In this document: positions 1 to 46,553 of the stretch, one piece after another
Layout of the letters: every line of letters begins with the position of its first letter
Numbering within the stretch: position 1 is the first letter of the stretch
From: a bacterium
Lineage (GTDB): Bacteria; Bdellovibrionota_C; UBA2361; RFPC01
DNA: 46,553 nt
Reading direction: 5' to 3'
Assembly: GCA_022763385.1 (NCBI GenBank)
Contig: JALEGQ010000190.1
Span: forward strand, 1-46,553
The notes under the pieces: generated by a model
Seen by the model: only the letters and a program-made list of their open reading frames with translations
The model's database searches: none
Told to the model about the DNA's origin: nothing
Made by a program: the position numbers and the translations under genes

Positions 1-795
1 ACGAAGCAAGCAAGAAAGCGGTGGAGAAAGCGCCGTCGCCTCTTTCGAGAACTGACGGATTGCGGCCGACGAGTAGAGCTCTCACAGATTACTTCTGCCT
101 GCGAAGAGATTTCTGGCTTCGATACGACAGACGGAGGAGAGTATACTATCCGGATCATCAATGGGGAGCGGTGTTCACTCCAAGATTCGCCCGTTGTAGA
201 ACTCGAAATGCTTTTTGCCTTTTCCTCAGGTTCATGTACGGGAACTGTTCTTGACTCTCATACTGTCCTCACCGCAGCACACTGCCTTGAAAGAGAACCG
301 CGAGAGATAAGGGTCCACAGTGGTCGAGAGTCTGTAGAGGTCAGAAGTTATACCGTTCATCCGCAGTATAACCGACTTACCTATGAAAACTTGGAGGCGC
401 ATGATATCGCCATCGTAGAGACCGAAACACCGCTCTCTGTTCCCGCTGCACGCCTTCTCACCGGAGACGTCATTACGGGAGAAACGGCTATTATCGCGGG
501 ATATGGTTACGATCAGGAGGGAAACGCTGGAATACTTCGAGCAACCGATCTCTCAATTAGCTTTGTTGATGAGGACACCATCGCTTCAAGATATCGCCGT
601 GGAGATCGCAGAGGCAACACCTGCTTTGGTGACTCCGGTGGTCCACTCCTCGTACGACGTCTTGGAGAGTGGTTTCTCGCGGGTGTTACCTCAAACGGAG
701 ATAAGAGTGACTGTGGGCTTGGAGATACCAGCCGTTATTCAAACCTCACCCATAAGAGGAACCAGGAGTTTGTCGAGCAGCATAGAGCGAAGTGA
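1..795 (+). CDS. Secreted trypsin-like serine protease (S1 family), 5' end outside window
   Basis: The reading frame is open from base 1 to the TGA at 793-795, so the gene enters from the left and about 264 C-terminal residues are present. An ATG at 208 lies inside the protease domain and is not the start. The chymotrypsin-fold triad is complete: His in TAAHC (bases 280-282), Asp in HDIAIVE (403-405) and Ser in GDSGGP (634-636). A zymogen junction, R followed by IINGE, lies upstream near bases 155-170, so the enzyme is probably activated by cleavage after Arg. The residue at the bottom of the S1 pocket (189 in chymotrypsin numbering) reads Asn where trypsin has Asp, so Lys/Arg specificity should not be assumed. 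The segment before the junction is very basic. The gene ends 6 bp from the convergent stop of the 905-residue secreted protein. Family certain, substrate unknown. Confidence 0.88.
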   Translation, partial: TKQARKRWRKRRRLFRELTDCGRRVELSQITSACEEISGFDTTDGGEYTIRIINGERCSLQDSPVVELEMLFAFSSGSCTGTVLDSHTVLTAAHCLEREPREIRVHSGRESVEVRSYTVHPQYNRLTYENLEAHDIAIVETETPLSVPAARLLTGDVITGETAIIAGYGYDQEGNAGILRATDLSISFVDEDTIASRYRRGDRRGNTCFGDSGGPLLVRRLGEWFLAGVTSNGDKSDCGLGDTSRYSNLTHKRNQEFVEQHRAK

Positions 796-801
796 GGATA
801 C

Positions 802-3519
802 CTACTGACGCTTTTTCTTCTTTACCTTTTTTACCCGACTTGAGATGAAGCTGGTATCCGAACAACCTTCTGCCTTCGCATAGGCCCTGAGGCGCCGAGC
901 CTTTTTCCCTGCTCGAAAGGTAGTGCGATAGCTCTTCTTCCCTTTTTTATTGGTCTTGATTCGAACTGATTTGCGGGAAGTCTTCACTGAACGATTCTTT
1001 CTCGTTTCATCAAATCGAACCACCACCTGAGAAGCATCACCAGTGATTTTTCCACGAACGATCGCTTTCTTTCCACGAAGCTGAACCTTGGGCCGTCCCA
1101 CCACCGAGCAGCTTCCATTCTGACTACTTCTGTTTCCGAAGAGGCCATAGAACGAGAGATGAGTTACCGTAAACTGCTCACAACCATCGGCATCAGTTTC
1201 TGAGCTTGGAACCCACGAGCCGTTCTCTTGATTTGGATCCTCACTCAGTCCGTATACAGAACCTTCATCATCTTCGTTTTGGTCGCCGACCTGGCCCGGA
1301 ACTGTTTCATCCGGACAGAGCTTGAGATTCAGTGGCGAGTTGGAAAAATCAGTAACGGTCGTTCCATCTGATTTAAAGGCTTTAATCTCCAGGACATTAC
1401 TTGGAGTGTGCTGGCCTGGTGAATACTTCTCAGCCGTCTTAATCTCGACACATACCGTTCCACTGTTTGCGATTGCATTTGCGGGAACGATGAGCTGAGA
1501 GCCATTCTCTTCGTTATCTCCAATCGGAATGGTGCTCTGAGCTGTTGCATCAAAGCAAACATACTGGTTGATATATGCTCCAGCGGTAGAAAGCTCGATG
1601 GAGAGATCTTGTTCTCCTTCTGCGACCTGAAGCTCTACCTCAGAACCGCTGAAAAAGTTTTCTCCATCGACTACCTGACAGCCGATAAAGTATTCTCTTC
1701 CAGAAGCAAGAGAGAGAGAGCCTTCATACGTGGAGCTATCTCGTTGACTCAGCTCGATATAGGTCGAGCCCGCACCATGGGCGTAGCAGAACCCTCCGCT
1801 CCCAAGGTCATCATCGCCATCGGCTGAAATCGTCGTATTGACCGTGATATTCACCGTGGCGTCAGCCTGAAGTGCCTGGAGGACTACCTCCTCGCTTCCA
1901 TTCGATGCAACGAAAACCTCAACCCCAGCAGGAATGAGAGTACTTCCGTTGCCGCCAAATTGAGCGTCCTCTGGGAAACCGTCTACGAAGTAGGTTTTTC
2001 CGCCCTCGACCGGGATTTCGACTCCTCCTGGAGCACCGAACGATTGTTTGCCGGTAAAGAAGCCAAAATCATCCTGCTCTTCTTCTCCTGGAGTAAACTC
2101 GACTTGCTCTGTAACTGAGATCCACCCCGGAGTATCTTGTCCCTGAAAATCGAGAAGACTTACTCGAAGAGTGGCATTTGCGACACGAAGTGTAAAAGGA
2201 AGTGGTGCTGTTGCACCTGATGTTGCTGATGCATTTACGATGGAGAAGTCCGAGATATAGTCTGTTCCACTCTGAGAACTCACCAAAGAACGAACTGAAG
2301 TACCAGCTTTTCCGCCCCGAACAGAGAAACTTTCGAAACTCTCTTGAAAATAGTACCAACAAGAGTAGGTAACACCACTCAGCACAGAAAGCACCGCAGG
2401 CCCATCTGAAAACTGGCTAGAGTAGTTCGGAAAATGTTCGATCGCAGAGCCTTCATTCTCTGGGAGAAAGAGATCTACCCAACAGCCGACATCGATCTCC
2501 GTTCCGAGATCGTCCATATCGATCTCATTTCCCTCAGTATCTTGGAAAACGATCTCTAGTGTTGCATCCGGGGTCACGACCTCAATATCTCGCTCAAGGG
2601 TTTGGTCCGGCTCAATAGTAAAAGTCACCGGAGCATTTGCTGAATCTTCCAGATAGACACTACAGGTGAACTCCGTTCCTCCCTCTTCAGCAAATAAACG
2701 AATATCTCCGGTAGCCTCTCCTGGCCCATTCACGAATCCGTAGTAGTTCTGGTCAAACTCACCCGGAACAAAGCAGGAAAAAGAGACGAACTCTCCATCT
2801 TCTAAAGTAATTGCCTCATCTGCGGAGTTCTTCAATGTAAAACGAACAGTAGAGTTTAGAGCATCTACCTCAAGTCGAACGCTTGTTGTGCTTGCTCCAA
2901 TAGCAACATTTGGTGCGAAGGTATCACCGTACTGCTTTGGAGAATTGGCGTCGTATGAACTCACTCCAAAGCTACTTGTGACCGAATCTGGCACTCCAAA
3001 AGAAAACTCTCCATCATCATTCGTTATCCCAGAGCGATAGAGTGGCTCATCATCAAAGGTATTTTCAAAGGCACTGACATATATCCCCTCTACCCCTTGC
3101 TCGTTTGCAGCATCGACCACGGAGACCGTAACGATTCGTGTTGCGGCCTCCAGTTGAATCGCCTCAAGAGTAAACGTATCAGTGGAATCATCATATCGGC
3201 TGGAGTCTTTGGAGATAATGACATCTCTTTCAACATCGATAAGGACAGCACATTCAGAGCAGTCGGAAGAGATCGCCATTCGTGTAGCGATTTGGTAAGC
3301 CCCTTCCTCTATCGAGTAGAAAAACACCTCTCCCGTGCTCTCACTCGCCGTCGCCCCTGAAACGATATCGCCATCCCCATCAAGGAGTTCCACATAGGCG
3401 AGGGGAAGAGATTGATCCTGGGGACCGGAGAGCGGAAGGGAGACCGTTGTTACCGTCTCAGCAAAAGCAGAAGTAACGAGACTCAAGAAGAGAAGAGAGC
3501 AGAAAAAGGAGAGCTTCAT
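802..3519 (-). CDS. Large secreted protein with repeated beta-sandwich-like segments and a basic C-terminal tail
   Basis: The 905-residue product begins with a clear Sec signal peptide (short basic N-terminus, hydrophobic core, AFA cleavage site near residue 20). The body is acidic, rich in Ser, Thr, Gly and Glu, and repeats phrases such as TVSVVDAANEQGVEG and LRVSLLDFQGQDTPG. These resemble the carboxypeptidase-regulatory or transthyretin-like folds of surface proteins. About 15 Cys are scattered through it. The last 100 residues switch to a Lys/Arg-rich tail ending KKVKKKKRQ, which might bind LPS, nucleic acid or acidic polymers; that is inference. No catalytic motif was found. It converges on the protease gene with 6 bp between stops. 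I do not recognise a named family. Confidence 0.8.
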   Translation of the reverse strand: MKLSFFCSLLFLSLVTSAFAETVTTVSLPLSGPQDQSLPLAYVELLDGDGDIVSGATASESTGEVFFYSIEEGAYQIATRMAISSDCSECAVLIDVERDVIISKDSSRYDDSTDTFTLEAIQLEAATRIVTVSVVDAANEQGVEGIYVSAFENTFDDEPLYRSGITNDDGEFSFGVPDSVTSSFGVSSYDANSPKQYGDTFAPNVAIGASTTSVRLEVDALNSTVRFTLKNSADEAITLEDGEFVSFSCFVPGEFDQNYYGFVNGPGEATGDIRLFAEEGGTEFTCSVYLEDSANAPVTFTIEPDQTLERDIEVVTPDATLEIVFQDTEGNEIDMDDLGTEIDVGCWVDLFLPENEGSAIEHFPNYSSQFSDGPAVLSVLSGVTYSCWYYFQESFESFSVRGGKAGTSVRSLVSSQSGTDYISDFSIVNASATSGATAPLPFTLRVANATLRVSLLDFQGQDTPGWISVTEQVEFTPGEEEQDDFGFFTGKQSFGAPGGVEIPVEGGKTYFVDGFPEDAQFGGNGSTLIPAGVEVFVASNGSEEVVLQALQADATVNITVNTTISADGDDDLGSGGFCYAHGAGSTYIELSQRDSSTYEGSLSLASGREYFIGCQVVDGENFFSGSEVELQVAEGEQDLSIELSTAGAYINQYVCFDATAQSTIPIGDNEENGSQLIVPANAIANSGTVCVEIKTAEKYSPGQHTPSNVLEIKAFKSDGTTVTDFSNSPLNLKLCPDETVPGQVGDQNEDDEGSVYGLSEDPNQENGSWVPSSETDADGCEQFTVTHLSFYGLFGNRSSQNGSCSVVGRPKVQLRGKKAIVRGKITGDASQVVVRFDETRKNRSVKTSRKSVRIKTNKKGKKSYRTTFRAGKKARRLRAYAKAEGCSDTSFISSRVKKVKKKKRQ

Positions 3520-3659
3520 AGCGATTTCCGAAAAGAGATGCAGACGAACAGCAACGGAACAACGAGGAGGAATTACGTCGGATTGAACGAAAAGCTTTAC
3601 CCCTATCTCTTCTCTTTTACGTGTTAAGGAAGAATTGCAGAAATCTTAAATAATAAAGA

Positions 3660-4715
3660 TTACTTAGAGAGGGCGAGCTCTCCTTCGAGTCTCTGAGAGC
3701 GAACATCACGAAACTGAAGAGAAGAAAACGAAGTAATCTCTCTTTCCGAGACAAACTGTCGTATTCCGCTGAAGAATTTCTCCTTGGCAAATGGTGGCAT
3801 CGCCTGCATCGGAAAATCTTCGACAAGAACAACAAAGACATCGCCCTCAATAGCAAAATCTTGAATCTTCGGACCGGCAACTGGATTCTTGCTCAAGAAC
3901 TCTCCGAGTAAAACTCCGGCGTTCTTCGTGAGTTCTGGCAGCAGTTGGGCCGTTTCGTTGCCGTTTTTTTCCGGCTCAACAGCACCTGAGGAAGGAGGCG
4001 ACGACGCTGTGCCGTGCTGAGCTCGCTTGCGAATTCCCTTCAGGAACCCTTCCAATTTTTCACGAGCCTCAGGAGAAGGAGCCAACGCGAGTGCCCTCTC
4101 TCCCTGTCGCTCCATCTCTTGGAAGTTCCCCATCTGAGCAAAAGCAAGGGTAAGATATGCTCGCAACTGGAAGTCCTCTGGATTGCGATCAACAAGTTTC
4201 TGGAGAATGACTTGAGACTCATCAGCCCTTCCAAGAAAAGTAAGAGCGCTTGCATAACGAGCACGCACCGCGTCATCTTCCGGAGCCTGGGTGAGGTATC
4301 GCTCGTAGAACTCAAGTGCCTCCGGAAACCCTTGTAATTCAAACGACAGGTCTCCAAGCATCAGGAGAGCCTCTGCATCTTCTCCAGCGATCTGGAGCAC
4401 CTCTCGCAGTGCCTGGAGAGCCTCAAGCGAAGCCGCCTCTCGAGCGATCACCCCACTATTCGCCTTTGCAATAAGCTCCCGAGCAAGAGACATCCAGACC
4501 GTCCTCTCGCCAGGCCGAACTCGTGTGGCCTCCCGTAACCGAGTGATATCCGGATCCTCGTACTGAAACTGCCCCGAGTGATCCTCTGGAACAAACACCT
4601 CACGAGGAGGCTCGCCGGTAATCTGCTTCTGGAATGACCAAAGAGCAGCAAACACCCCCACCGAGCATCCCACCGTCACCAATACATACGCCACGACCCG
4701 TCCCATCGCCCCCAT
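3660..4715 (-). CDS. Membrane-anchored tetratricopeptide-repeat protein
   Basis: I chose the ATG at 4715 (351 residues). It lies 7-9 bases after a G-rich Shine-Dalgarno-like run, and the hydrophobic anchor starts at once (VVAYVLVTVGCSVGVFAALW). A longer frame to 4856 would run through a REP-like palindrome and is unlikely. After the single membrane helix come several TPR units, for example LLMLGDLSFELQGFPEALEF and the following FLGRADESQVIL and AYLTLAFAQMGNF segments. The C-terminal third has a Ser/Pro/Glu linker and an unassigned domain. The arrangement recalls the CcmH/CycH-type TPR proteins of cytochrome c maturation, but no other ccm gene is nearby, so only a scaffold role is supported. 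The RAYT-like transposase gene begins 113 bp upstream on the opposite strand. Confidence 0.78.
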   Translation of the reverse strand: MGAMGRVVAYVLVTVGCSVGVFAALWSFQKQITGEPPREVFVPEDHSGQFQYEDPDITRLREATRVRPGERTVWMSLARELIAKANSGVIAREAASLEALQALREVLQIAGEDAEALLMLGDLSFELQGFPEALEFYERYLTQAPEDDAVRARYASALTFLGRADESQVILQKLVDRNPEDFQLRAYLTLAFAQMGNFQEMERQGERALALAPSPEAREKLEGFLKGIRKRAQHGTASSPPSSGAVEPEKNGNETAQLLPELTKNAGVLLGEFLSKNPVAGPKIQDFAIEGDVFVVLVEDFPMQAMPPFAKEKFFSGIRQFVSEREITSFSSLQFRDVRSQRLEGELALSK

Positions 4716-4734
4716 ACTGCCACACCCCCCCTTT

Positions 4735-4759
4735 TTCACAAAGTGTCCGACACCCCGAA
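4735..4759. repeat. REP-like palindrome, copy 1 (degraded right arm)
   Basis: The left arm TTCACAAAGTGTC is followed by a single C and a right arm GACACC that then decays. The 15-base core AAAGTGTCNGACACC is shared with the copies at 5832-5855 and 11963-11989, all in the same orientation. It sits 70 bp upstream of the RAYT-like gene start. Confidence 0.75.
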
Positions 4760-4828
4760 AAATCAAGAAATTACGCAACAAATCTCTGCCAGGGACGATT
4801 AGAGATATACACAACAACGGAGTAGTAA

Positions 4829-5791
4829 ATGGGGAACGACATACGAATAGAAACAACGAATTTGGGGAACTTCACCACGATCCGCACCTGCGGAAACCGT
4901 ATCTGGTTCACCGGAGATCAGCAGCTTGAGAACACAATTCTCGGCAACCTGGCCCAGTGCCTGGCACGCTACAAGGCAAAGATCCATGCCCTCGCGCTAG
5001 AGGGCACCCACAAGCATGAGCTCACCCTTTTTCCGGAAGGAGGTCAGAGTAAATTCTTCCGTGACTTCAATGCCTCCGTAACTCGTGCCGTAAAGCGCCG
5101 TTATCCCAAGCTTTTTCAGCATGAGGAGGGGGCATCTCTATGGAGAAGAAGATTCTCCGGAGAGCATATTCCGACCGACCAAGATATTGAAGACAAATTC
5201 TTCTATATCGTCCTTCAACCGGTAAAAGATGGCCTTGTCGATAGCATTGAGAAGTATCCAGGTTACAACTGTTTCGAGGATGCCGTTCACGGAAGAACGA
5301 GAAGGTTCAAGGTGGTGGACTGGTCTAAATATAATAGCCACAAGCGGTGGAAGAAAAAAATCAATATAAAGGACTACACTTCGTACCATGAGCTTACCTA
5401 CGCCCGGCTCCCGGGATACGAGGACCTTTCTCAGGATAAATATGCAGCGTTGATGAGAAAAAAGCTTAAAAGTCGAACGAAAGCCCTCGTAAATGCTCGA
5501 AAAAAGACAGGAAAAAAATTTCTGGGGCGAGAGCGACTTCTACGAGTATTGCCCGGAACTCGGAATCCAAATTCAAAGGAAAGTGCTCCATATCAATCAC
5601 GTCCCAGAATACTCTGCAGCTGTCCAAAAACGAAAAAGATATTTCTGCAGTGGTATTATGATATTCAGGACGCTTATAAGAGAACCTCAATAGAGTACCG
5701 AGCAGGGAGGTGTGAGGCCTCGCTTTTTCCAGTAGGAACGCATCCCCCCGGGAGTGGTGCAACTCTCCACCGAGCAGAGCCTACTGGGTAG
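4829..5791 (+). CDS. REP-associated tyrosine transposase-like protein (Y1_Tnp / IS200-like HUH fold)
   Basis: The 320-residue protein has the Y1 transposase layout. The HUH pair is His61-Lys-His63 (ALALEGTHKHELTLF, where relatives have ALMPNHVHLL), followed by the helix SKFFRDFNASVTRAVKRRY. Next come LWRRRFSGEHI and YIVLQPVKDGLV, whose Tyr126 matches the catalytic tyrosine before the usual NPVRAGLV phrase. The C-terminal segment FLGRERLLRV...FPVGTHPP matches the extension of a RAYT subgroup as I remember it, so I read the frame as intact. The start has a CGGAG ribosome-binding site 6 bases upstream. RAYTs are single-copy domesticated transposases that bind and process REP palindromes. Here palindromes of one type lie on both sides. 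The gene runs against its neighbours, as expected for an insertion. Mobility today is not shown. Confidence 0.8.
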   Translation: MGNDIRIETTNLGNFTTIRTCGNRIWFTGDQQLENTILGNLAQCLARYKAKIHALALEGTHKHELTLFPEGGQSKFFRDFNASVTRAVKRRYPKLFQHEEGASLWRRRFSGEHIPTDQDIEDKFFYIVLQPVKDGLVDSIEKYPGYNCFEDAVHGRTRRFKVVDWSKYNSHKRWKKKINIKDYTSYHELTYARLPGYEDLSQDKYAALMRKKLKSRTKALVNARKKTGKKFLGRERLLRVLPGTRNPNSKESAPYQSRPRILCSCPKTKKIFLQWYYDIQDAYKRTSIEYRAGRCEASLFPVGTHPPGSGATLHRAEPTG

Positions 5792-5831
5792 CACAACAAC
5801 CAAACCGTCTACCTCACCAGGATTTCCAAAA

Positions 5832-5855
5832 CTCAAAGTGTCAGACACCTTGTGA
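5832..5855. repeat. REP-like palindrome, copy 2
   Basis: CTCAAAGTGTC, a central A, then GACACCTTGTGA. It lies 40 bp after the RAYT-like stop and 15 bp before the recJ stop, in the same orientation as copies 1 and 3. It could form a hairpin at the 3' ends of both converging transcripts. Confidence 0.8.
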
Positions 5856-5870
5856 TTTGTGAAAGAAGGA

Positions 5871-7658
5871 TTACTGGGAAAGTTGGACGGCTTGGAGGTT
5901 TATCTGCATTTCGGTGTTTCCGAAATAGGTGTTGAGGTCAGCTTTTCCTACGATGTCTACGGTGTGACCGACTACGAGGGCTGGGTGGCTCACTGTCCGC
6001 CACATCATACCGGAGATCTCGTGTTTTCCATCAGAGAGGGTTGCCTTGATGTGTGCGTCTTTTAAGAGCTTAATTGACTTTACTTTCAGGGAGCGGAGTA
6101 GGAGTTGAGGGCTCGGATTTCCAATTCCGAGAGGCTCAAACCTTCTTAACTCACGAACTACTGCCGGAGTGAGTTCGCTGAGATTACATTCTGTATCAGC
6201 CTCAACGGTAGGATGAGTTTCTATATCCTTGAGCATCTCTTTGCTCTCTGCTTCGAACGCTCGAGCGAACATCTCTACATTCTCTTCGGCAAGGCTAAAA
6301 CCTCCGGCTCCATCATGGCCTCCGAACTGGATCAAATGATCCTGAACTCGGCTGAGGAGTTCAACAACACTCATTCCCTTTATTCCACGCACCGATCCTT
6401 TAAACTTTCCATCGTCATAACCAAGAACAGCTGCCGGTCGATAGAAATGCTCCACTAAGCGCTGGGCAACTATGCCGATTACTCCGGTATGAAAATCCTT
6501 ATCCCATACGACGAGTCCATCCGGCAGTCCATCTGGGGAAGAGCTCTGTCTTTCTTGAATTTGCTGTAACGCACCAGTTTTCACCTTCTCCTCAGTCGCC
6601 TGTCGCTCGAGGTTTAGACGGTGAAGTTTCTTTGCGAGTTTTTCTGCTTTTTTCTCACTATTAGTGGTAAGGAGATCTATAACAAGCTCTCCACTAACCA
6701 TTCGGCCAGCAGCATTCAGTCGTGGACCTATCCCAAAGGAGACATTGGAACAGGTAATGTTTCCTCGCGCGCCAATAACACTTTTGAGCGCGTTTAAACC
6801 GACTCGTTCCGTTTTAGAGAGATTCTCTAGCCCCCTGCGTGCAATAATTCGATTTGCTCCACGCAACGGAACCATATCGCAGATCGTACCGAGGCAGGCG
6901 AGATCGAGATATTTTTTCGGATCAAGGTGCTCTTTTTTTTCTTGCGCAACATGAGAATACTTCTCTTCCTGCAACTTTCGGTTGAGAACGACGATAAGGT
7001 ACCAACCAAGTCCTGCGGCACAGAGAGTTCCTTCTGCAAATCCACAACCTTCTTGATGAGGATTAACAAAAATATCTGCGGGTGGATTCTCTCGTACGTG
7101 ATGATGATCTATGACAATGGTAAAGAGATCATGTGAACGAGCAAGTTCCAGTTCAGTGCCATTTGTCGTTCCATAGTCGATTGTAAGTAAGACCTTATGT
7201 CCATGCTTTTTCGCATCGAGTACGATTCTTTCGTTCAGTCCATATCCCTCATGGAAACGGTCAGGAACATATACCTGAGAACGTATTCCTGCCTTCTTGA
7301 GGAAATCGTGAACAAGAGAACCACCGGAAAGTCCATCAACGTCAAAGTCACAAGCGATAGCAATTCCTCTGTCTTGCGTCCCATACTCCAGAATTGCTTC
7401 TGCTGCCGCTTCGATGTTCTTTAATTGAGAGGGGTCGGGAAGTCCGCTCTTGAGGGTAGGAACGAGATAGTTCTTTAAATCTTCACCAACAGAAAAACCT
7501 CTTGCCGAAAGAACTCGACTTGTAAGCGGGCTAAGCGAAAAGGAGTAGGAGATCTCTTCCGCAGCCTCTAATACCTGTTCTCGGACGCGAACTCTCTTCA
7601 AAATTTTAGGAATAGGGGTGTTCTTTTTATGGCCGCTCATTAAGGAAGAGCGTATCAC
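5871..7658 (-). CDS. recJ: Single-stranded-DNA-specific 5'-3' exonuclease RecJ
   Basis: The protein has the DHH/DHHA1 architecture. Counting from my start these are: motif I CDFDVDG (about 103-109), motif II LTIDYGTTN (Asp about 161), the DHH triad in VIDHHHV (about 184), then NPHQEGC, and in the DHHA1 half GGHDGAGGFSL. RecJ degrades ssDNA 5' to 3' in RecFOR recombination, mismatch and base-excision repair, using Mn or Mg held by the Asp/His residues. I chose the GTG at 7658 because AAGGGAG lies 5 bases upstream; it gives 595 residues, close to the family norm. An ATG at 7640 is six codons further in and lacks a binding site. An ATG at 7826 would overlap the upstream gene by 104 bp. The gene probably shares a transcript with the upstream minus-strand genes. 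Confidence 0.93.
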   Translation of the reverse strand: MIRSSLMSGHKKNTPIPKILKRVRVREQVLEAAEEISYSFSLSPLTSRVLSARGFSVGEDLKNYLVPTLKSGLPDPSQLKNIEAAAEAILEYGTQDRGIAIACDFDVDGLSGGSLVHDFLKKAGIRSQVYVPDRFHEGYGLNERIVLDAKKHGHKVLLTIDYGTTNGTELELARSHDLFTIVIDHHHVRENPPADIFVNPHQEGCGFAEGTLCAAGLGWYLIVVLNRKLQEEKYSHVAQEKKEHLDPKKYLDLACLGTICDMVPLRGANRIIARRGLENLSKTERVGLNALKSVIGARGNITCSNVSFGIGPRLNAAGRMVSGELVIDLLTTNSEKKAEKLAKKLHRLNLERQATEEKVKTGALQQIQERQSSSPDGLPDGLVVWDKDFHTGVIGIVAQRLVEHFYRPAAVLGYDDGKFKGSVRGIKGMSVVELLSRVQDHLIQFGGHDGAGGFSLAEENVEMFARAFEAESKEMLKDIETHPTVEADTECNLSELTPAVVRELRRFEPLGIGNPSPQLLLRSLKVKSIKLLKDAHIKATLSDGKHEISGMMWRTVSHPALVVGHTVDIVGKADLNTYFGNTEMQINLQAVQLSQ

Positions 7659-7722
7659 AGAGCTCCCTTCTTTCCATAGTGAAGCCGTACGGTGCTCTTT
7701 AGAAAGGGCAGATCTTGGCGGT

Positions 7723-8244
7723 TTATTCAGCTCGTCGAAGATAATCTGACGGGAGGGATTCTGGTTCCGAAAAGAGCGTTCTTCGTTTTTCCCGAAGTGT
7801 TTGCTCCACTGCTTTTGAGGCAGCATCTATGACGGTGGTTTCCAGCTTTTCCATGCTCTTGATAATCGCTTCCATCTTTTGTACGGCGAGCGAATCTCCT
7901 TCGAGTTGGGGCTCAATCTCAGCAAGCCTCATCAGCACTGATTTTTCAGTCTCGTAGATGTCTTTGCCAACCTTTCGAGCAATGGTAATAGGAACTTGAC
8001 CCGTCATGTTCTCCAGCAATTCATCATAATCTCGCTTCATCTTCTCTTGTTTTTGAGCAAGAAGTCCTTCGACTTTCTTCAAGAGACCAAAGGTCTCTCT
8101 GTTGAGTCGTGTCCTCTCTTTCGCAGCGGTTCGAAGCGAGAGTAATACCGTTATTGCGGTTCCGAGGTTGAGTATAACAACGCCGGCAAGGGAGACTCCC
8201 CACCAGCTATTGTTCGTTATGAGATCTGCCAAATTCCCCGCCAT
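7723..8244 (-). CDS. Membrane-anchored coiled-coil protein, function unknown
   Basis: This 173-residue protein has one N-terminal membrane helix (about residues 14-37, WWGVSLAGVVILNLGTAITV). A long, charged and probably coiled-coil cytoplasmic region follows (LLKKVEGLLAQKQEKMKRDY, then a second helix around residues 95-155). No catalytic motif is visible. The shape resembles small chemoreceptor-like or RmuC-like scaffolds, without enough sequence to claim either. It sits 64 bp upstream of recJ on the same strand, so co-transcription is likely, but a link to repair is only positional. I do not recognise the family. Confidence 0.7.
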   Translation of the reverse strand: MAGNLADLITNNSWWGVSLAGVVILNLGTAITVLLSLRTAAKERTRLNRETFGLLKKVEGLLAQKQEKMKRDYDELLENMTGQVPITIARKVGKDIYETEKSVLMRLAEIEPQLEGDSLAVQKMEAIIKSMEKLETTVIDAASKAVEQTLREKRRTLFSEPESLPSDYLRRAE

Positions 8245-8366
8245 CGATCCTGTTCCTTCATCTTTAGATGCAGCAAGAGAGAGGGATGACGCTATGGTAA
8301 GTCTCTGTTAATACTGAATTAAAGAACGTTTTTGTAAGGTCTCTTCCTTTATCGAGGAGGGAGCGC

Positions 8367-8846
8367 TCAGCGTTTCAGCTCTCGGAGGAGAAGAAAATCT
8401 TCGAATTCTCGCAGCGGCATGAGATAGCTGGAAAGACGAAGTGGTGCGGCAATTGTTCGCACCTCAGCGGAGCTGCACCACCGCCACGATTCGAATTCTG
8501 GCGGCTTACAGGCGGTGAGGTCAATGTCGTGATCCTCTCCCAAAAATTCAACAAGCCAGAACGTCTGGGATTGCCCGCGATACGTCCTTGTTCCGTAATG
8601 GCGCACCTCTTCCCATTCGTACGTGTGGGTCGAGCGGAGCTGTTTCTCTAGAGAGAGCAGTTTCCGAGGAACTCCGATCTCCTCCTCTAATTCTCGAAGT
8701 ACCGTTTCTTCTGCGCTATCTCCCGGATCTATCCCACCTTGTGGAAATTGCCAGTGTCCTGGAGAGCCAGCTCGCTCTCCGACTAGAAGCTGATCTTCTC
8801 GGTTGAAGAGAAGGCAACAGACATTTGGGCGTAACGGGTGGTTCAT
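8367..8846 (-). CDS. rppH: RNA pyrophosphohydrolase (Nudix family)
   Basis: The Nudix box is complete: GGIDPGDSAEE followed by RELEEEIG, giving G-x5-E-x7-RE-x2-EE-x-G. The order RPNVCCLLFN, WQFPQGGI, then QTFWLVEF and PEFESWRW follows RppH/NudH closely. That enzyme removes pyrophosphate from 5'-triphosphate RNA ends (also diadenosine polyphosphates in relatives) and so starts RNase E-dependent decay. I chose the ATG at 8846 (159 residues) because the family begins about six residues before RPNV. A GTG at 8900 would add 18 residues and overlap the upstream ATPase gene by 29 bp, with no visible binding site. Confidence 0.88.
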   Translation of the reverse strand: MNHPLRPNVCCLLFNREDQLLVGERAGSPGHWQFPQGGIDPGDSAEETVLRELEEEIGVPRKLLSLEKQLRSTHTYEWEEVRHYGTRTYRGQSQTFWLVEFLGEDHDIDLTACKPPEFESWRWCSSAEVRTIAAPLRLSSYLMPLREFEDFLLLRELKR

Positions 8847-8871
8847 CGTTTCAAACCATGCCTTCAGAGTA

Positions 8872-10467
8872 TTAGAGTAGAGGCGCAATGGTTCTTGCAC
8901 TCTTTACATCAATTGTCCCCGCAAGAATAGCGCTCTGTAGGGATTCCTCCAACCCTTGGTAGAAGGGCTTGTTCTTAAAATCAAGAGACTCTCTTCCTTC
9001 TATAAGGAGCTGATGTCGAAGCTGTTGAGTGAGCAGAAGAGCTTCGTCGATCAGCACCCGCCCAGAGTAGCCAGTGTGCTCACAGTGTGGACAACCGACG
9101 GCTTGATACACTTCCGCGTGAACGGAACGAGAACCGAGGAGGTCGATGACTTTGCAGTGAGAACAGAGCCGGGGAAGAAGTCGTTGTGAGAGAAAGAGGG
9201 AGACTCCTTCTGCAACAAGCTCCCGGCTTCCGGAGAGACGTTCGAGGCGGTGAAGAGCTCCAGAAACACTTCGGGCATGAACGGATGTCACGATCAGATG
9301 GCCAGTAGCGGCTGCCTCGAGAGCAGCTTTTGCGCTCAGATCTTCTCGAATCTCTCCGACAAAGATTACATCGGGGTCTTGTCGTAGGGAGTGAACGAGT
9401 CCTTCTCGATACCCCATTCCCTCAATACGTGAAAGATCTGTTTGTGAAATGCCGGGAAGTTCCCGTTCTACCGGATCTTCTAGGGAGATAATATTCAACT
9501 GCTGCGATTGGAGAGCGGTGAGAATACTGTATGCAGTAGTGGTCTTTCCGCTCCCCGTTGGTCCAAGCAGAACGACGGCGCCTTCCCTCCGTTGAAGGAG
9601 GGATTCGATAAAATTCCTCGATTTAGCAGAAAAACCAAGGTCTCTTATCGATGGCAGGATCTGGTGCGCAGGAAGTCGAAAATTGATCTTTAGCCCGTGT
9701 GTGGTCGGAAAAACATGAAAGCGAAGATCCTGCCTTCCTCCTGGGAGGGTGATACAGAAGCGTCCGTCCAGTGGAGACCATTTTGGAGTTCCAGCTTCGA
9801 TGTTTCCAAGAACTCTGACTCGATTAATGAGTTGGTCGTGATGATGGTGTGTGTATCCTGCCAGATGAAAAGTCTTTAGTGTTCCATCGATTCTTACATG
9901 AAAAGAGAGTGCTTCGGCAGATTCTGGGATTACGAAAAGATCTGAGGCTCTCTGGGATATCCCGTACTCAAGAATTCTCACGAGAAAGCCAGCGATGGAA
10001 TCCTCAAGTGCGCCGTGAGCCTCTCCCATGAAATAATCGGCAGGGTGCCCTGCTGATGAGTATGTCGCCACAGTGCTCTGACTCTTTCCGAACGGTTTCT
10101 TCGTATTCAGCTTTGTGAGAAAACTCTGGAGCTCTCCCTGTTCACCTCGATACGCGAAGAATATCGCCTCATCGAGAATCTGCTCTTCAATAAGAATTGA
10201 CTCAACTCGGATTCCGGTTGCAAAGCGAAGCACTTGTTCTCGTTCAATCCTTCCTCGAGCTGGAGCGGCAATTCGAAGTATTCGGTCATCTCCGGCTCGA
10301 TAGACTCCAATCGGAAGCGCCTTCCATCGTTGTGCATCATCAAGCGAAAGGAGGGCCCTCGCCTCCTCGGTGCTGCACATGGCGAGCGCTTTTATTCTCT
10401 CCTGCTGCTTCTGTGCGGCACATTCTGGAGTCCCCTCCCGGAGCACCATCACCTGATTCTTTCCCAT
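8872..10467 (-). CDS. GspE/PilB-type secretion or pilus-assembly ATPase
   Basis: The P-loop ATPase of the type II secretion/type IV pilus extension family has all its boxes: Walker A GPTGSGKTTT (about residues 302-311), Asp box LEDPVE, Walker B PDVIFVGEIRE, His box GHLIVTSVHA, and a zinc-binding tetracysteine CSHC...CPHC near 435-462. The N-terminal 150 residues are a divergent N1-like domain. Start: the ATG at 10467 has GGAG 8 bases upstream; a GTG five codons earlier contains that very site and is less likely. No other gsp or pil gene is in the window, so this is an orphan whose partners must be elsewhere. It cannot be assigned to pilus extension or secretion from sequence alone. Stop codon and the rppH coding region are adjacent. 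Confidence 0.88.
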   Translation of the reverse strand: MGKNQVMVLREGTPECAAQKQQERIKALAMCSTEEARALLSLDDAQRWKALPIGVYRAGDDRILRIAAPARGRIEREQVLRFATGIRVESILIEEQILDEAIFFAYRGEQGELQSFLTKLNTKKPFGKSQSTVATYSSAGHPADYFMGEAHGALEDSIAGFLVRILEYGISQRASDLFVIPESAEALSFHVRIDGTLKTFHLAGYTHHHHDQLINRVRVLGNIEAGTPKWSPLDGRFCITLPGGRQDLRFHVFPTTHGLKINFRLPAHQILPSIRDLGFSAKSRNFIESLLQRREGAVVLLGPTGSGKTTTAYSILTALQSQQLNIISLEDPVERELPGISQTDLSRIEGMGYREGLVHSLRQDPDVIFVGEIREDLSAKAALEAAATGHLIVTSVHARSVSGALHRLERLSGSRELVAEGVSLFLSQRLLPRLCSHCKVIDLLGSRSVHAEVYQAVGCPHCEHTGYSGRVLIDEALLLTQQLRHQLLIEGRESLDFKNKPFYQGLEESLQSAILAGTIDVKSARTIAPLL

Positions 10468-10694
10468 CCCTTCGTTCTCCACTGTGTTCTGTCATCTCGT
10501 TTCGCGCTCTCATGATTGATCATCTTAAAAGGGGAATTTTCGAGATAGTTCCCCTCCCCTCTCTGATCGGAAAAAACTGCTCGTTTGTTGCGTGATTTTC
10601 GGTATTTTCTTCATCTCAGGAGAGAAAATTGGGGGCAGGAGACTGCCATTCATTTTTTGAATTGCTATGCTGGTGATTCAACAAAGAGCTTCCG
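10468..10694. promoter_or_regulatory. Divergent intergenic region between the GspE-like gene and ispG
   Basis: The 227-bp space must hold both promoters. On plus, the best match is CTGCCA at 10643-10648, 17 bases, then an extended -10 TGCTATGCT ending at 10671, 23 bp before the ispG ATG. A 7-bp dyad AGGGGAA...TTCCCCT spans 10530-10555 with a 12-base loop; its role is unknown. No convincing minus-strand promoter was picked out. Confidence 0.45.
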
Positions 10695-11927
10695 ATGGCA
10701 AGGCTGAACAGGGAACCCATGAGCACCAGAGAGGAGAAATCTTCGTCCGATTTACAAGAAGTTCAGCGCTCACTCGCCCAGCGGCCTACGCGAAAGATTC
10801 GGGTCGGGTCAATCTACGTGGGGGGGGATGCACCCATCGCTGTTCAGAGCATGTGCGCTACCCGCACAACGGATATAGAGGCAACGCTCGCCCAAATTCA
10901 ACTCCTGGAAGGGGCAGGAGCTGACGTTATTCGAATCGCTATCGATAGCAAGAAGGATGTCGAAGCGCTCAAGGTACTGCGCTTAGAAACAGAGGCCAAC
11001 CTCGCGGTAGACCTCCAGGAGAACTATCGCTTGGCAGAGCAGGTGGCACCGTATGTTCAAAAAGTCAGGTATAACCCGGGACATCTTCACCATCATGAGC
11101 GAAGCAAGCCAGTTGAAGAGAAGGTGAAGTTTCTTGTTGACGTTTGTCGAGAATACGACTGTGCGATGAGGATCGGAGTGAATTTTGGTTCCTTGGATCC
11201 TGAAGAGCGGACGAACGGTGAGGATCCTATTGAAGTAGCTCTCCGTTCAGCAGAGCAACACTGTGAAATTGTTGAAGAACTCGGCTTTCAGCGCTTTGTT
11301 GTTTCCTTAAAGAGCTCTGATCCCTTCTCCGTCGTAAAGATCTACAAGGAGTTCGCCCGAATACGGCCGGAAGTTCCGCTCCACCTTGGTGTTACCGAAG
11401 CCGGGATGCTTCCTGATGGGGAGATTAAGTCTCGTGTGGCTTTCGAACAGCTTCTCGCGCTCGGGATTGGAGACACCTTGCGTGTTTCCCTTACTCTTCC
11501 AGATGGAGAGAAAAACCGCGAAATTGAGATCGGGAAGCAGATCGTTCGAGATGTCCAAGAGGGACGCTTTCGTTCTGTTCCGGAGTTTTTGGGAAAGACC
11601 TTAAATGTCATCTCGTGTCCGTCGTGCTCTCGAGTCGAAAATGGGGCTTTTGTTGAGCTTGCAAGGAAGGTGAAAGAGGTTACTGAATTTGCGAGGGACT
11701 ACAATATCACGATAGCCGTTATGGGCTGCCGAGTGAACGGACCTGGAGAAACGGATGAAGCCGACCTGGGACTGTGGTGTGGGCCAAAATACGTCAATTT
11801 GAAGAAGAAAACAGAGAAGCTTGGTGCCTTCCCTTACGATACCGTGATCGACCGCCTCCTCGAAGAGGTGGAAAAGCTTATCGCCGAGAGATCTCCGCTC
11901 CAGACCGAATCCACTACGGCGCAGTAG
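10695..11927 (+). CDS. ispG: 4-hydroxy-3-methylbut-2-enyl diphosphate synthase (flavodoxin)
   Basis: IspG/GcpE is the penultimate MEP-pathway enzyme. It converts MEcPP to HMBPP with a [4Fe-4S] cluster and makes isoprenoid precursors in the cytoplasm. The signatures are strong: [19 protein letters not shown] in the TIM-barrel N-terminus, [26 protein letters not shown], and the cluster ligands CPSC plus the Cys in [10 protein letters not shown]. At 410 residues it is the short bacterial form without the plant insert. The ATG at 10695 is used; a second ATG at 10719, preceded by GGGAA, would drop eight poorly conserved residues. The gene stands alone on plus, between divergent gspE-like and convergent lipoprotein genes. 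Confidence 0.96.
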
Positions 11928-11954
11928 CTCTAAGTAGCTGTTTTTACTAGAGCT
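11926..11954. terminator. Imperfect hairpin after ispG
   Basis: AGCTCTA, a bulged A and GTA can pair with TACTAGAGCT around a GCTGTTTT loop, overlapping the ispG stop region. No U-tract follows directly, so it is a weak terminator candidate. The REP-like hairpin 9 bp downstream may do the work. Confidence 0.3.
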
Positions 11955-11962
11955 GTGCTGTT

Positions 11963-11989
11963 TTCACAAAGTGTCTGACACCTTGTGAA
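11963..11989. repeat. REP-like palindrome, copy 3 (solo, best preserved)
   Basis: A 27-bp palindrome: TTCACAAAGTGTC, central T, GACACCTTGTGAA, with one mismatched pair in 13. It lies between the converging ispG and lipoprotein genes, 6 kb from the RAYT-like gene. A 3'-intergenic position between convergent genes is typical of REP elements and suits a bidirectional terminator or mRNA-end stabiliser. Confidence 0.85.
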
Positions 11990-11999
11990 GGGACCTGGT

Positions 12000-12224
12000 T
12001 TAGGGGTGGCATGAGGTGCTGGAGCAGGACTTTTCGCACTTGTCGCATGATTTTGCTTTTGAGCAGTGAGGGCACTCTTTGCAGTTTTTGGCGGTGCCAG
12101 ACTTACAGGTGGCGCAGGAGGTGCAGCTGTTCTTCTTTTTCATGTGATGGTGGTGGTGTTGTCCGTGGTGTGAGCAACCAACGGTGAAGAGTAGCAAGGT
12201 GAGGGTGAGGCATACGGTTCTCAT
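12000..12224 (-). CDS. Small Cys/His-rich lipoprotein, probable metal binder
   Basis: The 74-residue product starts at an ATG with AGGAG 6 bases upstream. It has a lipoprotein signal whose cleavage would leave lipidated Cys17 (FTVGC). The mature 58 residues carry ten further Cys, mostly as CxxC or CxxxC pairs (SCTSCATC, NCKECPHC, SCDKCEKSC), plus nine His including five in a row at 23-27. Such density points to binding of zinc, copper or another soft metal at the outer membrane or in the periplasm, much as metallothioneins do in the cytoplasm. That function is inferred from composition only. It lies between ispG and the kinase gene, with no transport or resistance gene beside it. Real expression is supported by the ribosome-binding site and intact lipobox. 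Confidence 0.72.
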   Translation of the reverse strand: MRTVCLTLTLLLFTVGCSHHGQHHHHHMKKKNSCTSCATCKSGTAKNCKECPHCSKAKSCDKCEKSCSSTSCHP

Positions 12225-12311
12225 GGGTTCTCCTGATAGATGTTGGGATGGTCTCGTTACGCGGATATGTTCTCACAGGTGGTCGAAGTCGGAAAAGGGG
12301 CTTGTTGTGGT

Positions 12312-13409
12312 CTATGGTTGGGAGTTTCTCTGGATGTACTCGGCGATCTGGTCTCGAAAGAGCTCTAGGGTGTACTGTCCACTTCCATCTTCGAGAACAC
12401 ACCGCTGAGAGATCTCAGCGAGCTCCTCCGAGGCGTAGGGATTCATGTCTCGAACAGGAGGAAGAGAGAGGAAGAGCGCGCGATCGAGCTGTTCGATTTC
12501 AGAATGCGGTGAGACGGCCTCGGATGCTCCTGCAAATTTCCACGGTTTCTCGGTGAAGGGGGTATGGCGAGTGAGGAACTCGTAGAGCATTATTCCGAGG
12601 CTGTGGAGGTCTGCCACCGGCTTTTCTTGAGCAAGGGTGGGATTGTAGCGAACGGTTGTGGTGTATGCGGTAAACCGTTCTTCATTTCTCCTTCCGGACG
12701 GAGAACGATCTTGTCGAGTCATTTTGACACTGCTCGCTGGATCAATGAGTATTGGGCCATGAATATTGTGGATGATGATGTTATCTGGCTTCAGGTCACC
12801 GTGCCCCGAGAGGCCGTGCTGTTGCCACTCGATGAGTGCCTCCGCGATTCGTTGCAACCAGATAAGGTGTATATTCTTTCCCTGTGAAAGGACTTCTCTC
12901 AGGGTGGGGCCCCGAACGTAATCCATGGCGAGAACAGCGTGTTGCTCTCGTGAGAAGAGTTGCCGTGGTCGAACGAGTCGGGGTGCACCATCGTTGCCGG
13001 CATCCAATTGTCGAAATTCATCGACGAGTAAGTTATTTACGTCATCTCGGTTCGCGAACTGGAAACCTCTTCTTGTTGCTGAATCGCTACATAACTGTGC
13101 AAAGTCTTGGCCTGGGCGAAGAAGGGCGTCGGTTGGCTTCTGAGGGTCCTTGGGGGATTCTGGGCGGCCGCGCTCTCGGAGTAGTCCTAATCCGTGTTCC
13201 TCTCCAACTTTTAACACGACTTCCTGGTCTGGAGAGTCCTTCTCGTGCGCAAGAAAGATGGTAGCGATGGTTCCCCGAGCGAGGGGCCTGTCCACGATGT
13301 AGCGGTTGATTTCTGTTCCGGGTGCCAATCGGGAGGCGAGGCCACTTCCACCGGTAGAAAATCGGTCAGGAGAGGGGTCCGGTGGTTTCGGAGAGAATTC
13401 GGGATCCAT
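12312..13409 (-). CDS. Atypical Hanks-type Ser/Thr protein kinase
   Basis: A 365-residue cytoplasmic kinase-like protein. The glycine loop is partial (LARGTIATIFLA, about 43-54). The ATP-anchoring Lys67 is in VVLKV, and Glu131 in VDEFRQL can be the helix-C partner. The catalytic loop is HGDLKPDN (203-210), with Gly in place of the Arg of HRD. The metal-binding motif is IDPAS (Asp223), where most kinases have DFG. Active-site Asp, Lys and Asn are kept, so activity is plausible, but loss of the HRD Arg argues against classic activation-loop regulation. Residues 75-105 hold a Pro/Arg/Lys-rich insertion. No transmembrane or sensor domain follows. It lies downstream of atpC on the same strand, with 102 bp between. 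Confidence 0.8.
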   Translation of the reverse strand: MDPEFSPKPPDPSPDRFSTGGSGLASRLAPGTEINRYIVDRPLARGTIATIFLAHEKDSPDQEVVLKVGEEHGLGLLRERGRPESPKDPQKPTDALLRPGQDFAQLCSDSATRRGFQFANRDDVNNLLVDEFRQLDAGNDGAPRLVRPRQLFSREQHAVLAMDYVRGPTLREVLSQGKNIHLIWLQRIAEALIEWQQHGLSGHGDLKPDNIIIHNIHGPILIDPASSVKMTRQDRSPSGRRNEERFTAYTTTVRYNPTLAQEKPVADLHSLGIMLYEFLTRHTPFTEKPWKFAGASEAVSPHSEIEQLDRALFLSLPPVRDMNPYASEELAEISQRCVLEDGSGQYTLELFRDQIAEYIQRNSQP

Positions 13410-13425
13410 ACCCCAGCGTATCAGA

Positions 13426-13510
13426 GGGACAGCACTAAGGAAGCCTGCGGGAGTGTTCCCGCTACCAACAGGGGCCTCTGACCCCCAAAACGCTTCCTAA
13501 AGGGACAGCA
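13426..13510. other. Structured intergenic stretch between atpC and the kinase gene
   Basis: A GGGACAGCA direct repeat at 13426-13434 and 13502-13510 encloses an outer inverted pair AGGAAGC (13438-13444) / GCTTCCT (13492-13498). Inside are two hairpins, GCGGGA/TCCCGC at 13447-13462 and GGGG/CCCC at 13471-13485. There is no T-run on either strand, so it is not a standard intrinsic terminator. It may end or attenuate the atp transcript, or be a small mobile remnant. Confidence 0.45.
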
Positions 13511-13511
13511 A

Positions 13512-13922
13512 CTAGTGGCTTATAAGCTCATCAATGGCTTCAATTCGATCCAGGGCAGTTCGGGCGCGTGTCCATTCAGGAGAATCCATCATTTCGCTTT
13601 CCACCTGCTCTTGAAGAGTGGCTCGTTCAGCAGCATAGTTCTCCTTCTCAATACTCTCAGAGCTATCAGCGACGTCTGAGAGAATGGTAAGGGTGTCGCC
13701 TTGGTAGCTGATGAAGCCACCGGAAATGACGACTCTCCGGGGGGTGTTCGAGGGAGCAGCAACGAACTCCATTACTCCGGTTCCTACAAGTCCGGTGTAA
13801 TCAGCGTGACCGGGAAGGATTCCCATTTCCCCTTGAGAAGAGGGTAAGGTAACTTCTTGCACCGCTTCTTCTAGAAAAATGCCCTTCGGTGTGCAGATAC
13901 GGAGTGTAAATTGCTCTGACAT
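13512..13922 (-). CDS. atpC: F1Fo ATP synthase epsilon subunit
   Basis: The 136-residue protein has the N-terminal beta-sandwich (LRICTPKGIFLEEAVQEVTL, GEMGILPGHADY) and a two-helix C-terminal domain ending ALDRIEAIDELI. Epsilon connects the gamma stalk to the c-ring and inhibits ATP hydrolysis. I chose the ATG at 13922, with GAGGA just upstream. A seven-residue extension to 13943 would put that site inside the gene. It is the last gene of the atp cluster, 87 bp after atpD. Confidence 0.94.
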   Translation of the reverse strand: MSEQFTLRICTPKGIFLEEAVQEVTLPSSQGEMGILPGHADYTGLVGTGVMEFVAAPSNTPRRVVISGGFISYQGDTLTILSDVADSSESIEKENYAAERATLQEQVESEMMDSPEWTRARTALDRIEAIDELISH

Positions 13923-14009
13923 ATTCCTCTTTTCTTTCCGCATCCCGAGAGAGCCAATCTTTCCCGAAATGGGAAGAGACTCTCTCTCGGGAGCGGTAGA
14001 CTCTTTCTG

Positions 14010-15527
<1,518 letters not shown>

Positions 15528-15530
15528 TCA

Positions 15531-16424
15531 TCAGTCATTGAGCGCTTCTGCTCCACCGATAATATCGAGGAGCTCTGAGGTGATCGCTCCCTGTCGCAAC
15601 TTGTTGTGCTTTAGGGTAAGCGCCCTTCCGAGCTCTCCTGCATTTTTGGTCGCCGAGTCCATGGCAACCATCCGACTTCCGTGCTCACTCGCCTTGGTGT
15701 CGAGCGCCGCCTGTTGAATCTGTGTCCGGAGAATTCTCGGGACGAGTGATTCAAAGACCTTCTCTGCAGAGGGTTCAAAGAGGGTCAACGATGGCGCGGC
15801 ATCTTCTTCCCCACCCTCAGAAGCCAAAATCGCCTGCAACGGAAGTATCTGTTCAAGGGTTGGGGTTTGCGACATCGCGGACTGAAAGCGCATGTAGAGT
15901 ACATACACCCGATCGACTTCCTCGGTCAGAAACGCATTTTCAAGGTCTTGTGCGATTTCATCAATCGGCCAATCAAGCGCAGACTCCGGAAGTGCATCAA
16001 GGGTGCGAACCGACTCTATTCCGCTTCGCTCGACGAACTCTCTCGGCTTCTTTCCGAGGACGTAGGTATCGACCTTGGCATTCGGATACTCGGCACGAAG
16101 ATCGGTAAGAGAACGTTCAATCTGTTTGTTTACATTCGAGTTAAACGCTCCGCACAGACCCCGACTTCCACCAACCACCACTAAACGAACCCGTGCTACC
16201 TGGCTGCGTTCCTCCATAAGGGGGTGAGTGAGCTCAGAAGATTCTGTTACGGCTAATACCTGTGCCACGAGCTGGCCAAGCGTATCCGTGTACTCGCGAG
16301 CAGACTTCACCGCATCTTGTGCTTTCCGTAACTTCGCCGCAGAGACGAGCTTCATCGCATAGGTGATCTTTTTCGTATTCCCCACCGACTTGATGCGCCG
16401 TTTAATGTCTTTTAGACCTGCCAA
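15531..16424 (-). CDS. atpG: F1Fo ATP synthase gamma subunit (TTG start)
   Basis: The central-shaft subunit has 297 residues. The N-terminal helix AGLKDIKRRIKSVGNTKKIT and the C-terminal helix with SATKNAGEL, LTLKHNKLRQGAIT and ELLDIIGGAEAL are diagnostic. The start codon is TTG at 16424, supported by a near-perfect Shine-Dalgarno AGGAGG 5 bases upstream and by alignment of the family N-terminus at residue 2; no ATG is suitable. A strong binding site with a weak start may set the one-per-complex stoichiometry relative to alpha and beta. That is inference. Confidence 0.96.
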   Translation of the reverse strand: MAGLKDIKRRIKSVGNTKKITYAMKLVSAAKLRKAQDAVKSAREYTDTLGQLVAQVLAVTESSELTHPLMEERSQVARVRLVVVGGSRGLCGAFNSNVNKQIERSLTDLRAEYPNAKVDTYVLGKKPREFVERSGIESVRTLDALPESALDWPIDEIAQDLENAFLTEEVDRVYVLYMRFQSAMSQTPTLEQILPLQAILASEGGEEDAAPSLTLFEPSAEKVFESLVPRILRTQIQQAALDTKASEHGSRMVAMDSATKNAGELGRALTLKHNKLRQGAITSELLDIIGGAEALND

Positions 16425-16482
16425 TTCTCCTCCTTCGCTACCACTTCTGTGGACCGAATACGTTGCCGATAGCCGAGCTTAC

Positions 16483-18078
16483 CTACGCCGCGCTCCGCGC
16501 TTCACGAGACGATGTTCCACCAGTGCCGTTCTGCGAACTTCCCTGCGCTGCACCTTGAAGTGAGGTGAGCCCAGCAGAAAACTCTTTCGCAAATTCACCG
16601 AAGATGGTGTCAAGCTGTTCTGTAAGCTCTCCATCGAGCGCCTTTTTCTCCTGTAGGGTCTTGAGGAGGGCACCGTGGTTGGCCTTGAGGTGTTGGTGAA
16701 GCGCCTTTTCGAAGGCTCGCACCTGAGATACCTCAAGCTCATCTGTATGCCCCATATTGACCGCAAGGATGGAGAGCACCTGGTCCATAACTTCCATCGG
16801 CTCGTACTGGTCCTGCTTCAAGATTTCGACGAGTCGCTCTCCTCGCGCAAGCTGCGCTTGGGTTGCGGCATCAAGGTCAGAGCCAAACTGAGCAAATGCT
16901 TGCATTTCACGGTACTGAGCGAGGTCAAGCCGAAGCGTTCCCGCTACCTTCTTCATCGCCTTTACCTGAGCAGCGCCACCAACTCGGGAAACCGAAATAC
17001 CAACGTTTACTGCCGGGCGAACACCGGAGTTAAAAAGGTCCGTTTCAAGAAAGATCTGGCCGTCGGTGATCGAGATAACGTTCGTAGGGATGTAGGCAGA
17101 AACATCAGATTCCTGCGTTTCGATAACCGGAAGCGCGGTAAGCGATCCTCCACCGAGATCATCACTGAGCTTTGCGGCACGCTCAAGAAGTCGTGAGTGC
17201 AGGTAGAAGACATCCCCCGGATAGGCTTCTCGTCCTGGAGGTCGTCTCAAGAGGAGAGACATCGCACGGTACGCAACAGCATGCTTTGAGAGGTCGTCGT
17301 ATACGATCAGGGCGTGCTTCCCCTGATTCATAAAGTACTCACCGATCGCGCACCCCGAGTATGGAGCAAGAAACGAGAGCGGCGCTGGCTCCGAGGCGGT
17401 CGCCGCAACGATAATCGTATGCTTCATGGCATCGTGTTCGCGGAGCTTCTCTGCAACCTGAACAACGGAAGACCGTTTCTGACCGATAGCAACGTAGATA
17501 CAGATCACTCCGGTGTCTTTCTGGTTGATGATGGTATCAAGCGCTATTGCGGTTTTCCCCGTTTTTTTATCTCCGATAATGAGCTCGCGCTGACCACGTC
17601 CGACCGGTGTCATTGAGTCAATCGCCTTGATTCCGGTCTGCATCGGTTCATGAACAGACTTCCGCTGGACAATACCGGGCGCTTTAATCTCAATACGGGA
17701 GCTCTCTTCTGTTTCAATATCACCGAGCCCGTCAATCGGATTCCCAAGTGCATCTACCACACGACCGAGCATCGCTGCACCGACCGGAACACTCGCAATC
17801 TCTCCGGTACGCTTCACGGTGGAGCCTTCATCGACGAGCCGGGTTTCGCCCATGAGGACCACCCCGACGCGATCTTCTTCCAGGTTCAGAACGATGCCGC
17901 GTACGCCATTACTGAGCTCAACAAGCTCTCCCATCGCTGCGGAACGAAGCCCGTGAACGAGGGCAACACCGTCAGAAACAGAGAGCACTGTCCCTGTTTC
18001 TGATACATCTTGAGAGGGGGTAAAGCTCTGTATCCGCTCTTTTAATACCCGACTAATTTCATCCGAACTTACACTCAT
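16483..18078 (-). CDS. atpA: F1Fo ATP synthase alpha subunit
   Basis: The non-catalytic nucleotide-binding subunit of F1. The P-loop is [11 protein letters not shown], followed by [12 protein letters not shown] and the alpha signature [36 protein letters not shown] marks the N-terminal barrel. At 531 residues it is slightly longer than usual, from a Gly/Ser/Gln-rich C-terminal tail (about 25 residues after LTSLQ). The ATG has GAGGA 5 bases upstream. A 102-bp gap with a hairpin separates it from atpH upstream. Confidence 0.98.
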
Positions 18079-18136
18079 TCTTTCCTCACTCTTTGGAATA
18101 AAATCGTTCTCTCTTATTTCTTCACTTCACTTGCTC

Positions 18137-18181
18137 AAACTGACCCCAGCGATAGGCTCGGTATAATATGAAGGTCAGTTT
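18137..18181. other. Intra-operon inverted repeat between atpH and atpA
   Basis: A perfect 9-bp inverted repeat, AAACTGACC at 18137-18145 and GGTCAGTTT at 18173-18181, encloses a 27-base loop. It starts at the last base of the atpH stop codon. It could shield the atpH mRNA end or set a processing point before the highly expressed atpA and atpD. No T-run follows, so it is unlikely to terminate. The loop also contains TATAAT on the plus strand. Confidence 0.5.
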
Positions 18182-18744
18182 TAGGAAGCAAGAAGCGCCC
18201 CCCGTGCGTCAGCAAGCGCCCCCTGCACAGAACCATCAATCTCTCGGTCACCAGCGCGAATAATGACGCCCCCGAGAATGTTCTCGTCACTCTGCCAATC
18301 GATCTGTGAGTGTCTTGAGGTGGCGTCTTTCACCTGCTGCTCAATCTCAGACCGCTCCTCGGGAGAGATTTCTCGAGCGGTAATGACGGTCACCCGAAGC
18401 TCATCACGGTACTCGCGGAGTATTGACGAAAATGCTTCAGCGATCTCCGGGAGGCCATGAATCCTTCCATTACTCTCTACAAGAGCAAGAAATCGCGCCA
18501 AGTGGTCTGCTGGGTTCACCTGCGCAGAGGCTGCTACCATCCTGCCGATTTCCTGAAGGGCGATCTCTTTTTCACTGGCAAGCACGGCCGGACTCGATGC
18601 TACCTTCCGAAGGTCTTCACTCTCCAGCCAGATCGCTGCGAGTTGGTGAAGCGCGCGCTCAACCCCCTCGTAGTTCTCCTCATCAAAGGACTCAAAAAGA
18701 GCCTTCGCATACTTTCTCGCAATCTTTTCGCCAACACCACTCAC
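18181..18744 (-). CDS. atpH: F1Fo ATP synthase delta subunit
   Basis: The 187-residue OSCP-like subunit links the F1 head to the b/b' stalk. It begins EKIARKYAKALFE, the usual first helix, and ends with the family signature IDWQSDENILGGVIIRAGD and IDGSVQGAL. The start is GTG at 18744 with AGGGG about 9 bases upstream. It follows atpF by 36 bp. Confidence 0.94.
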   Translation of the reverse strand: MSGVGEKIARKYAKALFESFDEENYEGVERALHQLAAIWLESEDLRKVASSPAVLASEKEIALQEIGRMVAASAQVNPADHLARFLALVESNGRIHGLPEIAEAFSSILREYRDELRVTVITAREISPEERSEIEQQVKDATSRHSQIDWQSDENILGGVIIRAGDREIDGSVQGALADARGALLAS

Positions 18745-18780
18745 GCTGTTTTCCCCTTCGCACTCTGTGAAGAACTTTCC

Positions 18781-19404
18781 TTATTGTACGAGCTCTTGAA
18801 CTTCCCCCAAGACTCGGCGCCGAAGCTCACGATCCGCACGCTCATCAAGCCGCCCTCGAACGATAGACTCTGCCTTACGAAGAACCTCCGTTGCAACCTC
18901 GTCCCGAAGTCGAGATTCAAGGTTGGCTCGTTCGGCAATGATTCCCTCTTGAGCACGGGTCATGATCGCCTTCGCGCGCTGGTGAGCTTCTGCAACTAAG
19001 CGCTCGGCCTCGGTCTTCCCTTCTTCTTCAATACGACGAGCAAGTTGCTGAACCTCTGCATCAAGCGAGGCATGCTTTTCACGCTGCGCCTCAAGCTCCG
19101 CTTGCGCTGCGAGCTCCGCATCGCGGCCAGCATTGACCGCTGCTGCAATTTTTTCTGTACGCTCAGCCCAGTAAGAGAGAAAGGGCTTTCGAACGATAAA
19201 CCCAAGGACGGCAACAAAGACAAGAAAGTTAATCCAGTATGGAATGGTATCAACGATAGAAGGAACACCACCAGAAGCAGCAAGGACAATCTGCGGGGCG
19301 AGCAAAACAGATAACACGACCCCAGACAACATGTTCAGAGGGAACGCTCCGAAAAAGAACTCTCCCCGTACTTTCATCCGGCTATCATGAATTCTCATGG
19401 ACAT
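18781..19404 (-). CDS. atpF: F1Fo ATP synthase b subunit
   Basis: The 207-residue stator subunit has a hydrophobic N-terminal stretch (FPLNMLSGVVLSVLLAPQIV), possibly a signal peptide, then the membrane helix IPYWINFLVFVAVLGFIVRKP. A long Ala/Glu/Arg-rich coiled coil follows (residues about 80-200). Two hydrophobic segments before the coiled coil are common in deltaproteobacterial b subunits. It pairs with the b' product of the gene upstream, so the stator is probably a b/b' heterodimer. GAGGA lies 9 bases before the ATG. Confidence 0.93.
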   Translation of the reverse strand: MSMRIHDSRMKVRGEFFFGAFPLNMLSGVVLSVLLAPQIVLAASGGVPSIVDTIPYWINFLVFVAVLGFIVRKPFLSYWAERTEKIAAAVNAGRDAELAAQAELEAQREKHASLDAEVQQLARRIEEEGKTEAERLVAEAHQRAKAIMTRAQEGIIAERANLESRLRDEVATEVLRKAESIVRGRLDERADRELRRRVLGEVQELVQ

Positions 19405-19471
19405 TATGATTTTTCCTCTTCGTATACCCCAGTAAAGCTCTATCGAGCACGGCGGAAAGCATGACAGTCAT

Positions 19472-19945
19472 TCAAACTCGCTGCGCGCTCGAACCCCCTT
19501 CAAGAATTCGACTCGCAAGTTGCTCCGCGAGGGTGTCACTGTCTGCAAGGAGCTTCGCGCGAAGCTCTTCTTCCTGCTTGCTCAGTGAAGCACGCTCTGC
19601 CAAGGTCTTCTCCTTTGCTACGGCTTCGGCCCCGGCGACCACATCCGAGGCATCCTTACTGGCAAAAGAGAGCTGCTCCAAGCGCTCAGCAACTGCCTTT
19701 TGTCGTGCCTGCGCAATGGTCTCCTCGTAGACTTCCCGCATTTTAGCCGCCTCAGCAAGCATCTCATCGGCACCAGCTTGTGCGCCAACAGTGGCAGACT
19801 CCCGTCGCTCAAAAAGCCGCAACAGAGGCGAGAAGAGAACGGCACTCGAAAGCTTATAGTAGCCCCAGAATAACGCCATCCCGATCAGAATCATCCAGAC
19901 ATCTGTCGGCTTCAGATCAAACGCTCTTAGAGTTTCTGAAAACAT
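19472..19945 (-). CDS. atpF': F1Fo ATP synthase b' subunit
   Basis: The 157-residue protein has one N-terminal membrane helix (VWMILIGMALFWGYYKLSSAVLF) and then an uninterrupted charged Ala/Glu-rich helix, the stator-arm shape. It lies 67 bp upstream of atpF, where deltaproteobacteria and photosynthetic bacteria carry the second b-type gene. Without a structure-based comparison its separation from b rests on gene order and the lack of the extra N-terminal hydrophobic stretch. An AAGGA lies rather far (11 bases) from the ATG. Confidence 0.9.
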   Translation of the reverse strand: MFSETLRAFDLKPTDVWMILIGMALFWGYYKLSSAVLFSPLLRLFERRESATVGAQAGADEMLAEAAKMREVYEETIAQARQKAVAERLEQLSFASKDASDVVAGAEAVAKEKTLAERASLSKQEEELRAKLLADSDTLAEQLASRILEGGSSAQRV

Positions 19946-20020
19946 ACGAATTTTATTCCTTCACACATGAGCCCTGCTTTCTCTCTAAATTGAGAGCGAT
20001 ATCAATAGCAACGGCCCCGT

Positions 20021-20554
20021 TCAACTCTCCTTTCCAGGACCGGTCTTTGACGACATGCCTCCAGCACTATCGCCTGCTTTTTGTTCGCCTACGTTCTGTT
20101 CGGTAGAACCGCTCGCACGAGAGCTGCGGTTCATCATCTGACAGCTCCCCTCAAAAACGGCTCCATCTTCTACCTGGATACTGGCGCATGTCACGTTTCC
20201 AACGACCTTTCCAGAGCGAAAAATGATGAGCTTGGAGGACGCAACGATATCTCCGTATACCGTCCCCTTTACTATTACATCGCTCCCGTCGATCTTTGCT
20301 TTGATGACCGCGGACTCACCGACTTCCAGCCGACTCTCGGCGGCAACTTCCCCCTCAATCTCTCCACTCAGAACGGCTGGACCAGTAAAGGAGAGCTTTC
20401 CCACGACAGCGGAACCAGCGCCGAGGAATGCTGCTTGATGACCACCGGAACCGACTTCTCGGCCGACACCAACGCCCGCAGCTCCTGCAGAACTCAAACC
20501 TGTGCCAGGTTTACGACCTGAGGAGCCGTCTTTGCCACCTCGAGAAAAAGCCAT
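20021..20554 (-). CDS. Bactofilin (polymer-forming cytoskeletal protein)
   Basis: The 177-residue protein has a Gly/Ser-rich disordered N-terminus (about 1-45). A central bactofilin domain (about 46-140) follows, made of short repeating turns: SFTGPAVLSGEIEGEVAAES, VIKAKIDGSDVIVKGTVYGD, then KVVGNVTCASIQVEDGAVFE. A disordered Ser/Gly C-tail closes it. Bactofilins polymerise without nucleotide into beta-helical filaments that position ParABS machinery, cell-wall enzymes or stalk proteins. Placement directly after parAB fits the role shown for bactofilins in Myxococcus chromosome segregation (known for that genus; inferred here). The start has AGAGG 5 bases upstream. Confidence 0.92.
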   Translation of the reverse strand: MAFSRGGKDGSSGRKPGTGLSSAGAAGVGVGREVGSGGHQAAFLGAGSAVVGKLSFTGPAVLSGEIEGEVAAESRLEVGESAVIKAKIDGSDVIVKGTVYGDIVASSKLIIFRSGKVVGNVTCASIQVEDGAVFEGSCQMMNRSSRASGSTEQNVGEQKAGDSAGGMSSKTGPGKES

Positions 20555-20654
20555 ACTGCCTCTTATCCACCATCATAATCGTCGGAGAAAAACGGCCCCG
20601 AACGAGACATCGGTAAGCTAGCTGCTTATATGCTGAAAAGCAATCTCGTTCACC

Positions 20655-20854
20655 GTAAGCGCCCAGCTTTTTGCCGCTGTTCGCTGCGGGCGCTGAAGCG
20701 CCCTACGCGACTCTCTGCTGGTCGCTTTCCCTTGGGGAAAGCTCGGCAGAGAGCTTCGTCAGCTGGTGCGGGGCCGTGCTCAATGTACCCTACGTACGTT
20801 TCCGCTCGTCCCCGCACCAGCTTCCTCGACAGCGACAAAAATCTGGGCGCTTAC
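20655..20854. repeat. 200-bp cloverleaf-like structured element, complete copy
   Basis: The ends are 26-bp inverted repeats with two mismatches (20655-20680, starting GTAAGCGCCCAG; 20829-20854, ending CTGGGCGCTTAC). Inside are three separate stems: GGGCGC/GCGCCC with a TGAA loop (20688-20703); CTCTCTGC/GCAGAGAG (20711-20753) capped by GCTTTCCC/GGGAAAGC (20724-20742); and a perfect 12-bp stem GCTGGTGCGGGG (20762-20773) with CCCCGCACCAGC (20810-20821) around a 36-base loop. Together they form a base stem with three arms. The stretch is non-coding: open frames crossing it have no ribosome-binding site and no recognisable product. It lies between the parB stop and the bactofilin start. Origin could be a MITE, a REP/BIME-type composite, or an RNA or ssDNA structure; none is proven. 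Confidence 0.85.
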
Positions 20855-20900
20855 ATTCCCTGGTGGAGGGGGTTGATGGGGAGGAGTTTTGTCTTGCCCT

Positions 20901-21021
20901 CGCCCAGCTTTTTGCCGCTGTTCGCTGCGGGCGCTGAGGCGCCCTACGCGACTCTCTGCTGGACGCTTTTCCGGGGGAAAAGCTCGGCAGAGAGCTTCGT
21001 CAGCCGGTGCAGGGCCGTGCT
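20901..21021. repeat. Second, right-truncated copy of the structured element
   Basis: 121 bases match 20660-20780 at a fixed offset of 241, with 8 differences. The small hairpin at 20929-20944 keeps its stem (the change is in the loop). In the capped arm the stem pair C-G (20729/20737) is T-A here (20970/20978), a compensatory change, and the loop is GGG instead of TTG. The right half, including the partner of the 12-bp stem and the right terminal repeat, is missing. The copy ends 43 bp before the parB stop. Confidence 0.85.
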
Positions 21022-21064
21022 CCGTTTGGGAGTCGCGCCTGTCGCCGTCAGCCTGGGGTCCTCT

Positions 21065-22123
21065 TCACTGCTGAAAGCAGATCTTCTCGGCGATGCGCTC
21101 GAGCTCCTCGTGAGAGAAATAGTCAATCGTAATCTTTCCTTTTCCAGCGGACTTTTCGTGAACTCCCACCTTGGCGCCGAGGGTCTTCTGGAGCTCGTCA
21201 ACGATATCACGAAACTTCTCCTGATCTGCTGAGGTGCTTCCTGTCTTTCGTTGATTGCTCTTTAGCGTCACTTTGCGCCCGACAATCCGTTCAAGCTCAC
21301 GAACACTCATCCCCTCACCCACAACTTTTGCCGCAAGGGCGAGTTGAAGCTTCGGTTCCTTTACCGTCAAGATGGCCTTGGCGTGCCCGACAGAGATCTC
21401 TCCTCGCTCAAGTTGATCCTGTACCGAGGTTGGGAGCTTGAGGAGTCGAATCAAATTGGAAACCGTCGCCCGCTCTTTTCCGACCTTCTCAGCTACTTCG
21501 GCTTGGGTAAGGTGGAAGCGGGTAATAAGCTCTTGGTAGCCACGGGCTTCCTCGAGAGCGGTAAGGTCAGAGCGCTGTACGTTCTCAACGAGAGAGATCT
21601 CAAGACAGTCGAGATCGCTCATTTCCCTAATGATTACAGGGAGTTGGGCTATCTTTAGCTCGGAGGCTGCCCTCCACCTTCGCTCTCCGGCAACGATCTG
21701 GAGCTCTTGGCTTTCTGGGGTCGGGCGAACCAGAATTGGTTGAAGAAGTCCGTGATTTCGGATCGAATGTACGAGCTCTTGAACTTCCTGCTCATCGAAG
21801 AACTTCCGTGGTTGGTCCGGATTCGGAACAACCCGTCCTCTTGGGACGAACTGGACAAGCCCAGCTTCGGCTGCCTCGCTCGGAGGAGCTTCTGTGTTTG
21901 TCGTTGGCATCTGAACAATTTTCTCTGAAGCTTTTCCTGAGCTGCTTTTCTCTTCTGAAGTGGAGGCTCGCTGAGAGGAGGCCTTCTTCTTGGAGGGAGA
22001 AGTTTCTGTGGAGTCCGAGGCCTGCTCACCTTCGGTCTCGAGCTTCACGGCGACCGGCTGAGAAGAGATAAGAGCCCCAAGTCCCCTCCCCAGCCCACGT
22101 TTCTTTTTTCCAGCAACAGCCAT
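21065..22123 (-). CDS. parB: Chromosome-partitioning protein ParB (Spo0J family)
   Basis: ParB is a CTP-dependent DNA clamp loaded at parS. The N-terminal KKRGLGRGLGALI (6-19) is the ParA-activating peptide. A low-complexity Ser/Lys/Glu linker (about 22-88) makes this 352-residue protein longer than most. The CTP-binding ParB/Srx domain follows with NPDQPRKFF, GERRWRA (GERR, about 146-149) and ENVQR (180-184). Next come the helix-turn-helix (LTQAEVAEKVGKERATVSNL, about 206-225) and a C-terminal dimerisation domain. GGGGAGA precedes the ATG. Four candidate parS sites lie within 1.2 kb. Confidence 0.96.
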   Translation of the reverse strand: MAVAGKKKRGLGRGLGALISSQPVAVKLETEGEQASDSTETSPSKKKASSQRASTSEEKSSSGKASEKIVQMPTTNTEAPPSEAAEAGLVQFVPRGRVVPNPDQPRKFFDEQEVQELVHSIRNHGLLQPILVRPTPESQELQIVAGERRWRAASELKIAQLPVIIREMSDLDCLEISLVENVQRSDLTALEEARGYQELITRFHLTQAEVAEKVGKERATVSNLIRLLKLPTSVQDQLERGEISVGHAKAILTVKEPKLQLALAAKVVGEGMSVRELERIVGRKVTLKSNQRKTGSTSADQEKFRDIVDELQKTLGAKVGVHEKSAGKGKITIDYFSHEELERIAEKICFQQ

Positions 22124-22185
22124 CTTCTCTCCCCTTTTCTGTTCGGTGGGAAGCAGCGGGCATAATAACCGCCCTCCCCCTTGAA

Positions 22186-22201
22186 TGTTCCACGTGGAAC
22201 A
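22186..22201. promoter_or_regulatory. parS: parS site 1 (parA-parB intergenic)
   Basis: A perfect 16-bp palindrome TGTTCCACGTGGAACA, matching the known bacterial parS consensus TGTTNCACGTGNAACA. It lies 62 bp upstream of the parB start and 10 bp before the parA stop region, so bound ParB could also repress its own gene. Confidence 0.93.
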
Positions 22202-22210
22202 CTACACATA

Positions 22211-23023
22211 CTACGAATTTGCGACCTTCCCCCGAGGGGAGTGTGAGAGAATCTCTCCCTCCCCTGTACGCTCAACTACTTCCCGGGCAAGTTTCTCGTA
22301 AGCCCGAGCGCCGGTGCTCTCTGGGTCATAGAGCGAGATCGGAAGGCCGTGGCTTGGGCATTCTGAGAGGCGGACGCTTCGCGGAATCACTGCCTCGAAG
22401 CTCTTCTCGCCAAAGTGGCCCCGTACCTCCTCGAGTACCTGACGAGAGAGGTTCGTCCGCCCATCGTACATGGTGACAAACACCCCGAGAATGTCGAGGC
22501 CGGGATTAAAGGTGTCTTGAACAAATGAGATCGTCTCCATCAGTGCGCTGAGCCCTTCCAGGGCATAGTATTCAGCTTGCATCGGGATGATGACCGAGTG
22601 AGCCGCTCCAAGGGCGTTGAGCGAGAGGAGCCCTGAAGAGGGTGGGCAGTCTATGAGGATGAAGTCGTAGCGAGATTTTAAGAGCTGAAGTTGAGTCTTT
22701 AAGATGAGCTCCCGGCCCGCCGTCTTGCCAAGCTCGATCTCGACACCCACCAGGTCCTTAGAGGAGGGCGCCACGTCAAGCCCTTTGACGGCGGAGGGGC
22801 GGAGGACGTCTCTCAGGGTGACCCGGCCAAAGAACATATCGAAGAGGTCTTGTCCTTCCTCGCGAATCTCGACACCGAGACCACTTGTCGCGTTTCCCTG
22901 GGGGTCAAAGTCTACGAGAAGAGTTCGAAAGCCGAACTGCGCGAGGTAGCTGCTGAGGGTTACGGCGGTAGTCGTCTTGCCGACGCCGCCTTTCTGATTG
23001 GTTACCGCTATCACTGTCGTCAT
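22211..23023 (-). CDS. parA: Chromosome-partitioning ATPase ParA (Soj family)
   Basis: The 270-residue ATPase starts MTTVIAVTNQKGGVGKTTT, with the deviant Walker A at residues 11-18 (signature Lys11). LLVDFDPQGNAT (switch I) and FILIDCPPSSG (Walker B) follow. ATP-bound ParA dimers coat the nucleoid and are released by ParB, which moves the origin region. I chose the ATG at 23023; a TTG twelve codons upstream would add a non-homologous extension. No membrane-targeting helix typical of MinD is visible. parB follows after an 87-bp gap containing parS 1. Confidence 0.95.
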   Translation of the reverse strand: MTTVIAVTNQKGGVGKTTTAVTLSSYLAQFGFRTLLVDFDPQGNATSGLGVEIREEGQDLFDMFFGRVTLRDVLRPSAVKGLDVAPSSKDLVGVEIELGKTAGRELILKTQLQLLKSRYDFILIDCPPSSGLLSLNALGAAHSVIIPMQAEYYALEGLSALMETISFVQDTFNPGLDILGVFVTMYDGRTNLSRQVLEEVRGHFGEKSFEAVIPRSVRLSECPSHGLPISLYDPESTGARAYEKLAREVVERTGEGEILSHSPRGKVANS

Positions 23024-23097
23024 AGACAGATGTCCTACCACTTTCCTTTCTGGAGGCAAAGCGTATTCAGAAAAATTTCAGAAGTGAGGGCCGGGAG

Positions 23098-23113
23098 TGT
23101 TCCACGTGGAACA
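23098..23113. promoter_or_regulatory. parS: parS site 2
   Basis: TGTTCCACGTGGAACA, a perfect match, 75 bp upstream of the parA start. It is the first of three sites in the 245-bp non-coding stretch before parA. Confidence 0.93.
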
Positions 23114-23155
23114 GTTGGCGTGGCTGTCACGCCTCGGTCATAAACGAGCGTGCTC

Positions 23156-23231
23156 TGCAGTCACCGCGAAGAAGTGTTCCACGTGGAACGTGAGAGGCAG
23201 GACGGGGAGGGGGGGCTTTTGCAGTCACCGC
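23156..23231. repeat. TGCAGTCACCGC direct repeat next to parS sites 3 and 4
   Basis: TGCAGTCACCGC occurs at 23156-23167 and 23220-23231, each 7-9 bp to the left of a parS palindrome. The 64-bp repeat spacing nearly equals the 66-bp parS spacing, so a roughly 65-bp unit of repeat plus parS seems to have been duplicated. Function of the repeat is unknown. Confidence 0.6.
23175..23190. promoter_or_regulatory. parS: parS site 3 (one mismatch)
   Basis: TGTTCCACGTGGAACG differs from the perfect palindrome only in the last base. It lies 61 bp from site 2 and 50 bp from site 4, close enough for ParB clamps to interact at once. Confidence 0.88.
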
Positions 23232-23240
23232 AATTGGCGA

Positions 23241-23256
23241 TGTTCCACGTGGAACA
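23241..23256. promoter_or_regulatory. parS: parS site 4
   Basis: TGTTCCACGTGGAACA lies inside a longer perfect palindrome of 24 bp (23237-23260, adding GCGA and TCGC arms). It ends 8 bp before the 3' end of the neighbouring 142-residue gene. Confidence 0.93.
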
Positions 23257-23268
23257 TCGCCGTGTAGG

Positions 23269-23697
23269 CTAATCGCGCGCCGAAAGGAAGACCACCTCTA
23301 TCTTATAATCAAACTGTGTTTTATTTTGAAAGGATAGCTCAGAGAGCGTTTCCGGGAGACCGGTAGCGCGGAGCGCCCCAAATCGGCCTCCAACAGAGAA
23401 TTCTCCTTGGCGAGAACGAAGCTCTCCGCATACGCCAAGCTCGCATACTCCTGCCCGCTCTAAATCATCCCCCTCCTGGGCGACCATTCGCCATCCCAGC
23501 AGTCCTGACTCGCCAAGGGTGATCGGCACCCCCACTGAAGCTCCTGCCGGAACCCGCAAAGCCGCAAGCACCTCCTCCTCGGCAACGGCAACACCGCACA
23601 TGCACGTAGTGACCAGGGCGCACCCGGCTAGCTCAGCGAAAAAACGACGAAATCTCCCTTTTGGACCGTCTCCGGTCCCTAGCTTCGCCTTCATCAT
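23269..23697 (-). CDS. Exported protein of unknown function
   Basis: A 142-residue product with a twin-Met start (ATG at 23697 or 23694) preceded by GGGAG. A positively charged N-region (residues 3-19) and a hydrophobic core follow, ending with an AVA cleavage site near residue 39. The mature part of about 100 residues is Gly/Leu-rich with predicted beta strands, and two Cys (CELGVC) could form a disulphide. No family is recognised. It is the gene upstream of parA on the same strand, but three parS sites lie between, so it is probably a separate unit. Confidence 0.65.
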   Translation of the reverse strand: MMKAKLGTGDGPKGRFRRFFAELAGCALVTTCMCGVAVAEEEVLAALRVPAGASVGVPITLGESGLLGWRMVAQEGDDLERAGVCELGVCGELRSRQGEFSVGGRFGALRATGLPETLSELSFQNKTQFDYKIEVVFLSARD

Positions 23698-23814
23698 CTC
23701 TATCTCCCTTTGCGGTGTTCCAGAAAACTCAATGAGAACAGAACTCTCTCAGAAACGGAAGGCTCCTTTCTGCATCATTAGTCTGATCGGGCTATCGCTT
23801 TCTTCAGGAGCCGT

Positions 23815-24579
23815 ATGACCACCCCTCACTTCTTTCGCAAAATGGTGCAGCTCGAAACGGTTCCGGCTGCTTATTTGCAAACACCGAGAGAGAGGGCTCA
23901 CCGTCCCGCGAGACCCGCCGAGCAAGAGCAGCAGGTTCTTGTCATCAATGGAAGTGGTGAGATGGCGGGTGCTATCACCCGACAACTTCGAGCAGCACTC
24001 CCGAACGCAAGTATCATGTACGCCCCGACGATAGAGCTCGCCGGCTGGATCCTGCGAACCCGTCAGATTGACCTCATTATCTCGAGTGACCTCCTTCCCG
24101 ATGGCGGAACCCATAAACTTCACCGGGTGATCGAACAGCTCAGAACTCCCCCCGACCTCCTCATTGTCGGTCGCTCCGTACGACGCTCCGTTCAAGAGCT
24201 GCGAAAAGTCGGCTACCAGATGGTCTCTCGCACCACCCTGCTTCCACCCTCGAAAAGAGAAGAACCGCCTCGCTCCTCACGCTCTCTTCTTCCGAGGGCA
24301 GAGACTGTCCAACCGCCAGCCCAACCGCCACGCAGGGAGGAGAAGCTCCCCGAACCCTCATCGTTCTCCTCGCGGGTTTCATCGCTCGGTGCTGACCTTC
24401 GAAACGACCTGAACAACCCCTTACAAGAGATCGTCACGATGGCCTTCGTGGCTCGACAATCACAGGCCCAACAGGAGCTCTCACACGACGCCCTCCAGGC
24501 CATCGAGCGGGCCGCCAAGCAGCTCGCTGGAACGGTCAGCGGATTGGAAGATCGGATCCGAGCTGCCGTCGCAGAGTAG
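23815..24579 (+). CDS. Receiver-like and HisKA-like signalling protein lacking the phospho-histidine
   Basis: A 254-residue soluble protein. Residues about 38-140 resemble a response-regulator receiver fold (QQVLVINGSGEMAGAITRQL..., IDLIISSDLLPDGG with an Asp in the phospho-acceptor region, LLIVGRSVRRSV). A Pro/Arg-rich linker follows (about 145-190). The C-terminus has the helical phrase RNDLNNPLQEIVTMA, which is a HisKA dimerisation helix (normally HDLNNPL) with Asn where the phosphorylated His should be, and there is no ATPase domain. It could be a dimerising adaptor that interferes with or scaffolds true kinases; that is inference. AGGAG lies 4 bases before the ATG. A terminator-like hairpin follows. 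Confidence 0.7.
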   Translation: MTTPHFFRKMVQLETVPAAYLQTPRERAHRPARPAEQEQQVLVINGSGEMAGAITRQLRAALPNASIMYAPTIELAGWILRTRQIDLIISSDLLPDGGTHKLHRVIEQLRTPPDLLIVGRSVRRSVQELRKVGYQMVSRTTLLPPSKREEPPRSSRSLLPRAETVQPPAQPPRREEKLPEPSSFSSRVSSLGADLRNDLNNPLQEIVTMAFVARQSQAQQELSHDALQAIERAAKQLAGTVSGLEDRIRAAVAE

Positions 24580-24591
24580 AGTAGGGAAGGG

Positions 24592-24608
24592 GGAGGGGGC
24601 CTCCTTTT
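24592..24608 (+). terminator. Intrinsic terminator after the receiver-like gene
   Basis: GGAGG, GGG loop, CCTCC, then TTTTGTT. The stem is short (5 bp) but GC-only, and the run of T follows at once. It starts 12 bp after the stop codon and precedes the next promoter-like sequence. Confidence 0.55.
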
Positions 24609-24633
24609 GTTCGTGATTCGCCAAGCAATACAG

Positions 24634-24642
24634 TGTTATGCT
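24634..24642 (+). promoter_or_regulatory. Extended -10 promoter element for the BadF-type kinase
   Basis: TGTTATGCT contains TATGCT preceded by TGn, 29 bp before the ATG at 24672. No good -35 is visible, as allowed for extended -10 promoters. The same TGnTATGCT form stands before ispG. Confidence 0.45.
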
Positions 24643-24671
24643 CCCCATCCATTTTTCATGGAGCAGAACGT

Positions 24672-25769
24672 ATGGCCGTTATTGTTGAGGGTGGAGGCAC
24701 GAAGTCCACTGGAATTATTGTCGACCAAGGAGAGCTTCTGGAGGAGCCAGCGAAAGATCGCTCTCAACTCACGAGCCTCATATCGCTCACCGGTCTCGGC
24801 CCCGGAAATGTTCTTGCGCTCGGCGAAGATGGGCTGAAACGGCTCGGAGGAGCAATTGCCGAAAAAGTTCCTGAAAAGTTGAAGGATCAGCCGGTCTACT
24901 TTACCGCAGCGGGAGTAGAAGGAGAGAGCACCGCAACGTTTGCTCGAAACAATCTGATGCAAGGCGGCTTACCGGAGGTCTCCGTGCTCGGAGACCTTGA
25001 CCTCTTGATCGAAGCGCTCAACAGAGATGGCATCGCCCTTATCGCCGGCACCGGTCAGAACTGTGGTGGTGCCCTTAGCGAAAAAACGGGCCAGCATGAA
25101 AGAACGAGCCAGTATGGTGGCATCGGACCAGTGCTCGGAGACGAGGGAAGTGGCTACTGGCTCGGAAAACGAGCGGTAAATGCCGTCCTTCTCTCACTCC
25201 AAGGTCATGGGGAGGAAACCTCCCTCGGGAAGAGAGTTTTTCACTATTTAGCTGAACGTTGCGCAGAGATTCTGGATCTCGAGAACGAAGAGACCCGAGA
25301 GGTACAAAAGATACTTCGGGCAGGTCCGGATCGTTCCTCAGACGACCGCGCCCGTCGCTCATTCGATGTACTCCTGCGCGTACTTTACCAGGAGCCATCT
25401 CCCGAACGCCGAGACCTCCTCGCTCCTCTGGCAGAGTTTGTCATTGAAGACGGCAAAGGAGGTGACTTGGTTTCTGAACAACTCATTCTCCAAGCCGTCG
25501 CAAACCTTCTCAGAGGAGTTGAGGCCGTAACACACCAACTTGAGCCCCCTAAAAGCTTCACCCTTGGACTTCGCGGCGGACTCTTCGACAGTGACTTTTT
25601 CCGGGAGCAATTTCGCACACGCCTGGAGCGCTCACCCATCATGAGACATTACAAACCCGATATCCGCCGTCTTCACGAACCAAATGAAGATCAACCACTG
25701 ACAGAGGGGATGATCGACGTTCATCTCGCCGCACTCCGGAACCGACTTCGTCGCGACCTCGGTCGGTGA
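24672..25769 (+). CDS. BadF/BadG/BcrA-type ATPase, probable N-acetylhexosamine kinase
   Basis: A 365-residue actin-fold protein of the BadF/BcrA family, whose soluble single-gene members are mostly N-acetylglucosamine kinases that feed cell-wall recycling. Phosphate-1 is VEGGGTKSTGI (usually DGGGTKT, here Glu first). Phosphate-2 is ALIAGTGQNC, followed by the hallmark GPVLGDEGSGYWLG. Benzoyl-CoA reductase activators have Cys clusters for an iron-sulfur centre that are not seen here, which favours the sugar-kinase branch. The ATG at 24672 has GGAG 8 bases upstream. Glu for Asp at the metal-binding position is unusual and could alter activity. Confidence 0.82.
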   Translation: MAVIVEGGGTKSTGIIVDQGELLEEPAKDRSQLTSLISLTGLGPGNVLALGEDGLKRLGGAIAEKVPEKLKDQPVYFTAAGVEGESTATFARNNLMQGGLPEVSVLGDLDLLIEALNRDGIALIAGTGQNCGGALSEKTGQHERTSQYGGIGPVLGDEGSGYWLGKRAVNAVLLSLQGHGEETSLGKRVFHYLAERCAEILDLENEETREVQKILRAGPDRSSDDRARRSFDVLLRVLYQEPSPERRDLLAPLAEFVIEDGKGGDLVSEQLILQAVANLLRGVEAVTHQLEPPKSFTLGLRGGLFDSDFFREQFRTRLERSPIMRHYKPDIRRLHEPNEDQPLTEGMIDVHLAALRNRLRRDLGR

Positions 25770-25855
25770 GATCTCCCCTTTCTTCGGGCGGGTGCCTCGA
25801 AAAAATTCGCTGGGAACCTTGTAATCTTCGGGGAGTTTCTTGGACACTGTAGGGG

Positions 25856-28516
25856 ATGAAACGACAACTTTCACTCCTCCCGAGCGGTTCATTTATTCTC
25901 GAGAACGATACATCTGTTCGTGCGATCTCAGAACAACAGCGCGAGATCGAAGACCTCTTTGAGAAGTATTTTCATGAAGATCCCTGTTCTGCGCTCTTTT
26001 ATCTCGGGGTCCTGAAGGGCGAGTTCGACTTTTCACCCTCTCTCGCCTTTTGGCGAGGCTTTGCCCATGAGTTCACCGAAAAGCTTCGCCTCTCTCCTGA
26101 CATTGAGACAGTGAGAGAAAAGGGGAGTGTCGACGGTGACCGAGCCGCTTTCCAGCAGCACTGTCTCCGGGCTCCCTTTATGCAGGGGGCCGAATATCTC
26201 ACTCCTGAACTGCTTGAAGATATCTGGAGCGATCTCAATTCCTTTTTTCAGAGATCGATCGGTTCGTTCACCGGATCTGTCGAGGATTTCTATCGCCAGT
26301 ACGTTCCAGATGCTCATCTCCTTGGAAAAGTATATTTCCATCTCGTGGAGAACAAGAAACGCCAACGTTCCCCTTTCGTTTTTCTCGCCACCTATGCTGC
26401 AACGATCGGAAACAAGGGGAGTTCGAAGCACCGTCCTCTGAAACACGCCCTCTCTGAATATGAAAAAGACGAGCCAAAGCTTCTTGAGCTCCTCTCTACG
26501 GTCAAAACGGCAGCTCAACGGAGCCCTTTTATCGCAGATCTCCTGGAGAAAGGAGAACTTTTTTACCCGTTACTCTTGAGAAGTGATGACGCATACACCT
26601 TTCTTATGGAAGTCCCCCTCTATGAGGAGGCGGGCATTCTCTGTCGAATTCCGAACTGGTGGAAGCGTGCTGGTTCGCGAGCATCTGTGAGCGTTACCGT
26701 AGGGAACAAGAAGAACTCCCTTCTTGGTCTTGAGTCACTGATCGACTTCACCCCAGAGCTTGTCCTTGATGATCTGAAGCTCTCAGAAGCTGAAATGAAA
26801 CGACTTCTGGAGGAGTCGGAGGGATTGAGGCTCATCAAGGGGAAGTGGGTACAGGTGAATCACGATCAACTCCGAAATGCCCTCAAGAGTTGGGAGCACG
26901 CCAATGACCTCGTCGCCGATGGTAAGCTCTCACTCTCAGAGGCAGTCCGCCTCCTTATGGCTCCGGAGCTTGCCCTTTCAGAGAAGCTCGAGGAGAGCTC
27001 TCTTCAGGTATCAACGGGCAAGTGGCTTGCTTCACTGTTTGAGAAGATGCAGAACCCAGAGCTTGTTCGTTCGGTTTCACCTGGCAAAGACTTTGCCGGA
27101 AAGCTGAGGCCATACCAGCAGAACGGACTGAATTGGCTTCTCTTGCTTGACTCGCTTGGCCTCGGAGCATGCCTTGCCGATGATATGGGCCTTGGCAAAA
27201 CGGTACAGATTCTCTCTTTTCTCAATATCCTTCGTCGCAGAAAAGAGCGTTCTTCCAATCTCCTGGTCGTTCCAGCTTCACTCGTATCCAATTGGATCTC
27301 CGAGATAGAGAAATTTAGTCCAAAGCTCACATTCAAGATAGCACATCCGAGTGGTGGTGAGAGCCGCTTGGGGAAGGAGTGCGAGGAGGAAGAACTTGAG
27401 AAGGTGGATCTCGTTATTACGACCTACAGCTTAGTAAAGAGATATCAATGGATGAGAGAGTTCGAGTGGAATTACGTTATCCTCGACGAAGCTCAGGCAA
27501 TTAAAAATTCCGGGACAGCGCAAACTCGAGCGATTAAGAAGATCAAGAGCAAGAATCGAATCGCTCTTACCGGAACACCGATTGAAAACAGAGTCTCTGA
27601 CCTCTGGTCGCTCTTTGATTTTTTAAATCCAGGACTGCTCGGAACGGCAAAAGAGTTCGAGTCACTCTGTAAGGATCGCAAGGGAGAGTCCCCTAGCTAT
27701 TCGAAGATTCGAGCTGTTACCAACCCCTACATTCTCCGTCGCCTGAAGACAGATAAAACGATCATCTCTGATCTTCCGGATAAGGTAGAGGTCGATACAT
27801 ATGCCACCCTCAGCAAAGAACAGGTAGTACTCTACAAACAACTTGTTAAAGATCTGAAAGAATCAATTGAAGAGGCAGATGGTATACAGCGGCGAGGACT
27901 GGTGCTCGGAAGTCTCATGAAGTTTAAGCAGCTCTGCAACCATCCCTCTCACTACCTTGGACAGGAAGAGTACAAAGAATCTCAGAGCGGAAAGTTTCAA
28001 CGACTTCGCGAAATATGTGAAACCATCTCCGAGAAAAGGGAGAAAGTACTCATTTTTACCCAATTTCGGGAGATTACCGGGCCACTTGCAGATTTTCTCG
28101 AGACAATTTTTTCCCGCAGGGGACTGATACTCACCGGAAGCACCTCAGTAAAGAAGAGAAAAGAACTCGTTTCTGCTTTTCAGAGTGACGAGTACATTCC
28201 GTACTTTATTCTCTCGCTCAAAGCGGGTGGAACCGGTTTAAATCTCACAGCGGCAAACCATGTGGTTCATTTCGACCGGTGGTGGAACCCCGCGGTGGAG
28301 AACCAGGCAACAGATCGCGCCTTTCGAATCGGGCAAAAGAGAAACGTCATGGTTCACAAACTTGTGACGAAAGAGACTATTGAAGAAAAAATCGCCACCA
28401 TGCTCAAGGAGAAGTCAAAGCTCTCCTCCGATATTATTGGCCTCTCCGCTGATAAACTCCTTACCAAAATGAGTGATAGTGAACTCATTGATATGTTTCG
28501 TATGGAAGCAGCCTAA
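25856..28516 (+). CDS. SNF2-family helicase-like ATPase
   Basis: An 886-residue SWI2/SNF2 protein. The N-terminal 400 residues include the SNF2-associated region. The ATPase core has LADDMGLGKT (motif I, about 440-450), VVPASLVSNW (Ia), DEAQAIKN (motif II, about 544), ALTGTPIENR (III), then the second RecA lobe with VLIFTQF, AGGTGLNLTAANHVVHFD and a motif VI phrase ending DRAFRIGQ. Such proteins move along duplex DNA and displace bound proteins. Bacterial members of this size usually pair with a SWIM-domain gene, as here, 11 bp downstream. The start is weakly supported, with GGGG touching the ATG. Confidence 0.92.
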   Translation: MKRQLSLLPSGSFILENDTSVRAISEQQREIEDLFEKYFHEDPCSALFYLGVLKGEFDFSPSLAFWRGFAHEFTEKLRLSPDIETVREKGSVDGDRAAFQQHCLRAPFMQGAEYLTPELLEDIWSDLNSFFQRSIGSFTGSVEDFYRQYVPDAHLLGKVYFHLVENKKRQRSPFVFLATYAATIGNKGSSKHRPLKHALSEYEKDEPKLLELLSTVKTAAQRSPFIADLLEKGELFYPLLLRSDDAYTFLMEVPLYEEAGILCRIPNWWKRAGSRASVSVTVGNKKNSLLGLESLIDFTPELVLDDLKLSEAEMKRLLEESEGLRLIKGKWVQVNHDQLRNALKSWEHANDLVADGKLSLSEAVRLLMAPELALSEKLEESSLQVSTGKWLASLFEKMQNPELVRSVSPGKDFAGKLRPYQQNGLNWLLLLDSLGLGACLADDMGLGKTVQILSFLNILRRRKERSSNLLVVPASLVSNWISEIEKFSPKLTFKIAHPSGGESRLGKECEEEELEKVDLVITTYSLVKRYQWMREFEWNYVILDEAQAIKNSGTAQTRAIKKIKSKNRIALTGTPIENRVSDLWSLFDFLNPGLLGTAKEFESLCKDRKGESPSYSKIRAVTNPYILRRLKTDKTIISDLPDKVEVDTYATLSKEQVVLYKQLVKDLKESIEEADGIQRRGLVLGSLMKFKQLCNHPSHYLGQEEYKESQSGKFQRLREICETISEKREKVLIFTQFREITGPLADFLETIFSRRGLILTGSTSVKKRKELVSAFQSDEYIPYFILSLKAGGTGLNLTAANHVVHFDRWWNPAVENQATDRAFRIGQKRNVMVHKLVTKETIEEKIATMLKEKSKLSSDIIGLSADKLLTKMSDSELIDMFRMEAA

Positions 28517-28527
28517 GAAAGAGCGCC

Positions 28528-29316
28528 ATGTACTCTCGATTTCCAAAGTATAAAACCGTCGGCGAAAAAAAGGCAGACGCAGAGCGAAAGCTGCGCCAGC
28601 TTCAGAAAAAAGATCCGGATATCTCTCCTGTTCGGATAGAAGGGAAAAAAATCGCGAATTCATGGTGGGCTGAAGCGTGGAACGGGAACCTTGAATCCTA
28701 TTCGGACTACGATAATCGGCTTGCGCGTGGAAAGAGCTACGCACGGCACGGATTTATTCTGGATCTGAAAATCGATGCCGGCACGATCTCTGCGCTGGTG
28801 ATGGGCTCAGGACGTTCTCCGTACAAAGTGCATATAGAGATAGCGACGCTCAAAAAATCGGTATGGAATGCCATTACAACCAGAGCGCAGCATGAACTTG
28901 GTGGAATCGCAGAACTCCTCAGAGGAGATTTTCCAGAGTCCCTCTCTGAGCTCTTTACAGAGAAGAAGAAGGGACTTTTCCCGTCTCCGAAGGAGATCTC
29001 CCTCGACTGTTCCTGCCCAGACTGGGCTGAGATGTGCAAACACGTTGCCGCAACGCTCTACGGGGTTGGTGCCCGGCTTGATACCGAACCGGAGCTGTTT
29101 TTTACCCTCCGCGGAGTGAACCTTGAAGAGCTCGCAAGCTCAGCACTGAAGGCAGAAAAAGCCTCTCTGATCGCAAAAGCGAGCGCTGCCGAAAGTGACC
29201 GAATTCTAGAAGCAAGCGACTCTGATCTCTCTTCCCTGTTTCAGATCGATTTCTCTGAAACCATCAATACATCAAGGAAAAAAGCATCGAAGAAGAGAAA
29301 GGGGAGAAAGAGGTAA
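28528..29316 (+). CDS. SWIM zinc-finger protein, partner of the SNF2 protein
   Basis: A 262-residue protein. The SWIM motif CxC-x6-CxH is at Cys161, Cys163, Cys170 and His172 (LDCSCPDWAEMCKHV). The region before it (VGEKKADAERK..., WWAEAWNGNLESYSDYDNRL...) matches the bacterial family encoded next to SNF2 genes. SWIM domains bind zinc and mediate DNA or protein contacts. The tail is Lys/Arg-rich (RKKASKKRKGRKR). The 11-bp gap indicates a two-gene operon. A role in chromatin-like remodelling or recombination is inferred from the pairing. Confidence 0.9.
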   Translation: MYSRFPKYKTVGEKKADAERKLRQLQKKDPDISPVRIEGKKIANSWWAEAWNGNLESYSDYDNRLARGKSYARHGFILDLKIDAGTISALVMGSGRSPYKVHIEIATLKKSVWNAITTRAQHELGGIAELLRGDFPESLSELFTEKKKGLFPSPKEISLDCSCPDWAEMCKHVAATLYGVGARLDTEPELFFTLRGVNLEELASSALKAEKASLIAKASAAESDRILEASDSDLSSLFQIDFSETINTSRKKASKKRKGRKR

Positions 29317-29351
29317 CGGAGCGAAAATTCATAATGCTCCTGAGAGAGACG

Positions 29352-30257
29352 CTACCGAGAAAGGACCTGCGCGGCCTCTTGAGCATACGCTGGGGCGGCA
29401 GCAAGACTCGGTACATCAATCTTTAGCTCGTGCTGAACAAAGTACTCGAGCGCTCGCTCCCCATGCTTCGAGAGAAGAGGACGGAGGAGGGAGTACCCTC
29501 CATCGTAAGCGAGAAATGTTCTCATCTCAGAAGTTTGAAGCTCTTCGATATCATGGGTACGTTCCCATACCGAAGGCGAAAAATAGTCCTTTCGTCCAGC
29601 GAGTACGGCTCCGAAATACTCACCAATCCCCTCTTGAATTATGTAGTAACCAAGATCGTTCACGGAGAGTTTCTCCTTAGCGCGTACCTCTGCAATCCAC
29701 GAATTCGGAAAACGAGTCTTGATGAGAGCATCAACAAAAAAGTGTCCCAGCTCATGGGCCAGCACCTCGGCAAGATGAGCGAACTCTTCATCTACTTCAT
29801 CCTTGAGGGGAAAAGAGTCTGGATGAAGAGCAGCGTGCTCTACTACCTCGAGAAGCGGCGAGAGGTCTCGTTTCTCATAGCGAGGATGAAGGACGATCGC
29901 ATTGGCTTCGGCTTCGTAATGCCCTACAAAGAAATAATCCCGCCCCCGATAACGTTCAGGGATGGCAAAGCGAACCTCCACCTCAGAGCTCGGAAAAGAA
30001 AACCCCGTCCGAGCCTCAATCGCCGACATGACACCGCGACACGCCTTCTGAATAGGAGAAAGCTCAAGAGGAGGCTCTACACTTGGCTCATCGGAGTCCT
30101 GTCCACTCCGATGAGCCGCCGGGAGTAATCCTCTCTCATGAGATGAGGACGTGCCTCGACATCCGTTCAAGCTCGGAAGAGAGAGCGCAAGAAAAACACA
30201 GGTAGCCGCCACCCCTGGTTCCCGCAGTAAACTTCGCTCTGAAACATCTCGATTCAT
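29352..30257 (-). CDS. Lipoprotein with a zinc-protease HExxH motif
   Basis: With the ATG at 30257 the product has 301 residues and a lipoprotein signal (CVFLALSLPSLNGC, lipid Cys33) after a long N-region. The middle has the metal-binding motif HELGH (about 168-172). A downstream helix QEGIGEYFG (about 208-216) offers Glu as third ligand, the gluzincin pattern. It is therefore probably a periplasmic or outer-membrane zinc peptidase, substrate unknown. A longer frame to 30311 adds 18 residues without a better binding site. It converges on the SWIM gene, with 35 bp between stops. Confidence 0.75.
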   Translation of the reverse strand: MNRDVSERSLLREPGVAATCVFLALSLPSLNGCRGTSSSHERGLLPAAHRSGQDSDEPSVEPPLELSPIQKACRGVMSAIEARTGFSFPSSEVEVRFAIPERYRGRDYFFVGHYEAEANAIVLHPRYEKRDLSPLLEVVEHAALHPDSFPLKDEVDEEFAHLAEVLAHELGHFFVDALIKTRFPNSWIAEVRAKEKLSVNDLGYYIIQEGIGEYFGAVLAGRKDYFSPSVWERTHDIEELQTSEMRTFLAYDGGYSLLRPLLSKHGERALEYFVQHELKIDVPSLAAAPAYAQEAAQVLSR

Positions 30258-30393
30258 GAACCGAGGATACCAGAAAATCAGCAAATTCGTCCCCGGGCTG
30301 ATTCTCCCCATTTATCGGTTGGTAAGTTCTTAAATATATGGAGATTTTCTTTGAAAAAAGGGGAAAGTCATCCCGGGGACGAATTTTCATTCA

Positions 30394-32028
30394 CTACGTG
30401 ATCCGTGGTTTTGAGAGAATGTTTGGGGTATAGAGCTCTTCATCTTTTGCCTGGAGTTCCAGGTTCCGGAGTAAGATCGCTGGAGAGATCGTTGTTACCG
30501 GGACAAACCCTGACTCTGCGCCGCAGTAGCTGTTGTCGAGCTCCTGCTCTCCTCCGACTGCCACAATATTTCCGAGGGCTTGGAGTGGCGTTCCGACAAA
30601 GTCGACGCCCTTTACCGGTTCCTCCTTGCCATCTGGATAGACGATCGTGGCATACGCTATTTGACCCGCAAAGGCTTGGAAGTCATAGCTTGAGGTTTCG
30701 GTCTCTCCTCCAGATGATTCATAAACGATCATCCCAAACGGTTTTTTCTGGCGGCGAATTTCATCGATTAACTGCTCTTTGAGATCTGCGAGAGAGAGCT
30801 TGCTCTCGCTCTCTATGATCGTTACCCCCATCCGGCTAATGGGGCGTTGATGCTTGCGGTTTCTTGCATGCCCATTCGAGTGGTGTCCCCGCTTCGAGAG
30901 CGCAGCACGGGTGGTGAGAAACCCGGTGAGCACCCCGTCTTGAATCAGGACGGCATCTTCTGCCTCCACCCCTTCATCGTCGTACTCATAGGCACCGATA
31001 CACCGCTTACCGCCCCACTGCTTCAACTTCGGATTATCGCGGATACTGATATCACTCGAGATCACCCGTTTGCCGATATGCCCCTTAAAGGTCTGGCCTT
31101 CTCCCGTAGAGAGTAGCCGTGAGCCTTCAAGACGGTGCCCGATCGCCTCGTGAAAGAGGAGGCCTGCAGGCTGCGGGTGCAGGAGGATGGGACCAGAGAA
31201 AGAGTGCAGCTTTTTCGCTTTGATCAGCCGGAGGAGCTGCTCGTGCTTTGCTTCAATCTGGCGCTTCAGTTGTCGAGTATCCGGAAGGTCTTTCAGGGAC
31301 CCACAGTTAATGACCAGTTCTTGCTCAACTTGTGCGCCCTCTTTCGTGAGCTTTCGCATATGGAGGATGAGCGAGAAGATCTGTTGGTGTTGAACAACAA
31401 TACTTCCCTCCGTGCTTACAAAGATACTCGTGCTCTGACTCGCATCGAATTCAACGTAGTTCCCACTGATCTGTTTCAGCTTCGAGATATACTTTGAGAT
31501 CTCTTTACAGAAGCGAACCCACTTATCTTCATCGATCTTTTCTGGTCGGCCATATCGGAGTGAGCGGACTGGAGCCACTTTTGTAAAGGAGGCAAACTTT
31601 TTATTCGAGTCGATCGTAGAAAGCCCTGCCGCCCTCCGATCACTGTAGTCCGTGCATGCCTCTCGAAACTTCGCCTCAGAGAGCCGCCAGAGGGCGAATC
31701 GAAGTCCGGAGTAGTCGGTATCATCAATGGGAACGGTAACGTGGCTATAGCTCTCCCGCTCATCATCGTTATCGTCAAGCCCCCCATCAATCACCTGATC
31801 ATACCGGTAGCTCCCTACCCGAAGATCACCGTACACATTCCGGGTATGGTCAGAACGCCGACGGTAGGTTGAGCCACTACTCGCCCAGGTGTTAAACCAC
31901 TTCACATCACGGAGGAGAAAAGAACAGAAATACGGACTCGGAAATCCCGGCACCCGCATCTTCAACACCCGCCGCGAGTCCCGCTTCAATATATCGATAA
32001 TAGAGTGAATCTGACGTTTCTGGAGCAT
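30394..32028 (-). CDS. TldD/PmbA-family metalloprotease
   Basis: The 544-residue protein has the TldD zinc motif LLFHEAIGHRLEG (HEAIGH, about 293-298) and the conserved downstream Cys502 in NSYCGAESG, which supplies further ligation. E. coli TldD/TldE cleave small unfolded peptides such as microcin B17 leader and CcdA. This protein is longer at its N-terminus and has no TldE partner in the window, so it belongs to the stand-alone TldD-like branch. Residues 60-110 are Asp- and Arg-rich. Both the ATG at 32028 and one at 31959 lack a good ribosome-binding site; the former keeps a helix typical of the family. Confidence 0.88.
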   Translation of the reverse strand: MLQKRQIHSIIDILKRDSRRVLKMRVPGFPSPYFCSFLLRDVKWFNTWASSGSTYRRRSDHTRNVYGDLRVGSYRYDQVIDGGLDDNDDERESYSHVTVPIDDTDYSGLRFALWRLSEAKFREACTDYSDRRAAGLSTIDSNKKFASFTKVAPVRSLRYGRPEKIDEDKWVRFCKEISKYISKLKQISGNYVEFDASQSTSIFVSTEGSIVVQHQQIFSLILHMRKLTKEGAQVEQELVINCGSLKDLPDTRQLKRQIEAKHEQLLRLIKAKKLHSFSGPILLHPQPAGLLFHEAIGHRLEGSRLLSTGEGQTFKGHIGKRVISSDISIRDNPKLKQWGGKRCIGAYEYDDEGVEAEDAVLIQDGVLTGFLTTRAALSKRGHHSNGHARNRKHQRPISRMGVTIIESESKLSLADLKEQLIDEIRRQKKPFGMIVYESSGGETETSSYDFQAFAGQIAYATIVYPDGKEEPVKGVDFVGTPLQALGNIVAVGGEQELDNSYCGAESGFVPVTTISPAILLRNLELQAKDEELYTPNILSKPRIT

Positions 32029-32114
32029 ACCGGAGTATACGATAAAGCGACCCCTGGTACTATACGGAGGCCATCAGAAATCTCCGGGTATCAAGGTATC
32101 ACCTCTTTCGAAGC

Positions 32115-32333
32115 CTACGTCTCGTTACTCCACGATTTTCTCAAAAGTTCTCGAAAATGCTCCTCTAACTCTTCACGAGAGGCCTCCGGAAAGCGCCTTC
32201 TCAATCCCTCTCGAAGAAGAATTCGATTTGACTCCCAGAGGCGAAAGTATCTCTCGGCACGTTCTTCAAGGGGCATCTGAGCAAAAAGTCGATCAAGCTT
32301 GGCTTGAACGAGTGGGTCGGTATCAGTAGGCAT
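32115..32333 (-). CDS. Small hydrophilic protein of unknown function
   Basis: 72 residues, highly charged, mostly helical. The phrase RILLREGLRRRFPEASREEL recalls small proteins common in bacterial genomes with an EGLRRRFPxxSxEEL core, often beside toxin-like nucleotidyltransferase genes. No such partner is present. It lies 86 bp upstream of the TldD-like gene on the same strand. The start lacks a strong binding site. I judge it real because of that familiar core and its strong helical pattern. Confidence 0.6.
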   Translation of the reverse strand: MPTDTDPLVQAKLDRLFAQMPLEERAERYFRLWESNRILLREGLRRRFPEASREELEEHFRELLRKSWSNET

Positions 32334-32423
32334 ACCGCCAGTCTACTGAAGAGACGCCCCCTAAGGAAAGTGATACCGAGAACAAGTTTCGTGCCACAGA
32401 GGCTCCCGCCCCACATTGCTTTG

Positions 32424-32432
32424 TGCTAGGCT
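32424..32432 (+). promoter_or_regulatory. Extended -10 element for the 783-residue secreted protein
   Basis: TGCTAGGCT (TGn plus TAGGCT), 19 bp before the ATG at 32452, with GGAGG between them. No -35 match. A further TAGGCT stands 6 bp before the glycosyltransferase ATG at 34861. Confidence 0.4.
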
Positions 32433-32451
32433 CTGTCGCTGGAGGTCACCC

Positions 32452-34803
32452 ATGCTCGATTCCTCGACTGCTCGCCCACTTCCCGAACGACCTGACTTTC
32501 CCCAGCGATCTGGTGCTCACCTTTCACTCGTAGAATCGAGACCACTGGCGTCGGTGGCGGTCCTTGCTGCGCTTGTCGCCACTCCACCGGTCTCTGCTCA
32601 AGACTCCCCAGCCACCGAACAGGTCCAGGTGGGGCGAGCGGAGATGAGAGATACCCTCGGATTTCTCCCGGCCGCGCTTCAACTTACCGAAGCCCAACAG
32701 GACGTTCTCGCGAGGGCCACTGAACAGGGGGCGATGCCAGATCTTCGTGAGTACCTCATTCAGCAGTTTTCGGTTCAGAACTGGGCAGAGCTGGAAAGAG
32801 GATACACTGGCACCACTCCTGTCCGAGATCGGATCGATCCAGACCGGGTTGCTGAGCGGCTCGCTTCAGCTTCAGGGCCGGGAGAGCAGGAAGCGATCAT
32901 TACTGAAGCGATCTTTATCGGAGTGCAGGCCTTTGGCGCACTCAAAACCGCGGCACTCCAAGATTACGCCCTTGAAAAGATGGTGGTCTCCCCGGGATAT
33001 GTCACCGGCCTCGGGCAGCGGTATCAACGAGTTGGTGACTACCTCTCTGAGCACACTCTTCGTACAGGAGATGGCGGAGCGCGAGAAGCGCTCCAAAGTC
33101 GCCTGCTTCCCGGCGATATGAGGATTGAGCGAGTCTTTGCCCCGATCGGAGCGAAAGAGAACGGAGTCATCGATCGCTTCGGAGGGGTTCACTACTTTCC
33201 GGGACTCGACGCTCACGATATCGCAATCGTTGCGAGGAACCAGGCCGTGCTCTGGAAACGGTTTGAGGAAGAAGGATACACCCGAATTCTTTCAGAGATG
33301 GCAGGAGTATTTATCCCCGGGGCACATCTTCAGCGGGCTCCGTTTATGGAGTTGCATCTGATCGCCCCATCTCTTCCCCCCTCACTCCCGAACGAAGAGA
33401 TCGGAGCAAAGCTCCAAGAAGCCTTCCCAGGGGGAAAAGCCCCAGATCCAGACAACCTCACCCCCCTTCAGGAGCTCTTTATCGGACGGGTGAGTCCTTC
33501 AATTCTGTATACCTATTTCAACGAAGGAGTAGAGCTTCATCCCGCCGCAAGCAACGAAGAGATCGCTTCCGTGTACGGAAATATCGACTTTGAGCGGATT
33601 CGTTCACTCGCGCTGGCGGTGGTGGAAGGTTCAGGAGAGCTCTCTGAGGAATTTCGCACCGCATGGCAAGACGAGTACGCTTCGATGCAAGCAGTGGTTT
33701 CACAGCGAGAAGCGATCGCCATGAAACACGCCCTTGAGATCCTTGCGGCGACTCCAGCGGATGGAGAGAAAAAGCTCGCGCTTGAGTTTGGCAGCGGACA
33801 TTTTTTTGATCCTTCTGATGTAGAAGCTCCGGAGAGTCTTCCGCAGATTACCCGCCACAGCTATCCCGGTGTACTCGGAGCAATAATACTGGGGCACGAT
33901 ACCGGTGCTGGACTGGTGGAAGTCATTCGAGAGCTGAAAGACCGTCCTGAAAAGCAAACCGCCTACGTTAATGAACTGCTCCGAACCGGGGGATGGTTGC
34001 CACTTGTTGCCTGGAGAGATCTCCAAGAGCCAGAGGCTCAGCTCCGCGCCCTTCCACGTGTGCACTTCGCAGCACAGCAGGGGCTCTCTGCTGACATTGA
34101 AGAAGCCGGGATACACGAAACCCTCCTCGCCTCAGCCCGTACTGCTGAGGTGCGAGCAGCAGTACTCACCCTTATTCGAAAGGATGTCGGTATCAACCGG
34201 AGTGCTGAAGCAGCACCAACCACTGCAGCGCTTACCGCCGCGCGTCAGTTCTGGCAAGAAACGGCCCCTCAGAACGCCGTGAGCACCGCAGCACTTCGCT
34301 TTCTCCCGGAAAACGCCACCCAGCATACTATCGACTACGCCACCCCTTTAAAGCACACCGTGCCAGAGATCTTAGCGGTTCTCAGTTTGACCGAGGCGGG
34401 ACGTGCTACACTTGCAAGAGCAGCAGTCTATCTGGAAAACGATGGAACGATCTTTTCTCAACCGGCAAACTACCCCCGAAGAGAAGAATCTCCCTTCGCA
34501 CACAACGAACTCCCCGCAGCAAATGCCATGCAAAATTTTGCGACCCCCGATGAAGGAGATCTCCAGCTCCAAACCCTGGCCCGAGCCGACCTCGCCTCCC
34601 AGCTCGTAGATCTTATCGGAGAACTCGCCAGCTTCCCCACCGCACGGATGCCAGAAAGTGACCCCGAGTGGAATGAAGCTGGAGTCCGAGCTCAAGCAGC
34701 AAAAAAGGCCCTCATAGATGAGCTTTCAACCGCTATCCCCGGAATTGCTGAGATCTATAGCAAAGACCTCCCGCAGAAATGGGAACTCCGCGGTCAGCGA
34801 TAA
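32452..34803 (+). CDS. Large exported protein of unknown function
   Basis: 783 residues from an ATG with GGAGG 6 bases upstream. After about 30 polar residues comes a hydrophobic core and an AQD cleavage site (SVAVLAALVATPPVSAQD), so the protein is probably exported through Sec despite the long N-region. The remainder is Ala/Glu/Leu-rich and mainly helical, with no Cys in the mature part that I could find. No repeats or catalytic motifs were found. No family is recognised. It stands alone between a small minus-strand gene and the glycosyltransferase, 57 bp upstream of the latter. Confidence 0.75.
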   Translation: MLDSSTARPLPERPDFPQRSGAHLSLVESRPLASVAVLAALVATPPVSAQDSPATEQVQVGRAEMRDTLGFLPAALQLTEAQQDVLARATEQGAMPDLREYLIQQFSVQNWAELERGYTGTTPVRDRIDPDRVAERLASASGPGEQEAIITEAIFIGVQAFGALKTAALQDYALEKMVVSPGYVTGLGQRYQRVGDYLSEHTLRTGDGGAREALQSRLLPGDMRIERVFAPIGAKENGVIDRFGGVHYFPGLDAHDIAIVARNQAVLWKRFEEEGYTRILSEMAGVFIPGAHLQRAPFMELHLIAPSLPPSLPNEEIGAKLQEAFPGGKAPDPDNLTPLQELFIGRVSPSILYTYFNEGVELHPAASNEEIASVYGNIDFERIRSLALAVVEGSGELSEEFRTAWQDEYASMQAVVSQREAIAMKHALEILAATPADGEKKLALEFGSGHFFDPSDVEAPESLPQITRHSYPGVLGAIILGHDTGAGLVEVIRELKDRPEKQTAYVNELLRTGGWLPLVAWRDLQEPEAQLRALPRVHFAAQQGLSADIEEAGIHETLLASARTAEVRAAVLTLIRKDVGINRSAEAAPTTAALTAARQFWQETAPQNAVSTAALRFLPENATQHTIDYATPLKHTVPEILAVLSLTEAGRATLARAAVYLENDGTIFSQPANYPRREESPFAHNELPAANAMQNFATPDEGDLQLQTLARADLASQLVDLIGELASFPTARMPESDPEWNEAGVRAQAAKKALIDELSTAIPGIAEIYSKDLPQKWELRGQR

Positions 34804-34860
34804 CACGGGGTGCTGTTCGGAAACATAGTGCCGGACTTCACTTTATTGTAGGCTTCCAAC

Positions 34861-36012
34861 ATGCGTATCGTGGCGGTCTACTATACCCACAAGCGAGGGG
34901 GGTTCTGTAAGCGGCTGTATCGCCTCTTGAATGCCCTTGCTCAGGGGGGGCATGAGGTCACGTACTACTCACTCGACCGGCCTCCAGAGTCGCTCTCTTC
35001 AGCCGTGAACTGTGTGCCGATCCCCTTTCCGCTTAGGGCTCGGAAAGGGCTCTTTTTTTGGGGACTTTTTCTCCTCTGGACTCCGCTCTTTCTCCTGCTC
35101 GCTGTTGCTCGAAATGGCAGGCCGGAGCGGTATCTCGCCTTTAGCTCTTTCTATGCGACGCTCTCTCTGCCGGCTCGTTGGTATTCTTATGCCCCGTGTG
35201 TCCTCTTTCTCCGATCGCTCTCTTTTCAGATAGACCGTATCACCGGAAAACCTCGTTGGTTGAGAGCGATCACTGAAACGGTTGAAAAAATAGGACTCCG
35301 CTCTGCGGATGAGATCGTCTGTATGACCTCAGCGATGCAGAGAGAGGTTGAGCTCTTTCTCGGAAAGGAGCTTCCAAACGTTCAGATCTTGCCGAACGAA
35401 GTTACTCTACAGCCAGCGGGTGAGCGAGAAGCTCTTCGTTGCCAACTCCTCCAGAGGCTCAGCTGTTCCGAGAGTCCTCTCGTGTGCCTTACGAGCGGAG
35501 TACTCGACCAACGAAAAAATATCTCTTTTCTCATCGAGGCCTTCGCCCTGCTCCGGGAACAGATCACCCCGAATGAGATCATCCTCCTCGTCGCCGGAAG
35601 CGGCCCATTGGAGCAAGAACTCCGCACACAACAGGCCCGACACCCTCGGGCCTTTCTCCACTTTCTTGGGTGGCAGGAAGAGATGACACCACTCTATCAC
35701 TCCGCAGATCTCGTGCTTCACCCGGCCCTCCACGAAGGAGTTCCGAATTCAGTCCTCGAGGCCCTCGGTCACCACCTCCCCGTGCTCGTGAGTGACACCC
35801 CAGAACATACCGAGATACTCCCCGCGGAGGAGCTCCGGTTCCACCTTTCGAAACCAGATACCCTGACCGAAAAGCTCACCTCCATCCTGAGAGATCAGAG
35901 TGAACGAGAGAAGATAACAGCGCTTTCTAAAAGCTGTGCAGAAAAGCTCGTCTTCGACTGGGAAAAAGCTGCGGTAGAGATTATTGAGGCAATGCCGAAT
36001 GTTGTCTCGTAG
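34861..36012 (+). CDS. Family GT4 glycosyltransferase
   Basis: A 383-residue GT-B retaining glycosyltransferase. The C-terminal nucleotide-sugar domain has VCLTSGVLDQRKNISFLIEA, LLVAGSGPLEQEL, HFLGWQEEMTPLY and the E-x7-E signature HEGVPNSVLEALG (Glu292 and Glu300). The N-terminal domain starts with RIVAVYYTHKRGGFCKRLY. A hydrophobic stretch near 65-85 (GLFFWGLFLLWTPLFLLLAV) would attach it to the inner membrane. Likely acceptors are surface polysaccharide or glycolipid, but no other such gene is adjacent. The stop overlaps the convergent desaturase by 32 bp. Confidence 0.9.
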   Translation: MRIVAVYYTHKRGGFCKRLYRLLNALAQGGHEVTYYSLDRPPESLSSAVNCVPIPFPLRARKGLFFWGLFLLWTPLFLLLAVARNGRPERYLAFSSFYATLSLPARWYSYAPCVLFLRSLSFQIDRITGKPRWLRAITETVEKIGLRSADEIVCMTSAMQREVELFLGKELPNVQILPNEVTLQPAGEREALRCQLLQRLSCSESPLVCLTSGVLDQRKNISFLIEAFALLREQITPNEIILLVAGSGPLEQELRTQQARHPRAFLHFLGWQEEMTPLYHSADLVLHPALHEGVPNSVLEALGHHLPVLVSDTPEHTEILPAEELRFHLSKPDTLTEKLTSILRDQSEREKITALSKSCAEKLVFDWEKAAVEIIEAMPNVVS

Positions 36013-37201
36013 TAACTGCCTGAGCCTCTTCGGGAAAAATCTGAGGAGCTGACATTGGAGGCGGCTTTTCTGGTAGGGCGGTGAGCTCTCGCATACTGGT
36101 CTTTCCAACGGTAATGTCGAGCATCCGTTTGAAGCGTTTGAAGATGCTCTCTTGGATGTAGGGAATGCCGTACTTTTGGCAGAGGGTTTTTACCTTCGGT
36201 TGGATCTCTCGGTACTTAGTCATGGGGAGGTCGGGAAAGAGGTGGTGTTCGATCTGGTAGTTGAGCCAGATGCTCATGTAATCGGTGAACTCGTCACCGC
36301 AGTGATAATTTGCAGAACCCAGGACCTGGGTGAGATAGAACTCTTCCTTATTATCGTAGTGAAAGTGGAAACGGTAGAGATCGTCCGCAGAGTGATTCGG
36401 GGCGATCACGAGAAAGGAGTGGAAGTTCGTGATGCACTCAGCTAGCAGCTTGTTGACGAGGACACACCAGGCGGCGGTGGTGCCAAACGGAAGAAAGAGG
36501 GCTGGTATCACGGCGAAATGTACCACTCCGTAGGGGAGGTAACACCGCAGCCAGAGTTGTCGAACTGACTTTCGCTGAAACTGGAAGATATTCTTTACGG
36601 TGATAAAGAGAATATTTCCCTTCTTTAACCTCTTCCTCGTCTCTGGGTCGAGCACACTCATCGTGTTCGGTGCATAGTAGGTGTACTTCCAGGTCATCCC
36701 GATCAGGAGGATGATGATATACTTTAAAAAGTACGGCAGCGGCATCCGACGGAGAAACTCGGCGTGTCGTTGGGTGAGATCGGGGTCATCGTCTTCACCG
36801 GTGTGATAGTGGTGGAGGTAGTTGTGTTCGTGGTCCCACGCGTTGGGTTCAATCCAGTCAAACCAGTCGATATACCGCCGCCATCCCCGCGCGAAATGCT
36901 TACTCGTGTATCGCTGTGGAACTCCGGGAACCTTGTCATACCCCCGGTGTGAGATGTGGTGCACTAATAACCACCGGGTGAAGTGACCAAGGCTGATCAG
37001 AAAAGCCGATAGGGGATTGATAAGTAATGGAGCTGTTGCATACCCGAGAGCAGTCGCCACCCTTCCGTACCGCTCGATCTTCCTCAGATGATGAAAATCA
37101 GCCACCGAGAGCGAGCCCTCGATCTCAGTTCGTAGCTCCTCTAACTCACGAGAAAAACCAGCAGTGTCAATCGCACTGAGATCCAGGGAAGGGGAAGGAA
37201 T
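35981..37201 (-). CDS. Membrane fatty-acid desaturase, probable ATT start
   Basis: A di-iron membrane desaturase of 406 residues if started at 37201. His boxes are HHISH (about 81-85), HEHNYLHH (about 124-131) and QIEHH (about 316-320). Gln in place of the first His of box three is common in front-end type enzymes. Four hydrophobic segments separate them. The product introduces a double bond into an acyl chain, adjusting membrane fluidity. The first ATG/GTG/TTG in frame is GTG at 37105, yet the frame stays coding-like for 32 codons upstream (SPSLDLSAIDTAGFSRELEE...), as in related proteins. It reaches an ATT at 37201 with AGAGG 6 bases before it, two codons after an in-frame TAG. The stop overlaps the convergent glycosyltransferase gene. 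Confidence 0.85.
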   Translation of the reverse strand: MPSPSLDLSAIDTAGFSRELEELRTEIEGSLSVADFHHLRKIERYGRVATALGYATAPLLINPLSAFLISLGHFTRWLLVHHISHRGYDKVPGVPQRYTSKHFARGWRRYIDWFDWIEPNAWDHEHNYLHHYHTGEDDDPDLTQRHAEFLRRMPLPYFLKYIIILLIGMTWKYTYYAPNTMSVLDPETRKRLKKGNILFITVKNIFQFQRKSVRQLWLRCYLPYGVVHFAVIPALFLPFGTTAAWCVLVNKLLAECITNFHSFLVIAPNHSADDLYRFHFHYDNKEEFYLTQVLGSANYHCGDEFTDYMSIWLNYQIEHHLFPDLPMTKYREIQPKVKTLCQKYGIPYIQESIFKRFKRMLDITVGKTSMRELTALPEKPPPMSAPQIFPEEAQAVTTRQHSALPQ

Positions 37202-37331
37202 GAGAAACCTCTTCTAAAGTCTTTGCTACCAGCTGCAACAGTTAAGCAGAAGAACTCGTCGGAGGAAACTCCCCGTCTTTCGAATAATCGGTCTGCGGGA
37301 ACTCTCGGTCGAGAAAAGGATCAGGGCATGA

Positions 37332-37395
37332 ATTCCTGATATTTAGTGCGAATCTCAGGATCGTATTCTTGAGCTTTCGTATAAATCTCAGGAAT
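37332..37395. promoter_or_regulatory. Two tandem imperfect dyads upstream of the sigma-factor gene
   Basis: Four half-sites in alternating orientation: ATTCCTGATATTTA at 37332-37345 (+), GAATCTCAGGAT at 37350-37361 (-), ATTCTTGAGCTTTC at 37365-37378 (+), TAAATCTCAGGAAT at 37382-37395 (-). They make two dyads of about 30 bp with a 33-bp period, roughly three helical turns, as expected for dimers bound on one face of the DNA. They lie 65-155 bp upstream of the leader and sigma gene, so they are candidate operators. The binding factor is unknown. Confidence 0.6.
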
Positions 37396-37459
37396 AGGGT
37401 AATATCTTGGGCTTACATCCGATTTTCGCTATTTCTATAGGGGAAGCTGAGGAAAGTTT

Positions 37460-37489
37460 ATGCTCGATAAAAGGCTGCGCATTATATGA
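37460..37489 (+). CDS. Possible 9-residue leader peptide coupled to the sigma-factor gene
   Basis: ATG at 37460 with GAGGA 6 bases upstream encodes MLDKRLRII and stops at a TGA that overlaps the ATG of the sigma gene (ATGA). The sigma gene itself has only a weak binding site, so coupling through this mini-ORF is plausible. The rare ATA as the last sense codon could slow ribosomes. It is too short to judge by composition. Confidence 0.35.
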   Translation: MLDKRLRII

Positions 37490-38931
37490 TAGTGAAGAAT
37501 GATCTGGCGCTTCTTGCTGATGGGGGGTCTCTTGAGGAAGTTGCCATTGAACTCAGTGCTTTTCGACAGGCGGCGCTCGCCAAGAGTGGGGAGCAGCCGC
37601 GGCGGTTGGCTGAGCTTGTTGAGGTCTCTGCTGAGCTGGCGACCGCTTTTGAACGTCGCTCTGAGCTCTTGGCTGAGGGGATCGGCCCTTCTCAGGAGCA
37701 GGTAGAGGCCGTCAGGGAAGTTTTTGGTTGGTTCCGTCCGAGTAATCCTGATGGTCAGTTTTTTCCGTGCTGTGAGATCCGACTGGCAGCACTTCAGTAT
37801 CAGCTGGCGCTGCTTCGCACAGTTGATGTAGTTCCTGTTCTTGAGAAGATCCTCGTCAGAGAGCAAGAAGATCCTTCACCGGAAGTTATTGCAGAGACCC
37901 TGCACCATGAGATAGCACTTCGCGAACAATATGCTCGTCTGGTGACCGAACAATATGCCGATGCCTCTGAGGATTACCAGATTTTTGCTCGTCGATTGAA
38001 TCTTCAGATTAAGCGGAAAGAGATTGATGGAGACCGTAAGTCGATCTTTGAGTGGCAAGACTACCGTAAAATCCACGATGCGGTAGCAGCGCGGAGACCT
38101 GATATCGTTGAGCTGTGGGAGTCGCTCAGTGAACTTGGACATGCCCTTGCGGAACAGAATGCGCGACTCGCTCTCGGCGTTGCGCGCAAAATCAGCCAAA
38201 GTGGCGGCGGAAGATTTTCTCTTGAGGAGCTCACCGGCACTGCCTACGAGGGATTACACAAGGGAGTTGTCAGATATGAGGTCGATACCGGGTATCAACT
38301 GAGTACCTACTGTACCTGGTGGATCCAACAGGCACTTTCACGGGAGGTCGAGTTTGGTGGCAACTCTGTTATTCGATTTCCAAGAGGTGTTTATGATCAG
38401 GCCCTTCGCTATCGCGAACTTCAACAACGACTTGAGAAGGAATATATAACGGTCGCCGAACTTAGGGATCACCTTGACCTTTCAGCAGAGGAGGCGGAGA
38501 AGTTTCTCACGAATATCGCTTTGGTTCGGTCGGCAGCTTCAAGCAACCGACAGATGGAGGTCGCAGCAACCAGGGGAGGAAAGAGAATTGGCGAATTGGT
38601 CTCGAGACTCGCCGGCGCTGCAACAGGCCCTCTTGACTCTCCTGTTATAGGCGCAGAGCAGCACGAAGTTGCCGCCCTGCTTGCGGGTACGGAAAGTCTG
38701 ACCGACCGTGAACGCTACACTCTTACTCACCGACTTGGACTGGAAGGTCAATCGCGCATGACCTTGAAAGAACTCGGCAGTCAGCTCGGTGTAACACGAG
38801 AGCGGATTCGACAGATCGAGAGAGATGGCAAAGAGAAGTTGAAGAGAGTCCTTACGCGAACCCGAAGTGAGCTCCGTCACCTCACTGAGAAGAGAGAGCG
38901 CTCTGTAGACATGCTTGAAGATGAAGCCTAA
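37486..38931 (+). CDS. Sigma70-family RNA polymerase sigma factor
   Basis: A 481-residue factor. Region 2 spans about 225-290 (NARLALGVARKIS, LEELTGTAYEGLHKGVVRYEV, then the -10-binding phrase STYCTWWIQQALSRE). Region 3 covers about 295-345, and region 4 about 404-457, with the helix-turn-helix MTLKELGSQLGVTRERIRQIE. The first 220 residues are an unusual acidic helical extension that does not look like RpoD region 1.1. It could act as an input or anti-sigma-binding domain. So it is probably an alternative group 2/3 factor, not the housekeeping one. Region 2 has YQLSTYCTWW where RpoD has FKFSTYATWW, so promoter choice may be near-canonical. It ends 50 bp inside the convergent 402-residue gene. 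Confidence 0.88.
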   Translation: MIVKNDLALLADGGSLEEVAIELSAFRQAALAKSGEQPRRLAELVEVSAELATAFERRSELLAEGIGPSQEQVEAVREVFGWFRPSNPDGQFFPCCEIRLAALQYQLALLRTVDVVPVLEKILVREQEDPSPEVIAETLHHEIALREQYARLVTEQYADASEDYQIFARRLNLQIKRKEIDGDRKSIFEWQDYRKIHDAVAARRPDIVELWESLSELGHALAEQNARLALGVARKISQSGGGRFSLEELTGTAYEGLHKGVVRYEVDTGYQLSTYCTWWIQQALSREVEFGGNSVIRFPRGVYDQALRYRELQQRLEKEYITVAELRDHLDLSAEEAEKFLTNIALVRSAASSNRQMEVAATRGGKRIGELVSRLAGAATGPLDSPVIGAEQHEVAALLAGTESLTDRERYTLTHRLGLEGQSRMTLKELGSQLGVTRERIRQIERDGKEKLKRVLTRTRSELRHLTEKRERSVDMLEDEA

Positions 38932-40090
38932 GTTCGATATCGAACGGGGTATAGGAGGAGATGCCGTAGCGGAGCACCTCGTCTTGATTCTGCGTTCCGA
39001 GTTCTTCCTGACTAGCCTCGGGATCGATCTCTCCGTTCTCGAGAGCTGAGAGATATCTCGATTTTGCTTGTGCCCACCACCGGCTCTGGAGGTGATCTGG
39101 AAGCTCTCGAGAGACCCCAAGGAGGTAGGAGATCGCGGGCGCTGCGTCTTCTTCTCCTAACGCTGGATCTGATTCGAGTAGTCGTTCACCGATCTCAAAA
39201 ACCCGAGCGCGGTCATATGTTGGAAGTTCTTCGTTTTTGAGTAGCTCGAAAAGAGCGCTCTTGATCGCCTCCTCACACGGCGTACGATCAAGCTCAACTG
39301 GCTCGGCCGGTTTGTCGAGCCGTTCTAGGACTAGGTTCGCACGATGAGTCAGATCGCGAATCGCTTCATTCGCCGCCTCAACCCTTTCCAAGCGTTCGGT
39401 ATGAATAGGTTTTCCCGGTACCGCCGGGAAAGTTTCCTGATGTAGTTCGGTTCCTGCTGGCGCTGCTGCTGCTGGTAGCTCTCTTGCCTTTTCAAGATAC
39501 TCTCGAAAGTTCTCTTGAAACTGGTGTGCCCAAAAACAGGCATCTCTTTCTTTAACCTGATGTACAGTGGCGGCAGATTTCGGCAGAAGCCCTTCAAGGA
39601 ACACCCTCGTAATGACCTCCTGAACCGCCTGCTCATTTTGAGGAGCTATCTCTTTCCCCGCGATAGCTAGCACCCTTTGAAAGCGACCCATTCCGGGAAG
39701 CTCTTCTCCCTCATACCCTTCAATGGCGGTAACAACCTCTCGCAGCTCTTCTACCGTCGCCCACTCCGCCAGGAAGTACCCCTTCCGGAGAAACTCCTTC
39801 AAACTCCTCCCTTCTTCGGGATTGTACAGCAGCGCTGCTGCCTGCACTCCGAGCCGGAGGCGTTCGGTGCGTTGGTTCTCTTCGCCCGGCATTCCACACT
39901 TGACTCCTCTCTTGTCCTCTTCTCCAAAGCGACGGCATCCTTCGGTAGCAATCTGGTCGAGAAACTGCTGCTCACAATCAACAAACCGATCAATAAAATT
40001 CTCCGGGAGATTCGCAGCAGAGAAGACCTCTCCAACGAGCTTCCTCGCCATGTGCTTCAGATTATTTCTCGGTGAAGTTGATGTTCCCAT
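38882..40090 (-). CDS. Protein of unknown function, second gene of a two-gene operon
   Basis: 402 residues, soluble, mostly helical and Glu-rich, with four or five scattered Cys and a Pro/Ala-rich middle (ELPAAAAPAGTELHQETFPA, about 205-225). No motif is recognised. It starts 8 bp after the stop of the 546-residue gene, so the two are translated from one mRNA. An internal ATG 13 codons on is an alternative start. The last 50 bp overlap the end of the sigma-factor gene on the other strand. Helical structure and lack of export signal suggest an intracellular binding protein; function unknown. Confidence 0.72.
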   Translation of the reverse strand: MGTSTSPRNNLKHMARKLVGEVFSAANLPENFIDRFVDCEQQFLDQIATEGCRRFGEEDKRGVKCGMPGEENQRTERLRLGVQAAALLYNPEEGRSLKEFLRKGYFLAEWATVEELREVVTAIEGYEGEELPGMGRFQRVLAIAGKEIAPQNEQAVQEVITRVFLEGLLPKSAATVHQVKERDACFWAHQFQENFREYLEKARELPAAAAPAGTELHQETFPAVPGKPIHTERLERVEAANEAIRDLTHRANLVLERLDKPAEPVELDRTPCEEAIKSALFELLKNEELPTYDRARVFEIGERLLESDPALGEEDAAPAISYLLGVSRELPDHLQSRWWAQAKSRYLSALENGEIDPEASQEELGTQNQDEVLRYGISSYTPFDIELRLHLQACLQSALSSQ

Positions 40091-40098
40091 CGAAGGAC

Positions 40099-41739
40099 CT
40101 ATGCGGCAAAAATGTTGTCGGTTTTCATGCCTTCCTGATACCGGAGATGACGGACACCGACTGCGGTGCTGAAGAAATCGGGCACGCCGATGAGGTTTTT
40201 GTCGTCGCTCGCATAGAGCGCTGCCCGGGTGCCGTAGTCGAGCTTTGCACGTTCTATACGGCTCGGAAGTCCGCTTGCTACGTCCTGCTCGTTATATTGG
40301 GAAGGATCAAGAATCTTCTCGCGAAGGTTGTCGAGCTTTTCAGTAAGTTCGACAACCTGTCTAGCGGAAAAGGCCTCTGGAACGACGAGATGAAGCTTTC
40401 CTCCCCCCTGCCGGAAGAGTGCCTTGATATCAAGTTCTTTCTGGAGGAGATCAACAAACTCTTTTAAAACCCTTCCAAAAGCAGCAAATCCCACCGCTTT
40501 ATTAAAGGGTCCACCGCCGGTAAGTTCGAGCGTAACAACAGAGAAGGGATCGCCCACCTGTATTGAATCGGGGAGGAGCGCTCCAAGGAGTTGGCCAGCG
40601 ACCTTTTCTGCTCGGATAACTCCACTGCCGAGCTCACGATCCGACGAGACCTTTTGTTCCATCTCCCATGCGATCTGCTGCAGCTCCTCAAGGTCTTTTC
40701 CTCCCTGCAATGCTTCCTCGTGAAGGGCTGCCATGTCTTTTTCGAGCTGCACCATCGCCTCTACTTCTGGAACGGTAGCGGTTCGGGGATCTTTCCACGT
40801 GTTGAGATCTTGTGCCGTATCGGCTTCTGCTCCCGATAAGCTCCCCTTCTTTCGTTCGCTCGAACGTTTCTCGGCGAGATCACACGCCATCCGATCTGCA
40901 AGGGGCGAGAGGTCTCCGGTCACTTTGACATGACCAGCCACCAGTGAGAGCACCTTTCGCTCTTCATCAGGAAGGTTCCCAGCGGCGATCTGCTTAATTT
41001 TCTCCGCGTGCTTCTGACGCGCAATTCGGAGGGCGAGCACTCCGCAGGAGATAAAATCTTGTGAGTGAGAAGCATCAGTGGGGACAGAAACTTGTTCCTG
41101 CTTGGCTTTCTCCTTCAGCCACTCGTAATACTTGGGAAGAGTAAAGTCCTCACCGTGTTCTTGAAGATACTCCCGTTGAAGAGCGTTCGCCTCTTCCCGG
41201 AGGAGGGCCAGGGTTTCAGCCCGTTGTACCCGTTCGTCTGTTAATGGGAACAGCTCGTTTCGCCGAGTATTCCAAGCTCTTTCAAAATCCTGGTATCGAG
41301 TGATTGCATCACCCTGGGCGTTATCACATCGGATGATAAACTCATCAAAACCAGGAGCATCAGCACAACTCTCTACTCCTTCATACGCAGGAGCGAGGAG
41401 CGTTGCCGCTTCAGAAAAGATCTGGTCGACTTTGTCTCGAAGGCCACACTCATTTGCTCCGTGAACAAAGGCCGCGTCAGTAAAGGTATGGACAATCGAT
41501 CCACCACACCGTTCGGCAAACTTTCGGAGCTTTTCAGCCGAATAGGTGATCGAGATCGGAAGTCCGATCAGGGGGTGTAACTGCTCTGACGGCGCTTTCG
41601 GAACGGAGATCTCATGGGTCGGAAGTGGTGGAAAACGGAGTTCTTCCTGACGGAAAGGAGTTGCAACGGGCGGGCTCGACGTACCTGTTATCGGTGCCCC
41701 GTCCTCCGCTATGCTATTCTGACTACCCCTTTGCTCCAT
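40099..41739 (-). CDS. Unknown protein with two GGDEF-like remnants
   Basis: 546 residues, soluble. Residues about 80-155 end in APGFDEFIIRCD, resembling the GGDEF turn with GFDEF at 130-134. Residues about 395-475 follow the diguanylate-cyclase pattern more fully (PFNKAVGFAAFGRVLKEFVD, then FRQGGGKLHLVVP, where active enzymes have RxGGDEFxxxLP), but the active-site signature reads GGGKL. Both domains would be catalytically dead. They may bind GTP or cyclic-di-GMP or just each other. Between them lies a charged helical region of about 230 residues. This is my reading of a distant pattern, and a fold search is needed. It is the upstream gene of the pair with the 402-residue protein; no strong ribosome-binding site is visible. 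Confidence 0.65.
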   Translation of the reverse strand: MEQRGSQNSIAEDGAPITGTSSPPVATPFRQEELRFPPLPTHEISVPKAPSEQLHPLIGLPISITYSAEKLRKFAERCGGSIVHTFTDAAFVHGANECGLRDKVDQIFSEAATLLAPAYEGVESCADAPGFDEFIIRCDNAQGDAITRYQDFERAWNTRRNELFPLTDERVQRAETLALLREEANALQREYLQEHGEDFTLPKYYEWLKEKAKQEQVSVPTDASHSQDFISCGVLALRIARQKHAEKIKQIAAGNLPDEERKVLSLVAGHVKVTGDLSPLADRMACDLAEKRSSERKKGSLSGAEADTAQDLNTWKDPRTATVPEVEAMVQLEKDMAALHEEALQGGKDLEELQQIAWEMEQKVSSDRELGSGVIRAEKVAGQLLGALLPDSIQVGDPFSVVTLELTGGGPFNKAVGFAAFGRVLKEFVDLLQKELDIKALFRQGGGKLHLVVPEAFSARQVVELTEKLDNLREKILDPSQYNEQDVASGLPSRIERAKLDYGTRAALYASDDKNLIGVPDFFSTAVGVRHLRYQEGMKTDNIFAA

Positions 41740-41833
41740 ACATCACTTTTGAGAGATACTTATTGCAGCCATGTTATGGAGGATTTTCCAAACAACGGTT
41801 CATGAAAACAGAAGAATTCGTCCCGTACCTCCG

Positions 41834-42784
41834 ATGAACACCGCCCTTTCCTTGCTCCTTATCGCTTTCGTGGTGGTGAATGTTATCCTCTTTCTCCACG
41901 CCCGTCAGATGGTGATCTTTCTTCCGATGAAGCAGATAACGGGAAAGAATGCGAGACTTTCTCTGTTAGAACAGGTACTTGCTGCGGTTTCTGCCGTTTC
42001 CTCCCCGAAACCGGAGCACCTCGTTTCGCCCGAGGCGTTGAAGCTTTCCTTTGAGCGACTTTCCTTTCCCACGGCCTTCGGGCGGACCCTCGAAGGGTGG
42101 TATTTCCCGCTGAAAGAGGGGGAAAAACGGGAGGAGCTCGCCCTCCTCTTTCACGGGTACCGGGCGGCACAGGACCAGATGCTCCCAGTGGTCCCCTTGC
42201 TCCAGGAGCTCGGCATAGAGAGCCTCTCAGTGGATTTTTACGGCTCAGGGGGGTCCTCCGGGAGTTCAACCTCGATCGGCTACTATGAAGCACTGGATGT
42301 CGTTCACGCCGTGCGTGCGGCCCGCAGGCGGTGGCCCGGCCGGCCGATCCTGCTCTATGGGGCGTCGATGGGAGCGGTCGCCATCACCCGGGCGGTGGCG
42401 ATCGGTGAAGTTGCTCCGAGTGCTGTGGTGCTCGAGAGTCCCTTTGATACCTTGCTCAATACCGTCCGACACCGTGTCGCCCTGATGGGCCTCCCGTCGG
42501 TTGGAATTGCGCACCTGCTGTTGCTGTGGGGCGGGGTGATCCTCCGCTTTAATCCCTTTCAACACACCCCAGCGCAGTACATCCGAGCCGTCACCTGTCC
42601 CACCCTTCTTCTCTACGGAGCAGAAGATCCCAAGGTTCAGCACCCCGAGCGCGAGCGGGTAGCAGCAGCGCTTACCGCTGAGAAGAAAGAGGTAATCGTT
42701 CTTCCTGAAGCCGGCCACGAACTGCTCGCCGCGCACTCTCCAGAGCAGGTGCAAGCGGCGATTACCCGGCTCCTCGGTGAATAA
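41834..42784 (+). CDS. Membrane-anchored alpha/beta hydrolase
   Basis: 316 residues from the ATG at 41834. A membrane anchor at the N-terminus (LSLLLIAFVVVNVILFLHA) is followed by an alpha/beta-hydrolase domain. The oxyanion region is LLFHGYRA, the nucleophile elbow is YGASMGA (Ser178), and the acid and base are Asp265 (GAEDP) and His295 (GHELL). The family includes BEM46/FrsA-like serine peptidases and acyl-esterases; the substrate is not predictable. A longer frame to 41771 adds 21 residues rich in Arg and Pro before the anchor and is unlikely. Neither start has a clear ribosome-binding site. Confidence 0.85.
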   Translation: MNTALSLLLIAFVVVNVILFLHARQMVIFLPMKQITGKNARLSLLEQVLAAVSAVSSPKPEHLVSPEALKLSFERLSFPTAFGRTLEGWYFPLKEGEKREELALLFHGYRAAQDQMLPVVPLLQELGIESLSVDFYGSGGSSGSSTSIGYYEALDVVHAVRAARRRWPGRPILLYGASMGAVAITRAVAIGEVAPSAVVLESPFDTLLNTVRHRVALMGLPSVGIAHLLLLWGGVILRFNPFQHTPAQYIRAVTCPTLLLYGAEDPKVQHPERERVAAALTAEKKEVIVLPEAGHELLAAHSPEQVQAAITRLLGE

Positions 42785-42881
42785 TCAAGGGCCTATTAGG
42801 CCACTGAGTACTCGCGACGAGGAGGACGCGGCAGATTCGGACAGATGGGAAAGCGCAGTAGGACTCCTTTTCCGACAGTGC

Positions 42882-43484
42882 CTAAGGACAGTTCGCACAC
42901 TTCACTTCGAGCTGTGCGAGCTGAACGGTGCCAGTCGGAATATCGGCATCCTTCGGCTCAAAGAGAAAGTCGACCACTCCGTACGGTTCGATCTCTTTCG
43001 GGCCCTTCAACGCGATCTCAACCCCCGCTTCCGGGGTGTAGAGCAGGGCAGGGGAGACGGCGGTCACCGACTTTGCGTTCCGGACCGTTACGAGAAAATT
43101 TCCGAGCTCATCGACCGGTGACACCTGAGTGATCTGCAGTTTCGGAGCGTTGCAGGTAAAGCGATACCGAGCCGAGGCACCACGAAATCCATCGTGGCAG
43201 ATCACCGAACCATCATCATCAGCCCCCGCCTGACAATCCGTACCCCCGTGCGCTGAGCAGGAGATCAGTTTCGGCTTGGCGATCTTCACATCACCCCGAT
43301 TAATCTCTGGTAGCTCCGCCTTCTTCGCCTTCGGATCTGCCGCCTTCGTCGCAAAGTGCACCACCCCGTTCTCATCTTTCCAGGTGTAGACTCCTCCTCC
43401 TGGAGCAGCAGAAAGAAGTGCCGGATCAAGAAGAACCGGAGCAAGGAAGAACAAGAAGAGAAGAGAGAGTGGGTACCTTTTCAT
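42882..43484 (-). CDS. Exported DUF4124-domain protein
   Basis: 200 residues with a Sec signal peptide (LSLLFLFFLAPVLLDPALLSAA, cleavage near 27). The DUF4124 phrase GVYTWKDENGVVHFAT follows directly. The C-terminal domain of about 120 residues is beta-rich with six Cys, probably as disulphides, including the terminal CANCP. DUF4124 is a short periplasmic module of unknown function common in Proteobacteria. The gene lies alone between the hydrolase (convergent) and the transporter gene upstream on the same strand. Confidence 0.82.
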   Translation of the reverse strand: MKRYPLSLLFLFFLAPVLLDPALLSAAPGGGVYTWKDENGVVHFATKAADPKAKKAELPEINRGDVKIAKPKLISCSAHGGTDCQAGADDDGSVICHDGFRGASARYRFTCNAPKLQITQVSPVDELGNFLVTVRNAKSVTAVSPALLYTPEAGVEIALKGPKEIEPYGVVDFLFEPKDADIPTGTVQLAQLEVKCANCP

Positions 43485-43553
43485 CTGATAAACTCCGAAG
43501 CGAATAGTGTCGCCAGTGAGAGTATCAGAAGCAAGATTTCAAGGCACGGAGAA

Positions 43554-44204
43554 CTACACCTCCGACACATATCTTCGAGCCCAAGAGACCCCCAGGTAGA
43601 CGAGTGGTGTATCGAGGAAGGCTATCAAGAGATAAAATATGTAGGTGTAGAGCATCATTTCACAGAGCTCAACGTGAGGGATGAGCCCGTAAAACCCGAT
43701 GAAGTTGAAGCTCACGCAGTCGAATAACTTGGAGACGGCCGTCGATCCGTTGTTCCGGAGCCAGAGGAAACGGCCGGATGAAGCGCGACGGATGAGGTCA
43801 AAAAGATACACATCAGCATACTGACCGAGGATGAAGGCGACGATTCCCGCTACCATCAGCCGTGGAGCAAAGCCAAAGATATCATCGTAGGAAGCCTTGA
43901 GATCCCAATTCGAAGCAGCCGGAAGGGCCCCATCAACGGCAATCAAGACGAGCACGATGCACATCGCTATGAGGGTCATCGTCACCATGCTGTTTGCAAA
44001 GCGCCTTCCGTAGATCTCATCAACGATATCCGTGCAGGGATAGGTAACCGATGCGGCGATATACCCGCCGGGAACGACGAGAGGGCCAAGAGCGATCAAC
44101 TTTGCGGCCAGGGGAAGAGCGATCACATAGCTCCCCAGGTAGGCAGCAAGACACAGTAAAAAGGGAGTGAGCTGGCGAAGGGTAAAGGATTGATTTTCGT
44201 TCAT
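43554..44204 (-). CDS. Queuosine precursor transporter (YhhQ/VUT family)
   Basis: A 216-residue inner-membrane protein with about six hydrophobic helices. The family signature region is GGYIAASVTYPCTDIVDEIY, followed by the helix-loop FILGQYADVYLFDLIRR and SKLFDCVSFNFIGFYG. Members import preQ0/preQ1 or queuine for tRNA queuosine synthesis. No que gene or clear preQ1 riboswitch stands nearby. The start has no strong Shine-Dalgarno. Divergent promoters seem to lie in the AT-rich 178 bp between this gene and the TrmB-type gene. Confidence 0.88.
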   Translation of the reverse strand: MNENQSFTLRQLTPFLLCLAAYLGSYVIALPLAAKLIALGPLVVPGGYIAASVTYPCTDIVDEIYGRRFANSMVTMTLIAMCIVLVLIAVDGALPAASNWDLKASYDDIFGFAPRLMVAGIVAFILGQYADVYLFDLIRRASSGRFLWLRNNGSTAVSKLFDCVSFNFIGFYGLIPHVELCEMMLYTYIFYLLIAFLDTPLVYLGVSWARRYVSEV

Positions 44205-44331
44205 GGGTTCTCGCGTTGAGGAGTTGTCCTCTTTCTGCGAACACCCTACAGAAGCGACTTTATTATGCCGTATGATTTGATTCTTTTACGCCTTTTTCTC
44301 AGTAATATTAAGTATATAAGGCTATATAAAG

Positions 44332-44374
44332 TGTCGTAATTTTTTCGACAACAGTGGCGCATATTCGTTATAAT
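44332..44374 (+). promoter_or_regulatory. Promoter and dyad before the TrmB-type gene
   Basis: TCGACA at 44345-44350, 18 bases, then a perfect TATAAT at 44369-44374. The -10 lies only 8 bp before the ATG at 44383, so transcripts would be almost leaderless and the GGAGGG between would lie outside the mRNA. A dyad TGTCG-N9-CGACA (44332-44350) overlaps the -35 and is a candidate autoregulatory operator. On minus, TTGTCG with TATATA about 16 bases on could serve the transporter gene. Confidence 0.55.
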
Positions 44375-44382
44375 GGAGGGTG

Positions 44383-45131
44383 ATGGAAGAACTTCTGGAA
44401 GAGCTTGGCCTTAATCGTAGCGAAAGCACGGTGCTCCTCTCCCTGCTTGATTCGGGGGCAAGCTCCGCGGCGCTGCTCGCTCGGCGGACAACCCTCAAGC
44501 GGACGACCGTCTACTCCGCCCTTTCTGAACTCGAGCGACTTGCTATCGTCAGGAGGATCAAGCGGGAGAACCGAACTGTTTTTCAGGCACTGAATCCAGA
44601 AGAGCTCACCGAACTTCTCCGTACTCAAGCGAAGGAAGAGTTTCAAAGCAGACTAAGTACCATTGAGCTCCTCGAACCGAGGCTCGAACGGTTTCCCCTT
44701 CGAAACCGCCATACGGTTGGAGGGTATGAAGTTACGTACACCCGAACGTTAAAGGGGGCACTGAATGTCCTCGATCAAGCCACTACTGTGGGATCTTTAA
44801 TCCGGTCACTGCATTTTATGGAGAATTCGGAGAGCGAGCGAGAGTTGCTTTAAAAGCAAACAAAAAAACGAAACCAAAGATTCGCGACATTGGAATTGAA
44901 GGACCCGGACTTACTGAGTGGAGGCAGTGTGCTCGGGGAAACCCAAACCATCAGGTACGAACGATACGCGGAGACTCAACGCTCTATACCGATCTCCTCC
45001 TGAGCAAAGGGGTCGTGAACCTCTTCAACTACAACCTCGATGAACCGATGGTGATCCAGATCCAACACCCAGATTACTTTCAATTCATGACCATGATATT
45101 CGATAAGCTCTGGATGGGAGCAAGCATCTGA
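44383..45131 (+). pseudogene. TrmB-family transcriptional regulator split by a one-base frameshift
   Basis: The ATG at 44383 (GGAGG just upstream) starts a winged-helix domain: LGLNRSESTVLLSLLDSGA, LARRTTLKRTTVYSALSEL. The frame stops at 44851-44853, giving 156 residues. In another frame, coding resumes without break up to TGA 45129-45131 (IRDIGIEGPGL, TIRGDSTLYTDLLLSKGVVN, HPDYFQFMTMIFDKLW), the C-terminal effector domain seen in bacterial TrmB proteins. One extra T in the TTTT run at 44815-44818 would join them as LHFYGEFGERA and give 249 residues, the family's normal length. So this is a recent pseudogene, a sequencing error or, less likely, a slippage-regulated gene. TrmB proteins normally respond to sugars. 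Confidence 0.8.
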
Positions 45132-45169
45132 CAACCAAATGACACACCAGAATGATGCGGTCTTTCCCC

Positions 45170-46553
45170 CTACTTCCCCAGCTCGGTAAGGCCGAACTCT
45201 TTTAACTTGTACAGTAGGGCTCGGTGGCTGATCTCGAGGAGTTTTGCGGCGTGTGTTCGGTTGCCCTTGGTTCGTTCAATGGCTTTCTTGATGAGGGTCA
45301 TCTCTAACGCTTTGGAGTGCTGTTTAATGGAGAGGTTCTCGTCGGAGAGGAGCTCTATTCCTGCACCATCAACTGGGAGGTTATCCTTGCCGAGCATAGC
45401 GCGTATTCCATCGGGAAGCGCTTCGAGAGTGAGGCTCTCTCCGTCGGTCATCACCAGGGCTCGTTCAATGGCGTTCTCCAGCTCGCGAATATTTCCTCGC
45501 CACTCATAGCAGAGCAGGGCCTTCATCACCTCTGGTTCGACCTTCTTGATAGCGAGTCCGAGCCGTTTGTTGTGCTTCTTCATAAAGTGCTCAACAAGTA
45601 CCGGGATATCTTCGGAACGCTCATGGAGGGGAGGAAGGTGAATCGCGACTACATTCAAGCGGTAAAAAAGGTCTTCTCGAAACCGTCCATCGATTACGTC
45701 CTGCTCGAGGTCTCGGAGGGTTGCAGCGATCACCCGGACGTCAATTGAGATACTGTGCTCATCACCAACGGGGCGGATCTGTTGCTCTTGTAGCGCCCGC
45801 AGGAGCTTGACCTGGAGGTGCGGAGGCATCTCACCGATCTCGTCAAGAAAGAGCGTTCCTCCGTTTGCCTCTTCAAAGAGTCCTTTCTTGTCGCGAGAAG
45901 CATCGGTAAAAGCTCCCTTTTTGTGGCCGAAGAGCTCAGACTCCATCAACGCTTCTGGGATGGCGCCACAGTTAATGGCGATAAACGGCTTCCCCCGACG
46001 GGGAGAGTTGTGGTGTACCGCCCGCGCAAGGAGCTCTTTTCCGGTCCCAGATTTTCCCGTGACCAGTACCGTGGTGTGAAACTGGGCAAGTCGTTTTACC
46101 TTTTCGAAGACTTCTTTCATCACCTTACTTTTGGCGATGATGTTTCCGAAGCTATACCGACCCTCAACTTCAGAGCGGAGCTCTTCGTTCTCTTTGCGGA
46201 GTTGCTCCCGTTCTTCTACTTTGCGGAGGGTGAGGATCAGCTCCTCAGGATCAAAGGGCTTTGAGATGTAGTCATAGGCCCCGCGTCGCATCGCTTCTAG
46301 GGCGAGTTCACTACTTCCAAAACCGGTCATGAGGATCACGGCGGTCTCAGGATTTGAGGTGTGGCACCGTTCGATGAATGCCATGCCATCCACCCCGGGC
46401 ATCCGCAGATCACAGAGCACGATATCAACGGGTTCCGAGTCGAGGATCTCAAAGGCTGGCTCAGCCGTTGCCGCTTCCTTTACCTGATATCCGGCAAGTT
46501 GGAGGTTTAAGCGGAGCGACGAGCGAAGGCTCTCTTCATCGTCCACGACCAAC
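45170..46553 (-). CDS. NtrC-family sigma54-dependent response regulator (N-terminus at window edge)
   Basis: The start is just outside the window; about 461 residues are present. The receiver domain begins VVDDEESLR, with phospho-acceptor Asp in VLCDLRMPG and Lys in YISKPFD. A linker helix leads to the AAA+ domain: Walker A GKSGTGKE, ELFGHKKGAFTDA (the sigma54-contact loop, GAFTDA for the usual GAFTGA), Walker B GGTLFLDEIGEM and an arginine-finger region GRFREDLFYRL. A Fis-type helix-turn-helix closes it (KGNRTHAAKLLEISHRALLYKL). It activates sigma54 promoters after phosphorylation by a sensor kinase, probably encoded beyond the right edge. Confidence 0.94.
   Translation of the reverse strand, partial: LVVDDEESLRSSLRLNLQLAGYQVKEAATAEPAFEILDSEPVDIVLCDLRMPGVDGMAFIERCHTSNPETAVILMTGFGSSELALEAMRRGAYDYISKPFDPEELILTLRKVEEREQLRKENEELRSEVEGRYSFGNIIAKSKVMKEVFEKVKRLAQFHTTVLVTGKSGTGKELLARAVHHNSPRRGKPFIAINCGAIPEALMESELFGHKKGAFTDASRDKKGLFEEANGGTLFLDEIGEMPPHLQVKLLRALQEQQIRPVGDEHSISIDVRVIAATLRDLEQDVIDGRFREDLFYRLNVVAIHLPPLHERSEDIPVLVEHFMKKHNKRLGLAIKKVEPEVMKALLCYEWRGNIRELENAIERALVMTDGESLTLEALPDGIRAMLGKDNLPVDGAGIELLSDENLSIKQHSKALEMTLIKKAIERTKGNRTHAAKLLEISHRALLYKLKEFGLTELGK

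Follow-up and report, generated by a model that had tools for sequence, protein, structure and literature searches.

A multi-copy palindromic MITE with IS66-type ends and a shared structured core in a genome of the Bdellovibrionota_C

An intergenic palindrome between a bactofilin gene and parB, found in a 46,553-nucleotide stretch of a draft bacterial genome (contig JALEGQ010000190.1; the whole stretch is called the window), raises the question of what kind of element folds like a cloverleaf, changes both partners of a base pair between two neighbouring copies and lies beside a ParB gene. The original prediction, made from the sequence letters, saw either a mobile ssDNA-type element or a structured RNA within the par/atp transcript, with a fold kept by selection in RNA or single-stranded DNA. 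The analysis reported here indicates that the element is indeed mobile, structured and non-coding, with real covariation, but is most likely not of the ssDNA type, since its ends and target duplications are of the IS66 class: it is a real, multi-copy, mobile IS66-type MITE, new as a family.

Architecture and fold of the element

The unit predicted at positions 20655-20854, 200 bp long with terminal inverted repeats of 26 nt, was borne out; these repeats are 92% complementary, and the unit measures 198-201 bp in 15 copies from the window's own genome. The two neighbours had been named correctly as far as position and synteny tell, ParB also being recognised by NCBIfam. The features of the locus, by position and strand, are:

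20021..20554, minus: bactofilin gene, a neighbour at a distance of 100 bp (named in the original prediction, synteny in relatives; no NCBIfam match)
20655..20854, plus: complete palindromic MITE unit, cloverleaf, 200 bp (genome copies, fold, alignment)
20655..20680, plus: left terminal inverted repeat, IS66-type end, GTAAGCGCCCAGC... (start of the IS66 inverted repeat and 8-bp direct repeat, PMC11946415)
20681..20710, plus: arm 1, a short stem whose sequence differs between copies with pairing retained (helices 3 and 4)
20711..20753, plus: arm 2, CTCTCTGC...GCAGAGAG, with the inner capped stem that holds the C-G to T-A change (helices 5 and 6)
20755..20828, plus: arm 3 and flanking internal loops, the shared core (model R2)
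20756..20761, plus: internal loop A, 5' side, TCGTCA
20776..20781, plus: internal loop B, 5' side, GTGCTC
20785..20797, plus: apical hairpin GTAC-N5-GTAC
20799..20805, plus: internal loop B, 3' side, TTTCCGC
20822..20828, plus: internal loop A, 3' side, TTCCTCG
20829..20854, minus: right terminal inverted repeat
20855..20900, plus: spacer common to copies made of a unit and a truncated unit (similar in L002, L004, L008 and L009)
20901..21022, plus: second unit, lacking GTAA and cut off on the right
21065..22123, minus: parB, neighbour outside the element (position, synteny, NCBIfam)

Folded as RNA, the single window copy reaches -125.6 kcal/mol on the plus strand, where shuffled sequences average -72.3 (z -12.5); z is -13.5 for the minus strand and -10.5 with DNA parameters, so that on both strands the fold lies far beyond chance. 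In the capped arm, the reported C-G to T-A change can be seen (GCTTTCCC/GGGAAAGC versus GCTTTTCC/GGAAAAGC). Single-base indels distinguish copies of the window family, and no reading frame is therefore retained in the element. The element has no Rfam match above the gathering score, in agreement with the view that no described family has this layout. The second copy is 93% identical to the first over 122 nt (20901-21022), as had been noticed, but it is not an independent second insertion, because about ten loci have such a right-truncated second unit, at a distance of about 46-50 bp from the first.

Copies in the genome and in relatives

About 25-30 full or partial copies are dispersed in the window's genome (G000, a 3.07-Mb draft of 228 contigs), where a DNA search returned 35 matches, corresponding to some 15 near-complete units and a number of fragments. 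A covariance model built from 15 units, all from this genome (R1), detected diverged copies in two further genera of the family, 12 in G003 and five in G005, so that the further copies called for by the prediction exist in number; the R1 search found the element absent from G001 and G002, the two other genomes of the same genus. Since copies lie beside accA, priA, fabF, purE and other unrelated genes, and since parB and the bactofilin gene adjoin without the element in G002, G003 and G004 (the empty junction is about 165 bp in G002 versus 511 bp in the window), the supposed link to the par/atp transcript is incidental and a role specific to par was rejected.

Two smaller repeats were seen at or beside copies. 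A stretch of about 34 nt (TCCCCCTTCGCCAAGGCTACGGGGGACAGGCAGTC) inside two different G005 copies (L041 and L045) forms a nested small palindrome, and a palindromic motif like GGTGTCTGACACC, perhaps a separate repeat family, recurs in the flanks of L002, L007 and L016.

Transposon ends and target duplications

The ends of the element start with GTAAGCG, GTAACCG or rarely GTGAGCG, and the opposite end matches; with 26 nt they fall in the range of 20-30 bp typical of IS66-type ends. IS66 ends start with GTAAGCG and 8-bp repeats are made on insertion (PMC11946415); ISDge4, of the IS66 family, has the ends GTGACTACTCAGCA/GTAACTGCTCAGCA and an 8-bp repeat (PMC12898284). Two layouts occur among the copies. 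In the first, the unit carries a tail of about 40 bp ending in ...GTGAATGCTTAC or similar, and 8-bp repeats flank the whole, for example TCGAAGCG, AAGCGCTG and AGTAAGCG, or CTCCCAGA in G003. Nine copies whose right end is defined have an 8-bp duplication, in which 66 of 72 positions agree compared with 22.5 in shuffled pairings (0 of 20000 as high), a test that slightly favours the claim in that the right border was the terminal TAC of tail or unit in eight of the nine copies and was set by eye in L040.

In the second layout, to which the window copy belongs, a spacer of 46-50 bp is followed by a second unit without GTAA whose right cut point differs from copy to copy. About ten copies have a precise left end and a ragged right end, and neither a recognisable 8-bp duplication nor a defined right end was found in the window copy and the others of this layout. 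The simplest guess is that the right end of a former dimer was deleted. A reverse-transcription-like insertion, with GTAA as primer and a ragged far end, was also considered and is unsupported over such a plain deletion.

A single IS66 transposase is encoded in the window's genome (NF033517, E 1.8e-67, contig C132), within an element with the ends GTAAGCATTCACGT...GTGAATGCTTAC. In one group of copies the 40-bp tail has ACGTGAATGCTTAC at its end, and the inverted repeat of the IS66 element matches the tail end over 14 bp. The transposase lies at positions 3306-4712 of L032, about 1 kb from an element copy; its N-terminal part (3306-3671) and main ORF (3738-4712) are in separate frames, and it may be broken or frameshifted. 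Counting against an IS66 model are the two genomes of the same genus that lack the element, and also G003 and G005, draft genomes that carry the element and in which no PF03050 transposase was found.

The element belongs to the MITE class, being short and non-coding, with terminal inverted repeats, many dispersed copies, target duplications in some of them and, in a relative, an unoccupied site. We infer that an IS66-family transposase most likely moves it in trans. The precise left and ragged right ends of about ten copies, the position of left ends at gene stop codons and the unpaired hairpin bases that stay fixed while stems vary (see below) would also be expected of a single-stranded DNA element moved, like REPs or attC sites, by an HUH enzyme (Y1/RAYT) or another hairpin-recognising enzyme. 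We regard this as very unlikely, given that the 8-bp duplications of the subset misfit insertion of the IS200/IS605 type, that Y1_Tnp is common in genomes without the element, and that it is absent from G044 and from G016, a genome with more than 20 copies of the core. An identity with REP/RAYT systems was rejected for the same lack of co-occurrence with a Y1 transposase.

Covariation at the level of RNA or DNA

In an alignment of 22 full copies with 66 base pairs, 41 of the pairs have both partners changed in one copy or more, which none of 500 shuffles reached. Compensatory cells number 173 versus 52.5 in shuffles, 96.2% of the cells are paired, double changes are far commoner than one-sided ones, and the signal is lost when the structure is shifted by one column. 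Therefore, the fold is a real feature common to the copies.

Such strong covariation (41 pairs) and the conserved internal loops of the core would also be accounted for by a structured non-coding RNA, or a 3'-UTR element, that duplication had spread and selection had maintained as RNA. Selection of that kind should allow G-U pairs on one strand. At consensus-paired positions, G-T and A-C mismatches numbered 28 versus 41 in the window family, 21 versus 21 in G016 and 11 versus 18 in the 180-bp families described below, or 60 versus 80 pooled over the three sets (p = 0.11), so that no set has a plus-strand G-U excess; RNA function on both strands would give the same mismatch pattern. Because this strand bias is absent, the covariation does not point to RNA and maintenance of the pairing at the DNA level fits better, a reading in which we have moderate confidence. 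Thus the predicted covariation is real, but selection on an RNA or ssDNA fold does not follow from it alone, A-C mismatches being as frequent as G-T. Template switching in DNA makes and mends hairpin stems (PMC8794818), and the pairing of the element would be kept by switching between its arms together with selection on its loops.

A core shared with other MITE families

Over the whole alignment conservation is not in favour of the loops (0.60 versus 0.69 in stems), and the contrast emerges only when the internal loops of the core are separated from apical loops: within the core, identity is 0.83-0.90 in internal loops and 0.39 in the stem. Conserved unpaired loops are unexpected from template switching alone, and a contribution of selection, acting on the fold or on the double-stranded sequence, is needed.

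A pattern chosen from arm 3 of the core was searched in about 85,000 species genomes. It matched G003 and a multi-copy family in four Planctomycetota drafts, which has entirely different ends (CTAGCAGCCCGTTGAAAAAG...) and lacks arms 1 and 2. Five isolated matches, in Gammaproteobacteria, Chromatiales and Selenomonadaceae, were discounted because they resemble coding sequence. R2, a 73-nt core model whose E-values are rough, found more than 20 copies in G016 and further copies in G014, G044, G024, G032, G004 and G005, all of the same phylum; among 383 more widely sampled genomes, 13 had matches at E < 1e-6, five of them outside the class, and the repeat families in other phyla each had their own terminal inverted repeats. 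As the window copy was among the source sequences of R2, its own match arises by construction, and the evidence lies in the matches of other families.

Five core families are 174-184 bp long, and nearly all of their copies have TA at each end. In most planctomycete copies TA stands at both ends with C/G outside; IS630-type MITEs have a TA duplication and prefer CTAG. The window's genome holds a second MITE family with the same core, 179 bp long with the ends TAGGCTCTGTCGGAAAAG, at five loci (L122-L126; contigs C137, C187, C47, C72 and C178). In G005 a core-bearing palindrome lies directly behind a tRNA gene identified by Rfam (L110, contig C22).

It could be argued that the cores are not homologous, either because MITEs converge on similar loops or because the search picked look-alikes, given that the seed pattern was drawn from the core, that its five isolated matches in other bacteria look coding and that R2 E-values are rough. 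This seems improbable, since R1, which contains no planctomycete sequence and derives from the window's genome, finds the planctomycete copies with E of about 1e-9 and aligns them beyond the pattern, into the inner stem and a CC/GA internal loop; since a third loop motif (CTGCTGCGG / CTCGCGACG), never a search input, is common to the 180-bp families; and since R2 recovers families with their own terminal repeats in other phyla.

The cloverleaf would accordingly be read as built round a core, arm 3 with its two conserved internal loops, that also occurs in several unrelated MITE families, in other phyla too, which suggests a common job for it. Being carried by unrelated families, the core would have been spread or retained for a reason other than the binding of one transposase. 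Loops held while stems turn over are the pattern that would be expected of a recognised hairpin; the loops would be erased by template switching alone. It is a tentative proposal, which we think may well be wrong, that the core is a functional module shared across phyla by MITEs of unrelated transposases, recognised as a hairpin and aiding amplification or tolerance at gene ends. On that proposal a single host or mobile factor would recognise ssDNA, a cruciform or RNA through the fixed internal loops TCGTCA/TTCCTCG and GTGCTC/CTCCGC, on variable stems.

Location at gene ends

Many copies follow a gene immediately, on its sense strand. In 15 of 37 copies the open frame on the left terminates in frame at the TAA of GTAA, and a separate check found the same at L002 and L004. 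FabF, PriA, AccA and PurE, the proteins checked, stop no more than a few residues away from the C-terminal end of their families. The AccA beside the element is about three residues shorter than orthologues, which were fetched with an approximate AccA query sequence, and this argues that the element supplies the stop codon at least at accA. Insertions near a 3' end are likely to survive best when the element's end stops translation at once; a target-site preference is a possible alternative cause. A terminator role was rejected for the window family, in which no T-run follows the stem and the T-run belongs to the left arm.

In G016 more than 20 core copies stand at gene ends (L155-L174), as far as frames are readable, and the stop codon is often inside the stem foot. 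These feet vary between copies yet are mostly paired; an A-run precedes and a T-run follows. That is the shape of bidirectional terminators, and in this genome the core may belong to putative terminators of this kind or have inserted into them. Half-copies and tandem copies occur nearby.

The sense-strand position of many copies and the terminator-like feet of G016 are further points that a selected RNA would explain. Its likelihood is nevertheless low in our judgement, because besides the missing G-U excess and the missing Rfam match, the planctomycete copies take both orientations relative to genes (3 versus 2, no bias seen) and families with transposon ends carry the same core. Taken together, the element is probably a non-autonomous palindromic MITE with IS66 ends, moved in trans by an IS66 transposase, with a shared core and with pairing kept at the DNA level.

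Comparison with known systems

The element resembles the IS66 family, including its single-ORF ISBst12 group, in its ends (GTAAGCG / GTAAC...CAGC), in the 8-bp target duplication of a subset and in the IS66 transposase gene of the same genome. Unlike IS66, it has no transposase, many of its copies carry an extra truncated unit and no duplication, and it has two internal arms and a structured core, for which no IS66 description was found. Palindromes close behind genes also recall REP/BIME sequences with RAYT; the element differs in being much longer, in the duplications of a subset and in having no link to a Y1 transposase gene. By description only, it can be likened to the multicopy palindromic intergenic repeats of unknown function in Geobacter and Pelobacter (PMC2996986, PMC2700814, PMC3543383).

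The case is also a caution against taking dense covariation in a repeat as proof of a functional RNA, since the double changes in this transposon DNA lack a wobble bias.

In being short, non-coding, palindromic and dispersed the element is like the bacterial MITEs RUP, Correia, ERIC/RU-1 and the Coxiella QMITE, and bacterial MITEs are mobilised in trans by an IS (PMC2229807, PMC10969869). What sets it apart from known MITEs is a core with conserved loops common to MITEs of different ends in several phyla, of which no description was found in the literature searched.

MITE interiors are usually regarded as filler. Loops held on changing stems, between different ends and in different phyla, point instead to a common selected function and to a defined, testable motif, and this core shared across MITEs of different ends is the part worth pursuing.

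Follow-up and report, generated by a model that had tools for sequence, protein, structure and literature searches.

Results

Genes at the locus

The window, meaning the whole stretch of 46,553 bases that was analysed, contains a gene for a sigma-70-type factor and, divergent to it, a gene for a fatty-acid desaturase. The genes of this region are:

35981..37213, minus strand, fatty-acid desaturase, divergent; similarity to relatives is found upstream of the GTG at 37105
37486..38931, plus strand, sigma-70-type factor of 481 aa; regions 2-4 at about residues 220-455 (Pfam, PDB, codon preference)
38882..40090, minus strand, protein of 402 aa with no family assigned; convergent, overlapping the 3' end of the sigma gene
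40099-41739, protein of 546 aa without Pfam match

We consider the sigma gene to be real, since its product scores above the Pfam cut-off for both Sigma70_r2 and r4, matches SigA/RpoD/RpoS in the PDB over residues 215-454 and is encoded in a frame of normal codon preference. The protein has regions 2 to 4 in common with the RpoD/RpoS-like (group 1/2) sigma-70 factors, but it is only about 30-35% identical to them over the core and carries a 200-residue N-terminus of no known family. Residues 1-200 gave no Pfam match, and the first 205 residues found no match in any of the 27 other genomes of the order; even the other genome of the same genus yielded no relative. When the whole protein was used, 55 of 56 other genomes gave matches, essentially to the shared core only and at best with about 30-35% identity. 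No relatives of the sigma factor were found in the genome_contigs and viral_contigs scans, and no orthologue was found in the genomes and contig collections searched. The best NCBIfam match, MzaA, the MZA defence sigma factor, covers the sigma core only with 103.5 bits against a cut-off of 800 and was rejected by the NCBIfam rule. The predicted structure, folded from one sequence, had a mean pLDDT of 41 and was set aside. In one genus of the same order (L044, L046, L047, L048, L049, L052, L053), related sigma factors of about 530-570 aa have a long N-terminus in common, with pairwise identities of about 25-43%; they represent an expansion.

The downstream neighbours are similarly isolated. No homologue of the convergent 402-aa protein was found among 44 other genomes of the class, and the 546-aa protein has a single homologue (37%, in the same genus) among 11 other genomes searched. 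Since the sigma N-terminus and both of these proteins are without, or nearly without, relatives, the locus appears to be young or fast-changing. By eye, residues 390-475 of the 546-aa protein resemble a degenerate GGDEF domain. In the genome of the same genus, its sole homologue found lies next to recJ, a gene that this window contains as well (5871-7826).

In the desaturase frame, similarity to relatives extends past the GTG at 37105 by about 25 residues in the upstream direction, and no ATG, GTG or TTG occurs between this GTG and the stop at 37216. Possibly the gene begins with a rare start codon (ATT or CTG), or the assembly contains an error. Orthologues of the desaturase were found in two of 11 other genomes, with 71% and 66% identity.

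Elsewhere in the window, four parS-like palindromes (TGTTCCACGTGGAACA or one base off) lie at 22186-23256. They adjoin the genes for ParA (22211-23059) and ParB (21065-22123) and thus belong to a chromosome-partition locus, next to which bactofilin and ATP synthase genes are found. An SNF2-type helicase with a DUF3670 domain is encoded at 25856-28516 beside a SWIM-like protein. The helicase scores high against ZorD/DpdE defence models; further components of a system of that kind were not seen.

Architecture of the array

An array of inverted repeats lies in the intergenic region between the divergent desaturase and sigma genes, 91 bp upstream of the sigma start codon. The initial annotation had placed it upstream of an unusual sigma-factor gene, and the gene proved to be both real and unusual. 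The parts of the array are:

37332..37395, no strand, whole array, two 29-bp dyads with a period of 33 (repeat statistics and fold)
37333..37344, plus strand, half-site 1, TTCCTGATATTT, 1 mismatch to TTCCTGAGATTT
37350..37361, minus strand, half-site 2, ATCCTGAGATTC, 2 mismatches to TTCCTGAGATTT
37366..37377, plus strand, half-site 3, TTCTTGAGCTTT, 2 mismatches to TTCCTGAGATTT
37383..37394, minus strand, half-site 4, TTCCTGAGATTT, 0 mismatches

The array and its symmetry are directly visible in the DNA. Four half-sites of 12 nt each alternate in orientation (+ - + -) and are separated by spacers of 5, 4 and 5 nt, forming two dyads with a 5-nt internal spacer and a start-to-start distance of 33 bp. 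The two dyads (repeat family D1, 29 nt) are 76% identical. Taken as a whole, the array is a long imperfect inverted repeat as well, with ungapped 29-nt arms that are 72% complementary. Coordinates, mismatch counts and the shuffles given below confirm the earlier description of four related half-sites in two inverted pairs with a 33-bp period.

The core hexamers (TCCTGA/TCAGGA and variants) are centred at 37336.5, 37357.5, 37369.5 and 37390.5. The steps between them are 21, 12 and 21 bp, or about 2, 1 and 2 helical turns, and because of these steps the half-sites would lie on about one face of a helix with 10.5 bp per turn. The suggestion that the period is close to three turns is therefore supported by the predicted phasing. 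The five departures from the consensus fall at five different positions, none common to two half-sites. A recent duplication, tandem or inverted, would fit this pattern less well than binding sites that have each been kept separately.

To compare the array with chance, every place in the window was scored for the architecture half, spacer, reversed half, twice, with spacers of 2-10 and gaps of 0-20. The score adds up the identities of all six pairs of half-sites and has a maximum of 72. The array reaches 57, and the next best unrelated place in the window 42. In dinucleotide-preserving shuffles of all 46,553 bases, 57 was reached in 0 of 200 and in 1 of 6000 cases, and a Gumbel fit gives about 6e-4 per window. 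The array exceeds chance; the probability in a window this large is about 2e-4 to 6e-4. When the paired columns of the two arms were shuffled, so that the arm pairing was kept, none of 2000 shuffles reached 57; the dyad inside each arm is thus a separate feature, beyond the arm-to-arm pairing. By window-wide and paired-column shuffles alike, the locus has a tandem pair of inverted repeats beyond chance, as we would look for in an operator.

Occurrence of the array

A search of the host genome (86.5% complete) that allowed up to 3 mismatches found the dyad only at its two places within the array, a single occurrence that is observed directly. The genome search for ATTCCTGAGATTTA that had been proposed returned one exact match, at 37382-37395 on the minus strand. 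With up to 2 mismatches it gave 24 matches, against 3 for the reversed control; by our own estimate, which assumes uniform base composition, about 20 would be expected. Two of the 24 fall in the array and 22 are scattered elsewhere; among 21 of these 22 that were checked in place (L150 was left out), none has an inverted partner at the array spacing. In this check, as in those for a second dyad and upstream of other sigma genes and in the fold simulations, the array's own site 4 served as the consensus.

With up to 3 mismatches allowed, the dyad was absent from all 26 relatives, among them the only other genome of the genus, and a 191-bp region around the array has no relative in four family members. 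The array is also absent upstream (up to 400 bp each) of 17 other long sigma genes, all paralogous or distant, where the best four-site score was 36 and the best dyad had 9 mismatches of 24. Moreover, it is absent upstream of the desaturase gene in both relatives that were found to have that gene (L035, L036). Plasmid and phage records contained no match to the array.

When the pattern for one dyad was loosened, genome_contigs gave 49 matching stretches and viral_contigs gave 3. Within 150 bp of the 52 loci that match one loose dyad exactly, no second dyad with fewer than 8 mismatches was found, and single loose dyads in public genomes are probably due to chance. A still looser dyad is uninformative: 26 of 27 genomes match it, the host at 4 places and the other genomes at 0-17 each. 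As far as titles and abstracts show, none of the papers that our searches gave has this motif (CCTGAGATT) in a bacterial operator; we do not claim that the motif is unpublished. A perfect palindrome of 35 bp in Nonlabens xylanidelens (L108:1168-1202), AATGTCCTGAGATTTAAATTAAATCTCAGGACATT, is similar to a single dyad of the array; it is probably unrelated.

Promoters and candidate regulators

Using a standard scan, we found no sigma-70 promoter near the array. A looser scan gave one weak candidate:

37412..37441, plus strand, weak sigma-70-like candidate promoter; CTTACA, 18 nt, TCTATA; only 8 of 12 consensus positions match, below the standard-scan threshold

Transcription from this candidate would start near 37448 and leave the array about 50-115 bp upstream. 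The best sigma-54 promoter scores in 37200-37500 are 15/25 on the plus strand and 17/25 on the minus strand, the latter a score that 304 of the window's 93,074 places attain; a convincing sigma-54 promoter (-24 GG / -12 GC) downstream of the array was not found in this interval.

No regulator gene adjoins the array. Within the window, a response regulator that carries a sigma-54 interaction domain and a Fis-type HTH domain is encoded at 45173-46552, and a TrmB-like winged-helix protein of 157 aa at 44380-44853. Relatives of the latter in the host and in the same order have longer open frames (roughly 256-303 aa), and the other genome of the genus contains no match to it. This TrmB-like protein is a possible candidate for the regulator of the array.

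Discussion

Overall, the array is most likely a DNA operator for two dimers of a regulator of the sigma gene, the desaturase gene, or both. Two regulator dimers, or a single tetramer, would occupy the four 12-bp half-sites on one helix face and would control transcription from the divergent desaturase-sigma region, most likely that of the sigma gene 91 bp downstream. We give a probability of roughly 55% to an operator of two phased dyads with a single target as the best explanation. Several features speak for an operator, namely an array beyond chance with a dyad in each arm, the apparent helical phasing, the unshared departures, the intergenic site and a dyad unique in the genome. Against it stand the lack of the array in all 26 relatives and of a second dyad at the 52 loose-dyad loci, the lack of a regulator gene next to the array and of a good promoter nearby, and the stable stem-loop of the plus strand, which folds better than the minus strand to an extent that the array design does not predict. 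It is from sequence that we infer protein binding, a dimeric regulator and cooperativity, and likewise which gene is the target and whether control is positive or negative. The reading in the initial annotation is supported in part, for the architecture, the phasing and the position; cooperative binding and tight control of the sigma factor are putative. Should the weak promoter at 37412 be the real one, the array lies upstream of it, which would be more in keeping with an activator, or with a repressor that acts by looping, than with one that simply blocks. Since the operator seemingly occurs only at this place, its regulator would be dedicated or local and not global.

The main rival, next after an operator, is a transcribed stem-loop, which we regard as possible though rather doubtful. 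Here the sigma message would start upstream of 37332, and the 64-nt array would form a 5' leader hairpin acting on stability, processing or translation; a 9-codon upstream frame at 37460-37489 may be involved too. This frame (MLDKRLRII) is preceded immediately by AGGAAAG, a good ribosome site, and its TGA overlaps the sigma ATG. The plus strand folds into a single stem-loop of -30.3 kcal/mol (z -4.26, with none of 200 shuffles as good), and the minus strand folds more weakly (-18.7 kcal/mol, z -2.87). We compared these values with 2000 simulated four-site arrays of the same consensus and number of changes. The strand difference exceeds that of 98.3% of them (1.7% show one as large) and gives mild support to a transcribed hairpin; the stability of the plus strand, however, is reached by 13%, so that the hairpin is largely a by-product of the array. 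Moreover, a hairpin requires no dyad within an arm, yet both arms have one. Rfam gave no match up to E = 1, and neither the standard nor a looser scan recognised a promoter upstream of the stem-loop. A terminator was rejected as well: a weak stem inside the array was listed by the scan, but the whole stem is not followed by a T-run.

The array lies in a region common to both divergent genes and could therefore serve the desaturase gene instead of the sigma gene, as a lipid-responsive operator. The upstream limit of the desaturase frame is 37213, which leaves about 120 bp to the array. However, the array is closer to the sigma start, and the absence of the array before the desaturase orthologues of two relatives makes this idea less probable; we regard it as unlikely. 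We consider it very improbable that the repeats are an upstream activating sequence for an activator of the NtrC/XylR kind. Such sigma-54 activators often bind tandem dyads about three turns apart, in line with the 33-bp period, and the response regulator at 45173-46552 has the matching domains. Nevertheless, 29-bp dyads with 12-bp arms are not known as the shape of sigma-54 activator sites, and the interval 37200-37500 lacks a sigma-54 promoter. Scarcely more probable is the remnant of a mobile or repeated palindromic element without regulatory role. Its presence in a single genome without conservation would fit such a remnant, but the array is single copy, does not match the plasmid and phage records, and its substitutions are not common to the copies, unlike what duplication leaves. 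The single copy rules out a REP-like repeated mobile palindrome. A parS or origin element was likewise rejected, as the real parS cluster is 14-15 kb away and differs in sequence; the parS palindrome TGTTYCACGTGRAACA is not found in the array, and all four sites in the window (up to 4 mismatches) lie at 22186-23256.

Two groups of known operators resemble the proposed one in arrangement. The palindromes of ARG boxes are about 18 bp long and nearly abut each other, whereas the dyads of the array measure 29 bp with a period of 33, and the array motif is not known to be related to the ARG box sequence. The paired ARG boxes of ArgR are reported to be tandem palindromes with four half-sites on one DNA face, serving two DNA-binding domain pairs (PMC7248756); the array likewise has two palindromes in tandem, with four half-sites apparently on one face. 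According to a further report (PMC3063778), activators of the XylR/DmpR/NtrC type have their sites between divergent genes, as pairs of inverted repeats that precede a promoter, and the array likewise consists of paired inverted repeats in such a region, but it differs in its motif and is without a detected sigma-54 promoter.

A more far-reaching proposal, speculative and improbable as it stands, is that the lineage-specific sigma factor with its new N-terminal domain and the convergent 402-aa orphan form a newly arisen module. This module would be controlled through a single-target operator of its own, by a dedicated regulator from an unknown family, and possibly both the DNA array and the RNA hairpin would be used.

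Tandem dyad operators are in themselves well known, and a control site of this kind would be ordinary. If the operator reading is true, the array offers a concrete operator with which the regulator of this orphan sigma factor could be fished out, for a lineage that is known here only from genome sequence.
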